Below are positions 1 through 64,000 of a stretch of 64,000 nt of DNA, in pieces. Within the stretch, counting starts at the first letter, position 1; each line of letters opens with the position of its first letter. A program made the translations under genes and the position numbers. The DNA comes from Chitinophaga pinensis (GTDB taxonomy: Bacteria; Bacteroidota; Bacteroidia; UKL13-3). The stretch is taken from positions 200,154 through 264,153 of the forward strand of contig CAMARW010000001.1 in assembly GCA_945860865.1 (NCBI GenBank), written 5' to 3'. Under the pieces are notes generated by a model. It searched no databases. It worked only from the letters and a program-made list of their open reading frames with translations, and was not told the DNA's origin.

Positions 1-86
1 TAGCTACGGTTCGGGGTGCAGCATTACACACCATTGTTACCACAAAGGTGAAGGATAAAAAAGTTTTTAAATATTTAGTTTTATAG
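1..86 (+). CDS. C-terminal end of an unidentified protein (partial, cut by window edge)
   Basis: One frame is open from base 3 to a TAG at 84-86 and gives 27 residues ending in KVFKYLVL. The composition (TVRGAALHTIV, then a Lys-rich stretch) looks like a real C-terminus, and the other two forward frames hit stops or are less protein-like. It converges on ruvA with 26 bases between the stops. I do not recognise the protein; too little is inside the window to name it. Confidence 0.4.
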   Translation, partial: ATVRGAALHTIVTTKVKDKKVFKYLVL

Positions 87-112
87 CTTTGGTACAATGT
101 AGAGTTTTGCCA

Positions 113-697
113 TCAAATATTTTTTAAGGTTAATTTTACCAGTTGCTCAACGCTACTATCGGGATTTTGTTGCTTTACTTTTAGCAATCCTTTTTCTGCT
201 TCTACTTTATTAAAGCCCAACATAACAAGCGCAGAAAGCGCTTCATCATATGCTGGTGAGCGGAAACTTGCATGCTGCAATGTTTCTGGCGAAGCAACTT
301 TTTTAAGTTTATCTTGTAAGTCTATAACCAATCTTTGGGCGGTTTTAGGACCAATTCCTTTGATTGTTTTTAATAAATTCCAATTGCCATCTAAAATTGC
401 TAGCTTTACTTCTGTTGGTTTAAGGCTAGATAAAATCATCCTAGCCGTATTGGTACCAACACCGCTTACAGAAATTAAATGCATAAATAATTGGCGCTCT
501 TCCTCGTCGGCAAAGCCAAAAAGAGTATGACTATCTTCTTTAATTGATAAGTAAGTTAATACGCGCAAGTTTTCGCTAATGCCAATATTTTCGTATGTAT
601 TTAAAGATATCTGAATACTATATCCAATACCACCACAGTCTATAACTAAATAGGTTGGCGAGCGATGAGTTACTTTTCCTTCTATATGTGCAATCAC
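113..697 (-). CDS. ruvA: Holliday junction branch migration protein RuvA
   Basis: 194 residues, the normal RuvA length. RuvA tetramers bind four-way DNA junctions and load the RuvB motor during recombinational repair. The N-terminal OB-fold begins MIAHIEGK and contains the family signature around VIDCGGIGY. Two helix-hairpin-helix motifs follow at about residues 75-85 (SVSGVGTNTA) and 110-120 (TIKGIGPKTAQRL), and a small C-terminal domain that would contact RuvB ends the protein. The start is a GTG at 695-697; family proteins begin with the same MI residues, so this start is well supported. No ruvB or ruvC lies in the window. Confidence 0.95.
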   Translation of the reverse strand: MIAHIEGKVTHRSPTYLVIDCGGIGYSIQISLNTYENIGISENLRVLTYLSIKEDSHTLFGFADEEERQLFMHLISVSGVGTNTARMILSSLKPTEVKLAILDGNWNLLKTIKGIGPKTAQRLVIDLQDKLKKVASPETLQHASFRSPAYDEALSALVMLGFNKVEAEKGLLKVKQQNPDSSVEQLVKLTLKNI

Positions 698-764
698 TGA
701 TTTCTTACTGAGGTCGCAAAATAAGAAAAGTTTTGATATCGTGCTATATTTTATGCTAAAATAT

Positions 765-772
765 TACCTTCG
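765..772 (+). promoter_or_regulatory. Candidate -7 box TACCTTCG
   Basis: Matches the Bacteroidota -7 consensus TAnnTTTG with C for the third T. It ends only five bases before the ATG at 778, so a transcript from it would be nearly leaderless. No TTTG at the expected 19-base distance upstream. Confidence 0.4.
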
Positions 773-777
773 TTTTT

Positions 778-1104
778 ATGCATTCAAAAATACATAAGCT
801 TCTTATTATTAGCGCCATTGTTTTTTTTGTGGCTGAACCAAAATGCAGCTTGTCACAGATTGCAAATTCAAATACTGATTATTATAGCAACGGACAAGCT
901 TTGAAAAGGGCTAAATTTAAAGATAACAAGCCCCATGGAATTTGGTTATATTATTATCTTAACGGAAATATCAAGCAAAAAGAGAAATGGCAGCATGGAA
1001 GTTTACTGTGGCAAATTAAATATGATAACAATAAAAGGAAGATATACGGCGTAAATGCTGCAGGCGATACCACTTTTTACAAAGGGTGTAATTGCGCTAA
1101 TTAG
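778..1104 (+). CDS. Small exported MORN-like (YwqK-type) repeat protein
   Basis: 108 residues with an N-terminal signal-like segment (residues 1-27, hydrophobic core LLIISAIVFFVA). The middle holds two or three short repeats of the MORN_2/YwqK style, with pattern YYSNGQ...K and HGIWLYYYLNGNIKQKEKW, which fold as beta-hairpins in the cell envelope. Such proteins are common in Bacteroidota and their function is mostly unknown. The stop codon shares the tetranucleotide TTAG with the stop of the convergent apaG gene. A GGCTGAACC word, a relative of the dispersed motif described in the findings, sits at 831-839. Confidence 0.7.
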   Translation: MHSKIHKLLIISAIVFFVAEPKCSLSQIANSNTDYYSNGQALKRAKFKDNKPHGIWLYYYLNGNIKQKEKWQHGSLLWQIKYDNNKRKIYGVNAAGDTTFYKGCNCAN

Positions 1105-1487
1105 TTCATTATAAAAGGTGTGCTGAGCACAAATTCTGGTATGTTTACTTCAAATAATAAGCCGTCTATTTGGCGTTCCATTAAGTAAGTTCCATACATT
1201 TTGCCTATATCTGAACTAAGCAAACAACCAGATACATACTGGTATTTTTCGCCGGGTTCTAACAATGGCTGAACCCCAACCACGCCTTCTCCTTCTACCA
1301 CTGATTCTCCGTCTAAAGAATCTATAATATGCCAATTTCTGCGTAGTAATTTTAGTGTATGCTCGCCCTGATTTTCGATATGTATGCGGTAAGCAAACAT
1401 GTGCTTGTTTTCTGTTGTACTCTGCTTATTGTTTTGGTAAGCAGTTTCAACAACAATCTTTACATCATTTGTTATGGCAATTTGCAT
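1101..1487 (-). CDS. apaG: ApaG family protein (DUF525)
   Basis: 128 residues, the usual ApaG size, a single immunoglobulin-like beta-sandwich domain. ApaG is linked in enterobacteria to Co/Mg resistance, and the same domain occurs in eukaryotic F-box and polymerase-interacting proteins; the molecular role is unsettled. Seen here are the family blocks around FAYRIHIENQG, LLRRNWHIIDSLDG, VEGEGVVGVQP and the tail GTYLMERQIDG...FEVNIPEF. It converges with the upstream small exported gene, overlapping four bases at the stops. Highly confident for the family, not for a biochemical function. Confidence 0.93.
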   Translation of the reverse strand: MQIAITNDVKIVVETAYQNNKQSTTENKHMFAYRIHIENQGEHTLKLLRRNWHIIDSLDGESVVEGEGVVGVQPLLEPGEKYQYVSGCLLSSDIGKMYGTYLMERQIDGLLFEVNIPEFVLSTPFIMN

Positions 1488-1577
1488 AATTCAAATTTGG
1501 TGAATATTTATTTATTTATCAAGAAAATTAAAAATTATATGACTCTAACTTTTTGATAAAGTTTAATCTAAAGCTAA

Positions 1578-2833
1578 TTAAAGATATTTATGTTTTAATA
1601 AATATAACTGATGGCTTAAACTCCCTGCAATTATTCCAATTAATAAATCAGTAAATAGGATTGCAATTATTGTAATTATAAAAGGAATGAATTGGTTCAA
1701 ACCGTTTTTATACAGCTCTTTAAATATGGAAATTCTTGCTAACTTGAAGCCTGTTACCAATAATATTGATGCTAAAGTTGCCAGCGGAATAAGATTCAAA
1801 ATTGTGCTCAGGAAAACTACACTGATGAGCAATAGTAAGCCATGTAAAATGGTAGATAATTTAGTTTGAGCGCCGGCATTAATATTAACGGAACTACGCA
1901 CTATTACAGATGTAATGGGGATTCCACCCACTAATCCTGATAGCATATTGCCAATTCCTTGCGCCATCAACTCTTTGTTTGGGGAGGCTTTTCTTTTTTG
2001 TGGATCAATATTTTCTACTGCTTCTAAATTTAACAAAGTTTCTACTGAAGCCACAATGGCAATGGTGAAGGCTACTTTCCACACCACAAAATTACCTATT
2101 TGGGTAAAATTAGGGATTGTAACCATTTTCGTTAGGTCTTTAAAAATGGGGATGTTTACTAAGTTGCCTTTCGAAACGCTAAACTCTGGGAGATAGATTT
2201 GAAAAGCCTTATTAATAAATACAGCCATTAAAACTACAATCAATGAAGCAGGAAGAAAGCTAAATTTTTTAAAGGGTGTTTTGTGCCAAAAGAATAATGT
2301 TACCAAAGAAACAAAGGATATAATTATTGGTCCCCACGATAAAAATTCGAAAACATGTATAATTTCTTCAATTATGCTTGCGCCTTCCTCTTTCAATTGG
2401 ATTAAATTTTTTGCATTTTCTTTTTCATAACCTGCAGCATAAGGAATTTGATTTATAATGAGTATTAAACCAATTGCCGTTAATAGGCCTTTTATAATAG
2501 ATGAGGGTATATAATTGGCAAAAGCACCCGCCTTTAAAAATCCAGCTAGTAACTGTAATGCTCCTGCTAATAAAACAGCTAATAAAAATAAATCAAATGA
2601 ACCTATTTGGGTAATTGCAGATAAAACAATACCTGATAACCCTGCTGCTGGTCCGCTTACACTTATATTAGATTCACTTATTAATCCAACTACAAGGCCC
2701 CTCCAATAATTCCAGCAATAATTCCAGAGAGTAAGGGTGCGCCACTGGCTAAAGCAATCCCTAAGCAAAGGGGCAAGGCTACCAAATAAACAACTACACC
2801 AGCTGCTATATCATGGATAAGATTTTTGTTCAT
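1578..2833 (-). pseudogene. SulP family anion transporter, frameshifted near the N-terminus
   Basis: The long open frame (bases 1578 to about 2700) encodes a SulP/SLC26-type membrane transporter, with the hallmark SVSGPAAGL segment and about ten hydrophobic helices, but no STAS domain. Its apparent N-terminus is nonsense. From the ATG at 2831-2833 another frame encodes the missing first helices ([20 protein letters not shown], then [25 protein letters not shown]) and runs into a TAG just after a run of four C (2698-2701 on the plus strand). Joining the frames restores the family sequence [11 protein letters not shown]. So the gene carries an indel at a homopolymer: either a real inactivation or an assembly error. 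Substrate (sulfate or bicarbonate) cannot be told. Confidence 0.85.
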
Positions 2834-2994
2834 GTATTAATACTTTAATTGAGTATTTTGAAAGTATTTTAAGGTGCGCAATATAATCTACCTCCATTTA
2901 TAAATCTGCTTAATTGATGTTGAATGTCAATTTTTTAAACTTTATGCTGATTTCTTTACATGGTTCTTTGCCTTTTTTTTACAAAATTTGTTGC

Positions 2995-3561
2995 ATGCAA
3001 CAACTAGAACCTTATTTCCGCTGGAGAGATTTGTATCAAAGTGAAAACGACCCTAATTCTCCTTTTTTTGAGCGCGAATACAGTGAGTTCGAATTTACTA
3101 ATCAGGTTTACAATTATCTTATACACCCACAATGGGATGAGTTTGGTTCGCCCACTCTTTATTTAAAAATACTTTTTGCCGATTATGCCAATGGATTTGC
3201 CATTATAGAATTTTTAGGTGAATGGAATGATGCCATAAATAATGATATCATGTTTTTAAAACGAGAAGTTATTGAACCGCTCAATCACAATGGAATAGAT
3301 AAGTTTATTTTAGTGGGCGAAAATGTACTTAACTTTCATAGCAGTGATGATAGTTATTATGAAGAATGGTTTCAAGATATTGAAGAGGGTTGGATTGCCG
3401 CAATCAATTTTCAAGAACATGTACTAGCAGAATTTAGAGCAGCCAATATAGACTACTATTTTAATTTTGGAGGCGAATTAGACGCTTTTAATTGGCGCAA
3501 ATTTAACCCCATGCAATTGTATAGCGAAGTGCAAAAAGTGATGAACCACCGCTTAGGTTAA
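2995..3561 (+). CDS. Conserved hypothetical protein, Bacteroidota type
   Basis: 188 residues from the ATG at 2995 ([10 protein letters not shown]). A longer reading from 2914 adds a hydrophobic, low-complexity leader that I think is not translated. The protein is acidic and rich in aromatic residues ([23 protein letters not shown]), with no signal peptide, membrane helix or motif that I recognise. The pattern [22 protein letters not shown] suggests a soluble alpha/beta fold. It converges on prfA, sharing the four bases TTAA at the stops. Function unknown. Confidence 0.75.
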
Positions 3562-4628
3562 AGTCCGCCTTCTTTCATTTTCTCTGCATTTTCAGCAACT
3601 TGCAGTTGGTCTATAAAGGTTTGAATATTACCGTTCATCACCTCTGGTAAATTGTAAGCGGTATACCCAATTCTATGGTCTGTTACTCTGCTTTGTGGGT
3701 AATTATAAGTACGTATTTTTGCCGATCTATCGCCGCTAGAAACCATGGTTTTCCTTCTGCTGGCAATGCCTTCGTTGTGTTTTTGTAGTTCTATCTCGTA
3801 TAGTTTAGACCGCAACATTTGCATAGCTCTTTCTCTGTTTCCGTTTTGGGTTCTTTCTACCTGACAAACAACTACGAGGCCAGAAGGCCTGTGCGTGAGC
3901 ATTACCTTACTCTCTACTTTGTTTACATTTTGCCCTCCAGCACCCCCTGAGCGGGCTGTTTGCATGTCTATATCAGCTGGATTTAAATATACATCTACTT
4001 CTTCGGCCTCTGGCAATACAACCACAGTTGCCGCCGAGGTATGCACTCTGCCTTGGGTTTCGGTTTCTGGAACACGCTGTACCCTGTGTACGCCACTTTC
4101 ATATTTTAAAATGCCGTAAACATCGTCGCCACTTACTTCAATAATTACCTCTTTGTAACCACCTGCAGTTCCTTCTGTGAAATCAATGAGCTCTGTTTTC
4201 CATCCTCGCTTTTCGCAGAAATACATGTACATGCGGTATAAATCACCCGCAAAAATACTGGCTTCATCTCCGCCTGTTCCACCTCTAATTTCTAGTAATG
4301 CATTTTTGCCATCTTCTGGATCTTGGGGTATCAATAAAATTCGTACTTCTTCTTCTAATGGCGATAATCTGGGCTCCAATTCATCCAATTCCATTTTGGC
4401 CATCTCGCGCATTTCGTCGTCTTTCTCTGTTTTTAAGATCTCTTTTGCATTCTGAATATTGCCTATTATATTTTTATATTCAAAGTATTTTTCTACTATG
4501 CGTTGTAGCGATTTATATTCGCGGTTCATCTGCTTAAACCGCGCCATATCACCCAATACATCGGGCTGACTTAATTGTTCTTCTACTTGTTTAAAACGTT
4601 GGTATATGGCTTCTAATTTATCTAACAT
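3558..4628 (-). CDS. prfA: Peptide chain release factor 1
   Basis: 356 residues, full length. RF1 reads UAA and UAG stop codons in the ribosomal A site and triggers peptide hydrolysis. The codon-recognition tripeptide is PET at residues 187-189 within [16 protein letters not shown], in the place of PAT or PVT of the family, and the catalytic GGQ is at 231-233 ([14 protein letters not shown]). The presence of the PxT form rather than SPF separates it from RF2. No frameshift site is seen. The start ATG at 4626-4628 is preceded by a TATCTTCG box. Confidence 0.97.
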
Positions 4629-4646
4629 ATTGTTTTTTAGAGGCCG

Positions 4647-4654
4647 CGAAGATA
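4647..4654 (-). promoter_or_regulatory. Candidate -7 box TATCTTCG for prfA
   Basis: On the minus strand TATCTTCG lies 18 bases upstream of the prfA ATG. It fits TAnnTTTG with one substitution (C), the same variant seen before the genes at 778, 28689 and 43905. No clear -33 TTTG at 19 bases. Confidence 0.4.
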
Positions 4655-4689
4655 GGGTTTAGCTCAGAAATTACCATATCTTTTCAGTT

Positions 4690-5496
4690 TCAATTGGCTT
4701 TGTATTGATAAATGCTTAGTCCTTTTTCGTTTAATAGATAGAGTCTTTCTTTTTCTAGGCTAAATCCTAGGTTATCTGATTGGGGCAATAATAGCGTGTC
4801 GCGCTGGTAGCGTTTGAGTTGATAGCTTATTAAATGGCGTTTGTCCATAAAAAACAAATTTTCACCCATAATTTTTATTTCTTCTTTGCCTTTTATCGGA
4901 ATTGTTTTGAGGTAATTGGCAAATAAATCAAATACCATAACACCTTCACTGCTGTCGTTTACATATATTTTATCGCCATTATCTAAGATACGTGAGGCAC
5001 TTAAATTTTTGTGCTGGGCAAATTGCAAAGCATTACCGCTGGCCTGAGCCAAAGTGCCGTCTTTCTCCAATTTTTTTAACTGTAAATCTCCTTGATCAAA
5101 CACCCAAATACCATTAGAGTAACTCCTAGCAGCTGTAGATGCTTGTATAATGCCCACATCGCTTAGGTTTAGCCGGCCTCTAAAAGCTAGGTTGTTATCT
5201 AAAAATACCAATGCATTAAGCTCCTTGTAAAACAAATATATTTCTAGCGGATTGCTGGCGTCTATTTGAGATATATTACCCAAATAAGCGTAATTTAAAG
5301 TGCTTTGTAAAACTCCTTGGGCATTATATTTATAGAGTTGATTGGTTTTACTAACCAAAAAAATATTACCCATTCTATCAGTTTCTAAAATTTTAGCTTC
5401 TCGCTCTATGCTAAATAAATATTGCCAATTGGGTTCAAAACTACTACAAAATAGCCAGGCAAATAAACCTATAATATAGCTAGTTCTCTTTTTCAA
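4690..5496 (-). CDS. Exported beta-propeller-like protein of unknown function
   Basis: 268 residues. A short signal peptide (SYIIGLFAWLFCSSF) is followed by repeated blade-like strands with the rhythm of WD/NHL-type propellers, for example GNIFLVSKTNQLYKYN, NGIWVFDQGDLQLKKL, GVMVFDLFANYLKTI and LYLLNEKGLSIYQY. No catalytic motif is visible. It is the last gene of the minus-strand group lutC-like, lpxH, this gene: its start overlaps the lpxH stop by 17 bases, so it is probably translated from the same mRNA. Envelope location inferred from the signal peptide. Confidence 0.65.
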   Translation of the reverse strand: MKKRTSYIIGLFAWLFCSSFEPNWQYLFSIEREAKILETDRMGNIFLVSKTNQLYKYNAQGVLQSTLNYAYLGNISQIDASNPLEIYLFYKELNALVFLDNNLAFRGRLNLSDVGIIQASTAARSYSNGIWVFDQGDLQLKKLEKDGTLAQASGNALQFAQHKNLSASRILDNGDKIYVNDSSEGVMVFDLFANYLKTIPIKGKEEIKIMGENLFFMDKRHLISYQLKRYQRDTLLLPQSDNLGFSLEKERLYLLNEKGLSIYQYKAN

Positions 5497-6235
5497 AAGT
5501 TTCTAATTGAAGGGTTTCACCATCATAAACGGCATAGGTGTTAAATCCAATCCAGTCGCCCAAATTTACGTATGCCTGGTTTAAGCCTAAGGAGAAAATC
5601 ATAGGTAAATGTCGGTGTCCAAATACAAAATAATTAGAGGTATCTCCGTTAGCAATCTGCTGTCTGCAATGCTGAATGAGGTGCTCTTTTTCTCCATGAA
5701 AATCAAAATTACCATCAAAGGTTTTAAGCTTGCTTCTGTGGCTAAGCCAATTGGCTAAACCTATGCCAATCCTGGGATGAAAGAAAGCAAATAGTTTTTG
5801 AAACAAGGTATTTCTATATATCCACAGAATTAATTTAAACTTATGTTGGCCAGCACCCAATCCATCGCCATGTCCGATATAAAATTGGTGTTTACCCAAT
5901 TGTCTTAGGATAGGTTTTGCATGAACCTGCACGCCAAGTTCTGATTCAAAATATCCAAATTGCCATAAATCATGGTTGCCATGAAAAAAGTGAACGGGGA
6001 TTCCTGCATCACAAAAGGCAGCAATTTTAGCTTGCAATCGCACATATCCTTTGGGAATAACTAATTTATATTCGAACCAAAAATCAAATAAATCGCCTAA
6101 TAAAAAAAGCTCTTCACAATCACCTTCTATTTGATTTAGCCAGCGAATTATTCGATCTTCTCTGTTTTTACTGCTTTTACTATCTGGTATGCCTAGGTGA
6201 AAATCTGAGGCAAAGTATATTTTTTTTTGCTTCAC
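5480..6235 (-). CDS. lpxH: UDP-2,3-diacylglucosamine diphosphatase LpxH
   Basis: 251 residues. LpxH hydrolyses UDP-2,3-diacylglucosamine to lipid X in lipid A synthesis, at the inner membrane. It is a calcineurin-like metallophosphoesterase with the expected metal ligands: D11 and H13 (SDFHLG), D48 (LGDLFDFW), N87 and H88 (HGNHDLW), and the C-terminal GHRH. The GTG at 6233-6235 is the best start, because the beta-strand KKIYFASDFHLG begins at once. It starts eight bases from the stop of the LUD-domain gene and overlaps the downstream propeller-like gene. A Gram-negative outer membrane is implied. Confidence 0.9.
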   Translation of the reverse strand: MKQKKIYFASDFHLGIPDSKSSKNREDRIIRWLNQIEGDCEELFLLGDLFDFWFEYKLVIPKGYVRLQAKIAAFCDAGIPVHFFHGNHDLWQFGYFESELGVQVHAKPILRQLGKHQFYIGHGDGLGAGQHKFKLILWIYRNTLFQKLFAFFHPRIGIGLANWLSHRSKLKTFDGNFDFHGEKEHLIQHCRQQIANGDTSNYFVFGHRHLPMIFSLGLNQAYVNLGDWIGFNTYAVYDGETLQLETFEKEN

Positions 6236-6242
6236 AGGCAGT

Positions 6243-6917
6243 TTAATCTTGTTTTCGGTCGTCTATTAAAAATAAAATAAGTTCTATCGGACCATGAGCA
6301 CCAACAACCATTTGCGGCATTTCTGCGGGATCAACCGTGGGTAAATCTTGCGTTCTACTTGGGCCTGTAATAAAGCTAATCATGGAGGGCATATTTCTAC
6401 CATAGCGATTGCGGATAGTTTGCATAGCTTCTTTCATATCGAGTACTAGCTGAGATCTGCGGGCAATAACCACATGCACAGGAGGCCAAATGGTGAGGGT
6501 TCTACTGTTTTTAGCACTGCTAATTAATAAGGTTCCAGAGCTAGCAAGAAGCGATTCGCAACCAGTGATAGAGGCTTGTATTTTATCAAGGTGTTCTTTT
6601 TTATCAAAGTAATCTATCCCAGAATCGTCTAATAATGTTTGTGTTTCTTCTTCCCAACAGAAGATAAACTTCCATTTTCTAAGTTCAATCAAATCAAGTA
6701 ATTTATCTACACAATCAAAGGTATTATCGCAATAAACAAATTGCCCTTGAACGGCAATAAATTTCTTTACAAACATTTCTGACAATGTTTCTCCCTCTGG
6801 GCGTGCAAATACATTACTTTCCAGATCTATGTTCTGAAAGTTGCTTTTTGATTTATAGTTTAAAGCTTGCCTAACTTTTTTAAGGATTTTTTCCTTTGAT
6901 GTAATTTGCTGTTCCAA
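6243..6917 (-). CDS. LUD-domain protein (LutC/YkgG family)
   Basis: 224 residues. The family signature is at the C-terminus: FITGPSRTQDLP and VGAHGPIELILFLI. In lactate utilisation operons LutC works with iron-sulfur partners LutA and LutB, but here there is no lutA or lutB; the gene leads an operon with lpxH. Stand-alone LUD proteins next to unrelated genes are usual in Bacteroidota, so lactate oxidation should not be assumed. The start appears to be a TTG at 6915-6917 (EQQITSKEKIL, an amphipathic N-terminal helix); the next in-frame ATG would cut off that helix. Confidence 0.82.
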   Translation of the reverse strand: MEQQITSKEKILKKVRQALNYKSKSNFQNIDLESNVFARPEGETLSEMFVKKFIAVQGQFVYCDNTFDCVDKLLDLIELRKWKFIFCWEEETQTLLDDSGIDYFDKKEHLDKIQASITGCESLLASSGTLLISSAKNSRTLTIWPPVHVVIARRSQLVLDMKEAMQTIRNRYGRNMPSMISFITGPSRTQDLPTVDPAEMPQMVVGAHGPIELILFLIDDRKQD

Positions 6918-7009
6918 TCAATCGCAATTTAAACATTTTAAGTACTATAAAAAAAGCACTTTATTTAGGTTCTTTTTTTGCTATTGTTTGTGCTTTAAAT
7001 TACCAGAAT

Positions 7010-7876
7010 TTATATGCTCTTTGTAAAAGGCGTTTTCATCATGTGATGAAGTAATCCGTTTAGCTTATTTTTTAATTCGTTGCGGTTGACAATAAAATCT
7101 AAAAAGCCATGTTCCAAAACAAATTCTGAACTTTGAAAACCTTTAGGTAAATCTTTGCCAATAGTTTCGCGAATTACACGTGGGCCGGCAAAGCCAATTA
7201 ATGCCTCTGGTTCTGCTATGTTTACATCGCCAAGCATGGCAAAACTAGCGGTTACACCGCCCGTTGTTGGGTCTGTTAATAGCGATATATATGGAATGCC
7301 TGCCTTGCCTAACAAGGCCAATTTAGCAGAAGTTTTGGCCATTTGCATTAAAGAAAAAGCTGCCTCCATCATGCGGGCACCACCCGATTTGGAGATAATT
7401 AATAAGGGTATCCTGTTTTCTTTGGCATAATCTATTGCTCTGGCAATTTTTTCTCCTACTACACTGCCCATACTGCCTCCAATAAAACCAAAATCCATGC
7501 AAGCAACCACCAATTTCATATCGTCACTAAGTTCTCCAACCGCCACGCGCATCGCATCTGTCATCCCGCTTTTTTCCTGCGAATCCTTTAATCGTTTGGC
7601 GTATTCTTTGGTATCTTTAAATTGAAGTGGGTCGCTTGGTAATATCCCTGCAAAAAGTTCCTCAAAATTACTTCCAAAAAGTAATTCAAAATATTCATGC
7701 GACCCTACTTTGTCATGGTAATTGCAATGCGGACAAACATAAGCGTTGGCTTGGTGGTCTGCAGCTAATAAGGTTTTTTTGCACCTGCTGCATTTATGCC
7801 ACAATCCATCAGGTACTGTTTTTTTCTCTGATGTAAGGGTAGTTATTCCATCTGTTACACGTTTATACCAACTCAT
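7010..7876 (-). CDS. accD: Acetyl-CoA carboxylase carboxyltransferase subunit beta
   Basis: 288 residues. AccD pairs with AccA to transfer CO2 from carboxybiotin to acetyl-CoA, giving malonyl-CoA for fatty acid synthesis. The N-terminal four-cysteine zinc ribbon is present (CSRCKK near residue 30 and CPHCNYH near 50), then the crotonase-like fold with [21 protein letters not shown] and [16 protein letters not shown]. No accA is in the window. The promoter probably lies in the AT-rich stretch right of 7876, shared with the divergent ArsC-like gene. Confidence 0.96.
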
Positions 7877-8199
7877 TTTTTATTTTAAATAACATTCAAA
7901 ATAAAGTGTTGAAGTGATATATACCAAGAAAATAAATTATTATATTGATTATTAGTCTTATGTGTGTATGTTGGGCTCGGCTAAAGTCTTAAATTTTACT
8001 TGTTTTTAATGCCCTCGCATAAATATGCACCTTTTAATTCTCACAATTATTTATTTAAAATCTTAAAATCAAATTTATTTAATCGTAATATTGCAATATA
8101 GCCGTTTTAATAAAAAACTATAATGCAACCAAACAAATAAAAATAAGTAATAAAATCGTGTTTGTAACTTAAAGTTGTTTGTTTTAGAATAGTATAATT
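7877..8199. other. 323-base divergent intergenic region
   Basis: Very AT-rich and free of reading frames that look coding. It separates accD (leftward) and the ArsC-like gene (rightward) and must carry both promoters; I find no full TTTG-N19-TAnnTTTG match in it. The only structured element I see is a perfect 12-base palindrome, ATATTGCAATAT at 8088-8099, which could be an operator, but nothing in the neighbourhood encodes a regulator. Confidence 0.5.
8088..8099. promoter_or_regulatory. Perfect 12-base palindrome in divergent promoter region
   Basis: ATATTGCAATAT, self-complementary, about 100 bases upstream of the ArsC-like gene. Possible dimeric-repressor site; in AT-rich DNA such a palindrome can occur by chance. 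Confidence 0.25.
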
Positions 8200-8808
8200 A
8201 TGAATAATTTAATTCTTGAAATAATAGCTGATTTTTCGGCTCAAGCCATACCTGCCGAGCGATTAGCGATATTAAAACCTGTAGCAGATTATATCCAACA
8301 AAAGAAGGATACTGGCGCGCTTATTCGTTTAAATTTTATTTGTACGCACAACTCGCGCAGGAGTCATTTGTCTCAAATTTGGGCGCAAACTATGGCCTAT
8401 CATTTTGGGGTGCAAAATGTGTTTTGTTATTCTGGTGGAACAGAAGCAACAGCCATGTATCCTAAAGTGGCAGAGACTTTACAAAATCAAGGATTTCAAA
8501 TTCAGCAATTAGCTGCAACAGAAAATCCGGTTTATGCAGTAAAATTCGCCCAAAATGAAGCGGCCATTATCTGTTTTTCTAAAACTTACCAAAATGAGTT
8601 TAATCCGGCCGGCCAATATGGTGCCATCCTAACTTGCAACAACGCTGATGAGGGTTGTCCGGTTGTGTTTGGCGCAGAAGCGCGTTTCCCTGTTAAATAC
8701 AATGACCCCAAAGCGTTTGATAATACCGACTTACAAACGGCAAAATATGCCGAAAGAAGCCTAGAAATTGCCCAAGAAATGTGGTGGGTTTTTGGTCAGA
8801 TTCAATAA
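8200..8808 (+). CDS. Arsenate reductase-like low-molecular-weight phosphatase-fold protein
   Basis: 202 residues. The phosphate loop is C48-THNSR-R54 (CX5R), preceded by a strand, as in LMW protein tyrosine phosphatases and thioredoxin-coupled ArsC. Two further cysteines, C146 and C153, are spaced seven apart (CNNADEGC), the spacing of Cys82/Cys89 in the Bacillus/Staphylococcus ArsC relay, and an Asp-Pro follows (YNDPKAFD). So a thioredoxin-linked arsenate reductase mechanism is plausible. The first 40 residues are an extra N-terminal helix. There is no arsR, arsB or acr3 nearby, so an alternative role as a phosphatase stays open. Confidence 0.8.
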   Translation: MNNLILEIIADFSAQAIPAERLAILKPVADYIQQKKDTGALIRLNFICTHNSRRSHLSQIWAQTMAYHFGVQNVFCYSGGTEATAMYPKVAETLQNQGFQIQQLAATENPVYAVKFAQNEAAIICFSKTYQNEFNPAGQYGAILTCNNADEGCPVVFGAEARFPVKYNDPKAFDNTDLQTAKYAERSLEIAQEMWWVFGQIQ

Positions 8809-8845
8809 CTTTTGGTCTTTGCCAACATTTGAATTGTTACATAAA

Positions 8846-8881
8846 AAAACGCACCCACTCTGTAAAGAGTTGGTGCGTTTT
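8846..8881. terminator. Bidirectional intrinsic terminator
   Basis: Stem of about twelve pairs (ACGCACCCACTCT against AGAGTTGGTGCGT, one mismatch), four-base loop GTAA, with A-run on the left and T-run on the right. It sits between the convergent ArsC-like and fbaB genes and can serve both. Confidence 0.85.
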
Positions 8882-8902
8882 AAAAATCATTTGTCTTTTA
8901 AA

Positions 8903-9955
8903 TTAAGCAATTGTTATGCTACCATCTAAATAAACATCTTGGATAGCATTTAATAATGCTACACCTTCAGTTAATGGCTTTTGGAAAGCTTTACGACCAG
9001 ATATTAAACCTTGTCCGCCAGCACGCTTGTTGATTACAGCAGTAGTTACCGCTTCTGCTAAATCTGATGCACCTTTGCTTTCTCCACCTGAGTTAATTAA
9101 ACCCATTCTGCCCATGTAGCAATTGGCTACTTGGTAGCGAGTTAAATCAATAGGGTTGTTTGAAGATAATTCTGTATAAACTTTATTGTGTGTTTTGCCA
9201 AAGTTTAAGGCGGTATAACCACCATTTACGTTTGGTAGTTTTTGTTTAATAATATCAGCTTGTATGGTTACCCCTAAATGATTGGCTTGCCCAGTTAAAT
9301 CTGCAGCAGTATGGTAATCTACACCATCTTTTTTGAATGCATTATTGCGGGTATAGCACCACAAAATGGTACCCATACCTAATTCGTGTGCGCGTTCAAA
9401 GGCGGCAGCTACTTCTTGTATTTGGCGACCACTTTCGTCTGAACCAAAATAGATAGTTGCACCTACTGCGGTAGCACCCAAGTTCCAAGCTTCTTCTACT
9501 GAACCAAACATTATTTGGTCGAATTTATTTGGGTAACTTAAAAATTCATTGTGGTTTAATTTAACAATGAAAGGAATTTTGTGAGCGTATTTTCTTGAGC
9601 AAGCAGCCAAAACACCATAGGTTGAAGCAACGGCATTACAGCCTCCTTCAATGGCAAGTTTTACAATATTTTCTGGGTCAAAATAAGCAGGATTTGGAGC
9701 AAAAGAAGCGCCTGCACTGTGCTCAATTCCTTGATCTACCGGTAAAATAGATACATATCCAGTTCCAGCTAATCTACCTGTATTGTAAATAGAAGCTAAG
9801 CTTCTCAATACTTGCGGCGAGCGATTACTTTGCATAAAAACGCGGTCTAAAAAATCCCCACCAGGTAGGTGTAACTGACTTTTGTTAATGGTTTTACACT
9901 CGTGGTTTAGTAATGAATCGGCGTTATCGCCCAATAATTCGGCTATTTTTGTCAT
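8903..9955 (-). CDS. fbaB: Class I fructose-bisphosphate aldolase (FbaB/DhnA type)
   Basis: About 350 residues from [10 protein letters not shown]. It cleaves fructose 1,6-bisphosphate to two triose phosphates through a Schiff-base lysine, in glycolysis and gluconeogenesis. Recognisable segments are [45 protein letters not shown] and [11 protein letters not shown] longer reading starts at 9979, but a perfect TAAATTTG -7 box occupies 9977-9984 on this strand, so transcription should begin about 9973 and the ATG at 9953-9955 is the consistent start. The gene ends in a shared terminator. Confidence 0.93.
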
Positions 9956-9976
9956 ATTTAAGGTATAATTGCGTTG

Positions 9977-9984
9977 CAAATTTA
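9977..9984 (-). promoter_or_regulatory. -7 box TAAATTTG of fbaB (decides the start)
   Basis: Perfect TAnnTTTG on the minus strand, 21 bases before the ATG at 9955. It overlaps the alternative upstream start at 9979, which argues against that start. No -33 TTTG at 19 bases. Confidence 0.5.
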
Positions 9985-10013
9985 CATTTTTTTATAAAAC
10001 AACCTGAATAAAA

Positions 10014-10439
10014 ATGAGCATAATGATTCAAAAAATTACAGATAATTCTGAATTACAGTTGGCATGGGCTATCCGCAGGGAGGTTTTTGTGGTAGAACAA
10101 AATTGTCCGGAAGAAATAGAATGGGAATTTGAAGAGGAGTCTACCCACTTTTTGGCCAAGTTGGCAGAAGAGCCTGTTGGCACTGCTAGGTATAGAGAAA
10201 CGGCTAATGGCTTTAAATTAGAGCGATTTGCGGTATTAGAAAAAGCCAGGCATAAAGGAGTAGCTTCGGCTTTGGTTCAAACCCTAGTGAACGAATTAAA
10301 AGATAAAAATAAGCTATTATACTTACATGCGCAATTAAGTGCCGCACCTTTATACGCCAAGTTTGGGTTCAAGCCAAAAGGAGAAAATTTTTGGGAGGCA
10401 GATATTGAGCATGTAAAAATGGAATGGTGGAAAGATTAA
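10014..10439 (+). CDS. GNAT family N-acetyltransferase
   Basis: 141 residues, a single GNAT fold. The acetyl-CoA binding region is FAVLEKARHKGVASALVQTLV (the R/Q-x-x-G-x-G/A loop appears as RHKGVA), after a beta-strand with GTARYRETANG. The C-terminal YAKFGFKPKGENFWE is typical of small-molecule acetyltransferases of the ElaA/YjcF kind. Substrate unknown. Two copies of the dispersed word GGTTCARRCC lie inside it, at 10274 and 10366, in two different reading frames. The stop shares TTAA with the convergent acyl-CoA synthetase gene. Confidence 0.85.
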   Translation: MSIMIQKITDNSELQLAWAIRREVFVVEQNCPEEIEWEFEEESTHFLAKLAEEPVGTARYRETANGFKLERFAVLEKARHKGVASALVQTLVNELKDKNKLLYLHAQLSAAPLYAKFGFKPKGENFWEADIEHVKMEWWKD

Positions 10440-12334
10440 TCCACCAGTACCACGTACATATTTTTTATTTCTTCTGCATATTTTTGCTCTACCAATTTGC
10501 GCTTAACCTTTTGTGTAGGCGTCATTTCTCCAACTTCTAGAGTAAATAACCTGCGTTTTACTACAAAGTGTTTCACGTGTTCAAACTTACCTAGCTCTTT
10601 TTCGTATTTGTGCAAATCTGTTGCAATCCATTTACTAATTTCTTCTTCTCTGATAAAGTCGTCGGCTTGCTCAAAATAGTCATCTTTAAAGCCAAAAACT
10701 TCTTTCATTTCTTCTCTCGAAGGCACAATTATGGCAGTTAAATATTCTTGTTTATCGCCAATTAAGAAGATTTGTTCAATTTTATTTGATTTTAAATAGG
10801 TATTTTCAATGGGGGTTGGGTATACATTTTTACCAAAAGAATTCACTAAAATATTTTTAATTCTATCGGTAATTTTTAAATATCCTTTATAGAATTTCCC
10901 AACATCTCCGGTATGCAACCAACCTTCACTATCTATGGCTTCTGCTGTAGCTTCTGGCAAGTTCCAATAGCCTTTCATTACATTTCTACCGCGCACTAAA
11001 ATTTCGCCTTCGCCACACTCAAAATTAGGCTCAAATGAGTCAAAGGTTTGTATGGTAATAATTTCTTTGGTATCTGGATTTTGAATCGCTACTTCATTTA
11101 ATCTGCCTACTCTTCCTACCGCACCAAAAACCTGGCGGTGTGGTTCGTTTGCCGTTACCAATGGAGAAGTTTCTGTTAAGCCATAACCCTCACAAACCAA
11201 TACGCCTAAATTGCCAAAGAATTCGCCTACATGTTGCGGCATGGCTCCACCTCCACTAATCATAATTTTCATATTGCCGCCTAGTTTTTCTTTAATTTTA
11301 GAAAAAACCAATTTTTCGGCAATGGCAAGTTTAATAGAGAGCAATGGTCCTGGTGTTTTATCTGCTTCTTTCAGCAATCTGCGCTGCTCTCCTGCTGCTA
11401 CCGCCCAATTAAAAATCTTTAAGCTTAAGCCACCTTTAGAAGTAACATTTTTTCTTACGCGCTCTTCAATTCTTTCTAACAAACGCGGCACGGTTAAAAT
11501 AGCGGTTGGTTTTACTTCTTGAATATTGCTAGTAAGCGCCTCTAAACTTTGCGCAAACGCAATTTGTGTGCCCACCACGGTACTTAGATAATAGGTTGCG
11601 GTGCGCTCGTAAACATGACACATGGGTAAAAAGGAAAGGAATACATAATCTTTGTTAACAATGTAAATGATCTCAAGCGCCATTTCCAAATCACTCAAAA
11701 AATTATCGTGGGTAAGCATGGCTCCTTTTGGCTTACCGGTAGTGCCAGAAGTATACAATAAACAAGATAAATCATCGCGGGTAACGCCCGCACAGCGCTC
11801 ATCAATGGCTGGCTGCGTAGTTTTATATTGGTCTGAACCAAAAGCAATCATTTCGGCATAAGTTAATACGCCTTCGTCTTTTTTATCTGTATCAAAGGCT
11901 ATGATTATCTTTTCTAGGTTCGGACAAGATGCTTTGATTTTGTTAATTTTTTTAAGTAAGAAAGGTGTACCTACTAAAATGGCTTTAGCTCCAGAATCAT
12001 TAATAATATAGGCAACTTCGCTTTCAGAAAGGGTAGGGTAAATGGATACATTAACCAAACCGAGCTGCATTAAACCTTGGTCAAAGCAAATATACTCTGG
12101 ACAATTTTCTATTATTAATGCTACCCTATCTTGTTTTTGGTAATTGTGATGATGAAAGAAAGCCGAGATAGCATTGGCCTCATCTATTACTTGTTGGTAG
12201 GTAATTTCTTGGTACTTGTCTTTCTTTTTCTCCATTAAATATACGCTATCTGGAGATTTTATAGTTTTAGCTACATTCTTTAAATAAGGATGTAAAGAAG
12301 GAAAGGAGTAATTTAAGTTGAATTTCTGGTCCAT
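10436..12334 (-). CDS. Long-chain fatty acid-CoA ligase (AMP-forming)
   Basis: 632 residues, the length of bacterial FAA1/FadD15-type enzymes. It activates fatty acids to acyl-CoA through an acyl-adenylate. Motifs: the P-loop YTSGTTGKPKGAML, the AMP-binding GYGLTETSPLV, GWLHTGDVG, and the C-terminal hinge with the catalytic lysine region NSFGKNVYPTPIENT. It probably acts at the inner membrane face. Monocistronic: the upstream def gene is 127 bases away. Although menaquinone genes are in the window, the size and the FAA1-like C-terminus argue against MenE. Confidence 0.93.
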   Translation of the reverse strand: MDQKFNLNYSFPSLHPYLKNVAKTIKSPDSVYLMEKKKDKYQEITYQQVIDEANAISAFFHHHNYQKQDRVALIIENCPEYICFDQGLMQLGLVNVSIYPTLSESEVAYIINDSGAKAILVGTPFLLKKINKIKASCPNLEKIIIAFDTDKKDEGVLTYAEMIAFGSDQYKTTQPAIDERCAGVTRDDLSCLLYTSGTTGKPKGAMLTHDNFLSDLEMALEIIYIVNKDYVFLSFLPMCHVYERTATYYLSTVVGTQIAFAQSLEALTSNIQEVKPTAILTVPRLLERIEERVRKNVTSKGGLSLKIFNWAVAAGEQRRLLKEADKTPGPLLSIKLAIAEKLVFSKIKEKLGGNMKIMISGGGAMPQHVGEFFGNLGVLVCEGYGLTETSPLVTANEPHRQVFGAVGRVGRLNEVAIQNPDTKEIITIQTFDSFEPNFECGEGEILVRGRNVMKGYWNLPEATAEAIDSEGWLHTGDVGKFYKGYLKITDRIKNILVNSFGKNVYPTPIENTYLKSNKIEQIFLIGDKQEYLTAIIVPSREEMKEVFGFKDDYFEQADDFIREEEISKWIATDLHKYEKELGKFEHVKHFVVKRRLFTLEVGEMTPTQKVKRKLVEQKYAEEIKNMYVVLVD

Positions 12335-12461
12335 TTATAAATGATTAACTCGTGCGAATAAAGTTAAAACACACTTAGCCTTCAAATGATTTTAAAGAAT
12401 TTTTAAAAAACTATTTGCATTTTTTGCAAATAACCATCAATATACTACAAAAACAGGAAAA

Positions 12462-13016
12462 TTAGCGGGCATTAGGGATGCGCATTTTGTAATCTACGTT
12501 GGCGCCACCTTTAGAAATATTGATGAGCTTATTTTTTATCAACCTGCGTTTTAGCTCCGAAATATAATCTACAAACAATTTTCCTCTGCAATGGTCATAT
12601 TCGTGCTGAATAACACGGGCGGCAATGCCGGTAAAAGTTTCTTCGTGCCAAACAAAATTTTCGTCTTGGTATTTTAGCTTTAGTTCTGCGTGTCGGCTTA
12701 CCTTTTCTCTGATATGTGGAATGCTCAAACAGCCTTCTTCATATTCCCATTTATCGCCCCATTCTTCTGTAATTTCTGAGTTGATGAATACTTTTTTTAC
12801 TTCTGGGTAATTTTCATCTTCAAAAGCGGAGGTGTCTACCAAAAAAAGATTGATAGCCTTCCCAACTTGCGGCGCTGCTAGGCCAACTCCATGGGCATTG
12901 TACATGGTTTCCCACATGTTTGCAATAAGTTTATCTAAATCTTTATAGTCCTTATCTATGTTCGAACCAACTTTTCTTAAAACTGGGTCGCCGTATGCTA
13001 CAATTGGAAGTATCAT
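12462..13016 (-). CDS. def: Peptide deformylase
   Basis: 184 residues. It removes the formyl group from nascent N-formyl-methionine peptides, using a metal held by one Cys and two His. All three motifs are present: GVGLAAPQVG, EEGCLSIP with the metal cysteine, and QHEYDHCRGKLF for HExxH. The sixteen-base gap to ruvX upstream and the common strand suggest a ruvX-def operon. No fmt in the window. Confidence 0.96.
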   Translation of the reverse strand: MILPIVAYGDPVLRKVGSNIDKDYKDLDKLIANMWETMYNAHGVGLAAPQVGKAINLFLVDTSAFEDENYPEVKKVFINSEITEEWGDKWEYEEGCLSIPHIREKVSRHAELKLKYQDENFVWHEETFTGIAARVIQHEYDHCRGKLFVDYISELKRRLIKNKLINISKGGANVDYKMRIPNAR

Positions 13017-13032
13017 TTTTGTATGCTGCTTG

Positions 13033-13446
13033 TTAAAATTTGTTTTCTAAATACGTTTGCAAAATAAGCACGGCGCTTATTTGGTCTACATTTCCTTTCT
13101 TTTGTCTATCCATTTTTTTGAGGCCCATTTCGAGCATGGCTGCTTGTGCCATTCTAGAGGTGAGGCGCTCATCAATTCTCTTGATAGGCAGCGTTGGGAA
13201 ATTTTTGGCCAGCAAAGATATAAATTTTTCTACATGAACCGCCGATTCAGAATCGGAACCATCCATTTGCAATGGTTTGCCTACTACTACACAGTCTACA
13301 GTTTCTTTGCCGAAGTACTCTTTTAAAAAGGGCAACATATCGTGGGTTCGCTGCGTAGCCATGCCACTGGCAATTATCTGCAAAGGGTCGGTAACCGCCA
13401 ATCCACAGCGCTTTGTTCCAAAATCTATTGCCAATATTCTTCCCAT
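13033..13446 (-). CDS. ruvX: Putative pre-16S rRNA nuclease RuvX (YqgF)
   Basis: About 137 residues from the ATG at 13444-13446 (MGRILAIDFGTKRCGLAVTD). RNase H-like fold; YqgF proteins are implicated in 16S rRNA 5-prime end maturation. Catalytic acidic residues are in AIDFGTK, VGKPLQMDGSDS and RIDERLTSRMA. A TTG twelve bases upstream gives a slightly longer reading but the family begins with the strand RILAIDFG, so I prefer the ATG. It precedes def. Confidence 0.93.
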   Translation of the reverse strand: MGRILAIDFGTKRCGLAVTDPLQIIASGMATQRTHDMLPFLKEYFGKETVDCVVVGKPLQMDGSDSESAVHVEKFISLLAKNFPTLPIKRIDERLTSRMAQAAMLEMGLKKMDRQKKGNVDQISAVLILQTYLENKF

Positions 13447-13472
13447 AATTTTGCGCAAAGAAAGTGAATATT

Positions 13473-13543
13473 ACTACAAAGTAACTAAGGAACAAAGAAG
13501 AAATGTCGAACATCGAATGCTGAATGTCGAATTTCGAAGGAAC
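13473..13543 (-). repeat. Intergenic dispersed repeat, copy 1
   Basis: About 70 bases between ruvX and the sensor kinase. Read on the minus strand it aligns over its full length, roughly three bases in four, with 22119-22190 on the plus strand. Shared blocks are TTCGAAATT, ATTCAGC, TTCGACATTTCTTCTT and ACTTTGT. Between it and the kinase stop, an 11-base direct repeat ATACATCACGC occurs at 13548 and 13568. Confidence 0.55.
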
Positions 13544-13572
13544 AATTATACATCACGCAAAACATCCATACA

Positions 13573-14733
13573 TCACGCTGCATTTAACACCAATCTAAAC
13601 GTGGTGCCTTTGCCGAGTTCTGAATGGCGAACATATATTTGGCCTTTGTGGTATTCTGTTATAATGCGTTTTACCAAGGATAGGCCGAGGCCCCAGCCGC
13701 GTTTTTTGGTGGTATAGCCGGGTTTAAAAACGGTTTTAAATTTGCCCTTCGGAATGCCTTTTCCGGTATCGGTAATGTCTATATAAACATGCTTGGCATC
13801 GTGGTTTATAAGCAAGGTAAGCGAGCCTTCTCCTTCCATGGCATCAATGGCATTTTTGCAGAGGTTTTCAATTACCCAATCAAATAAGGGAACATTGATA
13901 TTGGCCCAATTGCCGGGTTTACCTACTTCTACCTTTATACTAACCTTGCTCGAAACCCTATTGCGCAAATAGCCTACCGCTTTTTCTACCACCAAATCCA
14001 AGTTCTCAGATTTTAATATTGGTTCAGACCCAATTTTTGAAAAGCGCTCTGTGATAAGTTCTAGCCTTTTAATATCGTAATCTACTTCTTTTAAAATTTC
14101 TTCTTGTTGGTCTTTTTCGCTTTCTTTAAGCATATTGTGCCATTCTCTTAAACTAGAAATGGGCGTACCTAATTGATGGGCAGTTTCTTTGCTCATGCCC
14201 ACCCAAACTTGATTTTGCTCTGCCCGTCTACTGCTGCTTAAGGCAAAATAACTCATAATGGCAAAAAAGGCAATGAGTCCGAGTTGAATTAAAGGATACG
14301 TTTTAAGGGCGGTTAATAAATAAGAATTTTTGTAATACAAGAAATTATAATGGTTGTTTTCTATGTCGTATTCAATTTTAATGGGCTCATGCTCGGCCAT
14401 CATTAGGGCTAATTCTTGACTCAAATAACTGCTATCATTTTCTCTTTTGGGGTCGAGGTTACGGTGCGAAATTATTTGTAATTGGTCGTCTACCAAAATA
14501 GTAGGAATGGTTTCATTATCTTTAATAATATCAAGCAAGAAGTTAATGTCGGTTTCGCCGGTGGTAGCGCCCAATTGGCGCGTTGCATAGGCCCATAATT
14601 TTATTTTTTTATCTTCTTGTACGGCCAATTCTTTCACCAATGCTTGCGTGTACCAAAGCGAGAAACCTCCAATAAAAATGGCTGCAATAAAAATGGCTAT
14701 TTTCCACCAACGTTTTTTTTCGTATGCTTTCAT
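13573..14733 (-). CDS. Membrane sensor histidine kinase
   Basis: 386 residues. Two membrane helices (about 11-30 and 146-166) bracket a roughly 115-residue periplasmic domain, and no HAMP domain is evident. The phospho-acceptor is H186 in MSKETAHQLGTPISSL, the HWE-free Bacteroidota variant. The ATPase domain has NLCKNAIDAM (N box), DITDTGKGIP (G1) and RGWGLGLSLVKRI (G2). No response regulator gene is adjacent, so it is an orphan here; signal unknown. The ATG at 14731-14733 follows a good promoter on this strand. A GGTTCAGACC word (14021) lies in its coding region in antisense. Confidence 0.9.
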   Translation of the reverse strand: MKAYEKKRWWKIAIFIAAIFIGGFSLWYTQALVKELAVQEDKKIKLWAYATRQLGATTGETDINFLLDIIKDNETIPTILVDDQLQIISHRNLDPKRENDSSYLSQELALMMAEHEPIKIEYDIENNHYNFLYYKNSYLLTALKTYPLIQLGLIAFFAIMSYFALSSSRRAEQNQVWVGMSKETAHQLGTPISSLREWHNMLKESEKDQQEEILKEVDYDIKRLELITERFSKIGSEPILKSENLDLVVEKAVGYLRNRVSSKVSIKVEVGKPGNWANINVPLFDWVIENLCKNAIDAMEGEGSLTLLINHDAKHVYIDITDTGKGIPKGKFKTVFKPGYTTKKRGWGLGLSLVKRIITEYHKGQIYVRHSELGKGTTFRLVLNAA

Positions 14734-14743
14734 GCGTGTTTGT

Positions 14744-14773
14744 CAAATATAAGAATTGCTATGAATTCCCAAA
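14744..14773 (-). promoter_or_regulatory. Promoter of the sensor kinase, TTTG-N18-TATATTTG
   Basis: On the minus strand TTTG (14770-14773) and a perfect TAnnTTTG box (14744-14751) are separated by 18 bases. The box ends eleven bases before the ATG. Confidence 0.6.
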
Positions 14774-14806
14774 CAAAATCTAATATTTGCGAATCAGATT
14801 TTAGTT

Positions 14807-15562
14807 ATGAAAATTACAACGCAGTGGCAGCAAAAAAATTGGGAGGTAGATTTAGGTTCGCCCATAGATTTATCTTTAGCGCTCGAAAACGGGAGCAATA
14901 ATCCCAATGCATTTCATATTCCACTTCCTCGTTTTGAACCTATTACGGTTGGCGATTTTGTGGGTTCTGTGGCTAAGGGAAGCGGCGCCAATTGTGAAAA
15001 TTTATTTATTAACGCACACGGAAACGGCACGCATACAGAGTGTATAGGTCATATCACAAGCGAGCGAATAAGCATTCATCAATGTTTAACTCGGTTTCAT
15101 TTTATGGCGCAACTAATGAGCGTTAATTTGGTTCAAACAGAAACGGGTGATTTTATAGTGCCATTACCTCAAGAAAACCAATGGCTGAACCCAAACGTAC
15201 AGGCACTTATAATTAGAACCTTGCCCAATGGTTTAGATAAGAAAACCCAGCAATACTCTGGCAATAACCCCGCGTATTTATCGCCCGAATTATGCCGCTA
15301 TTTAGCAGAAAATGGCATAGAACACCTATTGGTAGATTTGCCATCGGTTGACCGTGAAGAGGATGGAGGAGCCATGTTGGCCCACAAAGCTTTTTGGAAT
15401 TACCCAGCTAAACCTAGAAATAATGCTACAATTAGCGAAATGATTTTTGTGCCCAATGAGGTACCCGATGGAATTTATTTTTTAAACATCCAAATTGCTA
15501 GTTTGGGTTCAGATGCAAGTCCCTCTAAACCCGTAATTTACGCCATAAACTCTTTGGTCTGA
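14807..15562 (+). CDS. Cyclase/kynurenine formamidase-like hydrolase
   Basis: 251 residues of the metal-dependent cyclase family (PF04199). The signature HxGTHxD/E is seen as HGNGTHTE near residue 72, and the opening VDLGSPIDLSLALENG is the usual first strand. Members hydrolyse N-formylkynurenine or related amides and lactones; a kynurenine 3-monooxygenase gene at the right edge makes a tryptophan route conceivable, but the two are 47 kb apart. The TGA stop is embedded in a GGTCTGAACC word (15556-15565). Divergent from the sensor kinase with about 70 bases between starts. Confidence 0.78.
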   Translation: MKITTQWQQKNWEVDLGSPIDLSLALENGSNNPNAFHIPLPRFEPITVGDFVGSVAKGSGANCENLFINAHGNGTHTECIGHITSERISIHQCLTRFHFMAQLMSVNLVQTETGDFIVPLPQENQWLNPNVQALIIRTLPNGLDKKTQQYSGNNPAYLSPELCRYLAENGIEHLLVDLPSVDREEDGGAMLAHKAFWNYPAKPRNNATISEMIFVPNEVPDGIYFLNIQIASLGSDASPSKPVIYAINSLV

Positions 15563-15603
15563 ACCAAAACTTAAAGTAAATAAAAATATAATGTAGGCCA
15601 ATA

Positions 15604-15634
15604 TTTGCTTGGGTGCTTCAAATTCCTATTTTTG
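15604..15634 (+). promoter_or_regulatory. Consensus promoter TTTG-N19-TATTTTTG
   Basis: Exact match to the Bacteroidota vegetative promoter: TTTG at 15604-15607, nineteen bases, TATTTTTG at 15627-15634. The PpiC-type gene starts 24 bases downstream. Confidence 0.8.
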
Positions 15635-15657
15635 CATTTCTTAATTAAAGTATCAAT

Positions 15658-17649
15658 ATGAAGAAGACCGCGTTATTGCTTGGTTTTTTAGGTTTTTTAG
15701 GCACATTGCAATTGAGTGCTCAAAAAAGTTCTAAAAATGCGCCAGCCAAAAAAACAATAGCACCAGAAGTAATCCAAACTAATCCAATTATTTTTAGTAT
15801 TGGGAGCGATGTTGTTCGGGAAGACGAGTTTTTACGTCAGCTAAATAAGAATAGGAAAGACAAAACAAAACCTACCGAAACAGAAATTAGAGAATACTTA
15901 GATCTTTATGTTAATTTTAAACTAAAGGTTAAAGAAGCGGTATCTATGAGTTTAGATACTAACCCAACTTTTAGGTCTGAATTAGCAGGGTATCGCAAGC
16001 AATTAGCGGCTCCTTATTTAAACGATAAAAAAGTTACTGAAGGTTTAATGCAAGAAGCTTTTGAGCGCATGAAAATGGAAGTAAACGCTAGCCATATTCT
16101 AATCAATGTTTCTGCCAATGCTTCGCCAAAAGATACATTAGCGGCTTACAATAAAATAGTAGATATACGTAGAAGAGCGTTAAAAGGCGAATCGTTTGAT
16201 AGTTTAGCTGCCAAGTTTTCTGAAGACCCATCGGCCGTTAAAAACTTTGGTAAATTAGGTTGGTTCACTGTTTTTCAAATGGTATATCCTTTCGAAAACG
16301 TTGCCTATACTTTAAATAAGGGAGAAACGAGTGCGCCTTTCCGCACACAGTTTGGCTACCACATTATGCAAGTTAACAATAAGCGCCCAGCTAGGGGTGA
16401 GGTTAAAGTGCAACATATAATGGTAAGAACTGGTTATGGTGCAACAGATGAAACAAATAAAAATGCCAAGGAAAGAATTGAAGCAGCTTACCAAGAACTA
16501 ACAGCAGGCGCAAGTTTTGATTCTATTGTTGAAAAATATTCGCAAGACGACGGCAGCAAAGGAACTAATGGTTTAATGAATTGGATGGCCAGCTTGAGTG
16601 GTTACCCCGATGATTTTAAAGACATTTGTTTTGGGTTAAAACCAGGTCAAACCTCTAAACCTTTTGCCACAGATTACGGCTACCATATTGTTAAATACAA
16701 CGATTTTCGTCCGCTAGGAGATTACAAAGAATTGCAAGACATTATCAAAAATAAAGTTACTAGAGATAGTCGCTCAGAGGGTTCTAAAACAGCTGTAATT
16801 GTAAGGGTAAAAAAGGAAAACAATTACAAAGAAAATGTAACTAACCTAAACGAGTTTACCAATAAATTAGATACTAGTTTTGTGAGTGGTAACTGGAAAT
16901 ATACTCCGCAAGTTACTCCCAAGGTTTTATTTACAGTGGGCAACCAAACCCATACTACCAATGATTTTGGCAAATACCTAGAAGCTAACCAAGAACCAGT
17001 TGAAAAAGGTAATCCAAGCATGCTTGCCAAAAATTTGTTTACCATTTGGGCCAACGAAAAATGTATTGCCTACGAAGAAAGTATCTTAGAAACCAAATAT
17101 GCCGATTTTAAGAACATTATGAGTGAGTACCATGATGGTATTTTATTATTTGATTTAACCGACCGTAAGGTTTGGGGCAAAGCAAGCACAGATACTGTTG
17201 GATTAGAAAATTTTTATAGTGTTACCAAAGGCAAATACATGTGGAAAGAGCGTGTAAATTACCAATTATACTCTTGTTTAGATGCCAAAACCAAAGCGGC
17301 TGCCATCAAAATGTTTAAGGCAGGAAAGCCTGATGCAGAAATCTTTAAAAAGATAAATAAAAAGCTTAAAAATGCATTGATTGCTAAAGATCAAAAAGCA
17401 GAAAAAACAGATGCTACCGCTGCTAAGTTATGGGATAAAAAAGGGGTAGTAGATATTACAGATTTAGATGTTAATCGTTTCTATTATGTTCTTGGAATTA
17501 TTCCAGCTGAACCAAAAACTTTGAAAGAAGCCAGGGGATTAGTAACAAGCGATTACCAAGAATTTTTAATGGCAGAGTGGGTAAAAGAATTGAGAACAAA
17601 ATACCCATTAACTGTTAACGAACCAGCCTTGATAAACTTAACTAGATAA
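15658..17649 (+). CDS. Periplasmic PpiC-type peptidyl-prolyl isomerase/foldase
   Basis: 663 residues with a signal peptide (LLGFLGFLGTLQLSAQ). Two parvulin-type rotamase domains are visible, at about residues 140-240 (ASHILINVS ... FGYHIMQV) and 250-355 (VQHIMVRTG ... YGYHIVKYND). The N-terminal helical part (residues 40-135) and the long C-terminal part resemble SurA/PrsA-like chaperones that help outer membrane proteins fold. It has its own consensus promoter. The last twelve bases overlap the convergent desulfhydrase-like gene. Confidence 0.9.
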   Translation: MKKTALLLGFLGFLGTLQLSAQKSSKNAPAKKTIAPEVIQTNPIIFSIGSDVVREDEFLRQLNKNRKDKTKPTETEIREYLDLYVNFKLKVKEAVSMSLDTNPTFRSELAGYRKQLAAPYLNDKKVTEGLMQEAFERMKMEVNASHILINVSANASPKDTLAAYNKIVDIRRRALKGESFDSLAAKFSEDPSAVKNFGKLGWFTVFQMVYPFENVAYTLNKGETSAPFRTQFGYHIMQVNNKRPARGEVKVQHIMVRTGYGATDETNKNAKERIEAAYQELTAGASFDSIVEKYSQDDGSKGTNGLMNWMASLSGYPDDFKDICFGLKPGQTSKPFATDYGYHIVKYNDFRPLGDYKELQDIIKNKVTRDSRSEGSKTAVIVRVKKENNYKENVTNLNEFTNKLDTSFVSGNWKYTPQVTPKVLFTVGNQTHTTNDFGKYLEANQEPVEKGNPSMLAKNLFTIWANEKCIAYEESILETKYADFKNIMSEYHDGILLFDLTDRKVWGKASTDTVGLENFYSVTKGKYMWKERVNYQLYSCLDAKTKAAAIKMFKAGKPDAEIFKKINKKLKNALIAKDQKAEKTDATAAKLWDKKGVVDITDLDVNRFYYVLGIIPAEPKTLKEARGLVTSDYQEFLMAEWVKELRTKYPLTVNEPALINLTR

Positions 17650-18513
17650 GATACCAACGTTACCCCCATTGTGGAGTGCACATATTTTTGTACCGGGCAA
17701 AAAGTAATCTGATTGAACCAGATTAATTAAAGCCCACATCATTTTTGCCTCGTAAACCAAGTCTAACAAGATGCCAGTTTGTGAGGCAAATTTTTTTTGA
17801 AAGGCTTCTAATTCTGCGGTGTGTTTGGCATAACCACCTCCATGAAATTGAAAATGCAATTGGTAAGCGCTAGCATTAAAATGAGCATATTCTTCTTGCA
17901 TTTTTTCTGCACCTTTTAATACCACAATACCATGAACCTTGCTATTTAAATTATTATCTGCTACACCCTTAATCAGTCCTTTTAAGGTGCCACCAGTTCC
18001 TACAGAAGCCAGTATTACATCAAACGCTTGCATCTTGGGTTCTTGCATTATTTCTGAAACGCCTTGCTCTCCAAGTTGTCCGCTTCCTCCTTCTGGAATA
18101 AAAAAGGCATTTTGGTTTGAACCAAAATGATTTTGAAATAATGCTTCTTTATGCTGGTATTCAGTTCTGCTAACAAAATGCAATTGCATGCCAAACAGTG
18201 CACATAATCTAAGCACTGGATTTTCTACTTTTTCGCCGCGTACAAATCCGTAGCTGCTAAAATTATATTTAGCGGCCGCAGCTGCTGTGGCCAATAAATG
18301 ATTGCTATAGGCTCCACCAAAAGTAACTAATTGTTTTTTTTGTTGGTTTGCTGCTTCAATCAAATGATACTTTAATTTGCGCCATTTATTACCCGAAATA
18401 AAAGGATGCGAATAGTCTTCTCTTTTTAAAAATACTTGCACGCCTTTGGCTTCAAAAATACCATCCGTTAAGGCTTCTATGGGTGCATAGGGATTATGGA
18501 TGTGTAATGCCAT
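17638..18513 (-). CDS. PLP-dependent D-cysteine desulfhydrase/ACC deaminase-family enzyme
   Basis: 291 residues, fold type II PLP enzyme. The Schiff-base lysine is in SGNKWRKLKYHL; the phosphate loop is VGTGGTLKG, and GGAYSNHL binds the cofactor ring side. Homologues split D-cysteine to pyruvate, H2S and ammonia, or act on 1-aminocyclopropane-1-carboxylate; this length and KWRKLKY sequence are common to Bacteroidota members with unproven substrate. The gene overlaps the upstream membrane-protein gene by 20 bases, so it is the last gene of an operon. Word GGTTTGAACC at 18114. Confidence 0.85.
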   Translation of the reverse strand: MALHIHNPYAPIEALTDGIFEAKGVQVFLKREDYSHPFISGNKWRKLKYHLIEAANQQKKQLVTFGGAYSNHLLATAAAAAKYNFSSYGFVRGEKVENPVLRLCALFGMQLHFVSRTEYQHKEALFQNHFGSNQNAFFIPEGGSGQLGEQGVSEIMQEPKMQAFDVILASVGTGGTLKGLIKGVADNNLNSKVHGIVVLKGAEKMQEEYAHFNASAYQLHFQFHGGGYAKHTAELEAFQKKFASQTGILLDLVYEAKMMWALINLVQSDYFLPGTKICALHNGGNVGILSS

Positions 18514-19843
18514 TTTTCTTTTGTAAATAATACTCTAAGGTAAACATCAATGCTATCCATAAAAACGGAGCTACTGCCACTCTATACCTAGATAATCCCA
18601 ATACGCCGGTTGAACCAATGATGTATGCTAAGAACAAAAAGACACATACCCGAAGTATCACATGCGCCTCTTTGTTCCATAAAAAATGTAGTAAACTTAG
18701 GCTTGTTACAAGGTTGCTAAACAAACATACAAGCAACACAAGCAATAGTGCAATAGGCGCATTTTGTATAAAAATATGTATGCCATTAATAAGTCCTTGG
18801 GTGTTTATAACATGGTATAAACCCAAATAATTGCCTTCGTTTAAATTCATAAAATGTACCCACTCAAACCTGCCTGGATCGAGCATAAATGCAAGCCAAC
18901 CTTTTATATTAAACCAAGCAAAAAATAAGGGATGCTTGGCAATAATTTCTTTGCCAGCTTGGTTCATTAATTCATACCTTTCTTGGTAGGTTTTGGCCGC
19001 ATTGGCAAATTGCATAATGCTATCCTGTGCCTCATCTGCGTAAGTTTCGCCATAGATTTGCGCATGGGTATACTTGGCCATATACTTAAGCACAAAAATG
19101 GGTGTAACCGATGAATAATGGTAGTAACCTGTTACCTGTTTATTATAGCTGGCATACCCATGATATAAGAGCGGCAGCAACAAAAACGGAAGCAATAGTT
19201 GTATGCGTTTTTGTTTGATAAATATAAACATGAGAATGCCTGCAACACTTATTCCTAATAAGAAAGCTACGGGTTTGGTTAGCATGGCTAGGGCAAAAAA
19301 CAGCACTGCCAATAGGCTGTCTTTTAATTGCCTTTGGGTCCATAACCTATAGGTAAAGTAAAGCGACCAAAACAATAAACTTTGAAACAGAATATCGCTC
19401 ATTACAAAGTTGCAGTGGATTATTTGAGAAGGATAGAAGAGCAATATTCCTAGTAATAGCCAGCGACTAGCCTGTTGGTTCAGGCCAAGTTCTTTGCTAA
19501 ATTTTAAAACACCCCAAAGGGTACTTAAGCTTATAAGTAGTTGTACTAATAAAATGGCATAATCTGTTTGAACCCAAAGTTTGATGCAGTAGATGAGCAT
19601 ACCATAAACAGGTGGTCGGAAACTAAAATAATCTGGTTTAACTGCAAGGTTCCAAGGGGCAGCGTAAAGGCTGCCATGCATTTTAAAATTGGCTGCTTGC
19701 GAAAGGTAATCAATAGAATCTACCAAGTAAATGCTGCCAGAATGCAGGGCTTGAAAAAAGCCTAGTAAGTGCAGCAAAATGGCAATTAGCCAAAATAATT
19801 TTGGTTTAAGTAAATTTAGATTCACGGTTGCAAGATACAGCAT
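18494..19843 (-). CDS. Polytopic membrane protein, glycosyltransferase-39/ArnT-like
   Basis: 449 residues with about ten hydrophobic helices. After the first helix comes a periplasmic loop with paired acidic residues (LVDSIDYLSQA) and RPPVYGML, the layout of GT-C glycosyltransferases of the PMT/ArnT group that use lipid-linked sugars. I cannot name donor or acceptor. The ATG follows the stop of the arginase-fold gene directly (TAA-ATG), so the two are translationally linked, and the desulfhydrase-like gene overlaps its end. Confidence 0.7.
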   Translation of the reverse strand: MLYLATVNLNLLKPKLFWLIAILLHLLGFFQALHSGSIYLVDSIDYLSQAANFKMHGSLYAAPWNLAVKPDYFSFRPPVYGMLIYCIKLWVQTDYAILLVQLLISLSTLWGVLKFSKELGLNQQASRWLLLGILLFYPSQIIHCNFVMSDILFQSLLFWSLYFTYRLWTQRQLKDSLLAVLFFALAMLTKPVAFLLGISVAGILMFIFIKQKRIQLLLPFLLLPLLYHGYASYNKQVTGYYHYSSVTPIFVLKYMAKYTHAQIYGETYADEAQDSIMQFANAAKTYQERYELMNQAGKEIIAKHPLFFAWFNIKGWLAFMLDPGRFEWVHFMNLNEGNYLGLYHVINTQGLINGIHIFIQNAPIALLLVLLVCLFSNLVTSLSLLHFLWNKEAHVILRVCVFLFLAYIIGSTGVLGLSRYRVAVAPFLWIALMFTLEYYLQKKNGITHP

Positions 19844-21004
19844 TTACAACTTTTGGTAGGTCTTCATCCACCTGTCTGGTATTTCATCGTTTTGGGCGGT
19901 TTGATAATCTTTATAGCTGCAAGGCACCAGAAATTTACCTTCATGTTTGCTGCGTTCGTGTGGGTATGGAACTTCCATCCACCAGCGGTTGCTAAGCACA
20001 CTTTTATAGAAAGTAAGTTCTGTGTTCATGTGTTTATTGGTGGTATGGTATATCAAATAGTCTTTGCTTTCTGCTATTGGGTAATCGTTTCTTCGGTTGC
20101 TAATGCCTTCCATAAAGTACCAAGCCATTTGTGCCATAAGGGCGGCACTGCTGTTATTTCTGTCGTATTGCGGATTGTAATCAAATAAACCGGCACTTAA
20201 TAACTCGTTGCTCATGCCCGCGTATTTGCAAAGCTGACAAGCTTCTTCGGCGCTTAAACCATTTGGCGATGGATACATTTGAGCTGGGGCATCAGCCGCT
20301 TTAATGGCGTTTAAACTTAAACCAAGCATGTTGGCATTTCTACAATAGGGTTCAATTTCTTGCATATTTCCGCGCAAACTTCCTACACGTAGCATATCAA
20401 AATTCATGCGTTCAAAGGCATCGTAGGTATCGTCTTCCACAAAATGTCCTTGATAGGCTGCTTGTGTAATGTTAAACAAGTAGGCAGGTTCGTGGGCAAT
20501 TATGCGTGGTAAATAATTGTTCAAACTGGCATCGCTGTGCATTTCCATGTCCATTTTTGCATCAACCAATACCAATTGCATGTTATGGTTCAGCCCTTTA
20601 AAACTGGCATATTGGGCAGCCATTAAATCTTGCGAACCACCTAGTACCAAACTTATCTTTTTTTCTTTGTGTAAAATAGCCAAGCATTGTGTGAGGGCAA
20701 AATAGGTATCTGCTAAACTGTTACCAGCTGCTATGTTTCCTAGGTCTAATATGCGTAGTTCTGTGCGTGGCTTAACCAATTTATACAGCTCTTTTCTAAT
20801 GGCATCTGCGCCTTGTGCACATCCTTCAAAAGCTGGTCTGAACCGATCTTCTTGTACCCCTAAAATAACTAAATCGTAGGCTTCCAAATTTATTTCTTGC
20901 TCACCTAAAAACTGTGTAGAATGGAACAAAGTTTTGAGGCTACCGCTTTGGTTGAGCGATTGAATTTGGAGCTTAGAAAGCGGAGTAATATAGTGGTTTA
21001 GCAT
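19844..21004 (-). CDS. Arginase/formimidoylglutamase-fold protein lacking metal ligands
   Basis: 386 residues of the ureohydrolase superfamily. Active members hold two Mn ions with GGDH, DAHxD and SxDxDxxDP. Here the same places read GGSQD (122-126), DAKMD (148-152) and LSLNAIKAAD (229-238): the first His is Gln, the second His is Lys and the third acidic pair is gone. I infer a non-hydrolytic paralogue rather than a working arginase or HutG. The fold is otherwise intact, with conserved YDRNNSSAALMAQMAWY. First gene of an operon with a GT-like membrane protein and a desulfhydrase-like enzyme. Confidence 0.82.
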   Translation of the reverse strand: MLNHYITPLSKLQIQSLNQSGSLKTLFHSTQFLGEQEINLEAYDLVILGVQEDRFRPAFEGCAQGADAIRKELYKLVKPRTELRILDLGNIAAGNSLADTYFALTQCLAILHKEKKISLVLGGSQDLMAAQYASFKGLNHNMQLVLVDAKMDMEMHSDASLNNYLPRIIAHEPAYLFNITQAAYQGHFVEDDTYDAFERMNFDMLRVGSLRGNMQEIEPYCRNANMLGLSLNAIKAADAPAQMYPSPNGLSAEEACQLCKYAGMSNELLSAGLFDYNPQYDRNNSSAALMAQMAWYFMEGISNRRNDYPIAESKDYLIYHTTNKHMNTELTFYKSVLSNRWWMEVPYPHERSKHEGKFLVPCSYKDYQTAQNDEIPDRWMKTYQKL

Positions 21005-21067
21005 AATGTAGGTAAATATTCTCCAAATCTGCTTAATTTAGCGCGGCAACTAATGCACATTTCCACA

Positions 21068-22099
21068 ATGGTACTGGTAACAGGCGCAACAGGTTTTTTA
21101 GGTTCACATTTGGTTTGCCAATTATTGGCGGCCGGTAAACAGGTACGCGCTTGTAAGCGCAAAACTTCTGACATGCGGGAGTTTACCTTTATTTTTAACC
21201 ATTATTTTGGTTCAGACCAACAGGCAAAAGATGCCAATAAACTGTTGCATTGGGTAGAGGCCGATGTGCTAGAAATAGACACTTTAACAGATGCCATGCA
21301 AGGTGTTTTGCGGGTTTACCATTGTGCGGCCCTGGTTTCTTTTGATGCTAGCGATAGAGATTTACTCATGAAAGTAAATGCAGAGGGCACTGCCAATGTG
21401 GTAAATTTATGTTTAATTAATGGGGTTAAACACCTTAGTTATGTTAGCTCTATCGCTTCTTTGGGTAGAACCAAAACGGGTAATACCATGGATGAAAATA
21501 GTACTTGGGAGGCGAGTAAATTGAACAGTAATTATGCCATAAGCAAATACAAAGCAGAGATGGAAGTATGGCGTGGATCTGAGGAGGGCTTATCTGTAAT
21601 AATTGTTAACCCGGGTGTTATTATTGGTGTAGGCGATTTTAGCAAAGGCTCTAATGCTTTGGTTCAAACCATTTATAAGGGAATGCCAATGTATAGTATG
21701 GGTGCCAATGGATATGTAGATGTAAAAGATGTGGCACGTGCGTTCTTAGAAATTGAAAAAGCGGGCATTGTAAACCGCAGGTTTGTGTTAGTTGGGGCCA
21801 ATATGCGTTTCAGGGATTTGTTTTTTATGATTGCCGATGGCTTTGGAAAAAAACGGCCGTATATAAATGTAACGCCTATTATGGCCGCAATCGCTTGGCG
21901 TGTAATGGCTGTGGTTCGTTTGTTTAGCAAAAAGGGTTTGGCACTCACCAAAGAAACAGCCAGAGCTGCATTGAACGAATCGTATTATAATTCTGATCGC
22001 ATTATTAACGAGGTAGGTTTTGCTTTTACACCTATAGAAAAAACGGTGGAGGATTGTGTGGGGCAATATAAGGCGTGGAATCTGGCTGTTAGCCGTTAG
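21068..22099 (+). CDS. NAD(P)-dependent epimerase/dihydroflavonol reductase-like protein
   Basis: About 343 residues, extended short-chain dehydrogenase. The nucleotide loop TGATGFLGSHL opens the protein, so I take the ATG at 21068 rather than one five codons upstream. The catalytic Tyr-x3-Lys is YAISKYK, with the Ser in SYVSSIASLG. C-terminal part of the 3-beta-HSD/DFR type (KGSNALVQTIYKGMP). Substrate unknown; homologues in Bacteroidota act on sugars, sterols or polyprenyl compounds. Two GGTTCARRCC words (21209 and 21661) are in different frames. Confidence 0.85.
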   Translation: MVLVTGATGFLGSHLVCQLLAAGKQVRACKRKTSDMREFTFIFNHYFGSDQQAKDANKLLHWVEADVLEIDTLTDAMQGVLRVYHCAALVSFDASDRDLLMKVNAEGTANVVNLCLINGVKHLSYVSSIASLGRTKTGNTMDENSTWEASKLNSNYAISKYKAEMEVWRGSEEGLSVIIVNPGVIIGVGDFSKGSNALVQTIYKGMPMYSMGANGYVDVKDVARAFLEIEKAGIVNRRFVLVGANMRFRDLFFMIADGFGKKRPYINVTPIMAAIAWRVMAVVRLFSKKGLALTKETARAALNESYYNSDRIINEVGFAFTPIEKTVEDCVGQYKAWNLAVSR

Positions 22100-22118
22100 C
22101 TTTTGGCCTTTAGCTTTT

Positions 22119-22261
22119 GTTCATTCGAAATTAGATATTCAGCGTTCAGTTTTCGACATTTCTTCTTCGTTACTTTGTTGCTTAGTAGTTAAAAAACAAA
22201 CTACGAAGGTACAAAGCAACTAAGATTAATTTCTTTGTTCCTTTGTTGCTTAGTAGTTAAA
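22119..22261 (+). repeat. Intergenic dispersed repeat, copy 2, with a 21-base direct repeat
   Basis: The first 70 bases (22119-22190) match the region right of ruvX in opposite orientation. A 21-base unit (CTTTGTTGCTTAGTAG plus TTAAA) is present exactly twice, at 22173-22193 and 22241-22261, and an imperfect inverted copy lies between them (near 22203-22222, TACAAAGCAACTAAG). The whole 212-base gap between the epimerase and the TPR lipoprotein gene is made of this material. Confidence 0.6.
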
Positions 22262-22311
22262 TTTTAGAATTTATTCCGCTATTTTGCCACACCATTTTTT
22301 ATAAACCCATT

Positions 22312-22998
22312 ATGATTCAAAAATTATTTGTTGGCTTAGCCATAACCCTTTTGTTTGCTTGTAACAATAACAACAATACTCCTGCCGTAGATTACGAAAA
22401 ATTATATTTACATAGCATGGAGGTTAAAGATTACCAAACCGCCATTGTTGCGGCACAGGCTATTTTACAGGCAGATAGCGCCAAACAACCTTATTTAGAT
22501 ACCCTTCCAGAATTATATGCATCGGTAAGAAATTACGCCGCCACAGAAGTTTATACAGATAAAGTTTTAAGCAGAAGACCCAATGAAGAAAAGTTTTTGC
22601 AACTTAAAGCATTGTGTTTGCAAGAAGCAGGTAAAGGCATGGAGCTATTAGATTTTTACAATAAATTATTTGTTAGCACAGGCAAAATTACTTACCTATA
22701 CCAAGTGGCTACCATTCAAGTAGCAGCCGGAGATATGAAAGGAGCCGAAGCTTCTGTAAAATCTCTTGAAGAGAAGATGTTGAATAACAAAGACAGTGTA
22801 GATTTTATGTTATCAGAAACCGAAAAGCAATTGGTTCCATTGCGCGCAGCGGTATACAATGTTAAGGCTTACATGTCGGCACAAAATAAAGATTTAATGG
22901 GAGCTAAAAAGAATTTTGAACTGGCATTAAAAGAGTTCCCAGACTTTATTGCAGCGCAACAAAACTACATGCGTTTAGTGCAAGGTGGTAGGCAGTAA
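22312..22998 (+). CDS. TPR-containing lipoprotein
   Basis: 228 residues. A lipoprotein signal ends at the lipobox LLFAC (cysteine about residue 17), followed by Asn-rich linker NNNNN. The rest is helical, with tetratricopeptide-like repeats (AAQAILQADSAKQPYLDTL, AKKNFELALKEFPDF). Envelope-anchored scaffold of unknown partner. Upstream, GCTATTTTG near 22279-22286 is close to a -7 box. Confidence 0.75.
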   Translation: MIQKLFVGLAITLLFACNNNNNTPAVDYEKLYLHSMEVKDYQTAIVAAQAILQADSAKQPYLDTLPELYASVRNYAATEVYTDKVLSRRPNEEKFLQLKALCLQEAGKGMELLDFYNKLFVSTGKITYLYQVATIQVAAGDMKGAEASVKSLEEKMLNNKDSVDFMLSETEKQLVPLRAAVYNVKAYMSAQNKDLMGAKKNFELALKEFPDFIAAQQNYMRLVQGGRQ

Positions 22999-23016
22999 AA
23001 GTAGAATAAAAATTAC

Positions 23017-23059
23017 GAATTATGAAATCAAATACTCCCTAATTCATACTTCATAATTC
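23017..23059. terminator. Inverted repeat between convergent genes
   Basis: Perfect ten-base arms GAATTATGAA (23017-23026) and TTCATAATTC (23050-23059), with a 23-base loop and TTTT after the right arm. It lies between the convergent TPR lipoprotein and flavoprotein genes. The arm sequence resembles the GAATTAC heptamers seen at 45.1 and 57.7 kb, so it may be a repeat remnant rather than a terminator. Confidence 0.4.
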
Positions 23060-23061
23060 TT

Positions 23062-24345
23062 TTAATCATTCACTAATAATTTAAAATAAAACAGCGGATT
23101 ACGCAATTTGGCGCGCATGTCTAAATCTTCGAACATGCAGCTGATGGTTTCGCGCAGCGTTTTGTTTTTATTAGCTTTGTTTACTACTAAGTTGAATAAC
23201 CAAGGGTATTTACAAAGTTTTTGCATGGTATGACTCAATTTTAATTCATCCCATTGTCTGTCGTAGAAAGCCTTATCGTAAGCTTTGTTATGCGCAGCCG
23301 AAAAGTTATTTTGTTTAAGGCATTGCTCAATATGCGCGGCGGCCAACATGCCGCTGTACAAAGCATTGCCAATGCCTTCACCCGAAAATGGGTCTATTAA
23401 ACTCCCTGCATCACCAGTAAGTAAAAAGTTATTGCCACTTAAAGGTCTTTGTTTTGAACCTAAAGGCAATCCCCAACCTTCTATTTTTCCTTCCAATTCT
23501 GCTCCTGCAAATCTATCTTTAATGGTAGGATTATTTTTAATAGCGCGCAACATATCCTCGCGCAGGTTAATTTTCTTTTTGCTAGCCGTATCACTCAGCA
23601 TGCCTGCGCCCACATTGGCCATGCCGTTTGCCATAGGGAATATCCAAAAATAACCGGGTAACATTTCTTCCAAAAAGTGCAGTTCAATGTAGTTTTCTGG
23701 ATGTAAATCTTTAACGCCTTTGTAATAAGCCCTAATACCGGCGCAATAATGCATATTGTCTTTTTGTATGCCTGCCAGTTTTTTACCAATAATAGACCTA
23801 TCTCCTTCGGCACCTATTACCATTTGTACATTTTCAAAAGTAAGTGTCTTTTTTCCATCTAAACCCTCTTGCTCGCATATTAAATTTATGCCTGAGGTAT
23901 GCTGTTTTACTTCTTTAAGCGCAGTGCCCTGTAATACTGTTGCGTATTCTTTATTAAGCAATTGAAACAAGGCATTGTCAAAATCCATTCTTTTGCTTAT
24001 AAAACCCAGCGGGCGCATATCGGAAGTTTTGTTTTGCTTAAACGGAATATCAATGCCTTTGCCATTGGGTGCCACAAATTTTACACCCCAACTTGGCAGA
24101 AATTCTCCAGGCTTATTGCCAAAAGAGGTAAGTATTTCTTCATCTAATTGTTTTAAAACGTAGACCACCTTCCCGCTCAAGGCATCGCCACACACTTTAT
24201 CACGCGGGAAAACCGCTTTATCTATGATAGTATGGTGTATCTTTAGTTTGCTCAGAAATAAGGAAGTTGCGCAGCCGGCCGGACCAGCTCCTACAATAAC
24301 TATAGAAGGATTTGAATTACTCATATTTTGGGATGGACTAACCAT
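23062..24345 (-). CDS. Geranylgeranyl reductase-family FAD-dependent oxidoreductase
   Basis: About 427 residues. FAD-binding GxGxxG appears as IVGAGPAGCATSLFLSK, the second dinucleotide motif as GAEGDRS, and the third as LLTGDAGSLIDPFSGEGIG. This set is that of the GGR/ChlP family that reduces polyprenyl chains; in menaquinone-using bacteria such enzymes can saturate isoprenoids, but the substrate here is not shown. The open frame extends to a TTG at 24369, yet a perfect TATTTTTG box covers 24367-24374, so the ATG at 24345 (MVSPSQN) or 24324 is the start. Confidence 0.85.
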   Translation of the reverse strand: MVSPSQNMSNSNPSIVIVGAGPAGCATSLFLSKLKIHHTIIDKAVFPRDKVCGDALSGKVVYVLKQLDEEILTSFGNKPGEFLPSWGVKFVAPNGKGIDIPFKQNKTSDMRPLGFISKRMDFDNALFQLLNKEYATVLQGTALKEVKQHTSGINLICEQEGLDGKKTLTFENVQMVIGAEGDRSIIGKKLAGIQKDNMHYCAGIRAYYKGVKDLHPENYIELHFLEEMLPGYFWIFPMANGMANVGAGMLSDTASKKKINLREDMLRAIKNNPTIKDRFAGAELEGKIEGWGLPLGSKQRPLSGNNFLLTGDAGSLIDPFSGEGIGNALYSGMLAAAHIEQCLKQNNFSAAHNKAYDKAFYDRQWDELKLSHTMQKLCKYPWLFNLVVNKANKNKTLRETISCMFEDLDMRAKLRNPLFYFKLLVND

Positions 24346-24366
24346 TTTTTGCTTAGCCTTAGCTTT

Positions 24367-24374
24367 CAAAAATA
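24367..24374 (-). promoter_or_regulatory. -7 box TATTTTTG (decides the start of the flavoprotein)
   Basis: Perfect TAnnTTTG on the minus strand. It overlaps the TTG at 24369 and lies 21 bases before the ATG at 24345, which is therefore the preferred start. Confidence 0.5.
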
Positions 24375-24508
24375 AGTTTTTTTAGAAACTATTGGCCGAA
24401 CCTAAACATTTTTTATGCATGCTTTTGGCCTGAACCTATATTTTTTCTGAAAAATGATTCTGACAAACTGGCAATGGCTTAATTTTTGGTAAATTAGTTT
24501 TCTCAAAT

Positions 24509-25012
24509 ATGATACAAACATTTTCGCAATTTCCACCAGAATCTAAAATTTGGGTTTATGCTGCTAATCGCACTTTAACTACCCAAGAGGTTTTGGCGGT
24601 AGAAACCAGTTTGCAAGTTTTTACACAAAGCTGGACAGCCCATGAAATGCCCATGCGGGCAGCATCTGTTGTTTTATACAATCAAATTGTTGTAATTGCA
24701 TTAGATGAAACGCAACACAGCATTAGTGGTTGTGGCATTGATAAATCAGTAAAATTAATGAAAGACTTAGGGGAACAACTAAAGGTGAATTTTTTTAACC
24801 GCATGCAGGTGCTTTGCCTTTTCAGTGAAACCCTACAAACATTTGATAAACATAGCTTACAATTAGCTATAAATGCAGGTGAAGTAGATGCAAATACCCA
24901 AGTTTGGAACCCTATTGTGGCTAATTTAGGAGAATTTTTAAACAAAGGCTTCGTTAAATTGTCTGACTTTTGGATGGCTCCTCAACTGCAATTTTTGGTT
25001 CAAGCCAAATAA
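24509..25012 (+). CDS. Conserved Bacteroidota hypothetical protein
   Basis: 167 residues, soluble, no signal peptide. Recognisable features are WVYAANRTLT near the start and SISGCGIDKSVKLMKDLG in the middle. Homologues in this phylum are often labelled ABC transporter ATPase, but I see no Walker A, signature or Walker B motif, so that name is not justified. It sits 39 bases upstream of ftsH on the same strand and may be cotranscribed. A GGTTCAAGCC word (24997) overlaps its last codons. Confidence 0.7.
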   Translation: MIQTFSQFPPESKIWVYAANRTLTTQEVLAVETSLQVFTQSWTAHEMPMRAASVVLYNQIVVIALDETQHSISGCGIDKSVKLMKDLGEQLKVNFFNRMQVLCLFSETLQTFDKHSLQLAINAGEVDANTQVWNPIVANLGEFLNKGFVKLSDFWMAPQLQFLVQAK

Positions 25013-25051
25013 TACTTATTACTAAAAAAAGAATTTTCAATAAAAACACAC

Positions 25052-27091
25052 ATGGCAGAAAATAATTCAAAAAACCCAACCCCTCAAAAAGATCCGTTTA
25101 ATAAGAAACCTAAGATTAATAACAACATGCCAAAGTTCAATGGTTATTGGATATATGGGCTTGTGGTGGTTGCATTTTTGGCTCTGCAGTTTGCCCCGCA
25201 TGATGTTTCTTTAAAAACAACCAAAACTAAGTTTTTTACCGAAATGCTTCCTTCTCATGATATAGAGAAAATTGTTATTGTGAACAAGGAACGCGTAGAT
25301 ATTCATATTAAAAAAGACGCGCTTAAAAATGCTAAATATAGCGACTTAAAAGAACGTACGGGTTTGTTTGCTGCCACAGATGGTGGTCCGCATTACTTTT
25401 TTGAAATTAGTGATGTAGGTAGTTTTGAAACTGATTTAAATAAGCGCCAGGATGGTTTTCAGGCTAGCGAGCGCTTAATTGCAGAAACGGCTACACAACA
25501 CAATTACTTGGCAGATATTATTGGTTGGTTATTGCCTTTTGCTTTACTTATTGGTTTGTGGATGTTTGTTATGCGCAGAATGGGCGGCGGCGGTGCAGGC
25601 GGCGGCGGACAAATATTTAATATTGGTAAAAGCAGGGCGCAGTTGTTTGATAAGGACCAAAATGTAAATACTACTTTTAAAGATGTTGCTGGCTTAGATG
25701 AAGCTAAGGTGGAGGTGATGGAGATTGTAGACTTTTTAAAGAATCCTAAAAAATATACCACCTTGGGTGGTAAAATTCCGAAGGGCGCTTTGTTGGTTGG
25801 CCCTCCAGGAACAGGTAAAACCTTATTGGCTAAAGCCGTAGCTGGCGAAGCAGGTGTACCTTTTTTCTCTTTATCGGGTTCAGATTTTGTGGAGATGTTT
25901 GTGGGTGTAGGGGCTAGCAGGGTGAGAGATTTGTTTAAGCAAGCCAAAGAAAAAGCACCTTGTATTATATTTATAGACGAAATTGATGCTGTGGGTAGAG
26001 CCCGTGGGAAAAATTTGGTTCAGGGCGGAAACGATGAAAGAGAGAATACCTTGAACCAATTGCTCACCGAAATGGATGGCTTTGCTACCGATTTAGGTGT
26101 AATTATTTTGGCAGCTACCAATAGACCAGATATTTTAGATACGGCTTTGTTGCGCCCAGGTAGGTTTGATAGACAAATTTCTATCGACCGTCCAGATTTA
26201 AACGGCAGGGAAGAAATTTTTAAAGTGCATTTAAAGCCAATTAAAACAGCCGAAGGTGTAGATCCTAAGAAGTTGTCTATTCAAACTGCTGGCTTTGCCG
26301 GTGCAGATATTGCCAACGTTTGTAACGAGGCAGCTTTAATTGCCGCGCGTAACAATAAAACTGCGGTAGATATGCAAGATTTTCAAGATGCAGTAGACCG
26401 TATTATTGGTGGTTTAGAAAAGAAAAACAAAATTATTTCGCCAGAAGAAAAACTCATTATTGCCTACCACGAAAGTGGTCATGCTATTGCAGGCTGGTAT
26501 TTAGAGGGAGTAGATCCGCTGGTAAAAGTAAGTATTGTGCCAAGAGGTGTGGCTGCTTTGGGCTACGCACAATATTTGCCTAAAGACCAATATTTGTATA
26601 CCACAGACCAAATGAAAAACATGATGTGTATGACATTGGGTGGTAGGGTAGCAGAAGATATTGTGTTTGGCAGAATAAGCACTGGCGCCCAAAATGATTT
26701 GGAACGCATAACCAAAATGGCATATGGCATGGTTACTATTTACGGTATGAACGCAAAAATTGGTAATGTAAGTTTTAATGATAGCAACCAAGAGTACGGT
26801 TTTACCAAACCATACAGTGAAAGTACTGCAGAAATGATAGATCACGAGGTGCGCGCTATTATTGACGAATGTTACCAAAAAACCAAACAACTCCTAATAG
26901 AAAAACGCGATAAGCTAGAAGAGTTATCGCAGATATTACTCAAGAAAGAAATCTTGTTTCAAACAGATTTGGTTGAGATTTTAGGCGTAAGGCCATACGA
27001 TAAAGTAGAAGAGCCCGCAGAAGAAGCGGTAGTGATTGAAAGCACTTTAGAGACACCAGCTGCCGAAACCACTCCAGAAATTTCACATTAA
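25052..27091 (+). CDS. ftsH: ATP-dependent zinc metalloprotease FtsH
   Basis: 679 residues. Membrane-anchored AAA protease that degrades misfolded and regulatory proteins. Helices at about 32-48 and 155-173 flank a periplasmic domain, followed by a Gly-rich linker ([10 protein letters not shown]). Walker A GPPGTGKT is at 250-257, Walker B IIFIDE at 305-310, the second region of homology includes [17 protein letters not shown], and the zinc site HESGH is at 473-477. The C-terminal tail after residue 650 is rich in Glu and Thr/Ala, as in other Bacteroidota. Ends with a clear terminator. Confidence 0.97.
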
Positions 27092-27113
27092 TTAAATAGA
27101 ACTATTATACAAA

Positions 27114-27149
27114 AACATCCACTGCCCAAAAGTAGTGGATGTTTTTTTT
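27114..27149 (+). terminator. Intrinsic terminator after ftsH
   Basis: Ten-base arms AACATCCACT and AGTGGATGTT around a ten-base loop, followed by a run of eight T. It separates ftsH from the convergent yeiH gene; the A-run on the left could serve the other strand. Confidence 0.9.
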
Positions 27150-27191
27150 GGCTAACTCCCAAACCGCTTAATAGCGATCTTAACATAACAT

Positions 27192-28163
27192 CTAAACCAC
27201 CCACACTAAGCCAAAAAGCAGTAGCATCTGAATAAAAAAGATGAGTAAACCAAAGCCGAGGCCTTGTTTGCCAGATTGAAACATTTGCTTGAAGCTTACT
27301 TTTAATCCTATGGCAGCCATGGCAACTATTAAAATTAGTTTACCCATGGCATCTAACGCAGAAAGAAAGGCCTCGGGTAGTTTGATGAAAGAGCTTAATA
27401 AGGTAATTAATAAAAAGCCCCAAAGGTACCAAGGTAGTTTAAGGTAAGATTTCCAGCCGCCCATTTCGTTTTTGTTAACGAGGTAGTTGAAGAGAATAAG
27501 CGCAGGAGATAAGAGGGCAACACGGGCTAATTTTATGCTAATAGCTGCTTCACCCACTTCTTTGCTGATGCCATATCCGGCACCTGCTACATTCCCAACG
27601 GAGTGTAAGCCTCCTCCAATAAGTAAGCCCATTTGCTGCGTGTTTAGGTTCAGCCCGCCTAAGGCAAAGGGTAATACCAGCATGCCAACGCTGCCCAATA
27701 AATTTACTACTGCCATGGCAATAGCCACATCATCACTTTTTTTGCTTACGCTTGGCGCTAGCGCAGCGATAGCCGATGAACCGCAAATGGCTGTTCCAAA
27801 GCCAACAAGCCAACCGGTGCTACCCGAACAATTAACCCGGGTGGCCAAGTAAAAAGTGATGAGTATTATGGTTAAAACAACGAAGCCAATAATAGAAAAA
27901 CTAGCGGCACCCAAGGCAGCCATATGCGAATAGTTAATACTAAACGCTAAAAATAAAATGGATAGTTCTAGTTGTTTGCTGCTTGTAAATGAAATACCCG
28001 ATTGAAATAAGGCGGGAATTTTGAATAAATTGCTTACAAACATGCCCAATAAAAGAGCCAAAAGAATTCCATTTAACCAGTTTGGAGTGTATTGTGATAA
28101 AAAGTAGGCGCTTAGGCCAAGAGTCCATGATAAGAGAAAGCCCCTATATTCTTTTTGTATCAA
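27192..28163 (-). CDS. YeiH/UPF0324 family putative sulfate exporter
   Basis: 323 residues with about ten membrane helices. The family signature GFGTAICGSSAIAALAP is present, followed by GGGLHSVGNVAGAG. YeiH-type proteins are predicted exporters of sulfate or related sulfur anions; evidence for this in the family is limited. The start is a TTG at 28161-28163, only five bases from the rhodanese stop, so the two genes form an operon. That pairing supports a role in disposing of a sulfur compound. Confidence 0.85.
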   Translation of the reverse strand: MIQKEYRGFLLSWTLGLSAYFLSQYTPNWLNGILLALLLGMFVSNLFKIPALFQSGISFTSSKQLELSILFLAFSINYSHMAALGAASFSIIGFVVLTIILITFYLATRVNCSGSTGWLVGFGTAICGSSAIAALAPSVSKKSDDVAIAMAVVNLLGSVGMLVLPFALGGLNLNTQQMGLLIGGGLHSVGNVAGAGYGISKEVGEAAISIKLARVALLSPALILFNYLVNKNEMGGWKSYLKLPWYLWGFLLITLLSSFIKLPEAFLSALDAMGKLILIVAMAAIGLKVSFKQMFQSGKQGLGFGLLIFFIQMLLLFGLVWVV

Positions 28164-28168
28164 GGGAA

Positions 28169-28552
28169 TTATGGTTTCGTAATTTCGCCTGTAAAACCCA
28201 AAATACCACCACTTAAGTTAAACACTTTTTTGAACCCATTGGCACTCATTATTTCTGAAGCACGGGCGCTTCTGGCACCGCTTCTGCAATAAACTACATA
28301 AGATTTAGATGGGTCTAAGGTTTTTATGGTGCGGGTAAAATCTGGGCCATTTACATTGGCAAAAACCGTTGCTCCCTTAATGTAACCCGCTGCCACTTCG
28401 CCTTCGGTTCTTACATCTATTACAATGGCTTTTTCTGCTTTTACTACAGCCGTAAATTCGCTGGCTTGAATTGTTTTGTATTGCGCCTGAGCGTTGCAGC
28501 TAAACAAAAATATTAATAACAAAAGGCTGATAGAACTTAATTTTAATTTCAT
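28169..28552 (-). CDS. Exported single-domain rhodanese
   Basis: 127 residues. A signal peptide (LLLLIFLFSCNAQAQ, possibly a lipoprotein through FSC) precedes one rhodanese domain. The active-site loop is YCRSGARSARA, with the persulfide-forming cysteine, after the strand KSYVVYC. The enzyme moves sulfane sulfur, probably in the periplasm. Five bases from yeiH downstream. Confidence 0.88.
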   Translation of the reverse strand: MKLKLSSISLLLLIFLFSCNAQAQYKTIQASEFTAVVKAEKAIVIDVRTEGEVAAGYIKGATVFANVNGPDFTRTIKTLDPSKSYVVYCRSGARSARASEIMSANGFKKVFNLSGGILGFTGEITKP

Positions 28553-28664
28553 AATGGTATGATTTAGTAGAGCAAATTTGTTTTGAAATTTTTACTTGCT
28601 GCGTAACAAAGGTAGCACAACTCATTTTAGAAAGTATAAAAACAAATGATTAGCTAAAAAAAAC

Positions 28665-28672
28665 TATTTTCG
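28665..28672 (+). promoter_or_regulatory. Candidate -7 box TATTTTCG for pgk
   Basis: TAnnTTTG with C at position seven, 16 bases before the pgk ATG. No -33 TTTG at 19 bases. Confidence 0.4.
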
Positions 28673-28688
28673 CATTAAATTTTATATA

Positions 28689-29900
28689 ATGAAAACAGTT
28701 GACTCTATAGATTTTAAAGGCAAAAAAGCACTTGTGCGCGTAGATTTTAATGTACCATTAGACAAAAAAACATTGTTGGTAACAGATGACGCTAGAATTA
28801 GAGCTACGATTCCTACCTTAAAGAAAATTTTGGCCGATGGCGGATCTTGCATATTGATGAGCCACTTGGGAAGGCCACTAAAAAAACTAAAAGACGATGG
28901 CACCGTAGATTTTGAAAAACACACCTTAAAAAACACCCTAACTACCCTTAGTGGATTATTAGGCATGGAAGTTAAATTTGCGGGCGATTGCATTGGCGAA
29001 GAGGCCACACAGTTTGCGGCTAATTTGCAAGCGGGTGAAGTTTTATTGTTAGAAAATTTGCGTTATTATAAAGAAGAAGAAAAAGGTGATGTAGCTTTTG
29101 CAGAAAAGCTTGCTAAATTGGGTGATGTATATGTAAATGATGCTTTTGGAACAGCCCACCGTGCCCATGCCTCAACAGCGATTGTGGCGCAGTTTTTTCC
29201 AGAAGCCAAATGTTTTGGGTATGTAATGGCGCAAGAAGTTGCCAATGCAGAAAAGGTTATTAAATACGCCGAACGTCCGTTTACAGCCATAACGGGTGGT
29301 GCTAAAGTTTCGGATAAATTATTAATTTTAGAGAACCTCATAGAGAAAGTAGACAATCTTATTATTGGCGGAGGTATGGCATATACTTTCTTAAAAGCCC
29401 AAGGATATGAAATAGGTTCAAGCTTGTGCGAAGAAGATAGGTTAGATTTATGTTTGCAACTTATTAAGAAAGCTAAAGATAGAGGTGTACAATTATTATT
29501 ACCCGAAGATTCTATTGTAGCAGATGCTTTTAGCAACGAAGCCAATTGCAAACCATGCGATAATAAACACATAGAAAAAGGTTGGATGGGATTAGATATT
29601 GGTCCGAAAGCAGCAGCCAAATTTGCGGAAGTAATAGAAAGTTCCAAAACTATTTTGTGGAACGGACCAATGGGTGTTTTTGAGATGAGTAATTTTGAAA
29701 ACGGCACCAAAACAGCTGCTGTTGCCGTGGCTAAAGCTACTCAAAACGGGGCTTTTAGTTTAATTGGTGGTGGTGATAGTGCTGCGGCAGTTGCTCAGTT
29801 TGGTTTTGAAGATCAAGTAAGTTACGTAAGCACGGGTGGCGGCGCCCTGTTAGAATATTTTGAAGGCAAAGAATTGCCCGGCATTGCAGCTATTAATTAA
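28689..29900 (+). CDS. pgk: Phosphoglycerate kinase
   Basis: 403 residues. It converts 1,3-bisphosphoglycerate and ADP to 3-phosphoglycerate and ATP in glycolysis. The signature RVDFNVPLD is near residue 19, the substrate loop is SHLGRP, and the nucleotide domain has [16 protein letters not shown] and the GGGDSAAAV loop. Fifteen bases downstream begins a VanZ-like gene on the same strand, probably cotranscribed. Confidence 0.97.
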
Positions 29901-29914
29901 TAGGCATTAGCTGG

Positions 29915-30286
29915 ATGATTTTTTTTATAAAAAAGTACTATTTAGCCTTTTTATGGGCCTTGTTATCTTTGGGAGCTTGTGGCATAAACGGCCAGAGCTT
30001 ACCAAAGGTATCTTTTAATTTAATTGGGATAGATAAGCTAGCTCATTTTGTTTTATTTGGAGTACAGTCTTTTCTCATTATTTATGCCAACCAAAGAGGG
30101 CGAAAAGAAATTGATTGGCCGCATGTGCACTTAGCTGTTTTTATTGGTATTGCTTACGGTATACTCATTGAGTTTTTGCAGTATGCGGTATTTGTAAATC
30201 GCAGTTTTGATTATGCAGATATGATAGCCGATGCATTGGGCGCATCAAGCTGCTATTTTTTTGCCCTATTTATTTATAAAAGATAA
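29915..30286 (+). CDS. VanZ-like membrane protein
   Basis: 123 residues with three or four membrane helices. The family pattern is GIDKLAHFVLFGVQSFLI, then IAYGILIEFLQ and DYADMIADALGA, containing the conserved acidic and His residues. VanZ in enterococci gives low teicoplanin resistance, but in Bacteroidota these small proteins are of unknown function. Follows pgk at 15 bases. A four-residue spread at the 3-prime end of a glycolytic gene is not evidence for a metabolic role. Confidence 0.8.
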   Translation: MIFFIKKYYLAFLWALLSLGACGINGQSLPKVSFNLIGIDKLAHFVLFGVQSFLIIYANQRGRKEIDWPHVHLAVFIGIAYGILIEFLQYAVFVNRSFDYADMIADALGASSCYFFALFIYKR

Positions 30287-30301
30287 CTCACTTTTATTTG
30301 T

Positions 30302-32482
30302 TTAAAACAAAGTGTTTTGCGGGGTTTTTTCGTTGCTTCTTCTGTGTTTTAATTTTTGATAAACTGCATTAATTTTTTCTGCTAGCTCGGCTGGATTAAT
30401 AGGGTAGCTTAAATAATCGTTCATTCCGGATGCAAATACATTTCCGCGAGTATCTGAATTTATATTGGCGGATAATGCAAAAATAGGTGTTAAAACTCCC
30501 GCTTTTCTTATCGTTTTAGCAAATTGAAAACCATCCATTTCAGGCATTTGTAAGTCAATTAAAATTAGATCGTATTTTTTTCTCTGAACCCAGGCAAGCG
30601 CATCTTTACCATTATTGGCAATATCAACAGTTGTTCTCCACCTTTCAAGTAGTTGTTTGGCCCTTAAAACATTTATTTGATTATCGTCAATTAATAAAAG
30701 GTTTAGACTTGTAAAATCTGTGTTTTCTGGTAAACTATCTTTTTTGTTTGCTTCTTTCTTATTGGTTTGAGATATGGGTAAGATTAAGGTAAAACTAAAC
30801 GTTGTGCCCTTGTTTTTTTGGCTTGTTACAGACAGCGAACCACCCATAATTTCGACTAATTTTTTACAAATAGCTAATCCTAATCCTGTGCCACCAAATT
30901 TGCGGGTTGTATCAGGAGATGCTTGTGTAAATTGTTCGAATAAATGAGGCAAATAATGAGGGTCTATTCCAATGCCAGTATCCCAAATTTCGAATGATAG
31001 AAGCGCTTTTTCGTCTTTTATTTCTAAGCAGCGAGCTAATAAACCCACTTCACCAGCTTCGGTAAACTTGATGCCATTGGATAGTAAATTATTAAGAATT
31101 TGGCTAATTCTTAACGAGTCGCCTTCTAGCAATTCTGGTATTTCTTTGCTTGTTCTTAGGTGTAAAGTTATTCCTTTTTGCTTGGCTGCATAAATCAAAG
31201 ATTTGCCTGTGTTTTGCAAAATTTCTATCAAGTTAAATGGGTGAACATCTAAATCCATTTTACCCGCATCAATTTTATTAAAATCTAAGATATCATTAAG
31301 CATATACAGCAAGGTATCTGCTGAATACTTGAGTCCATTTAAGTTTACTAATTGTTTTAAGTTTGGTTCATCTAAAAGAAGCAAATTAATAAATCCAATA
31401 ACGCCATTGAGAGGGGTTCTAATTTCGTTGCTTATAGAAGAAAAGAATAAACTTTTTGCATGAGAAGCTTCTTCTGCTTTTTGCAAGGCTTGCTTGTATT
31501 CTTCCTCTAATTTCTTTCGATAATCAATATTGCTGAATGTTCCAATGGCACGTGTGGGGTTTCCGTCTTGGTCTGTTTCGGCCACTTTACCCCTGTCTAA
31601 TACCCAAATATAAGTATTATCTTTCCTTTTTAATCGGTACTCGCATTCATAAAAATGGGACAAACCTTCGAGGTGGTCTACAAATAAGTTCCAGGCTTTG
31701 GGTAGGTCGTCTGTGTGAACCAAATCTTCCCAGGATTCTGTTAATTGTTCATGAGCACTATAGCCAAGCATCTCGCTGAATACAGGGGAGAAAAAAGTTT
31801 CGTTACTTATTAGATTTACATCCCAAACGGCATCTTTGCTTCCGGCAAGGGCGAAGTTCCAGCGTTTTTCTGCTACAGCTAATTCTTCTTGTGATTGCAC
31901 TAAATCTGTAATGTTTTCTACAACACCTAAAATTGATTCTACCTCACCTTGAGCATCTAAAATTGGAATTTTAAACGTACGGGCATAGATTGGATTTTCG
32001 TTAACTTTTATGCAAAGTTTTTGAATAAGTATAGGTTCTTTATCTCTCAGAATGAGTTGGTCTGTTGCCAAATAATGAGAAAGTTCACCTGCATCTTTAA
32101 ATACTTCTTCGTCTGTTTTTCCAATTACATTTGCTTCTTTTAGGTTAAATAATTTTTCTAATTCTTTGTTCCAAAGGGTATAGGTAAGTCCGTTTTTTAC
32201 TTGTTTCACAAATACACCAATTGGCAAGTTTGAAATGAGTTTATTTAAAAAATCTATTTGGTGAATCTGAGAAATTACTGCCGATACTTCTGCTGGTGTG
32301 TTATTTTTAATTCTCTGTAACTTGGCTTCGATTTTAAGGAAATACAGGTTAATTAAAAGGGGAATAATACAAATTATATTTACCCAAGCATTGTCTAAGA
32401 AAATACCTAAAGTTATTAATATGATGCTAATAGCTGTATTTAAGCCTAATATCCAAAACAATATTTCTTTTTGCTTATGCAT
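30302..32482 (-). CDS. Degenerate hybrid histidine kinase (PAS-PAS-HisKA-HATPase-REC)
   Basis: 726 residues. Two N-terminal membrane helices (8-29, 33-49), PAS domains at about 75-195 and 205-325, dimerisation/phosphoacceptor domain from 340, ATPase domain (N box NNLLSNGIKF, G1 WDTGIGID, G2 GGTGLGLAI) and a receiver domain from 593. In the phosphoacceptor box, where active kinases have SHEIRTPLNG, this protein has SNEIRTPLNG: codon 352 is AAC (bases 31427-31429). In the receiver, Asp643 is kept but the conserved Lys of the KPI loop is Tyr693 (bases 30404-30406). So classical phosphotransfer is unlikely. Its start overlaps the menC stop by eight bases. Confidence 0.88.
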   Translation of the reverse strand: MHKQKEILFWILGLNTAISIILITLGIFLDNAWVNIICIIPLLINLYFLKIEAKLQRIKNNTPAEVSAVISQIHQIDFLNKLISNLPIGVFVKQVKNGLTYTLWNKELEKLFNLKEANVIGKTDEEVFKDAGELSHYLATDQLILRDKEPILIQKLCIKVNENPIYARTFKIPILDAQGEVESILGVVENITDLVQSQEELAVAEKRWNFALAGSKDAVWDVNLISNETFFSPVFSEMLGYSAHEQLTESWEDLVHTDDLPKAWNLFVDHLEGLSHFYECEYRLKRKDNTYIWVLDRGKVAETDQDGNPTRAIGTFSNIDYRKKLEEEYKQALQKAEEASHAKSLFFSSISNEIRTPLNGVIGFINLLLLDEPNLKQLVNLNGLKYSADTLLYMLNDILDFNKIDAGKMDLDVHPFNLIEILQNTGKSLIYAAKQKGITLHLRTSKEIPELLEGDSLRISQILNNLLSNGIKFTEAGEVGLLARCLEIKDEKALLSFEIWDTGIGIDPHYLPHLFEQFTQASPDTTRKFGGTGLGLAICKKLVEIMGGSLSVTSQKNKGTTFSFTLILPISQTNKKEANKKDSLPENTDFTSLNLLLIDDNQINVLRAKQLLERWRTTVDIANNGKDALAWVQRKKYDLILIDLQMPEMDGFQFAKTIRKAGVLTPIFALSANINSDTRGNVFASGMNDYLSYPINPAELAEKINAVYQKLKHRRSNEKTPQNTLF

Positions 32483-33551
32483 GTATAGTTAAATTCAACT
32501 CTTCCTGTGAGGTTGGGAAACTCCATTTATTTGTTGCAATATAATACAAGAATCCTTTTTCTGCCAATAATGGACCATCAAAATTATTTACATAAAGTGC
32601 TCCTGTTCCTAAACCATGTGGTAGTGGATTATTTTTTGTGGCCGTCCATTGGGCAATGGCATTTAAACCAATATTTGATTCTAGTGCAGAGGTTGCCCAC
32701 CAGCTCATATCCTGTTTTTTTGCTTGGCTAATCCAAGTTTCTGAAGCATTAAATCCGCCCAAGAGAGTTGGTTTTAAAATGCAATATTTAGCACCAATTT
32801 TTTTCAAGAGTTTAGCTCCATCAATAGCAGGATTAACACCAATTAATTCTTCATCAAGGGCTATATCTATAGCAGATTTAGCACAAATTTCTTGCATCGC
32901 ATCTACTTGTTTGGGGGCAATAGGTTGTTCTATTGAATGAACAGTAAATTTTTGCAGGTCTTTTAGTTTATTTAATGCCTCATCAGGCAGAAAGGCGCCG
33001 TTTGCATCTAGTCTAATTTGAACATGGTTGGGCGAATAATGTTTCCTAAACTGCTCAAGCATTTTGCATTCTATATCGTGTTGGTGTGCACCTATTTTAA
33101 ATTTAATGCAATTGTAACCAGCGTCTGCTTTCTGTAGCGCTTCTTGTAGCATTTGTTCTGGATTATTCATCCAAACAAGGCCGTTCATAGCAATAGGTTT
33201 TCCTTTTAAAAAGGGGTTATCATTATTGTGTATTCCTCCCCCATTGTTTATATCTCGGTGCAATGTTTCAATGGCAAAGCACAATGATGGAAACCTATCT
33301 ATATCTAATTCTCTGGCATCTTTGCCTTGGTTTAGTAAGGTAATTATTTTAATTAGTTCTGTTTCAAAACTAGGTATTGCATCCATGCTTAAACCTCTGA
33401 GTGGAGAAGCTTCTCCCCAGCCAATTATGCCTGTTACAGCAGTTCCTTTTATTAAATAGGCATCGTGGGTTTGTATAGCTCCTCTGCTTGTTTTGGCTTC
33501 AAAAGAAAACTGTAAGCTTCTTTTAAAAACTTGGTATTTTATGTTTTTCAT
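32475..33551 (-). CDS. menC: o-Succinylbenzoate synthase
   Basis: About 358 residues from MKNIKYQVFKRS. It dehydrates SHCHC to o-succinylbenzoate in menaquinone synthesis, an enolase-superfamily reaction. Catalytic and metal residues are recognisable: the KxK pair in CIKFKIGAH, Asp in RLDANGAF, Glu in HSIEQPI, the Asp-Glu of ALDEELIG and the Lys of CILKPTLLGG. The frame is open to 33602 but the ATG at 33551 overlaps the menA stop in an ATGA, typical of coupled translation, so that start is chosen. Middle gene of menA-menC-kinase. Confidence 0.92.
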   Translation of the reverse strand: MKNIKYQVFKRSLQFSFEAKTSRGAIQTHDAYLIKGTAVTGIIGWGEASPLRGLSMDAIPSFETELIKIITLLNQGKDARELDIDRFPSLCFAIETLHRDINNGGGIHNNDNPFLKGKPIAMNGLVWMNNPEQMLQEALQKADAGYNCIKFKIGAHQHDIECKMLEQFRKHYSPNHVQIRLDANGAFLPDEALNKLKDLQKFTVHSIEQPIAPKQVDAMQEICAKSAIDIALDEELIGVNPAIDGAKLLKKIGAKYCILKPTLLGGFNASETWISQAKKQDMSWWATSALESNIGLNAIAQWTATKNNPLPHGLGTGALYVNNFDGPLLAEKGFLYYIATNKWSFPTSQEELNLTIHA

Positions 33552-34435
33552 ACAGCTAAAAATAAAATAAAAATTAAAACTAAACTGCTTAAAGAAAGCC
33601 ATTTAAGTAGTGGATCAAATGCTGTTTCAACTTTTACTTTAGCGGCTAAAAATAGGTTCAAACCTATGATTAAAGAAAAGGCAGGAACAACCCACACGGT
33701 TAAATTTAATTCTTTGGCAACCAAAAGCAGGCAGATTAGAGATAAAATTAAGAGTGAACTGTGATAGATTTTTGCTTTAGCTAAACCTAATCTAACAGGA
33801 ATGCTGTTTTTACCGGCTAACTTGTCTGAGGAGATATCGCGCATGTTATTTAAGTTAAGAACCCCAACAGATAACAAGCCAAAAGCACAAGCCAACATTA
33901 TAGCAGTGTAATTTATTTGTGTGGTTTGGAGGTATTGCGTACCAATTACTGCAACCAATCCGAAAAAAATAAAAACACTGATATCTCCTAATCCATCATA
34001 GCCATAAGGTTTTTTTCCGTTGGTATAGGCAATTGCTGCAATAATGGCTAAAATTCCAATGGCTAGTAAACTATAGGTTGCTAATGCACCAATTAGCGGC
34101 TTTGCTAAGTACAATAAAATGCAGCCTGAGATAAAAGCTAAAGCCGCAAAAACAAACATAGCGGCCTTCATTTGGTGTTTGGTAATTAGTCCAGATTGTA
34201 CCGCCCTTGAAGGTCCTTTTCTGGATTGGTTATCTGCTCCATGTATGCTATCTCCATAATCGTTGGCAAAATTAGAGAGTATTTGGAGGAACAATGCTGT
34301 TAAAAACGTGAATAAAGATATTTGTAAATTTACTTCTTGTTGGGTTTGAACCAAAAGAATACCTGACCAAATGCATGATAAAGAGAGAAATAGTGTGCGT
34401 AAACGTGCTGCTTTAATCCAATGAGATATTTTCAT
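33548..34435 (-). CDS. menA: 1,4-dihydroxy-2-naphthoate polyprenyltransferase
   Basis: About 295 residues from MKISHWIKAARLRT. Integral membrane UbiA-family enzyme that prenylates dihydroxynaphthoate. The first Asp-rich motif is NFANDYGDSIHGAD, the second is NNMRDISSDKLAGKN, and about eight or nine helices follow the family layout. The open frame runs to 34537, but the ATG at 34433-34435 begins the conserved N-terminus. Its start is only twelve bases from the divergent CLC start. A GGTTCAAACC word (33655) and GGTTTGAACC (34343) lie inside. Confidence 0.93.
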   Translation of the reverse strand: MKISHWIKAARLRTLFLSLSCIWSGILLVQTQQEVNLQISLFTFLTALFLQILSNFANDYGDSIHGADNQSRKGPSRAVQSGLITKHQMKAAMFVFAALAFISGCILLYLAKPLIGALATYSLLAIGILAIIAAIAYTNGKKPYGYDGLGDISVFIFFGLVAVIGTQYLQTTQINYTAIMLACAFGLLSVGVLNLNNMRDISSDKLAGKNSIPVRLGLAKAKIYHSSLLILSLICLLLVAKELNLTVWVVPAFSLIIGLNLFLAAKVKVETAFDPLLKWLSLSSLVLIFILFLAV

Positions 34436-34447
34436 TATGTTTGCTCC

Positions 34448-36253
34448 ATGAGTCAGCAAATTAAATACTTTCGTTTCTTGCTGAAGTATCCTGTTTATAA
34501 AATATTTAAACAAAGGAATAAATACATTAGTAATCAAAGCTTTCTAATTATTGCAAGTATACTAGTGGCCATTGTTGTGGCTTTTGCGGCCATCTTGCTA
34601 AAATCTTTTGTTCATTGGTTAGAATCTGTTTTAATAAACAAGCAATTTTTAGAGTTGCGTTACCAATATTTGGTTTATCCAGTGGTTGGTATTGTATTAT
34701 CGCTCGTTTTTATAAAATATGTTTTTGGCCTAAAGCAATTTGAAAAGGGATTGGCAAGTGTTATCTACAGAATTAATTTTAAAAAGGGAAAAATAGAAGA
34801 ACATCATACTTATGCGCACATGATTAGCAGTGCATTTACGGTAAGTTTGGGTGGGTCTGTGGGATTAGAAGCTCCCATTGCTATAACGGGTTCGGCTATT
34901 GGTTCAAACTTGGCAAAACGATTATTTTTAAACGATAACGATAGAAATTTACTTTTGGCTTGTGGGGCATCTGCGGGCATATCTGCTATTTTTAATACGC
35001 CTATCGGGGGAGTAATTTTCGCTTTAGAAGTGCTTCTGCGTAGGGTAAATATTTCTGCTTTTGTGCCCCTATTAATTGCATCAGCAACCGCGGCAGTAAT
35101 TAGCAATATTTTTTATCAAGGACAATTAATAGTTTTTACTGCTAAACCTTGGGAGCCTTCTTCGGTTCCATTTTATGCCCTTTTTGCTGTGGCTTGCGGA
35201 CTTATATCTGTTTATACTATTTGGGTAATTTATGGCATAGAATCTAGGTTTAATAATAGGAATCAGAAATTTTTGGTGGCAATTTTTCAGGGTTTGGTAG
35301 TGGGCGGGTTAATCTTGTTTTCTCCACTTTTGTATGGGGAAGGTTATTTTGTAATTAATCAAATTTTGAACGGCACTTTTGATGCTTTTATGAAAAATAT
35401 TTCCTTACAAACTAATTTTGGCCATAACAGTATTTTCTTATTATTTGTATTTGCAACGCTTTTGTTAAAACCAATTGCAGCCGCACTTACTGTAAGTTCG
35501 GGTGGTAACGGGGGCATTTTTGCACCTTCCTTGTTTATTGGGGCACTTTTGGGTTTGCTTTTTGCCCGTATTGTTAATTTAACTGGTGTGGCACAGCTTA
35601 ATGAATTAAATTTTGTTGTAATTGGTATGGCTGGCGTTTTAAGTGGGGTAATGAGCGCTCCCTTAACAGGTATATTTATGATTGCAGAAGCATCTGGTGG
35701 ATACACCTTATTTGTACCATTAATGATTGTTTCTGCAGGGAGTTTTTTTGTAACTAGACTAATTGAACCAAATAGTATTTATACAAAAAAACTGGCAAAT
35801 AGCGGTTTGCTAGATAAAGCGCCAGAGTTAGAAGTATTAAGTGAATTATCTGTACGTGCAGTAATGGAGACAGATTTTCCTAGTTTTAAACCAGACGATT
35901 CTTTGCGCAGGGTTACCGAAGTAGTTTCTGGAACACGTAGAAATGTATTTCCAGTGGTAAAGCGAAATGGAGATTTTGTGGGTATAGTAACTATGGGCCA
36001 CTTAAGATCATATCTATTTAAACATGATTTGTATGATAAAGTTAAAGTTTCAGAAATTTTGGTTCAAGATATTATAACAGCCGAAATAAATGATAGCTTA
36101 TCAGATTTAATGCAGCAGTATGAGCAATATTTAGAAGTTTTTTATATTCCTGTTCTAGAAAACGGCAAATATCTTGGTTTTGTATCCAAAAGCACTTTTT
36201 TAAATAAATACAAAGAACTAATGAAAGAGTGGTCTGAGCAAAAGGCAATTTAA
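34448..36253 (+). CDS. CLC family chloride channel/antiporter with C-terminal CBS pair
   Basis: About 601 residues. The membrane part has the CLC selectivity segments GSVGLEAP (with the gating Glu, hinting at Cl/H exchange) and GGNGGIFAPSLFIG. From about residue 465 two CBS domains follow (SVRAVMETDFPSFKPDDSL and VSEILVQDIITAEI...), which in CLC proteins bind nucleotides. The ATG at 34448 (MSQQIKYF) is used; a TACTTTCG box lies just inside the frame at 34466-34473, four bases before an in-frame TTG, so a shorter form is possible. Ends in a strong terminator that overlaps its stop. Confidence 0.9.
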   Translation: MSQQIKYFRFLLKYPVYKIFKQRNKYISNQSFLIIASILVAIVVAFAAILLKSFVHWLESVLINKQFLELRYQYLVYPVVGIVLSLVFIKYVFGLKQFEKGLASVIYRINFKKGKIEEHHTYAHMISSAFTVSLGGSVGLEAPIAITGSAIGSNLAKRLFLNDNDRNLLLACGASAGISAIFNTPIGGVIFALEVLLRRVNISAFVPLLIASATAAVISNIFYQGQLIVFTAKPWEPSSVPFYALFAVACGLISVYTIWVIYGIESRFNNRNQKFLVAIFQGLVVGGLILFSPLLYGEGYFVINQILNGTFDAFMKNISLQTNFGHNSIFLLFVFATLLLKPIAAALTVSSGGNGGIFAPSLFIGALLGLLFARIVNLTGVAQLNELNFVVIGMAGVLSGVMSAPLTGIFMIAEASGGYTLFVPLMIVSAGSFFVTRLIEPNSIYTKKLANSGLLDKAPELEVLSELSVRAVMETDFPSFKPDDSLRRVTEVVSGTRRNVFPVVKRNGDFVGIVTMGHLRSYLFKHDLYDKVKVSEILVQDIITAEINDSLSDLMQQYEQYLEVFYIPVLENGKYLGFVSKSTFLNKYKELMKEWSEQKAI

Positions 36254-36286
36254 AGTGCTTTGCTTTATATTGCCTTTTGCTTTTTT
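36238..36286 (+). terminator. Intrinsic terminator overlapping the CLC stop codon
   Basis: Perfect 12-base arms GCAAAAGGCAAT (36238-36249) and ATTGCCTTTTGC (36269-36280), then six T. The left arm encodes the last residues of the CLC protein. Confidence 0.85.
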
Positions 36287-36382
36287 AACTAAACTTTAGC
36301 GTAAAATTTTTGATATCTTGTCGTTAAACAGAATTGTTCGTGAATTATTAAGATTAAAAATATGTTTTATGGGTAAAAAATA

Positions 36383-36390
36383 TAATTTTG
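36383..36390 (+). promoter_or_regulatory. Candidate -7 box TAATTTTG
   Basis: Perfect TAnnTTTG, 17 bases before the ATG of the 114-residue protein gene. No TTTG at 19 bases upstream, so only half of the promoter is supported. Confidence 0.45.
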
Positions 36391-36407
36391 TACCCTAAAG
36401 AAATATT

Positions 36408-36752
36408 ATGAAGCAGATAATTGATAAAATTAAAAAATTGCTGAGCCAGGATGGCATGGATTCTGAAAAGGTAATTGGCTTGTTAAAAGATTTACGCGAG
36501 GTTTTTAAGGCTAATGCAAACGAACCAGGTTATGTGCGTATGATTAGATTAGCATATGAAGACATTGAAGCTAATGACCAATATACTTTTTTGTTTTTAG
36601 AAGAATCAGATGGCAAAGAGAATTTAGTATATTTGTTAGATTTATTAGCAGATCATACCAATAAATATAATCGGGAGGAATTGAAGGATATAAGAAATCT
36701 GATGGAAGGCATTGAGCCTTTGCAAGAGGAAACAGAGGAGCTAGATGCCTAA
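36408..36752 (+). CDS. Small acidic helical protein, unknown function
   Basis: 114 residues, no signal or membrane segment. Charged and predicted mostly helical (MKQIIDKIKKLLSQDG, EEIKDIRNLM-like C-terminal half, tail LQEETEELDA). It has its own promoter-like box and its own terminator. Small acidic proteins like this are frequent upstream of purE in relatives only by chance as far as I know; I do not recognise a family. Confidence 0.65.
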   Translation: MKQIIDKIKKLLSQDGMDSEKVIGLLKDLREVFKANANEPGYVRMIRLAYEDIEANDQYTFLFLEESDGKENLVYLLDLLADHTNKYNREELKDIRNLMEGIEPLQEETEELDA

Positions 36753-36757
36753 ATTTT

Positions 36758-36781
36758 AAAAGCCTATTTTAGGCTTTTTTT
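36758..36781 (+). terminator. Intrinsic terminator
   Basis: Arms AAAAGCCT and AGGCTTTT, five-base loop, followed by T-run to 36781. Lies between the small acidic gene and purE. Confidence 0.8.
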
Positions 36782-36797
36782 GTAAAATATAACGAGT

Positions 36798-37316
36798 ATG
36801 TCGGATAAAAAAGTTGGAATTATAATGGGCTCAGACAGCGACCTTGAAGTGATGAAGGAAGCGGCTAAAGTGATGGAGGATTTTGAAATTTCCTACGAAA
36901 TTACTGTTGTTTCGGCGCACAGAACGCCCGAAAGAATGTTCACTTATGCCCAAGAGGCCCGAACACGAGGTTTGCAAGTTATAATTGCAGGTGCTGGCGG
37001 GGCAGCGCATTTGCCCGGCATGGTGGCAGCAATTACTACTTTACCCGTTATAGGCGTGCCAGTAAAACTAAAGACCATGGATGGTTTAGATTCTCTCTTG
37101 TCTATTGTTCAAATGCCAGGGGGTGTTCCTGTGGCTACCGTGGCTATTAACAATGCTAAAAATGCTGGTTTACTCGCGGTTCAAATTTTATCCTTGCAAG
37201 AGCCTAAATTGGCGGAGGCATTGCAAAAGTATAAAGAGACAATGAAATCAGAAGTTTTAATAAAGGCAGCTAAGGTTGAGCAGGGTAGAACCAATATTGG
37301 TTTTAGGAATGGGTAA
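36798..37316 (+). CDS. purE: 5-(carboxyamino)imidazole ribonucleotide mutase
   Basis: 172 residues, class I PurE. It rearranges N5-CAIR to CAIR in purine synthesis. Conserved [10 protein letters not shown], the catalytic SAHRTPERM and [11 protein letters not shown] are present, and the C-terminal octamer helix region ends the protein. Its usual partner purK is not adjacent. A DedA gene follows after 65 bases. Confidence 0.96.
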
Positions 37317-37381
37317 CTTTTTAACAAAGGTTTGTTTATTCCTTTAAATGATGCTAAATTGTAAATTTTAAAAGCGAAAAA

Positions 37382-38020
37382 TTGGACAGCATTTGGGATT
37401 TATTTAAGCCAGAAGAACTCATAAGATTTGGTGGGTTGTTTCTTTTAATACTCATTATCTTTTTAGAAAATGGAGTGTTTTTTGGCCTCTTTTTGCCAGG
37501 AGATTCCTTGCTATTTACTTCAGGTTTATTGTGTTACATGGGCGTGTTAGAGGTAGAATTATTGCACCTCATTTTTTATATTGCCGCTGCTGCATTTGTT
37601 GGTTATTACGTTGGATATTGGTTTGGTTTTAGAACGGGGGAGGCGCTCTACAAAAGAAAAGACTCCCTGTTTTTTAAGAAAAAGTATATCAGCATGGCTG
37701 AAGATTTTTATAAAAAATACGGTGGCTTAGCCTTAGTTTTAGGTAGATTTTTGCCTATTGTTAGAACTTTTGCGCCTATTTTAGCTGGCGTAGTAAAAGT
37801 TAAGCCTTTAGTTTTCTTGTTTTTTAATTTTATGGGTGCGGTTCTGTGGCCACTCATCATTGTTACGGGAGGTTATTTTGTGGGCGAGTTAGTGCCCAAT
37901 GCGTTAGATTATCTCAACTATGTTGTGATAGTATTTATTGTAGTAACATCTATTCCCATCTACAATACCTTGCAAAAAGAACGTAAACGTAAAAAAGAAG
38001 AAGCTGCTAATAAGGCTTAG
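37382..38020 (+). CDS. DedA family membrane protein
   Basis: 212 residues, about five membrane helices. Family motifs are ENGVFFGLFLPGDSLL and GRFLPIVRTFAPILAGV, with the functionally needed acidic and Arg residues. DedA proteins are thought to flip or handle undecaprenyl phosphate and phospholipids. The only in-frame start is a TTG at 37382, since an in-frame stop occurs 27 bases before and no ATG lies between. A basic C-terminal tail (KERKRKKEEA) should be cytoplasmic. Confidence 0.88.
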   Translation: MDSIWDLFKPEELIRFGGLFLLILIIFLENGVFFGLFLPGDSLLFTSGLLCYMGVLEVELLHLIFYIAAAAFVGYYVGYWFGFRTGEALYKRKDSLFFKKKYISMAEDFYKKYGGLALVLGRFLPIVRTFAPILAGVVKVKPLVFLFFNFMGAVLWPLIIVTGGYFVGELVPNALDYLNYVVIVFIVVTSIPIYNTLQKERKRKKEEAANKA

Positions 38021-38179
38021 GTCAATTTTTTGAAGGTAAATTTAAGATTATCTATTCTCTCGAAATTTAAATTACTAATCTCTATTAATGTATCTCTAAT
38101 TTTAGATTTGCCATTAATTTTATATTATAACTAATAAATTATTAAAATGCGCACTTAGGATTGTTAATTTGTATGCAGT

Positions 38180-38860
38180 ATGAGCCAAATAGGAAAATTA
38201 ATATTGGTGCCAACACCCATTGGAAACTTAGAAGATATTACTTTAAGGGGATTAAAAGTATTGCAAAATGCTGATGCTATTTTGGCCGAGGATACAAGGC
38301 AAACCTCCAAATTATTAAATCACTACCAAATTAGTAAGCCGCTTTGGAGCTACCATGCGCACAACGAACACAAGCAGTTAGAGAATTTATTGAAAGAATT
38401 AACTAATGGTAAAACGCTGGCCTTGGTTAGTGATGCAGGTACGCCTGCCATTAGCGACCCAGGTTTTTTATTAGTTAGGGCCTGTCTTCAAGCCAATATT
38501 TTGGTTGAGTGTTTGCCTGGTGCTACAGCATTTGTGCCTGCCCTCGTTAAAAGTGGATTAGCCTCTGATGCTTTCGTTTTCTTGGGCTTTTTACCCGAGA
38601 AGAAAGGCCGTCAAACCGCTTTTAAAAAATTAGTTGATGTGGAATACACAATGGTTTTTTATGAAAGTCCGCACCGCCTTCTAAAAACACTTACTCAATT
38701 AGGAGAGTATTTGGGCTTAGAGAGAATGGCAAGTGTAAGCAGAGAGCTCACAAAAATCTATGAAGAAACCGTTAATGGATCATTAACTCATATCATAAAC
38801 TATTATACCACGCATCCTGTAAAGGGTGAATTTGTTATCATCGTAGATGGAAAAAAATAA
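38180..38860 (+). CDS. rsmI: 16S rRNA (cytidine1402-2'-O)-methyltransferase
   Basis: 226 residues. SAM-dependent enzyme of the tetrapyrrole methylase fold that methylates C1402 of 16S rRNA. Motifs: TPIGNLEDITLRGL, AEDTRQTSKLLNHY, VSDAGTPAISDPG and FYESPHRLLKTL. It overlaps the following lnt gene by 14 bases, so the two are co-translated. Preceded by a 159-base AT-rich gap without recognisable elements. Confidence 0.95.
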   Translation: MSQIGKLILVPTPIGNLEDITLRGLKVLQNADAILAEDTRQTSKLLNHYQISKPLWSYHAHNEHKQLENLLKELTNGKTLALVSDAGTPAISDPGFLLVRACLQANILVECLPGATAFVPALVKSGLASDAFVFLGFLPEKKGRQTAFKKLVDVEYTMVFYESPHRLLKTLTQLGEYLGLERMASVSRELTKIYEETVNGSLTHIINYYTTHPVKGEFVIIVDGKK

Positions 38861-40445
38861 GCACTTTCAATATGCTGCGCTAAGCCTTGCTTCTGCCCTG
38901 TTTTTTACGCTAGCTTGGCAACCTTTTTACCTGTTTCCTCTGGCTTTTTTGGGCTTCGTTCCTATTTTTATGTTAGAACGTAAAATTAGAAAACAAGAAG
39001 AAAACTCCTATGCTTGGCTTTTTGTATATGCTTGGTTAGCTTTTTTATTATGGAATATAGGAAGTGTTTGGTGGATATGGAATGCCAGCGCTGGTGGAGC
39101 AATAGCGGCTTATATTATAAACAGCTTGCCCATGGTCTTACCTATTTTATTATTTCATGGCAGAAACAGACTTAACGGACAAATTAATTATGCTTATTTT
39201 ATAGCCTGTTGGTTAAGTGTAGAGTACTTACAGTTTCATTGGGATTTTGCATTTCCTTGGCTCATTTTAGGTAATGTGTTTAGCTATGTACCTATCTTAG
39301 CACAGTGGTTCGAATTTACAGGTGTTTTAGGGGGCACCCTGTGGATTTTATGGGTGAATACCATGGCTGATAAAATGATTCAAAATTGGCAGCTTATTCC
39401 ATTAAATATGCGCCGGCAACAGGTCCTCAATAAAGTTTTTTTATACCTGCTTGCCCCTATGTTTTTATCTCTTTATCTGTGGAATAATTTACCTATTCAA
39501 GCTACTAAAAAAGTAGACATGGTTTTGGTTCAGCCCAATTTTGACCCCTACAGCGATAAGTTTGGGGGCATTAGTGAAGCTGATCAACTTGCAGAAATGT
39601 TGCGTTTAGCAGCTACAAAAGTAGATGCCAAAGTGCAATATGTAGTTTTGCCAGAAACAGCTTTGCAAGGCATGTTGCTAGAGAATAATTTGCAAGCAGA
39701 ACCTCTGATAATCCAATTAAAACAATTTTTAGCGCAATATCCGCACTTGGTGATTATTGCTGGAATGGATTCTTATTATGAATTTAGTGCCAATGAGCCA
39801 CATGGTTTTGCCGCTAGGAAATTTAAAAATGCTGACGCATACTATGAGGCCTATAATACCGCTTTGCAAATAAATTCTTACGATAGTTTACAAGTGTATC
39901 ATAAGAGTAAATTGGTGCCAGGTGTAGAAAAAATGCCTTATCCGCAAGTGTTTAAATTCTTGGAGAAATTTACAATTGATTTGGGTGGCACAGCCGGAAG
40001 TTTAGGTCAGGATAAAGAAAGCAAAATTTTTACTAGCTACCACAAAATGGGTATGGCTCCGATTATTTGTTATGAAAGTGTGTTTCCAGCATTTACGGCT
40101 TCTTACGTTAGAAAAGGCGCCGATATTTTATGTGTTATAACCAATGATGGCTGGTGGGGAAATACGCCTGGTTACCGGCAGCATTTTGATTATAGCAGGT
40201 TGCGAGCGATAGAAAATAGACGCGCCATTGCCCGAACCGCCAATACGGGCGTTAGCGGATTTATTGACAGAGATGGAAGCATTATGCAATCATCTGCATA
40301 TTGGGAAAAAGATGTTTTACGTGCCGCTGTTCCCATCTATTTGGAGGAAACTTTTTATACAAAATACGGCGATTGGTTATCATATATTTTTTTATTTATT
40401 GCCTTTTCTGATAGCTTAACATTGTTTTTAAAAAGACGGCAATAA
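38847..40445 (+). CDS. lnt: Apolipoprotein N-acyltransferase
   Basis: 532 residues. It adds the third acyl chain to lipoproteins in the inner membrane. About six helices make the N-terminal membrane part, followed by a nitrilase-like domain with the triad Glu (VLPETALQG), Lys (KSKLVPGVEKMPY) and Cys (IICYESVFP), and TNDGWWGNTPGY. Fits the presence of several lipoproteins in the window. Stop abuts the stop of the convergent lamin-tail gene. GGTTCAGCC word at 39527. Confidence 0.95.
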   Translation: MEKNKHFQYAALSLASALFFTLAWQPFYLFPLAFLGFVPIFMLERKIRKQEENSYAWLFVYAWLAFLLWNIGSVWWIWNASAGGAIAAYIINSLPMVLPILLFHGRNRLNGQINYAYFIACWLSVEYLQFHWDFAFPWLILGNVFSYVPILAQWFEFTGVLGGTLWILWVNTMADKMIQNWQLIPLNMRRQQVLNKVFLYLLAPMFLSLYLWNNLPIQATKKVDMVLVQPNFDPYSDKFGGISEADQLAEMLRLAATKVDAKVQYVVLPETALQGMLLENNLQAEPLIIQLKQFLAQYPHLVIIAGMDSYYEFSANEPHGFAARKFKNADAYYEAYNTALQINSYDSLQVYHKSKLVPGVEKMPYPQVFKFLEKFTIDLGGTAGSLGQDKESKIFTSYHKMGMAPIICYESVFPAFTASYVRKGADILCVITNDGWWGNTPGYRQHFDYSRLRAIENRRAIARTANTGVSGFIDRDGSIMQSSAYWEKDVLRAAVPIYLEETFYTKYGDWLSYIFLFIAFSDSLTLFLKRRQ

Positions 40446-43400
40446 TTACTTCGAAAGCAGAGATACCACTATTTTCTGTTGCTCTATTTCTCCCTTGCTA
40501 CTGGTACAACTCCAAAAAGCAATATAGTTGCCAATGTTTGCGCGTGTTCCTTGGTTGGTATCGCCTGCCCAATTCAGCTCCCCATTGCTGGCCAAGAGTT
40601 TTGATTTACAAACTTCTTTCACCAATTTTCCTTGTAAATCATAAATAAATAAATCTGCCACCCATTGTGCCTCACCAGTCTGGTATTGAAAGGTTAAGAG
40701 CTCATCCCAACCATCAGAATCGGGTGAAAAGTAGCTTTGTGAACAGCTAAACATACCGCTTTGGGCTGAACCAATTTTATGCTGTGAGTTCTTTTGTGCG
40801 GGTGAAGAAAAGTTCACTGTTTGAGCTGCAGATGCCCAATTGGAGTTATAACTGCCAGGCAAGTGCGGATTAATTCTTTCTAAACTTACGCCTTCTGTTT
40901 GGCGTAAAAAAGAAACATGCATTTGGTCTGTGTAATTTACAGAATCTAAAACAGTGTGTTGCTCATTAAGCAAAAGAATGGTGCCTTCGTCATCATTCAT
41001 AGCAGGAATTTTATGGCTGATCCAATCTGCTACTTGGTGCGCATATAGATTATTTTGTGCCAGGTTCGGAAATTCTGCAATGGCCATGTATTGCTGTGGT
41101 GCCAACTGCACGCCTTCCTCGGCAAAGATTTGGTATTCTTCTAAAATCCCTTGATTGCCTGCTTTGCATAATTGCAGTTTGCTGAGGTCTAAATGTGTAT
41201 TTGAAACATTATAAAGTTCAATGAAATCATAGGCGTTAGGAAGAGGATTAAACATTAATTCATTGATAATTATATCTCCATTTTTGGGTTCAAGAGGAAC
41301 TTGAAAGGTTAGCGATTGAATGGGCTCAGATTGGTTTAATGCGCAATCTTTTAGAATTGGAATTTGGAGGGTGTAATCTGTTTCTGCTTGTAAAGATTTT
41401 TCATAATTTACAAACACTAAATTGCGTTTATGTGGGTCTAGGTAAAAGTTTTTTGGGTAATGCGTTTGGTTCAGACCAAAATTATATGAATCTAATAAAC
41501 TTAAACTGTCTAATGATTCGCTAAAGCTTAGTTGCAATTGATGGAGGTTGCGCACATAAATTCTTTCTAATTGGGCGGCGGTTTTATCTGTATTGGGGGC
41601 TGCAACGCTGTTGCTTGCCCCCAAACTTGCACCATTTGTGTTTGTGCTAGCTAGCCAATTATTGGCTCCTGCGCAGGGGTTGTTTAGGTCTATCATTTCT
41701 ATGCTACACGAAAAAACTTTGGCACTACTTTTTAACCATGAATCTGCATAAGCAACTTGGTGTAATAAGAAGCCGTTTGAATCTCTGATACTCAAAACAT
41801 CGCTGGTGTTTAAGCTGGGCCAATTAGCTAAACCAAGTGTTTTGCCATGTGCGCTAAATGCGTTTGTATGGTTTTGATGGCAAACAATTAAATAGCTTTT
41901 AGCCGCTAAAATATAGTTTGGAAATATGCCTAAACTTGTGACATCAGCAAACTGCATGTTTTGTAAATTAATGGGGTGCTGTGTTGGGTTGTATAGTTCA
42001 ATAAATTCAAATTGAGGGAAATTACCCTTGCGCGTTTCGTCGTAATAAATTTCGGTAATAAGCAATTCATTTTGTTTGGGTGCTATGGTTTTTAAATAGC
42101 TAAATTGCACCTGTTGTTTTCCGCTGTTTTGTAAACAATCTATGAGCGGATATAGTTCAAATTGATAAGTTTTTTGGTGTATCAAAGGTTCTGAAAAAAG
42201 CAGGTGTATGATATTAGGATTATTAGCATTAACCCATATATTAGATAAGGCTAAGCCTTGTATTTGTAAACTGTTTTTCCAAGCTTCTTGAAACATAATT
42301 TCTTTGTTAAATAACAGTTCTATTTCTTGTGCATTTAGAAAGTTTATTGCCGTTAATTGCGCGCTGCTGGTGTCTTTATTGGCTACCCAAACATCGTTTG
42401 TTTTTCCAGGTGTGCCGCCAATGGCACTTGCACTTCCAATCCAATTGGCATCTCCATAGCACAAATGATTAGGATTAATTAGCGACAAACTATAGCCACC
42501 CAACTCTTTTTCCTTGCTTTGGTAATACCCCAACTGATAATCTATTTGGTGCCATATTTCTTGTTTATATTTTAGTATTATGGTATCGCTACTATTATTT
42601 AAACTGGGCCACGGAGTTAAGCCAATGGTTTTACCGAATGGTTTAAAAAGTGAGGTGTCTTTGGCTGCACAAAGTATTATAAATTGGTAAGGCTCTAGTA
42701 CCATAGGCGCTATGTTTCCTTGTGAACTAGGATCATTCAAACTAAAGTAGGTGAGTTGAACAGGAAAGCGGGTATGATTGTACAATTCCACAAATTCTGC
42801 ATTGGGTAAACCTAGGATTGGCTCTGGGTCGGGCAGGAGTTCTGTAAGTATAATATCTCCTTTTTGTAAAGGGTGATAGGCCCATATTATTTGTGTATCT
42901 AGCACATTATCGGCTAGGTCGCTAATGTTTTTTAAATCCATTGAAAAAAAACTATCTATTAAAATGGGTTCATCTAAATTAAACAGCCATGTTTGCTGAT
43001 TTTGACTACTTGCCTGTGCTTTTTGTAATTGGCTGAACCCAATTTGCTGACCTAAAATTGGTTTTACTTTTTCAGAAAAATGCAAACTAATTTGTTGTGC
43101 GTTAAGCATTTCAAAATGCAAGAGTTGGGGTACTGTTTTATCTAAAATTGGCATGCCAGCATATAGGTTATCAGCATAAAAATTGCTTACGTTTCCACTG
43201 GTGCATCTAAAAGAAAATCCGTGAATTATACCTAGACTTGGGCTGTTATCTTGTGCCCTGCCTTCGCTTATAAAAATATTGGCTGTGCCTGTATCTGAAA
43301 GCAATTCCCAGTTGCCCATACCATCTCTGGTAACCTTAAGTTGTAATATATTATTTGTTTTACCCACCGTTGCTGGTCGGCCTGCAATAACACAAAATTT

Positions 43401-43802
43401 TTGGCCGTTTACTTCTTTATATAGGCTAATGCTATCTGTGGTTCCGGTGCTGCCCCCCAATTGCACATAAAATGAATTAGTAAGACTAGAATCTGTGGCA
43501 CTAAGTATCCATTTTACTTGGTTTTGTGCACTTGGATTAAAAACAAAACGCAACCAAACACGCCACTCCATTTCTGTGTAAATAGTTTGTTGTGTAAATA
43601 ATACCCGTTCTCCAATTTGATTGTTAAAGGCTTTAGATTGTAATTGTTTATTCGCATTAATTTGAAACAAAGAATCTTGTCCGAACCAAGCAGGGTTATG
43701 GCTAAAGTTGCCATCAGAGAAATCGTCTATAATTTGGGCTTGTACAAAAAAGGGTAGGTTCAGCCAGCAAAAAAGAAATAGGGGGTAGATAGAAAATTGC
43801 AT
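40446..43802 (-). CDS. Giant exported protein with three lamin-tail domains
   Basis: About 1118 residues from the ATG at 43800-43802. A signal peptide (IYPLFLFCWLNLPFFVQAQ) leads an N-terminal concanavalin-like region (to about residue 220). Three lamin-tail domains recur at about 315-480, 580-735 and 838-1010, each with GDIILTELLPDP- or NELLITEIYYDE-like openings and FVELYN/FIELYN, separated by Ig-like strands (ELLFNKEIMF, LQLSFSESLDS). The C-terminal 90 residues (SPDSDGWDELLTF, LFIYDLQGKLV) resemble FlgD/gliding-motility-type sorting domains, so secretion by T9SS is likely. Function unknown; surface or extracellular. Confidence 0.85.
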   Translation of the reverse strand: MQFSIYPLFLFCWLNLPFFVQAQIIDDFSDGNFSHNPAWFGQDSLFQINANKQLQSKAFNNQIGERVLFTQQTIYTEMEWRVWLRFVFNPSAQNQVKWILSATDSSLTNSFYVQLGGSTGTTDSISLYKEVNGQKFCVIAGRPATVGKTNNILQLKVTRDGMGNWELLSDTGTANIFISEGRAQDNSPSLGIIHGFSFRCTSGNVSNFYADNLYAGMPILDKTVPQLLHFEMLNAQQISLHFSEKVKPILGQQIGFSQLQKAQASSQNQQTWLFNLDEPILIDSFFSMDLKNISDLADNVLDTQIIWAYHPLQKGDIILTELLPDPEPILGLPNAEFVELYNHTRFPVQLTYFSLNDPSSQGNIAPMVLEPYQFIILCAAKDTSLFKPFGKTIGLTPWPSLNNSSDTIILKYKQEIWHQIDYQLGYYQSKEKELGGYSLSLINPNHLCYGDANWIGSASAIGGTPGKTNDVWVANKDTSSAQLTAINFLNAQEIELLFNKEIMFQEAWKNSLQIQGLALSNIWVNANNPNIIHLLFSEPLIHQKTYQFELYPLIDCLQNSGKQQVQFSYLKTIAPKQNELLITEIYYDETRKGNFPQFEFIELYNPTQHPINLQNMQFADVTSLGIFPNYILAAKSYLIVCHQNHTNAFSAHGKTLGLANWPSLNTSDVLSIRDSNGFLLHQVAYADSWLKSSAKVFSCSIEMIDLNNPCAGANNWLASTNTNGASLGASNSVAAPNTDKTAAQLERIYVRNLHQLQLSFSESLDSLSLLDSYNFGLNQTHYPKNFYLDPHKRNLVFVNYEKSLQAETDYTLQIPILKDCALNQSEPIQSLTFQVPLEPKNGDIIINELMFNPLPNAYDFIELYNVSNTHLDLSKLQLCKAGNQGILEEYQIFAEEGVQLAPQQYMAIAEFPNLAQNNLYAHQVADWISHKIPAMNDDEGTILLLNEQHTVLDSVNYTDQMHVSFLRQTEGVSLERINPHLPGSYNSNWASAAQTVNFSSPAQKNSQHKIGSAQSGMFSCSQSYFSPDSDGWDELLTFQYQTGEAQWVADLFIYDLQGKLVKEVCKSKLLASNGELNWAGDTNQGTRANIGNYIAFWSCTSSKGEIEQQKIVVSLLSK

Positions 43803-43805
43803 GTT

Positions 43806-43813
43806 CAAAAATA
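43806..43813 (-). promoter_or_regulatory. -7 box TATTTTTG three bases before the lamin-tail start
   Basis: Perfect TAnnTTTG on the minus strand, ending three bases before the ATG at 43802. It also overlaps an alternative TTG start at 43808, which it disfavours. Implies a leaderless mRNA if used. Confidence 0.45.
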
Positions 43814-43838
43814 ATCGGGTAAGGTGATTAGTTTATTT

Positions 43839-43846
43839 TATTTTCG
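43839..43846 (+). promoter_or_regulatory. Candidate -7 box TATTTTCG for asd
   Basis: TAnnTTTG with one C, 58 bases before the asd ATG, in the divergent gap. Confidence 0.35.
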
Positions 43847-43904
43847 CGCTTGATTAAAAGTTAATCAGGTAAACCGGATAGGTGGTTTTTAATAAATTGG
43901 TAGC

Positions 43905-44894
43905 ATGAAAGTAGCAGTGGTAGGTGCCACCGGAATGGTGGGAAGTGTAATGTTAAAGGTATTGGCTGAACGCAATTTTCCTATTACGGAATTAGTGCTG
44001 GTTGCGTCTCCAAAATCTATTGGTAAAACAATTACGTTCAAGGGTAATTTGTATACAATTGTTTCTATGGAAGATGCGATTGCAGCTAAACCTGATGTGG
44101 CCTTATTTTCTGCAGGCGGCTCAACGTCTTTAGAGTGGGCACCCAAATTTGCAGAGGCAGGCATAACAGTAATAGATAATTCTTCTGCTTGGCGCATGGA
44201 TGCTAGCAAAAAATTAATTGTACCAGAGATTAATGGTAGCTTATTAGGTTTGGCCGATAAAATTATTGCCAACCCCAATTGTTCTACCATACAAATGGTG
44301 ATGGTTTTAAACCCACTTCATGCAGCATTTGGCATTAAAAGATTGGTAATTTCTACCTATCAAAGCGTTACTGGAACAGGAGTAAAAGCGTTGCAGCAAA
44401 TGGAAAATGAGCGCAACGGAGTGTTAGGAGAAATGGCTTATAAATACCCTATTGATAAAAATGCTATTCCTCAAATTGATGTGTTTACCAACAATGGTTA
44501 TACCAAAGAAGAAATGAAAATGGTAAACGAAACCAAGAAGATTTTACAGGATGATTCCTTAGCTATTACGGCAACTTGTGTGCGTATTCCGGTAATGGGC
44601 GGACATAGCGAGAGCGTGAATGTGGAGTTTAAAAACGCGTTTGAATTAGATAATGTTAGAGCAATTTTAGCAAATGAAGCAGGTGTTGTTTTGCAAGACG
44701 ATATTGAAAATGCACTTTACCCAATGCCTTTAACAGCAATGGATAAAAATGAGGTATTTGTTGGGCGAATTCGCCGCGATGAATCTACCGAAAACGCCCT
44801 AAATATGTGGATTGTGGCCGATAATTTGCGCAAAGGTGCGGCTACTAATGCCATTCAAATTGCAGAATATTTGTTAGCTAAAAACTTATTATAA
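43905..44894 (+). CDS. asd: Aspartate-semialdehyde dehydrogenase
   Basis: 329 residues. It makes aspartate semialdehyde from aspartyl phosphate, feeding lysine, diaminopimelate, threonine and methionine synthesis. The NADP loop is GATGMVGSVML; the catalytic cysteine is C126 in NPNCSTIQ; the catalytic His is in VMGGHSESV. Stop and next start are directly adjacent (TAA-ATG), so the cytochrome b5-like gene is translated from the same mRNA. Confidence 0.96.
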   Translation: MKVAVVGATGMVGSVMLKVLAERNFPITELVLVASPKSIGKTITFKGNLYTIVSMEDAIAAKPDVALFSAGGSTSLEWAPKFAEAGITVIDNSSAWRMDASKKLIVPEINGSLLGLADKIIANPNCSTIQMVMVLNPLHAAFGIKRLVISTYQSVTGTGVKALQQMENERNGVLGEMAYKYPIDKNAIPQIDVFTNNGYTKEEMKMVNETKKILQDDSLAITATCVRIPVMGGHSESVNVEFKNAFELDNVRAILANEAGVVLQDDIENALYPMPLTAMDKNEVFVGRIRRDESTENALNMWIVADNLRKGAATNAIQIAEYLLAKNLL

Positions 44895-45128
44895 ATGCCA
44901 TTGCCTTTATATACTAAAGCGCAATTGGCTTTGCGAAATGGGCAAGATAAACCCGAAATTTGGGTAGCCTATAAGGGTAAGATTTATGATGTTACCCGAA
45001 GCAGATTATGGAGAAATGGCAAACACTATGAACATTGGGCCGGCCAAGATTTAACAGATGAATTACCAGATGCCCCACACAACGAAAATGTATTTGATAA
45101 ATTTGAAGTTGTTGGAGAGTTGGTTTAG
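44895..45128 (+). CDS. Cytochrome b5-like haem/steroid-binding domain protein
   Basis: 77 residues, a stand-alone cytochrome b5-fold domain. Typical segments are EIWVAYKGKIYDVTRSRLW, GKHYEHWAGQDLT and HNENVFDKFEVVG. Histidines at about 44, 47 and 62 could bind haem, but the classical HPGG motif is absent, so ligation is uncertain. It begins right at the asd stop. No membrane anchor, thus cytoplasmic. Redox partner unknown. Confidence 0.8.
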   Translation: MPLPLYTKAQLALRNGQDKPEIWVAYKGKIYDVTRSRLWRNGKHYEHWAGQDLTDELPDAPHNENVFDKFEVVGELV

Positions 45129-45308
45129 AATTAAAAATTACGAATTACGAATTACGAATTACGAATGCGTAATTTTTAATCAATATTGTCCGGATAAAGC
45201 TTATTACTAACATAGATATTCTTCACTCCACTGCGTTACGCTCAGAATGATGGCTCGCTTTTTCCCGGACAGCAATAATTTTTAATTCGTAATTCGTAAT
45301 TTTTAATT
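45129..45308. mobile_element. MITE-like element with 26-base terminal inverted repeats
   Basis: About 180 bases fill the gap between the b5-like gene and xth. The ends are perfect inverted copies of 26 bases (45129-45154 and 45283-45308), built of the heptamer GAATTAC. Inside, ATTGTCCGG (45185-45193) and CCGGACAGCAAT (45265-45276) form a second inverted pair. The centre (about 45214-45250) read on the minus strand resembles the CATTCTGAGCGTAACG type of word common in intergenic repeats of this phylum. No ORF inside. The right end overlaps the xth stop codon. Confidence 0.65.
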
Positions 45309-46068
45309 AAAATTCCACCCAAACCGGACAATGGTCTGAGTGTTTAATTTCTTGCATAATACCGGCGTCTTTGAGTTTGTTTTTTAGATTAGTGGATGCG
45401 AGGCAATAATCTATGCGCCAGCCTTTATTATTGTTTCTTGCATTGGCACGGTAGCTCCACCAGCTGTATTGATGTGGTTCTGGGTTAAAAGCTCTAAAAG
45501 TGTCTTCAAAACCATTTGAAATAAATTGTTCCATCCAATCTCGCTCTTCGGGTAAAAATCCGCTACTATTTTTGTTGCTAACTGGGTCGTGAATATCTAT
45601 GGGTTTATGGCAAATATTATAATCGCCACATATTATTAAGTTTGGTCTATCCAGGCGGAGTTTAGCAATATATTCATTAAAAAAGCTAAGCCATTTCATT
45701 TTATAGGCTTGTCTTTCATCGCCGCTACTGCCGCTGGGCATGTATACACTAATGATGCTAATTTCGCCAAAATCTGCTCTTATAATTCTGCCTTCGTTAT
45801 CGTAATCAGGGTTATCAAAACCAAAAGATACATGGTCTGGTTGCTGTTTACAAAAAATAGCCACACCACTATATCCTTTTTTCTCTGCGCTGAACCAATA
45901 CTGATGGGGGTAACCAGCAACGCCAAACAAAAACGGCTCTACCTGACTTTGCATGGCTTTAGTTTCCTGAAAGCAAAAAACATCTGCCCCACTACTTTGC
46001 ATAAAATCTACCAAGCCTTTGCTCATTGCAGATCTAATTCCGTTTACGTTATAACTAATTATTTTCAT
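45307..46068 (-). CDS. xth: Exodeoxyribonuclease III
   Basis: About 253 residues from MKIISYNVNGIRSAM. AP endonuclease and 3-prime exonuclease for base excision repair. Motifs: SYNVNGIRS, FQETK with the metal Glu, GDYNICH, and the C-terminal HSDHCPVWVEF with the catalytic His. The frame opens nine bases earlier with a TTG, but the ATG at 46066-46068 is the family start. A TACTTTTG box ends six bases upstream of it. Confidence 0.94.
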   Translation of the reverse strand: MKIISYNVNGIRSAMSKGLVDFMQSSGADVFCFQETKAMQSQVEPFLFGVAGYPHQYWFSAEKKGYSGVAIFCKQQPDHVSFGFDNPDYDNEGRIIRADFGEISIISVYMPSGSSGDERQAYKMKWLSFFNEYIAKLRLDRPNLIICGDYNICHKPIDIHDPVSNKNSSGFLPEERDWMEQFISNGFEDTFRAFNPEPHQYSWWSYRANARNNNKGWRIDYCLASTNLKNKLKDAGIMQEIKHSDHCPVWVEF

Positions 46069-46074
46069 GTTGGG

Positions 46075-46082
46075 CAAAAGTA
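46075..46082 (-). promoter_or_regulatory. -7 box TACTTTTG for xth
   Basis: Perfect TAnnTTTG on the minus strand, six bases before the xth ATG. It overlaps the alternative TTG start at 46077. The divergent SET gene has its own promoter at 46095-46125. Confidence 0.5.
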
Positions 46083-46094
46083 AAGAATTTAGAA

Positions 46095-46125
46095 TTTGCT
46101 TTCTGTGTTACTTTTCTCATTTTTG
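46095..46125 (+). promoter_or_regulatory. Promoter TTTG-N19-CATTTTTG of the SET-domain gene
   Basis: TTTG at 46095-46098, exactly nineteen bases, then CATTTTTG at 46118-46125 (one mismatch to TAnnTTTG). The ATG is seven bases further, so the mRNA should be leaderless or nearly so. Confidence 0.6.
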
Positions 46126-46132
46126 CGCTTAC

Positions 46133-46597
46133 ATGAGTTTAGAAGTTAAAAAGTCGCGGATACCAAATGCAGGTAAAGGATTGTTTGCCAAAGAAATTTT
46201 TAAGCGCAACGACAAAATTATTGAATATACAGGTGAAATTATTACTTGGAAAGAGTGCCAAAAGCGTAATGAAGCTCTTGATGGTGTTGGCTTGTACTAT
46301 TTTTATGTATCGGATAAAAAATGTGTAGATGCTCAAAATGTACCAGAATCTATGGCCCGTTATGCCAATGATGCCGCAGGTTTTGTTCGTTTACCTGGCT
46401 TTAGAAACAACGCTCGTTTCGAGGTAATTAAAAGTAAACCTTACATTATTGCCTCCAAAACCATTAAACCGGGCGATGAAATATATGTTGCCTATGGCAA
46501 AGAATATTGGGATGCTATGCGTATAAATGGGTTCGACCCAAATATGAAAAAAACAAAGAAGGTTGCTAAGAAAAAAGAAAAATTAATGGTATCTTAG
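46133..46597 (+). CDS. SET-domain protein (protein lysine methyltransferase-like)
   Basis: About 154 residues from MSLEVKKSRIPNAGKG. A complete small SET domain: GKGLFAKEIF, IEYTGEIITW, then RYANDAAGF in the place of the RxxNHS segment, and GDEIYVAYGKEYW in the place of GEEL-DYG. SET enzymes methylate protein lysines with SAM. The C-terminal tail KKTKKVAKKKEK is strongly basic and could bind nucleic acid. The frame is open to 46067 but the promoter supports 46133. Bacterial target unknown. Confidence 0.85.
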   Translation: MSLEVKKSRIPNAGKGLFAKEIFKRNDKIIEYTGEIITWKECQKRNEALDGVGLYYFYVSDKKCVDAQNVPESMARYANDAAGFVRLPGFRNNARFEVIKSKPYIIASKTIKPGDEIYVAYGKEYWDAMRINGFDPNMKKTKKVAKKKEKLMVS

Positions 46598-46600
46598 GGG

Positions 46601-46621
46601 GAAGCCAAACATTAGGCTTTT
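46601..46621 (+). terminator. Weak stem-loop after the SET gene
   Basis: Short arms GAAGCC and GGCTTT around an eight-base loop, followed by TATTTG. Placed right after the stop; the stem is short. Confidence 0.35.
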
Positions 46622-46742
46622 ATTTGTTGTATATATTGTATAAAATTGAAGCCTAATTTAACATTAGCTAAATACGAAATAACTTTTTTAAGAGTTTTAG
46701 TAAAAGTGGAATGAAAATTGGTTAAGTTTAAAAAAGACGAAA

Positions 46743-47432
46743 ATGAGAAATATAGTAAGATTAGGTTTTATGTTGTTGTTTGGCCTTTCTGTTTTCATTG
46801 CCTCTGCGCAAGTTGAAGAAGGAACGCCAGCGTTTGATTTTGCCGAGCCAGATTCATCTGCAATGGAGGTAGATACATCTGCACAAGAGTTAGATGAAAA
46901 TGGTAATCCCAAAGTAAGCAAAGAACTGGCTAAGCCTTATCAACGTATAGTGCTTGTTATAGATTCTGCAACTAATCTTATCACTTACAATGGCGTAGTA
47001 GAACAAGAAGAAAGTGGATCAGATTCTCTATACATTAGAGCCAAACGCTGGGTTGCCATAAACTTAGGTAAAGATGTAAAACTAGATAGCGACAAGCGAA
47101 ACCAAAAGCTAACTTATACAGGAAGTATTCCTGCCTATTCTTATTTAAATAAATATACCAAAAGGCCTATCGGAAGGTTTGAATTTAAGTTCACCATATT
47201 GATTAAAGAAGGAAGGTACCGCTATCAAATATCAAATGTTGTGCACGAATCTGTGAAACCGGCAGATGGTAAAGGCACTCGCAATTATTTTGAATACTAT
47301 TATACTAGTACCGCCAAAATAAGAGAGCACGATGCTATTTTAAGAAATGCAGACCGAGATATTATAAGATTAATAGAAAGCTTTAAAGCTGGTTTGCGCG
47401 AGCCAGTAATTGTAGACGAAGACGATTGGTAG
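46743..47432 (+). CDS. Exported DUF4468-like protein
   Basis: 229 residues with a signal peptide (FMLLFGLSVFIASAQ). An acidic, low-complexity stretch (FAEPDSSAMEVDTSAQELDE) follows, then a domain with the pattern IVLVIDSATNLITYNG, ELYIRAKRWVAINLG-like strand and GRFEFKFTILIKEGRYRYQI, as in DUF4468 proteins with a TBP-like fold. Periplasmic; function unknown. It converges with the FkbM gene after five bases. Confidence 0.7.
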   Translation: MRNIVRLGFMLLFGLSVFIASAQVEEGTPAFDFAEPDSSAMEVDTSAQELDENGNPKVSKELAKPYQRIVLVIDSATNLITYNGVVEQEESGSDSLYIRAKRWVAINLGKDVKLDSDKRNQKLTYTGSIPAYSYLNKYTKRPIGRFEFKFTILIKEGRYRYQISNVVHESVKPADGKGTRNYFEYYYTSTAKIREHDAILRNADRDIIRLIESFKAGLREPVIVDEDDW

Positions 47433-47437
47433 AATTT

Positions 47438-48181
47438 TTAGTTTACTTTAAAATAGAAATCTCCACCTTCGTATTCAATCGCATCGGCATTTTCCATGGC
47501 AAGTAATTGGTTTTGATTTAGCCTAAACGCTTTGTAACCAATTGGGGCTAATATGTCTATCATTTTAGCTCTGTTTTCTTGCGTAGATATCTCAATTTGA
47601 ATTGTTGGCTTACAACGTTTTAAAGTTGCAAGCATCTCAGGGAATAGAATTACTTCATATCCCTCTACATCACATTTTAAAAAATCTATCTTGTTTAGGC
47701 TTGCAAATAAATCATCTGCTACCTCCATTTGGGCTGCATAAGTTTGCGCATTATCCTCCGATTTTTGGTCTATAATTTTGGTTAAACCATGCCTAAAAAC
47801 ACCGTCAATCATGGGTGTGCCCAACCAAACTTCTTTTCGCTCTGATCCTAGGGCACAACGGTACAAACGGATGTTATCTTGGCCAAACTTTTTGGTGTTT
47901 TTTAAAAATACATTGCCAAAAATAGGTACAGGCTCTATGGCATGTACTGCCCCCATTTTTCCGGCGTATTGAGAAAGAAAAACAGAATAATAACCCACGT
48001 TTGCGCCAATATCTACACAAACAAAACCAGGCTTTATAAGCTCTTTAAGGTAAAATAATTCTGGGTATTTCGATTTTAAAAATCCAGCTTGTATTAAACG
48101 AATATAAGTGCTACTCACTAAACCTAAATAAGATTCGGTTCCTAACGTTTGTAATAGAAGTGAGCGTAGTTTTTTTTCCAT
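47438..48181 (-). CDS. FkbM family SAM-dependent methyltransferase
   Basis: 247 residues. The SAM motif is FVCVDIGANVGYYSVFLS, followed by AIEPVP and the later LKCDVEGYEVILF, the standard FkbM signatures. Family members O-methylate sugars or lipids. No glycan cluster surrounds it; the preceding gene is a small membrane protein six bases away, so the two are probably one operon with a promoter at 48434-48463. Confidence 0.85.
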   Translation of the reverse strand: MEKKLRSLLLQTLGTESYLGLVSSTYIRLIQAGFLKSKYPELFYLKELIKPGFVCVDIGANVGYYSVFLSQYAGKMGAVHAIEPVPIFGNVFLKNTKKFGQDNIRLYRCALGSERKEVWLGTPMIDGVFRHGLTKIIDQKSEDNAQTYAAQMEVADDLFASLNKIDFLKCDVEGYEVILFPEMLATLKRCKPTIQIEISTQENRAKMIDILAPIGYKAFRLNQNQLLAMENADAIEYEGGDFYFKVN

Positions 48182-48187
48182 TAGATA

Positions 48188-48415
48188 TTATTTCACTTCT
48201 TCGTAATCAACGTAATCGCCCAATTTATTATCCTTGGAACTTCCCTTAGATTTTACTTGAGGGTTGATGGTAATTTTTCCTTCTTCTTGGTAATGGTCGC
48301 GCATGGGCGGTGGCGGTGTGTTTTGGTGGTAATGAAATACCTTCACCTTAAAGCCGCCAAATACATAGCGATAAACTACATAGAATATAAATAAATAAAA
48401 AAGAAATTTAAGCAT
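48188..48415 (-). CDS. Small single-helix membrane protein (DUF4834-like)
   Basis: 75 residues: one N-terminal membrane helix (LKFLFYLFIFYVVYRYVF) and a hydrophilic tail with PPPP and a C-terminal GDYVDYEEVK. This layout matches the small DUF4834 proteins of Bacteroidota. Located six bases before the FkbM methyltransferase gene. Function unknown. Confidence 0.65.
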   Translation of the reverse strand: MLKFLFYLFIFYVVYRYVFGGFKVKVFHYHQNTPPPPMRDHYQEEGKITINPQVKSKGSSKDNKLGDYVDYEEVK

Positions 48416-48433
48416 GTTTCTTGTTTAGACTTG

Positions 48434-48463
48434 CAAAGATGCAAAATTATTGCTGCTTTCAAA
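48434..48463 (-). promoter_or_regulatory. Promoter TTTG-N18-CATCTTTG
   Basis: On the minus strand TTTG (48460-48463), eighteen bases, CATCTTTG (48434-48441; one mismatch to TAnnTTTG), eighteen bases before the start of the small membrane protein gene. Confidence 0.5.
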
Positions 48464-48471
48464 AGGCATAA

Positions 48472-49017
48472 TTACTTCTTTTGAAAGTTGAGCGACTTCC
48501 CATTTACACAATAACGCAGGCCTGTTTTGTCTTTCGGCCCATCATCAAAAACATGTCCGAGGTGGCCGCCACATTTGGCACACATTATTTCTGTGCGCAC
48601 CATACCGTATGTTTTATCTGTTTGTACTACTATTTTTTCTGGGTTAATTGCTTCAAAAAAACTAGGCCAGCCGCAACCACTGTCAAATTTACTTTCACTA
48701 TCAAAAAGCTCATTTCCGCAAGCTGCACAGCTATATTTTCCGCCATCATAAACATCTTCTAATTCACTGCTAAACGGACGTTCAGTTCCTTTATCGCGCA
48801 GTATCCTGTATTGTTCTTCGCTAAGCGTTTGTTTCCATTCTGCCTCTGTTTTTTGCACAATAAATTTTTGATTTTTACTAACTTCTGGATGCTGTGTAAG
48901 TGTATTCATTTTAGGGCTGGATGATGATTTTGAAGGTTTGGGTTCTTGCGCGCTGCACGATGCGTAAAATATACATACCGGCACCAAAAGTATTTTCCAA
49001 AGGAATAAATGTTTCAT
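48472..49017 (-). CDS. msrB: Methionine-R-sulfoxide reductase MsrB, lipoprotein form
   Basis: 181 residues from the ATG at 49015-49017. The first 25 residues form a lipoprotein-like signal (LWKILLVPVCIFYASC), then a Ser/Pro/Lys linker and a full MsrB domain: TEAEWKQTLSEEQYRILR, two zinc pairs (CAACG and CAKCG), GCGWPSFF and the catalytic RYCVNGKSLNF. It repairs Met-R-sulfoxide, here probably in the envelope. This start makes the gene overlap the endonuclease gene by 107 bases in another frame. The ATG at 48907-48909, one base after that stop, would give a cytoplasmic version. Confidence 0.88.
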   Translation of the reverse strand: MKHLFLWKILLVPVCIFYASCSAQEPKPSKSSSSPKMNTLTQHPEVSKNQKFIVQKTEAEWKQTLSEEQYRILRDKGTERPFSSELEDVYDGGKYSCAACGNELFDSESKFDSGCGWPSFFEAINPEKIVVQTDKTYGMVRTEIMCAKCGGHLGHVFDDGPKDKTGLRYCVNGKSLNFQKK

Positions 49018-50983
49018 CTTTTAAAATTGTTTTGGTATACATAACGCTACTGCCGTTTAAATAGTTTACAAAAATCTCAACTTCTTCTGGTTCGCCCTCA
49101 TATTTTAATTGTATAATACTCCCTTTTATAGGATTTACTACTTGTATGATGTTATTAACCTCACCTGTGCCCAACAATGAAACAGTTTTTGAATAACTGT
49201 ATTCGCCATTTCTATCTACTTGTTTTATCCGGTATGCCAGTGTTTTTATGCGTTCTGGCAAAAAATCCATGTAGCTATAATCGCTTACGTTTACGCTGTT
49301 TCCTTTGCCTTTAATTTGGCCAATGGATGTAAATTTTGAACCTTCTATTTGTCTTTCTATTTCAAAATAATCATTGTTCATTTCGTTGGCAGTTTGCCAG
49401 TTTAATAGCACGGTTTCTGGTGTTGCCCAATGAGCAGAAAAACTTAACCAGGTAACAGGTAAGCTCACACTGCCCGAATGTAAAACACTTGTTGTTTGGT
49501 AATTGGTTGCAGGCCCTGTTCCGTTATATTCTATCACCAAAAAATGATAATTTAGAGATGGGTTCAAACCGCTAACTTCTATATTACTGCCCATACCATT
49601 ATAAACCACAAAATTGCCTGAACCTATTTGCGCGCCGCTGCCAAAAACGGTATTGGCTGCATATGTTTGAGAGTCTACAGGAAAGGCATTTACGGGTGAA
49701 CCAACCCTAGCTATTACTATTCTTTTTTGTCCGTTTCCACTCCGCCAGGCAATGTTTATGCTGTTGCTGTTAAAGCCCAGTCTATTAAATTGTGTAGCGG
49801 CTAAAGTGGGTTCTGTAGCCTGTCTTATCCCCCAAATTCTATGGGCATATTGCGGACTATCTACAAAAGGGTTTCTATTATTTTGGTAACCGTAAAGCAC
49901 ATTGTTTCTGTTTATTTCCTTTACACTAGGCGGGTCTTGGTTGTGCCATTTGAGCAAGAGTTCTACAAACCAAGCATCGTATGCTGGGAAACTATTACCG
50001 GCTAATACTTCATTAGCGTTTCCATTACTTTGCCAGCCTGCAATAAGGTTTTGGTAGCGGGTAGCCATGTAAAAATAACTTCGGGCTAAATCGCCTTTGT
50101 AATCATTAATTGGTTCAAAAACAATACCACTATAACCTGGCGTTGTATTGGCGCCTAATTTAGCTCCTTGCATGGAGGTGTAGGTAGGAGAGCTAACTTC
50201 TCCAAATGGGTAATTACTGCGCATGCCATTTACTTTGCCATCTGTAGGGTAAATATGCACCATATCTGAAACCATGGGAGCACTCGAGCTAAACCAACTT
50301 TGCGGAAAACTATGTTCTCGGTTATAACAATCTCCTTCCACAGAATAGTTGCCACATTGATCGGTCCCAAAAGTAAATTCGAACGGAGAATTGGCATTTA
50401 GGCGAGTAGAATAAATATCCCAAACTTTACCGTTAAAAAAGGGATCTGCATTGGTGTAGGTTGCCCACAAACCACTGTACCCAGTTACAGTATGACCTAA
50501 TATTTTGTTGTATAAAGCAGTTTTTAAGCTTGCGCCGGTGCTGTTTCCTATAGTGCTGTAATAAGTTGAAGCGTTTGTTCCGGTGGCGGTATTTAGTAAA
50601 GCCGTTCCAATAACGGCTTTGTTTTGAGTGGTGCTGCCTGCGCTACTATGCACAATATTGCCACTTTTACTGCCCGTTTGGAACGGACTAAATCTTACAA
50701 AAATCACTGTACTATTGATATTTCCGGCTATAGGTTGCAGGCTTATTGTTTGGGCATACTCGCTATTATAACTCAGTGATATTTCGAAGTGTGATGGTGC
50801 CACAATGCTAAGCGCCTGCGAAAGGGCAGAGGCGCTTACGGTATATCTTTGCGGGTCGCTGGCAAAATAGATAGCACAATTGCCAAAGTTAGGAATGGAG
50901 GCAGGTGAAACTGTAATTGTACCCGCCCAAATCCAACTTGGTAGCAAGCATATGAAGCATAAAATGAAATCCCGTTTATTCAT
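48911..50983 (-). CDS. Secreted endonuclease I with T9SS-type C-terminal tail
   Basis: About 690 residues from MNKRDFILCF, a signal peptide ending at WIWAG. After a beta-sandwich region (to about 130) comes the endonuclease I domain, with NREHSFPQSWF and DMVHIYPTDGKVNGMRSNYPFG, including the catalytic His and metal Asn of EndA/Vvn nucleases, and RSYFYMATRY. Fibronectin-like strands and a C-terminal GMYILRIVQ..QTFKIIIQP sorting tail follow, so it is exported by T9SS and digests extracellular DNA. Its last 107 bases overlap the msrB signal-peptide region. Confidence 0.87.
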   Translation of the reverse strand: MNKRDFILCFICLLPSWIWAGTITVSPASIPNFGNCAIYFASDPQRYTVSASALSQALSIVAPSHFEISLSYNSEYAQTISLQPIAGNINSTVIFVRFSPFQTGSKSGNIVHSSAGSTTQNKAVIGTALLNTATGTNASTYYSTIGNSTGASLKTALYNKILGHTVTGYSGLWATYTNADPFFNGKVWDIYSTRLNANSPFEFTFGTDQCGNYSVEGDCYNREHSFPQSWFSSSAPMVSDMVHIYPTDGKVNGMRSNYPFGEVSSPTYTSMQGAKLGANTTPGYSGIVFEPINDYKGDLARSYFYMATRYQNLIAGWQSNGNANEVLAGNSFPAYDAWFVELLLKWHNQDPPSVKEINRNNVLYGYQNNRNPFVDSPQYAHRIWGIRQATEPTLAATQFNRLGFNSNSINIAWRSGNGQKRIVIARVGSPVNAFPVDSQTYAANTVFGSGAQIGSGNFVVYNGMGSNIEVSGLNPSLNYHFLVIEYNGTGPATNYQTTSVLHSGSVSLPVTWLSFSAHWATPETVLLNWQTANEMNNDYFEIERQIEGSKFTSIGQIKGKGNSVNVSDYSYMDFLPERIKTLAYRIKQVDRNGEYSYSKTVSLLGTGEVNNIIQVVNPIKGSIIQLKYEGEPEEVEIFVNYLNGSSVMYTKTILKDETFIPLENTFGAGMYILRIVQRARTQTFKIIIQP

Positions 50984-51076
50984 AAAACAATTATTGCGGC
51001 CAATCAAAGCAGCTCTTGCAAATGTATCTTTTTCAAATGATTTAAATCCTAAAATTCCGCTAACTAAAGCGAGAAA

Positions 51077-52633
51077 TTACTGAGGTTTTTCATACAAGCA
51101 AGCTGCGGCACAATTCTCACCATCCATGGCTGCACTTACAATTCCACCGGCGTAGCCTGCACCTTCTGCGCAAGGGTATAAGCCTTTTATCTGCGGATGC
51201 TGGTAGTTTTCTTTGTTTCTAGGAATGCGCACTGGAGATGATGTTCTAGATTCTGTGGCCAAAATAATAGCATCCTCTGTAAGATATCCTTTCATTTTTT
51301 GGCCAAATAAGTTAAAAGCCTCTTTCAAAGAATTAGCAATAAACGCTGGTAAAATTTCGTGTAGGTTTCTGCTCACTGTGCCAGGCAAATAAGAGTTCTT
51401 GGGTAAGCTAGAAGAGGCTTTATTGTTTACAAAATCTGTGAGTCTTTGTGCTGGTGCCTGCAAACTTTGGTTGCCTTTTTCAAAACAATTTTTTTCTACC
51501 TCTGCTTGAAAGGCCAAACCCGCTAATGCACCTTTATGTTGGTAGATTTTGTAATCTTCTGGCTGAACCGAAACTACAATACCGCTGTTGGCATAAGGAT
51601 TATTGCGTTTGCTAGGGCTCCAGCCGTTCACAACAATTTCTCCTGGGGCGGTCATGGCTGGAGCTATAATTCCACCTGGACACATACAAAAACTAAATAC
51701 GCCTCTATCTTTTACTTGTTGAACCAAACTATAACTAGCGGCAGGTAAAAATTCTCCTCTTTCTGTACTGCATTTGTACTGAATCTGATCTATTAAAATT
51801 TGCGGATGCTCTACCCTAACTCCTAGTGCAAAGGGTTTTGCTTCTAACAACACTTTCTTATTATGTAAAATCTCATAAATATCACGCGCTGAATGTCCGG
51901 TTGCCAGAATTATTTTAGCAAAAGCATGATAAGTATTTTGAGCATACAAACCTTTTATTTGGTTGTTTTCAATTTTAAAATCGGTTATGCGTGTGTCAAA
52001 ATGAAAAACACCACCGCATTCTATTATTTGCCTGCGAATAGCCTCAATAATGGCAGGCAATTTATTGGTGCCGATATGTGGATGGGCTTCATATAAAATG
52101 TTTGGTTCAGCTCCATACTTAACAAGTATCTGTAAGATTCTGTTTACATCACCACGCTTGCTGCTTCGTGTGTATAATTTCCCATCGCTGTAGGTGCCAG
52201 CACCACCTTCTCCAAAGCAGTAATTGCTATCTGGGTTTACGGTATTATGTTTGGTTATATTGGCTAGATCGCGCCTGCGTTCTTTAACTTGCTTGCCGCG
52301 TTCAAAAATAACAGGCTTTAAGCCCATTTCAATTAGTTTGAGGGCTGCAAATAATCCAGCAGGACCAGCGCCAACAATACCAATATCTGGCGCGTTACTT
52401 ACGTTTTGGAGGTTTAATTCAAATAGATTTTCGTCGGGTTCTTGGTTCAAAAAAACCGCTACTTGTAGGTTAACTTTAATAGGTTTTCTTCGCGCATCAA
52501 GACTTTTACGAAGTATTTGTATGCCATTTATTTCTGTTGGTTTGAACCCTAAAGTACGGGCAACAAATTGATTAAGTTGGCTAGGGTTAGCGGCAACTTC
52601 TGGACTAGTTATAATATCAATTATTTTTTTCAT
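51077..52633 (-). CDS. FAD-dependent oxidoreductase (uncharacterised NAD(FAD)-utilising dehydrogenase)
   Basis: 518 residues. An N-terminal domain of about 90 residues (FVARTLGFKPTEINGIQILRKS) precedes the FAD loop GIVGAGPAGLFAALKLIEMG, the FERGKQVKERRRD segment and the C-terminal GLYPCAEGAGYAGGI. This is the COG2509 family, whose substrate is not known. TATCTTTG sits 25 bases upstream of the ATG. GGTTTGAACC at 52539 encodes part of the N-terminal LGFKPTE. Confidence 0.85.
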   Translation of the reverse strand: MKKIIDIITSPEVAANPSQLNQFVARTLGFKPTEINGIQILRKSLDARRKPIKVNLQVAVFLNQEPDENLFELNLQNVSNAPDIGIVGAGPAGLFAALKLIEMGLKPVIFERGKQVKERRRDLANITKHNTVNPDSNYCFGEGGAGTYSDGKLYTRSSKRGDVNRILQILVKYGAEPNILYEAHPHIGTNKLPAIIEAIRRQIIECGGVFHFDTRITDFKIENNQIKGLYAQNTYHAFAKIILATGHSARDIYEILHNKKVLLEAKPFALGVRVEHPQILIDQIQYKCSTERGEFLPAASYSLVQQVKDRGVFSFCMCPGGIIAPAMTAPGEIVVNGWSPSKRNNPYANSGIVVSVQPEDYKIYQHKGALAGLAFQAEVEKNCFEKGNQSLQAPAQRLTDFVNNKASSSLPKNSYLPGTVSRNLHEILPAFIANSLKEAFNLFGQKMKGYLTEDAIILATESRTSSPVRIPRNKENYQHPQIKGLYPCAEGAGYAGGIVSAAMDGENCAAACLYEKPQ

Positions 52634-52657
52634 GCAAAGTTTTTATCCTTGAACAAG

Positions 52658-52665
52658 CAAAGATA
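52658..52665 (-). promoter_or_regulatory. -7 box TATCTTTG of the flavoprotein gene
   Basis: Perfect TAnnTTTG on the minus strand, 24 bases before the ATG at 52633. No -33 element at 19 bases. Further right, 52750-52790 holds an imperfect hairpin (AGCATT..ATCCAT..ATGGAT..AATGCT) that may end the serine-hydrolase transcript. Confidence 0.5.
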
Positions 52666-52812
52666 ATAACTATACTGCAATTGCCTATTTAACTTGCATT
52701 GAAATGATAATTATTTAAACCAATTCAACATTTTAATTAGGTAAAAGTGAGCATTCAAAATCCATGAAATTATTGATGGATAGTAATGCTTAATTGATTT
52801 AAAGAACCACCA

Positions 52813-53946
52813 TTAATAGGAATTAGCTAAGGCGCTAAAAACATCTTCCCAATCTGTTTTGCCCTCTGTTTTCCCCAAGCGAACAATTATTACTTTATTC
52901 TTTGGATTTACATATATATACTGCCCCAAAATGCCATGTGCCATAAAATCGCCGTCTGTAGATGGAAGCCACCATTGGTATTGATAATAAAAAGCACTGC
53001 CCGCTGTGGTATCAATTTTGGTTGATTCTTGAACCCACTTTTCGGGTACAATTTGTTGCCCATTCCAATTGCCCTTGTTTAAGTAAAGGCGGCCGATTTT
53101 TGCATAATCTCTTGCTCTGGCATTGAGGCAGCAAAATGTTTTTTCTAATCCGCTTTGCTCACTATCTAAGCTCCAACTTGCGGCATATTCCATTCCTAAT
53201 GGTGTCCATAATTTTTCTTGTAAATACTGTGTTACCGTTTTCCCCTTTAAAGCACGCTCCAAAATTAATCCCAACAGTTGTGTATTTCCACTAACATATT
53301 CAAATGATTGTCCGGGTGCTCTTTTTAAGCTTAACTTTTTAATGCTTTTTCTTAGGTTCAAACCATAATAAAAAGAGGCGGCATGGCCTAATGGGTTTAC
53401 ATAACTTTCGTTAAAATTTAAACCGCTGGTCATTTGTAAAACATGTTTAATGCTTACTTTATCAAATCCGTTTGCACTTAATTCTGGGATGTATTGCGTA
53501 ATGGGTTCTTCTACCGATTTAATTAAGCCGTCTGCAATGGCGCAACCTATTAAAATAGATGTTACAGATTTGGCCATAGAAAAGGATGGTACTGCATTGT
53601 TTGCCTGATATTTATCAAAATATCGTTCGTACATTATGGAATCGTTTTTTATAATTAAAAATGCCAAGGTTTTGTTTTCTTCTAAATAGCTATCAAAGCC
53701 CTGTTCTTTGGCACCATTCTGAATAGTCTTAGGACCTCTTTCTTTAGCTGCATAAAAAAATGTAAAGGGTTTATCTGACGCTTGAAGCGGCCTAGAATTA
53801 AATATTTTATGATCATTTACATCTGCAAAATTATACCAAATAAATCGCCCAACTTGACATGAGCTAAGTAGCGTAAAACCAATTATTATAGCTATGGCCG
53901 AACCTAAACTTGGTAGGTTAAATTTGTTGTAATTACTTGCTTTCAT
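52813..53946 (-). CDS. Class C beta-lactamase-fold serine hydrolase, lipoprotein
   Basis: 377 residues. N-terminal signal with LLSSC lipobox (cysteine about residue 30). The nucleophile motif SxxK is SMAKS within SFSMAKSVTSILIG, and the tyrosine motif is YVSGN in QSFEYVSGNTQLLG. The family (PF00144) includes esterases, D-peptidases and penicillin-binding-like proteins; an antibiotic beta-lactamase is not implied. Envelope-anchored. Words GGTTCAAACC (53354) and GGCCGAACC (53896) lie in it. Confidence 0.87.
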   Translation of the reverse strand: MKASNYNKFNLPSLGSAIAIIIGFTLLSSCQVGRFIWYNFADVNDHKIFNSRPLQASDKPFTFFYAAKERGPKTIQNGAKEQGFDSYLEENKTLAFLIIKNDSIMYERYFDKYQANNAVPSFSMAKSVTSILIGCAIADGLIKSVEEPITQYIPELSANGFDKVSIKHVLQMTSGLNFNESYVNPLGHAASFYYGLNLRKSIKKLSLKRAPGQSFEYVSGNTQLLGLILERALKGKTVTQYLQEKLWTPLGMEYAASWSLDSEQSGLEKTFCCLNARARDYAKIGRLYLNKGNWNGQQIVPEKWVQESTKIDTTAGSAFYYQYQWWLPSTDGDFMAHGILGQYIYVNPKNKVIIVRLGKTEGKTDWEDVFSALANSY

Positions 53947-53982
53947 TTACTTGTTTTAGGTTGGTAAACTTACTAAAACTTC

Positions 53983-54013
53983 TTTCAATCTTTTAAAGCT
54001 CAGCATAACTTTG
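53983..54013 (+). promoter_or_regulatory. Promoter TTTC-N19-TAACTTTG upstream of transketolase
   Basis: Perfect -7 box TAACTTTG (54006-54013) nineteen bases after TTTC (one mismatch to TTTG), 35 bases before the ATG. Two more boxes follow: TACTTTCG (54014-54021) and TATTTTTG (54040-54047), the last ending one base before the ATG. Confidence 0.55.
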
Positions 54014-54048
54014 TACTTTCGTGACTTTATAACGCTAAATATTTTTGC

Positions 54049-54900
54049 ATGAAAAAGCATAGTTCTCAAGAAATCAGTAATTTAAGTTCTCAAGTGCGCC
54101 GCGATGTTCTGCGCATGGTTCATGGTTGTAAAAGTGGCCACCCAGGCGGTAGTTTGGGTTGTGCCGATTTTTTAGCTACACTGTATTTCAATGTAATGGA
54201 ACACAATCCAGCTTTTAAAATGGATGGTATAAATGAGGATGTTTTCTTCCTTTCTAACGGACATATTTCTCCAGTTTTTTATAGTGTTTTGGCACGTGCT
54301 GGTTATTTTCCTGTTGAGGAGTTAAAAACATTTAGAAAGTTAAATACGCGTTTGCAGGGTCATCCTACTACCCACGAGGGTTTGCCTGGGGTGCGCGTGG
54401 CCTCTGGCTCTTTGGGTCAAGGCATATCTGTTGCAGCAGGTGCAGCACTCTCAAAAAAATTAAATAATGATAATCACTTGGTTTATGCTTTGATGGGTGA
54501 TGGAGAAATAGAGGAAGGGCAGAATTGGGAAGCACTCATGTTTGCGGCGCACCAAAAAATTGATAACCTAATTGTAACCATAGATTATAACGGACAACAA
54601 ATTGATGGTTCAACCAAAGAAGTAATGGGTTTGGGTGATGATATTGCAACCAAGGTTGCGGCCTTTGGCTGGGAAATTCTGCATATGGACGGACACAATA
54701 CCCAAAATATTATTGATACCTTGGGTCGGGCAAAAGCATTAGTAGGTAAAGGAAAACCTATTTTTATAATTATGAAAACCGAAATGGGTTACCCAGTAGA
54801 TTTTATGATGGGTAGCCATAAATGGCATGGTGTTGCACCAAACGATGCCGAATTAGCCAACGCCCTATCTCAATTACCAGAGACAATAGGCGATTATTAA
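54049..54900 (+). CDS. Transketolase, N-terminal (thiamine-binding) subunit
   Basis: 283 residues, the pyrophosphate-binding half of transketolase encoded separately. Motifs are HPGGSLGCADFLATLY, SGSLGQGISVAAG and the TPP motif GDGEIEEGQNWEAL ... NLIVTIDYNGQQ. Together with the C-terminal subunit it moves two-carbon units in the pentose phosphate pathway. Ends at a normal stop with no remnant of the C half, so the split is a gene organisation and not a frameshift. The partner gene is 1.4 kb downstream, beyond a VWA gene. Confidence 0.93.
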   Translation: MKKHSSQEISNLSSQVRRDVLRMVHGCKSGHPGGSLGCADFLATLYFNVMEHNPAFKMDGINEDVFFLSNGHISPVFYSVLARAGYFPVEELKTFRKLNTRLQGHPTTHEGLPGVRVASGSLGQGISVAAGAALSKKLNNDNHLVYALMGDGEIEEGQNWEALMFAAHQKIDNLIVTIDYNGQQIDGSTKEVMGLGDDIATKVAAFGWEILHMDGHNTQNIIDTLGRAKALVGKGKPIFIIMKTEMGYPVDFMMGSHKWHGVAPNDAELANALSQLPETIGDY

Positions 54901-54916
54901 TTTTCGTTGAAAGGGC

Positions 54917-56293
54917 ATGGTAAAACTCACTAAGTATTTTCTTTTTTTGCTATTGTTTGCATGGAGTAGCTCAAATTTAATGGCCCAAACCACGCGCCCA
55001 ATTAAAACAAGAATTCTTTTTTTATTGGATGCCAGTGGTAGCATGTATGCACGCATGGATAATGATACGCGTGTAAATGTGGCTAGGCGTTTGTTGGGTA
55101 AAACATTGGATAGTTTAGAGGGTACGCCCAATTTAGAAATTGCCTTGCGTGTATACGGACATACCTCTCCACCCAATCAGAGAAATTGTAAAGACACCCG
55201 ATTAGAGGTGCCTTTTAGAAAAAACAATTTCACCGAAATAAAGAACAGAATCAATTCCATTTCGCCTAAGGGTACTACTTTAATTGCACACTCTTTGTTG
55301 CAATCTGCTTATGATTTTCCGAAAGAACCTTTTACCCGAAATGTTATTATTTTAATTACAGATGGGATAGAGGAATGCCAAGGCGATCCTTGTGCGGTTT
55401 CAGAAGCACTGCAAAGCCAGGGTATCATTCTAAAACCTTTTATTATTGGTTTAGGTTCAACCGAAGATTTTAAAAAAGCATTTGAATGCGTTGGCCGTTA
55501 TTACGATGCCAATACTGAACAGGGTTTTGATGATGCACTTAAAATTGTTGTTTCGCAAGCGCTTAATAATACTACCGCCCAAGTAAATTTATTGGATGTA
55601 TTTAGCAAGCCTACGGAAAGCAATGTAAATATGAGCTTTTACGATATGAATTCTGGGCAATTAATGTATAATTACATGCATACTATTAATGAACGTGGTA
55701 ACCCAGATACCATTCATCTTGATCCAATTTATAGATACAGAATGGTGGTGCATACCATCCCTTCAGTAGTAAAAGAGAATATAGATGTAACGCCAGGAAA
55801 ACATACCATTATTGGTGTGGATGCGCCGCAAGGACAATTGATGGTTAAGGTAGATGGATTAACTAATTACAATGCATTGCAGTTTTTGGTACGCAAAAAG
55901 GGTTCAGATAAAACTTTGCATGTGCAAGATGGAAATACCAAGGAAAAATACTTGGTGGGTAAATACGAAGTAGAGGTTTTAAGCATACCTAGAATGGTGC
56001 GCGAAATTAGCATAGACCAAAGCTATACCACCACCTTACAACTGCCGCAACCAGGTAAATTGGTAATTAGTTGCCCAGCTCAAGATTATTATGCAGATGT
56101 TTACCAAACCATACGCAATGAGTTGGTTTGGGTGTATAAATTCCCGGTAGAAAAAAGAAACCATGTATTGGTTATGCAGCCCGGTGATTACAAAATTATT
56201 TATAGGGCAAAGGGTGCCACAAAGAGTAGCTTCTCTTTTGAAAGGGCTATTAAAATTATAAGTGGACAAGCAACAAACATTACATTAAATTAA
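54917..56293 (+). CDS. Exported von Willebrand factor A-domain protein
   Basis: 458 residues with a signal peptide (FLFLLLFAWSSSNLMAQ). The VWA domain (about residues 30-205) has an intact MIDAS: DASGSM, the Thr of PKGTTLI and the Asp of ITDGIEEC. The C-terminal 250 residues form beta-sandwich repeats (VNLLDVFSKP, GQLMVKVDGL, GKLVISCPA). Periplasmic or surface. It lies 16 bases after the transketolase N gene and 8 bases before the C gene, so all three look like one operon. No functional link to transketolase is known to me. Confidence 0.88.
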   Translation: MVKLTKYFLFLLLFAWSSSNLMAQTTRPIKTRILFLLDASGSMYARMDNDTRVNVARRLLGKTLDSLEGTPNLEIALRVYGHTSPPNQRNCKDTRLEVPFRKNNFTEIKNRINSISPKGTTLIAHSLLQSAYDFPKEPFTRNVIILITDGIEECQGDPCAVSEALQSQGIILKPFIIGLGSTEDFKKAFECVGRYYDANTEQGFDDALKIVVSQALNNTTAQVNLLDVFSKPTESNVNMSFYDMNSGQLMYNYMHTINERGNPDTIHLDPIYRYRMVVHTIPSVVKENIDVTPGKHTIIGVDAPQGQLMVKVDGLTNYNALQFLVRKKGSDKTLHVQDGNTKEKYLVGKYEVEVLSIPRMVREISIDQSYTTTLQLPQPGKLVISCPAQDYYADVYQTIRNELVWVYKFPVEKRNHVLVMQPGDYKIIYRAKGATKSSFSFERAIKIISGQATNITLN

Positions 56294-56301
56294 ATAACGC
56301 T

Positions 56302-57255
56302 ATGAAAAAGTTTGATATACAAAATGTGAAAGACACCAGAAGTGGATTTGGTGCGGGATTATCTGAATTGGGAAAAACTAATCCGAAAGTGGTTGCCCTA
56401 TGTGCAGATTTAACGGGTTCTTTAAAGATGGATGCTTTTCAAAAAGATCATCCAGAGCGTTTCTTTCAGGTAGGTATTGCCGAAGCCAATATGATGGGTG
56501 TAGCAGCGGGTTTAACCATTGGTGGTTGGATTCCGTTTACGGGTACTTTTGCCAATTTTAGCACGGGTAGGGTATATGATCAAATTCGTCAGAGTATTGC
56601 TTACAGTGGTAAAAATGTAAAAATATGTGCTTCGCATGCGGGTATTACTCTGGGTGAAGACGGTGCTACGCATCAAATATTGGAAGATTTGGGCTTAATG
56701 AAAATGTTACCCGGAATGGTAGTTATAAACCCTTGCGATTTTAACCAAACCAAAGCCGCAACTTTAGCCATAGCCGAGTATGATGGTCCGGTTTATTTGC
56801 GATTTGGCCGCCCGGCAGTACCAAATTTTACCGAGGCAGATGCGCCTTTTGAAATTGGCAAAGCTTTGCTATTAAATGAAGGCAAGGATGTTTCTATTTT
56901 TGCTACGGGTCATTTAGTTTGGAAGGCCATTGAGGCCGGACAAGCTTTAGCAGAAATGGGTATAGATGCAGAAATTATAAATATTCATACCATTAAACCT
57001 TTAGATGAAGAAGCGGTGTTAAAATCGGTTGCTAAAACACGTTGTGTGGTTACAGCCGAAGAGCATCAAATGAATGGTGGTTTGGGTGATAGCATTGCGC
57101 AATTATTGGCAAGAAAAAATCCTACTCCGCTAGAAATGGTGGCGGTAAACGATAGCTTTGGAGAAAGCGGTACGCCAGATGATTTAATGAAAAAGTATGG
57201 TTTAGAGAGCGTTAATATTGTGGAAGCGGTTCAAGCCGTATTAAAACGTAAATAA
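56302..57255 (+). CDS. Transketolase, C-terminal subunit
   Basis: 317 residues, the pyrimidine-binding and C-terminal halves of transketolase. Conserved parts: FQVGIAEANMMGVAAGL, containing the Glu that activates thiamine, then FANFSTGRVYDQIRQSI, HAGITLGEDGATHQ and the C-terminal VTAEEHQMNGGLGDSIA. It works with the N-terminal subunit encoded upstream. Starts eight bases after the VWA stop; the haem-binding gene starts one base after its stop. Confidence 0.93.
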   Translation: MKKFDIQNVKDTRSGFGAGLSELGKTNPKVVALCADLTGSLKMDAFQKDHPERFFQVGIAEANMMGVAAGLTIGGWIPFTGTFANFSTGRVYDQIRQSIAYSGKNVKICASHAGITLGEDGATHQILEDLGLMKMLPGMVVINPCDFNQTKAATLAIAEYDGPVYLRFGRPAVPNFTEADAPFEIGKALLLNEGKDVSIFATGHLVWKAIEAGQALAEMGIDAEIINIHTIKPLDEEAVLKSVAKTRCVVTAEEHQMNGGLGDSIAQLLARKNPTPLEMVAVNDSFGESGTPDDLMKKYGLESVNIVEAVQAVLKRK

Positions 57256-57256
57256 T

Positions 57257-57706
57257 ATGAACTCATCCTTGCCTAAAAAGATTGCTATTTTCTTGGCAGC
57301 TATTCTTATAGTTATTCAATTTGTGCAGCCAGCAAGAAATTTGGGTGAGGCTATGGGCGAAAATGATATTGCCCACACAGTAAATGTGCCAGCAGATGTG
57401 CAGCAAATTTTGAGTAATAGCTGTTATGATTGCCATAGCAATGCAACTTATTACCCCTGGTATGCAAGCATACAGCCGCTTGGCTTTTGGTTAAAAGACC
57501 ATGTAGATGAGGGCAAAAAAGAGTTGAATTTCTCTGAGTTTAAAACCTACACCGAAAAACGTAAAACCAAAAAATTTAGAGAGATTTCAGAGGAACTGGA
57601 AGAAGATGAAATGCCTTTACCTTCTTACACTTGGGTGCATAAAAATGCAATTTTAACACCAGAACAAAAAGCCATATTGCTTGCTTGGGCGAAGAAGAAT
57701 TATTGA
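57257..57706 (+). CDS. Haem-binding domain protein (single CxxCH)
   Basis: 149 residues. N-terminal membrane anchor or signal (IAIFLAAILIVIQFV), then SCYDCHSNATYYPWYAS with one CxxCH c-type haem site, and YTWVHKNAILTPEQKAIL near the end. This is the small haem-binding domain (PF14376) common in Bacteroidota. Located in the periplasm. Its start nearly touches the transketolase C stop, so it belongs to the same transcript. Confidence 0.85.
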   Translation: MNSSLPKKIAIFLAAILIVIQFVQPARNLGEAMGENDIAHTVNVPADVQQILSNSCYDCHSNATYYPWYASIQPLGFWLKDHVDEGKKELNFSEFKTYTEKRKTKKFREISEELEEDEMPLPSYTWVHKNAILTPEQKAILLAWAKKNY

Positions 57707-57710
57707 TGAT

Positions 57711-57743
57711 GAATTAAGAATTAAGAATTACGAATTACGAATT
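57711..57743 (+). repeat. Heptamer tandem repeat (GAATTAM)n
   Basis: Four to five units of seven bases, GAATTAA twice then GAATTAC twice and a final GAATTA. The same heptamer builds the ends of the element at 45.1 kb. It lies between the haem-binding and NUDIX genes. Confidence 0.7.
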
Positions 57744-57761
57744 AATTATTCAATTAGCCTT

Positions 57762-58325
57762 ATGAGTAATACAGAAACAGTAAATCCTTGGGTAACTAAA
57801 ACCAGTGAGGTGGTTTACCAAAATAGCTGGATTGAGGTGCAACACAATGAGGTGCTTAACCCAGTGGGTACAGAGGGGATTTATGGTGTTGTAAATTTTA
57901 AAAACTTAGCCATTGGCATTATTCCGCTCGACGAAGATTATAATACTTGGATAGTGGGGCAGTACCGTTATCCTTTAAAGAAATATTCGTGGGAGATACC
58001 AGAGGGTGGAGGAAAATTAGGCATAGACCCTCTCCTTTCTGCCCAGAGAGAATTGCTAGAAGAGTGTGGCATTATTGCTAAAGATTGGCAAAAAATTTTA
58101 GAGATGGATTTAAGCAATTCGGCTACTGATGAGCACGCCATTTTATACGTGGCTAGAGGCCTCAGTTTTACTCAAGCCGAGCCTGAAGAAACAGAAGAAC
58201 TTTGTCTAAAGAAGATTTCTTTTGATACGCTCTTTGCCATGGTAATGAATGGCGAAATAGAAGATGCCATGACTGTTGCGGCGGTTATGAAGTTAAAGAT
58301 TATGATGCAAAATGCTTCCTTTTAG
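57762..58325 (+). CDS. NUDIX hydrolase, ADP-ribose pyrophosphatase-like
   Basis: 187 residues from the ATG at 57762 (MSNTETVNPW). The frame is open upstream through the heptamer repeat, which is not coding. Nudix box: GGGKLGIDPLLSAQRELLEECGI has REL-x-EE-x-G intact, but the first Glu of the box (seven residues before R) is Ile. Catalysis relies mainly on the REx2EE glutamates, so it may still be active. The fold and QYRYPLKKYSWEIPEGG are those of ADP-ribose/NDP-sugar pyrophosphatases. Confidence 0.85.
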   Translation: MSNTETVNPWVTKTSEVVYQNSWIEVQHNEVLNPVGTEGIYGVVNFKNLAIGIIPLDEDYNTWIVGQYRYPLKKYSWEIPEGGGKLGIDPLLSAQRELLEECGIIAKDWQKILEMDLSNSATDEHAILYVARGLSFTQAEPEETEELCLKKISFDTLFAMVMNGEIEDAMTVAAVMKLKIMMQNASF

Positions 58326-58343
58326 CTTACCTTTCTTTGGCAA

Positions 58344-59168
58344 ATGAAGAACTCATCGAAATTAAATGTTTTAGATTATCAATACCCCAAATTTTTGCTA
58401 TATTTTCCTAATTTAGTAAGGATAATTTATGTATTAAACTATTTCACCCAGTTACGTAAATGGTATGTTATGAGTGCTTGGCAAAGGTTATTAAAACAGG
58501 CAAAACCCAATGCAGTTATAATAGATTTTGGTGCAGGCGAGGCGCAATATTTGGTTCCGTTTTGCCGTGTGTATCCACAAAAAACTTTTTGTGCTTTAGA
58601 CATGCGACAAAGTAATATTCAATTTTGCGAATCTTTTGCCTTACCCAACCTGCAAACAAGTTTAGTAAATATTGAAGAGGCCAGTGCGCCGCTGGCGGCA
58701 GATTTAGGCATGTGCGTGGGTGTTATGCAATATTTAACGCAAGACACAGCGGCATTAAAAAACATGCACGAAAGTTTAAAGTTGGGAGCTACTTTGCTTT
58801 TATATGTGCCTATTAATGGGGTGTTCATAACACCTTTTTATAAATACATTTTTGCGCGTATGGCTCAGTACGAAAGTATCAATAACAGGCAGCGTGTATA
58901 TACCGAAAAAGAACTCACAGAAAAGTTGGTTAGAGCCGGATTTGTGATTCAAAATAAAACCTATACTTATGGCTATTTTGGAAAACTTAGTCATGAAATA
59001 TTAAACTCCTTAAGCACATTAATTTTCTCTGGCGGTTTGCTGCTAAAAATGCTTGCGCTTTTATTGTTTCCAATGGCCTTTCCACTAATTTTTTTATTTA
59101 TGTTGCTAGATTATAATAACAAAAAATCAGATGGAAATGGTTTATTGTTGGAGGTGTTGCGGGTTTGA
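58344..59168 (+). CDS. SAM-dependent methyltransferase with C-terminal membrane segment
   Basis: 274 residues. Class I methyltransferase motif I is VIIDFGAGEAQYL, with CALDMRQ as motif II acidic loop and GVMQYLTQDTAALKNMH in the helix after motif IV. After residue 225 come two hydrophobic helices (LIFSGGLLLKMLALLLF, ALIFLFMLLDY-like), anchoring it in the membrane. Probable lipid or quinone-type substrate by analogy, but not shown. It begins 18 bases after the NUDIX gene. Confidence 0.8.
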   Translation: MKNSSKLNVLDYQYPKFLLYFPNLVRIIYVLNYFTQLRKWYVMSAWQRLLKQAKPNAVIIDFGAGEAQYLVPFCRVYPQKTFCALDMRQSNIQFCESFALPNLQTSLVNIEEASAPLAADLGMCVGVMQYLTQDTAALKNMHESLKLGATLLLYVPINGVFITPFYKYIFARMAQYESINNRQRVYTEKELTEKLVRAGFVIQNKTYTYGYFGKLSHEILNSLSTLIFSGGLLLKMLALLLFPMAFPLIFLFMLLDYNNKKSDGNGLLLEVLRV

Positions 59169-59218
59169 TCTGGTTGGGGGGCTAAGGGTTGTAAATAGAG
59201 GCGAATGATAATCTGCCT

Positions 59219-60043
59219 CTATGGGAATTTCGGAAACTTTTTAAAATCTGGTTTGCGTTTTTCTAAGAAGGAGTTTTTACCTTCTTTAGCTTCATCACTG
59301 AGGTAATATAATAAGGTAGCATTGCCCGCTAATTCTTGTATACCTGCTTGGCCATCTAATTCTGCATTAAACGCGCTTTTTAGCATACGTAAGGCAATAG
59401 GACTTTTCTCCATAATTTTTCTACACCAAGCTATGGTTGCTTCTTCTAACATTTCTAGCGGCACTACTTTATTTACTAGGCCCATATCTAATGCTTCTTG
59501 CGCATTGTATTGATCGCATAAAAACCAAATTTCTCTGGCCTTCTTTTGACCCACTAATCTGGCCAAATAACTGGCTCCAAAACCACCATCAAAACTACCA
59601 ACTTTAGGGCCTGTTTGACCAAATTTAGCGTTTTCTGCCGCAATGGTAAGGTCGCAAATTACGTGCAAAACATGTCCGCCACCAATGGCATAACCTGCCA
59701 CCATAGCAATTACCGGCTTAGGAATGCGGCGAATTTGCATTTGTAAATCCAAAACATTTAACCTAGGCACGCCATCATTGCCTACATATCCACCATGGCC
59801 GCGTACACTTTGATCGCCACCACTGCAAAAAGCTTGTCCGCCCTCACCAGTTAAAATTACACAGTAAATCGCCTCATCTTGGCGAGCTAGTTCCATGGCT
59901 TCGCTCATTTCTGTAACAGTAAGCGGGGTAAAAGCGTTGTGAACCTGTGGACGGTTGATACTTATTTTAGCAATACCATCATAAAATTGAAACAAGATTT
60001 CTTTGTATTCTTTAATGGTTTCCCAGTTGTATTTAGATTGCAT
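59219..60043 (-). CDS. menB: 1,4-dihydroxy-2-naphthoyl-CoA synthase
   Basis: 274 residues, crotonase fold. It closes the naphthoate ring from o-succinylbenzoyl-CoA in menaquinone synthesis. Family-specific pieces are [46 protein letters not shown] and the C-terminal [16 protein letters not shown]. It follows menD but has its own consensus promoter. menA and menC are 25 kb away; menE and menF are not in the window. Confidence 0.96.
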
Positions 60044-60066
60044 GATTTAATATTTATAATAGTGGT

Positions 60067-60097
60067 CAAAGGTAGAATAAGCCCTGGATTAAGCAAA
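60067..60097 (-). promoter_or_regulatory. Consensus promoter TTTG-N19-TACCTTTG of menB
   Basis: On the minus strand TTTG (60094-60097), exactly nineteen bases, TACCTTTG (60067-60074): a perfect match to the Bacteroidota promoter. The ATG is 23 bases further. It overlaps the 60-base gap after menD. Confidence 0.8.
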
Positions 60098-60105
60098 ATT
60101 TATGG

Positions 60106-61800
60106 TTAATAACGGATATTTTTAAAGGCATCAATAGCTGATAAATTGCTTTCTTCTTCAAAAATTAAATCCAATATGCTGATGGTTTCTGTTGGTTTAT
60201 AGAGTTCTTTTAACTGCTCCTCAAGTCTTGATTCTTCCGAACAACTTAAATAATTTAACCCATACTGGCTGCACAATTTACCAATGCTTAGCTTATGTGG
60301 CGTTGTAAAATAAGGTAATTGAGCTGGGGATTTTTTAGGTCCATCAATCCAATTAAAAATATTTCCATTGCCATTGTTCAAGACTATAATCTTTAAATTA
60401 CTAGGCAAATTATTCTGCCAAAATCCATTTTGATCATAGAATAAAGATAAATCACCTACAATTAGCGTTACAATTTGGTTTGGCATAGCCATGGCCGAAC
60501 CAATAGCTGTGCTTATGGTTCCATCTATGCCACTGGTGCCTCTATTACTGAATATGCTTAAGGCAGATTGCTGTAAACCCAGCCAACTAGCCCAACGCAC
60601 CGCAGAGCTATTACCTAATTGAACCTGTGTATAAGGCACCAAGTTGTTAATCACTTGTTGCATGGCTTTTGGTTCAGACCAAGGCCTATTTTGCAAAAAT
60701 GTTTGTAACGATATATTGAACTTTTTTTCTTGTTCAAGCCATACAGCCCGATATGTTTTCTGATCTTGGTTCTTGAAAATGTTCAAAGAATGAAAGGATT
60801 CTAAATAGGGTGCCACTTCAGCTATAATTGCCTGCGTAACATTTTGATAAGTATCTATTATCTCACTTTCATTTTGTAGCCTAAAATGGTGGGATGGTTT
60901 TTGTTTTTTCAGCCAATTTTTCAGCGACTTAGACACCATGGGTCCGCCAAATGAGAGAATAAAATCTGGGTTTAATTGATTTAATACCTCTTCACTTGCA
61001 AACTGAATAATGGAATCGAAATGAGGCACAAAACAGGCTGCACCTTGGTTAGAAACAATATCACTTAAAACCACCACATCATCGGCCTCAACTATCTTTT
61101 GCAGGTAGCTGGTTATTTGTTTATTGGGTGTCATTTGCCCAATAAGGATGATGCGCTTCTTGGCTTGCATCCAAGCTTCAGAAACTTCTGATAGCAAAGG
61201 TAATTTGCGTATACTTTGTTTAAATTCCTCTACTTCGGTATTTAAATAAGAAAAGTCTAATGTATTTTGAGGGATATCATAAAGTGGTTCGCGGAGCGGC
61301 ACATTGATGTGAACAGGACCGTGTTTCTCTCCATTTTGGCATTCATCAATCGCATTTGCAACAATTCGCTCGGTAAGTTTAAAATCAGATTGATTTTCAT
61401 CAAAACATAGTAATTCATGACTACCTAAAACGTGTTTACCATAAACTCCCTTTTGCATAATCATTTGCCCATCTTGCTGATTAAGCATTTCTGGCGGTCT
61501 GTCTGCCGTTAAAATAAGCAGCGGAATTTTTTGGTAATAAGCTTCTGCCACTGCCGGAAAAAAGTTTAAACAGGCCGTACCAGATGTAGCAATAATAATA
61601 ACAGGTTCATTGCATTGTTGCGCTAAGCCCAATGCAACAAAGGCCGCGCTTCGCTCATCAACAATAGAATAACAGGTAATTTTGGTATATTGTGTAAAAG
61701 CATAAACCAGCGGCGCTGATCTGCTTCCAGGGCAAATTATGGCGTGTTTAATGCCTGCGTTCTCGCATACTTTAGCTAGGGTTAATATGTGATGGTGCAA
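60106..61800 (-). CDS. menD: SEPHCHC synthase MenD
   Basis: 564 residues, thiamine-dependent. It adds 2-oxoglutarate-derived semialdehyde to isochorismate. The N-terminal block GIKHAIICPGSRSAPL is diagnostic; the catalytic Glu lies in SIVDERSAAF, and the TPP domain has GTSGIDGTISTAIG and GDLSLFYDQNGFW. The start seems to be a TTG at 61798-61800 (MHHHILTLAKVCENAG in family register); no ATG is available upstream. Twenty-seven bases after the cyclophilin gene on the same strand. Word GGTTCAGACC at 60671. Confidence 0.94.
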   Translation of the reverse strand: MHHHILTLAKVCENAGIKHAIICPGSRSAPLVYAFTQYTKITCYSIVDERSAAFVALGLAQQCNEPVIIIATSGTACLNFFPAVAEAYYQKIPLLILTADRPPEMLNQQDGQMIMQKGVYGKHVLGSHELLCFDENQSDFKLTERIVANAIDECQNGEKHGPVHINVPLREPLYDIPQNTLDFSYLNTEVEEFKQSIRKLPLLSEVSEAWMQAKKRIILIGQMTPNKQITSYLQKIVEADDVVVLSDIVSNQGAACFVPHFDSIIQFASEEVLNQLNPDFILSFGGPMVSKSLKNWLKKQKPSHHFRLQNESEIIDTYQNVTQAIIAEVAPYLESFHSLNIFKNQDQKTYRAVWLEQEKKFNISLQTFLQNRPWSEPKAMQQVINNLVPYTQVQLGNSSAVRWASWLGLQQSALSIFSNRGTSGIDGTISTAIGSAMAMPNQIVTLIVGDLSLFYDQNGFWQNNLPSNLKIIVLNNGNGNIFNWIDGPKKSPAQLPYFTTPHKLSIGKLCSQYGLNYLSCSEESRLEEQLKELYKPTETISILDLIFEEESNLSAIDAFKNIRY

Positions 61801-61827
61801 GTTAAAATTAATTATTAAGAGTTGGTT

Positions 61828-62706
61828 TTATTTTACTAAGCGCATTTTCATTCTTATATCGCTTATAGGTCTGTCTCCAGGTTTAGTGCTAGTTTCTGCA
61901 ATTTTATCTAATACATCAAAGCCGCTTACAATTTCGCCAAATACCGTGTAAGAACCATCTAAATGCGGAGCGCCACCCATTTCCATGTATGTTTGCATTT
62001 GGTCTATGTTTACTTTGTCGGCATTAGGGTAAGCGCGCTTGTATGCCTCGTCTATACCGGCATGTATTTTATCCATGTAAGCCCTAAATACCTCTTTATC
62101 GCCCGTATTTTGCAAAGAGCTCATGGTGGCTTGAACCGAATCGCTTTGATATACTTTATACAACATTTCTTGCTTGCGCTGCAAGTTTTTGTTGTTTATT
62201 ATTTGCTCTAATTCTTGGGCTGTATATTTTCTACCCTGCACAATATAGAACTGGCAACCACTGCTCATTTGTTGCGGATTATTATCTCTTGCAGCGGCTA
62301 ATGTTCCTCTTTTATGAAATAGATTCGACCTAAATTCAGGCATAATTTTGTAACCAATATCACCAGCGCCAAGCATGGCATCGGGCGTTGCATTTTTAGA
62401 GGTAGGATCTCCTCCCTGAATCATAAAAGATTTGATAACCCTATGAAAAAGTAGACTATCATAAAAGCCTTCCGATACCAATTTTATAAAATTATCTCGG
62501 TGCAAAGGCGTCTCATCATACAATGAAACCACCATAGTTCCAAACTCAGTAATAATCTCTACTTGTTGGTTTTTTTTAGTTTTTTCTATGGGTTTTGTAA
62601 CCGTAGTGTGCTTTGGTGAGGGCTTTTTGGTGTTGGTTTTTTTATTTTGGGCCGAACCAAAAAATGCAATGAAAATGCAGATAAGGGTTAAAATTGATTT
62701 TTTCAT
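61828..62706 (-). CDS. Exported cyclophilin-type peptidyl-prolyl isomerase
   Basis: 292 residues. A signal peptide (ILTLICIFIAFFGSAQ), a basic linker (KKTNTKKPSPKHTT), then a cyclophilin domain with LLFHRVIKSFMIQGGDP, GTLAAARD and CQFYIVQGRKYT. A lysine/glutamine-rich insertion of about 75 residues splits the domain before YTVFGEIVSGFDVLDKI, as in other Bacteroidota periplasmic cyclophilins. Catalyses proline isomerisation in the envelope. Between kmo (upstream) and menD. Confidence 0.9.
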   Translation of the reverse strand: MKKSILTLICIFIAFFGSAQNKKTNTKKPSPKHTTVTKPIEKTKKNQQVEIITEFGTMVVSLYDETPLHRDNFIKLVSEGFYDSLLFHRVIKSFMIQGGDPTSKNATPDAMLGAGDIGYKIMPEFRSNLFHKRGTLAAARDNNPQQMSSGCQFYIVQGRKYTAQELEQIINNKNLQRKQEMLYKVYQSDSVQATMSSLQNTGDKEVFRAYMDKIHAGIDEAYKRAYPNADKVNIDQMQTYMEMGGAPHLDGSYTVFGEIVSGFDVLDKIAETSTKPGDRPISDIRMKMRLVK

Positions 62707-62758
62707 ACTTACAATGCTACGTTAATCGATTAGGATTTCAAGGGTTTAACTTAAATTA

Positions 62759-64000
62759 TTATGCTAATAGGGGCCAAAGGCTCTCCATATAACTTGGGTC
62801 TGATATGCGGTCTTCTGCTTTTTCTGCAATAATGCGCTCTAATAAAAGGTCGTTTTTTGCTCCTTGGTCTAAGGCATATTTGTACGGACTTAAACTAAAA
62901 GTAGTGAGTTCATATTGCGATTTAAATTGGTCTGGGTACAAATCGCTTAGCTCATGTTCTATGTGTTTTTTATGTAAGAAGTGTTTATCACCCACTTTAT
63001 CTGCCATTTCATAATAATTTTGTATGGCTAGTTGTGAAATTGCATCTGCATTGGGCTTGCGCAGTTTTTGGTATTCATCAAATACTTTATGCCAATCGTT
63101 GCCATACTTTTCTATGCATTCATCCATTACCACCACATCTTCAAAACTGCAGTTCATACCTTGACCATAAAAGGGAACTATAGCATGCGCTGCATCTCCC
63201 ATTAAGGCAAGTTTATCTTCTTTTACCCAAGGATAGCAACGCACTGTAACTAAACTAGAGGTAGGGTTTTTCATATAATCATCCAATAAGCCTGGCATTA
63301 ATGGGATGGTATCTGGAAATTCCTCTTCAAAAAAGCGTAATACATCTTCCTTAGTTTTAACCGCGTCAAAGCCTTTTTCGCCTTCAAAAGGCACAAACAA
63401 AGTACAAGTAAAATCGCCAGCAGGGTTAGGAAGTGCAATCATCATAAAGGCTCCTCTTGGCCAAATATGCAGGGCATTCTTTTCCATTTTAAATTCTCCC
63501 AATGCACCAGCAGGTATTTCTAATTCTTTGTATCCAACGTGCAAATAAAACTGATGGTAATCAAACCTTTCACCCATTTGCATGCGAGCCCTAGTAGCCG
63601 CAAAGGCGCCATCGGTACCAATAATTCTATCTGCAGTAAAGTGTTGGGTGCTGCCATCTTCCATTTCAAAAATTGCGGTGCCCTCTGCTACATTTACATC
63701 GGTACAACGGGTGTTAAAATGTAAGGTAATGTTTGCAAACTCATCGGCTAGTTCCAATAATTTTATATTTAACCTGCCCCTTGAAACTGAGTTGATGGCC
63801 TGCCCTTCTTTTCCGTATGGTTGGTATTTTAATTCGCCTGTTTTACTATGCATCATGCGGCCATACATGGGTATAGCATCTGCTAATATTTCTTGGTCTA
63901 AACCAATTTTTGACAAGGCATTTAGTCCGCGAGTAGATAAAGCTAAATTAATAGATCTGCCAGCATAACCTTTGCTTTTTCGCATGTCAGGTCTGCGCTC
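62759..64000 (-). CDS. kmo: Kynurenine 3-monooxygenase (N-terminus beyond the window)
   Basis: At least 413 residues; the frame stays open to the right edge, which adds ERRPD before MRKSKGYAGRSINLALS, so the GxGxxG FAD loop lies outside. The enzyme hydroxylates kynurenine with NADPH and O2, leading to quinolinate and NAD. Seen here: the family-specific PDMRK..GRSINLALS, the second FAD motif DRIIGTDGAFAATR, and GDAAHAIVPFYGQGMN. About 90 percent of the protein is in the window. A kynurenine-formamidase-like gene at 14.8 kb may belong to the same route. Confidence 0.92.
   Translation of the reverse strand, partial: ERRPDMRKSKGYAGRSINLALSTRGLNALSKIGLDQEILADAIPMYGRMMHSKTGELKYQPYGKEGQAINSVSRGRLNIKLLELADEFANITLHFNTRCTDVNVAEGTAIFEMEDGSTQHFTADRIIGTDGAFAATRARMQMGERFDYHQFYLHVGYKELEIPAGALGEFKMEKNALHIWPRGAFMMIALPNPAGDFTCTLFVPFEGEKGFDAVKTKEDVLRFFEEEFPDTIPLMPGLLDDYMKNPTSSLVTVRCYPWVKEDKLALMGDAAHAIVPFYGQGMNCSFEDVVVMDECIEKYGNDWHKVFDEYQKLRKPNADAISQLAIQNYYEMADKVGDKHFLHKKHIEHELSDLYPDQFKSQYELTTFSLSPYKYALDQGAKNDLLLERIIAEKAEDRISDPSYMESLWPLLA

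Follow-up and report, generated by a model that had tools for sequence, protein, structure and literature searches.

A candidate pseudo-histidine kinase, private to one lineage, at the end of a menA-menC operon in Bacteroidota

In histidine kinases, the conserved histidine of the HisKA domain is needed both for autophosphorylation in cis and for His-to-Asp phosphotransfer. Hybrid kinases such as BarA, TorS and ArcB share the order HisKA-HATPase-receiver, which is also that of the kinase described here. The conserved histidine is reported not to be bypassable for phosphotransfer, and HisKA domains without it are rare (722 of 76,471, or 0.9%; PMC12632262). One described case is DivL of Caulobacter, which combines PAS domains with HisKA and ATPase folds, binds ATP weakly, and has the acceptor histidine replaced by tyrosine across its alphaproteobacterial homologues, with alanine in one (PMC4211667). 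Another is the catalytically dead ChrS of Corynebacterium glutamicum, which arose in an evolved strain through a frameshift that hit its ATPase domain, has a paralogue partner, and gives a heme tolerance above that of the no-kinase state by acting via another kinase (PMC9491836). On the receiver side, a pseudo-receiver is defined by the absence of any one of five active-site residues, and the pseudo-receivers of CikA and KaiA have been reported to bind quinones (PMC12632262).

Here, we have analyzed a hybrid histidine kinase gene in a window of 64,000 nucleotides (assembly GCA_945860865.1, contig CAMARW010000001.1), the window being the whole stretch of DNA under study. The source genome comprises 2.59 Mb in 13 contigs and is 99.9% complete. 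The features are as follows, with positions counted from the first nucleotide of the window and G numbers denoting the genomes compared.

33548..34537, minus strand: menA, 1,4-dihydroxy-2-naphthoate polyprenyltransferase (longest ORF; TIGR00751)
32475..33551, minus strand: menC, o-succinylbenzoate synthase (likely ATG at 33551, longest ORF starting at 33602; TIGR01927)
30302..32482, minus strand: hybrid histidine kinase of 726 aa (ORF), last gene of the menA-menC-kinase unit, without phosphoacceptor His and receiver Lys
32333..32482, minus strand: N-terminal hydrophobic hairpin, residues 1-50, aligning with residues 16-65 of the G001 orthologue
32321..32338, minus strand: junction of an in-frame deletion, approximate, about 340 G001 residues gone (alignment to G001)
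31898..32251, minus strand: PAS C (our own label), retained, residues about 78-195 (Pfam, alignment)
31538..31798, minus strand: PAS D (our own label), PAS_3, retained, residues 229-315 (Pfam)
31262..31459, minus strand: HisKA domain, residues 342-407 (Pfam)
31427..31429, minus strand: AAC codon, Asn352; His, CAT in relatives (sequence, alignment)
30782..31123, minus strand: HATPase_c, residues 454-567, motifs intact (Pfam, alignment)
30371..30697, minus strand: receiver domain, residues 596-704 (Pfam)
30554..30556, minus strand: receiver Asp643, kept (alignment)
30404..30406, minus strand: TAC codon, Tyr693; Lys, AAA/AAG in relatives (sequence, alignment)

Both men genes lie upstream of the kinase on the same strand, and the gene ends overlap, the menA stop with the menC ATG as ATGA and the menC stop with the kinase ATG as ATGCATAA, which agrees with the translational coupling proposed in the preliminary description of this DNA. 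The menA product scored 243.6 bits against TIGR00751 (cut-off 102.15), and the best model for menC was TIGR01927, at 108.4 bits and under its cut-off of 130.55. Past the kinase, on the opposite strand, are a VanZ-like gene and a gene that we take, from its sequence, to be pgk. The window also holds menB (59219-60043, minus strand) and menD (60106-61800, minus strand), approximately 25 kb from menA.

PAS folds, HisKA, HATPase_c and Response_reg were all detected above Pfam cut-offs, and with the last three in one chain the protein is a hybrid histidine kinase by descent. Among the best 25 of 154 NCBIfam models matched, all of them scoring below their cut-offs, BarA, TorS and ArcB gave the highest scores, and the window kinase differs from all three in having no acceptor histidine. 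Its H-box reads SNEIRTPLNG, with Asn352 at the position of the histidine that an active hybrid kinase carries, and its receiver stretch reads NDYLSYP, where Tyr693 replaces the lysine while the other catalytic residues (D599, D600, D643 and S671) are present. It is therefore a pseudo-histidine kinase in the sense of having kinase domains without the acceptor, and its receiver, with four of the five catalytic residues, has the defining feature of a pseudo-receiver (PMC12632262); compared with pseudo-receivers, it keeps the Asp and acidic pair, so that weak phosphorylation from elsewhere is possible, and it sits within a kinase that has also lost its histidine. Residues E353 and T356 of the H-box are retained, as are what we take to be the ATP-binding motifs. 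The reading frame has neither a stop nor a frameshift, which rules out a simple pseudogene of that kind. The preliminary description had given both substitutions at exactly these codons, together with the intact ATP-binding motifs and receiver Asp, and all of this is borne out by the sequence and the alignment. A structure model built with 9 sequences had a mean pLDDT of 64; the ATPase and receiver domains were mostly well modelled, the greater part of HisKA and residues 1-83 fell below 50, and the model was kept out of the evidence.

A large change upstream of these domains was overlooked in that description, which had considered the rest of the protein not decayed; the frame is indeed open, but some 340 residues are missing and the gene changes faster than its neighbours. 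Residues 1-50 match the start of the relatives' proteins and residues from 53 onward match a later part. The stretch lost between them corresponds, in G001, to what follows of the membrane part together with the upstream PAS region; Pfam detects PAS_8 there at residues 198-253, and by eye we read a second PAS fold. The long forms of the relatives (1075-1091 residues in G001, G002, G003, G005, G006 and G013) consist of a membrane part, the upstream PAS region, two more PAS folds, HisKA, ATPase and receiver. Since several congeners have shortened proteins as well (842-977 residues in G014, G010, G016, G004 and G009), pruning of the sensor is common in this genus. Compared with the orthologues of G001, G005 and G014 (L096, L098 and L099), the Pfam score of the window kinase is lower for HisKA (47.3 versus 65.3-68.4 bits) and for the receiver (91.2 versus 101.1-101.9 bits), and falls within their range for the ATPase (100.7 versus 98.2-106.1 bits).

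The linkage of this kinase to menC is widespread. A query spanning PAS C and PAS D gave strong matches in 15 of the 19 genomes of the genus, its own included, and in all 15 the kinase adjoins menC (14 by direct reading, G007 from the contig positions of two matches). The kinase is cleanly absent from G008 (L137), G011 (L138) and G015 (L139), in which menA-menC is followed by the VanZ-like gene, and the contig of G018 stops at menC. Beyond the genus, the kinase lies beside menC in five genomes of four genera (G025, G027, G034, G064 and G078), with menA also nearby in G027, G064 and G078; the preliminary description had pointed to orthologues as a check on the men linkage, and here it holds. A family search at 1e-30 matched 21 of 64 genomes, including G060, whose short flank contained no menC, and nine kinase loci from a separate scan all belong to Bacteroidota MAGs.

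The residue state of these orthologues is quite different from that in the window. The acceptor position can be read in 13 congeners, 12 of which have histidine, and histidine also stands there in all five genomes from other genera with a menC-linked kinase. At the receiver position 13 congeners can be read, a set with G007 and G012 but without G017, and every one has the lysine, as do G027, G034 and G064, the three genomes of other genera read there. The relatives' codons are CAT for His, except in G017, and AAA or AAG for Lys (a printed set that excludes G012), so that the AAC and TAC codons of the window are each two bases away; His to Asn by itself could take one base, from CAC, but Lys to Tyr could not. 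Because close orthologues keep both residues, the loss is private to the window lineage, and a conserved pseudokinase family is ruled out. Thus, of the retained pseudokinase put forward in the preliminary description, the loss of both phosphotransfer residues in an open frame stands, but the state is not conserved, and the congeners carry the normal His and Lys which that description itself had named as counting against it. As read from these sequences, the menC-kinase linkage is old and the residue loss is not. The one congener without the histidine, G017 (L060), has SDEIRTPMNG with GAT for CAT, on a contig of 3.9 coverage that breaks off ahead of the receiver; its Asp is possibly a second, independent loss of the acceptor.

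The window kinase thus resembles the known systems only in part. DivL replaces the histidine across its homologues, whereas the Asn of the window kinase is private to one lineage, its ATP motifs are intact, and it has a fused receiver. In contrast to ChrS, it has an intact ATPase domain and no close paralogue in its genome, the next best match being 32% identical over residues 337-703.

Substitution patterns were compared in several ways. Of the positions that do not vary among 11 relatives, the window kinase has changed 6 of 49 in HisKA and 7 of 48 in the receiver, compared to 1 of 52 in the ATPase region, 2 of 53 in PAS C and 5 of 75 in PAS D (HisKA plus receiver versus PAS plus ATPase, one-sided Fisher p=0.008), and the same count for each of the 11 relatives is 0-2 per domain. 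These counts are based on 12 sequences, after removal of three incomplete ones (G007, G012 and G017) and two distant ones (G027 and G034). If G012 and G017 are brought back in, the window values become 5/44 for HisKA, 2/44 for PAS C, 4/71 for PAS D and 1/29 for part of the ATPase region; counted against the 13 others, G017 has 4/43 in HisKA and 8/50 in PAS C, elevated values that exceed the window's in PAS C and come close to it in HisKA. Changes close to the lost residues include L347F, T349S, M350I and F695I. In the kinase tree the window branch measures 0.230 against 0.066 for G001, and in a tree of ClC, menA and menC the corresponding values are 0.131 and 0.100. Relative-rate counts for the kinase versus five pooled neighbouring genes were 39:16 versus 47:48 with G005 as the reference (p=0.016), 40:13 versus 58:47 with G014 (p=0.015) and 40:6 versus 50:38 with G001 (p=0.0004). 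The relative-rate contrast between domains was not significant (Fisher 0.09 with G005, 0.07 with G014, 1.0 with G001 and 0.7 with G006); being suggestive against G005 and G014 and absent against G001 and G006, it does not uphold a relaxation confined to HisKA and the receiver.

Codon models were fitted to 8 of the aligned genomes on an assumed topology, and the two-ratio fit for the receiver ended below its null. With synonymous sites saturated, omega on the window branch was approximately 0.053 versus 0.028 elsewhere (2dlnL 4.4), and omega=1 on that branch was rejected (2dlnL about 50). Since the G006 branch, which has a normal kinase, gave 0.051 when used as the test branch, the models serve solely to reject omega=1. 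Approximately 0.06-0.07 nonsense changes are expected per neutral missense change and no stop was observed, which may indicate continued use of the kinase, at the strength of modest evidence, the missense excess amounting only to tens of changes.

The window genome also differs from most of the genus in its Hpt complement. An Hpt domain (PF01627) was matched in 17 of the 19 genus genomes, 15 of them above the curated cut-off, whereas this profile found none in the window genome (99.9% complete) or in G011 (81% complete); a multistep phosphorelay, which takes an Hpt partner in the genome, is thus not supported there. In six of six genomes opened, a standalone Hpt gene of about 115 residues lies beside a gene that is presumably of SH3/NlpC type, followed by a presumed peroxiredoxin gene; its other flank is what we take to be map in G001, G002, G005, G006 and G014, and another gene in G008. 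The identity of the G014 Hpt was confirmed with Pfam. At the syntenic site of the window genome (L173 2269-2592, G000:C3), 324 bp separate map from the SH3/NlpC-type gene, the peroxiredoxin gene is present, and there is no Hpt gene. The best tblastn piece at this site covers 31 residues at 32% identity (E 0.023, a one-sequence search), so a faint Hpt remnant is conceivable; the G014 Hpt had no match in the window genome at E 10, in a search run without a positive control. We infer that the standalone Hpt serves the men-linked kinase in the relatives. A strict coupling of the two genes is ruled out, as the Hpt occurs in G008, where the kinase is missing, and another hybrid kinase is intact in the window genome without any Hpt.

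That other kinase, of TPR type (L136 5144-7603, G000:C9; orthologues L198-L213), is found in 18 of the 19 genus genomes, the window genome included, where it retains His, Asp and Lys, indicating that decay does not follow from the loss of the Hpt by itself. In the window genome this kinase has private changes of 1/24 in HisKA, 0/40 in the ATPase, 1/34 in the receiver and 9/111 in the N-terminal part. The window branch is long in the tree of this kinase as well (0.269 versus 0.112 for G001), and the speed is therefore not special to the men-linked kinase. Among 17 aligned TPR-type kinases, the receiver Asp is replaced by Asn, with the His kept, in G014, G012, G010, G008 and G016, and G014 has Glu for Lys too; relay parts have thus been lost elsewhere in the genus. 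The window genome has 10 HisKA matches compared to 12-62 in the other genomes of the genus with a completeness of 90% or more (G017, 84% complete, has 4), and the H-box His is present in all eight other kinase ORFs read in it, a set that is not paired one-to-one with the 10 matches.

Taken together, the kinase looks like a signalling protein on its way either to a new role or to loss. In the explanation that we prefer, to which we give about an even chance, it is a lineage-specific pseudo-histidine kinase that descends from an active men-operon hybrid kinase, has been cut off from its relay and is still functional. The ancestor, as the orthologues show, was an ordinary hybrid kinase long established beside menC. 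The Hpt would have been its relay partner, and loss of the Hpt would have taken away the reason for keeping the phosphotransfer chemistry, although the losses may have come in either order. The remaining protein has a membrane anchor, PAS folds and the ATP-binding core and, less surely, it might still work without phosphotransfer as a PAS sensor, the core changing shape and engaging a partner as DivL does. A tentative alternative, short of probable, is that erosion is under way, the kinase having become useless with the disappearance of its partner. The faster change relative to the pooled neighbours, the large sensor deletion, the missing kinase at the menA-menC site of three congeners and the lowest number of HisKA matches among genus genomes at least 90% complete all agree with decay, and under it the frame would still be open because the loss is recent; on the other hand, omega is far below 1, and modest evidence against decay comes from the lack of stops or frameshifts despite the missense excess and from an ATPase region whose private changes are as few as in relatives.

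Signalling in trans, with the intact ATPase phosphorylating the histidine of a heterodimer partner or the protein acting as a phosphatase via the H-box Glu and Thr, would suit the conserved ATP motifs, E353 and T356, and HisKA phosphatase activity is described as able to do without the conserved His, which nevertheless contributes to it (PMC12632262); we consider it unlikely, given the lack of a close paralogue and of any detected Hpt in the genome. A bold idea, for which we see only a slim chance, is a phosphate-free quinone or redox sensor in which ATP binding, the two PAS folds and the Lys-less pseudo-receiver signal the quinone state, purely by binding, to MenA and MenC or at the membrane. 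Such sensing is a candidate role suggested by the operon context, and it is kept in view because of the quinone binding reported for CikA and KaiA. Finally, an artefact of sequencing or assembly, or a chimera, has to be thought of, as the species is represented by a single genome and one base could turn His into Asn, but this is extremely improbable, because four bases differ from the relatives at the two codons (G017 aside at the His codon), neighbouring residues have changed and the deletion is in frame; the flanking genes are normal as well.

Pseudo-histidine kinases and pseudo-receivers are already known; what is new is a lineage-private member with a readable before-and-after. No description of a menC-kinase unit was found in the titles and abstract openings among the literature matches listed. 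Since normal orthologues, the operon and a likely partner can all be read in the relatives, partner loss and chemistry loss may be compared branch by branch, and the conserved menC-kinase unit is a starting point for finding a regulator connected with menaquinone synthesis or respiration.
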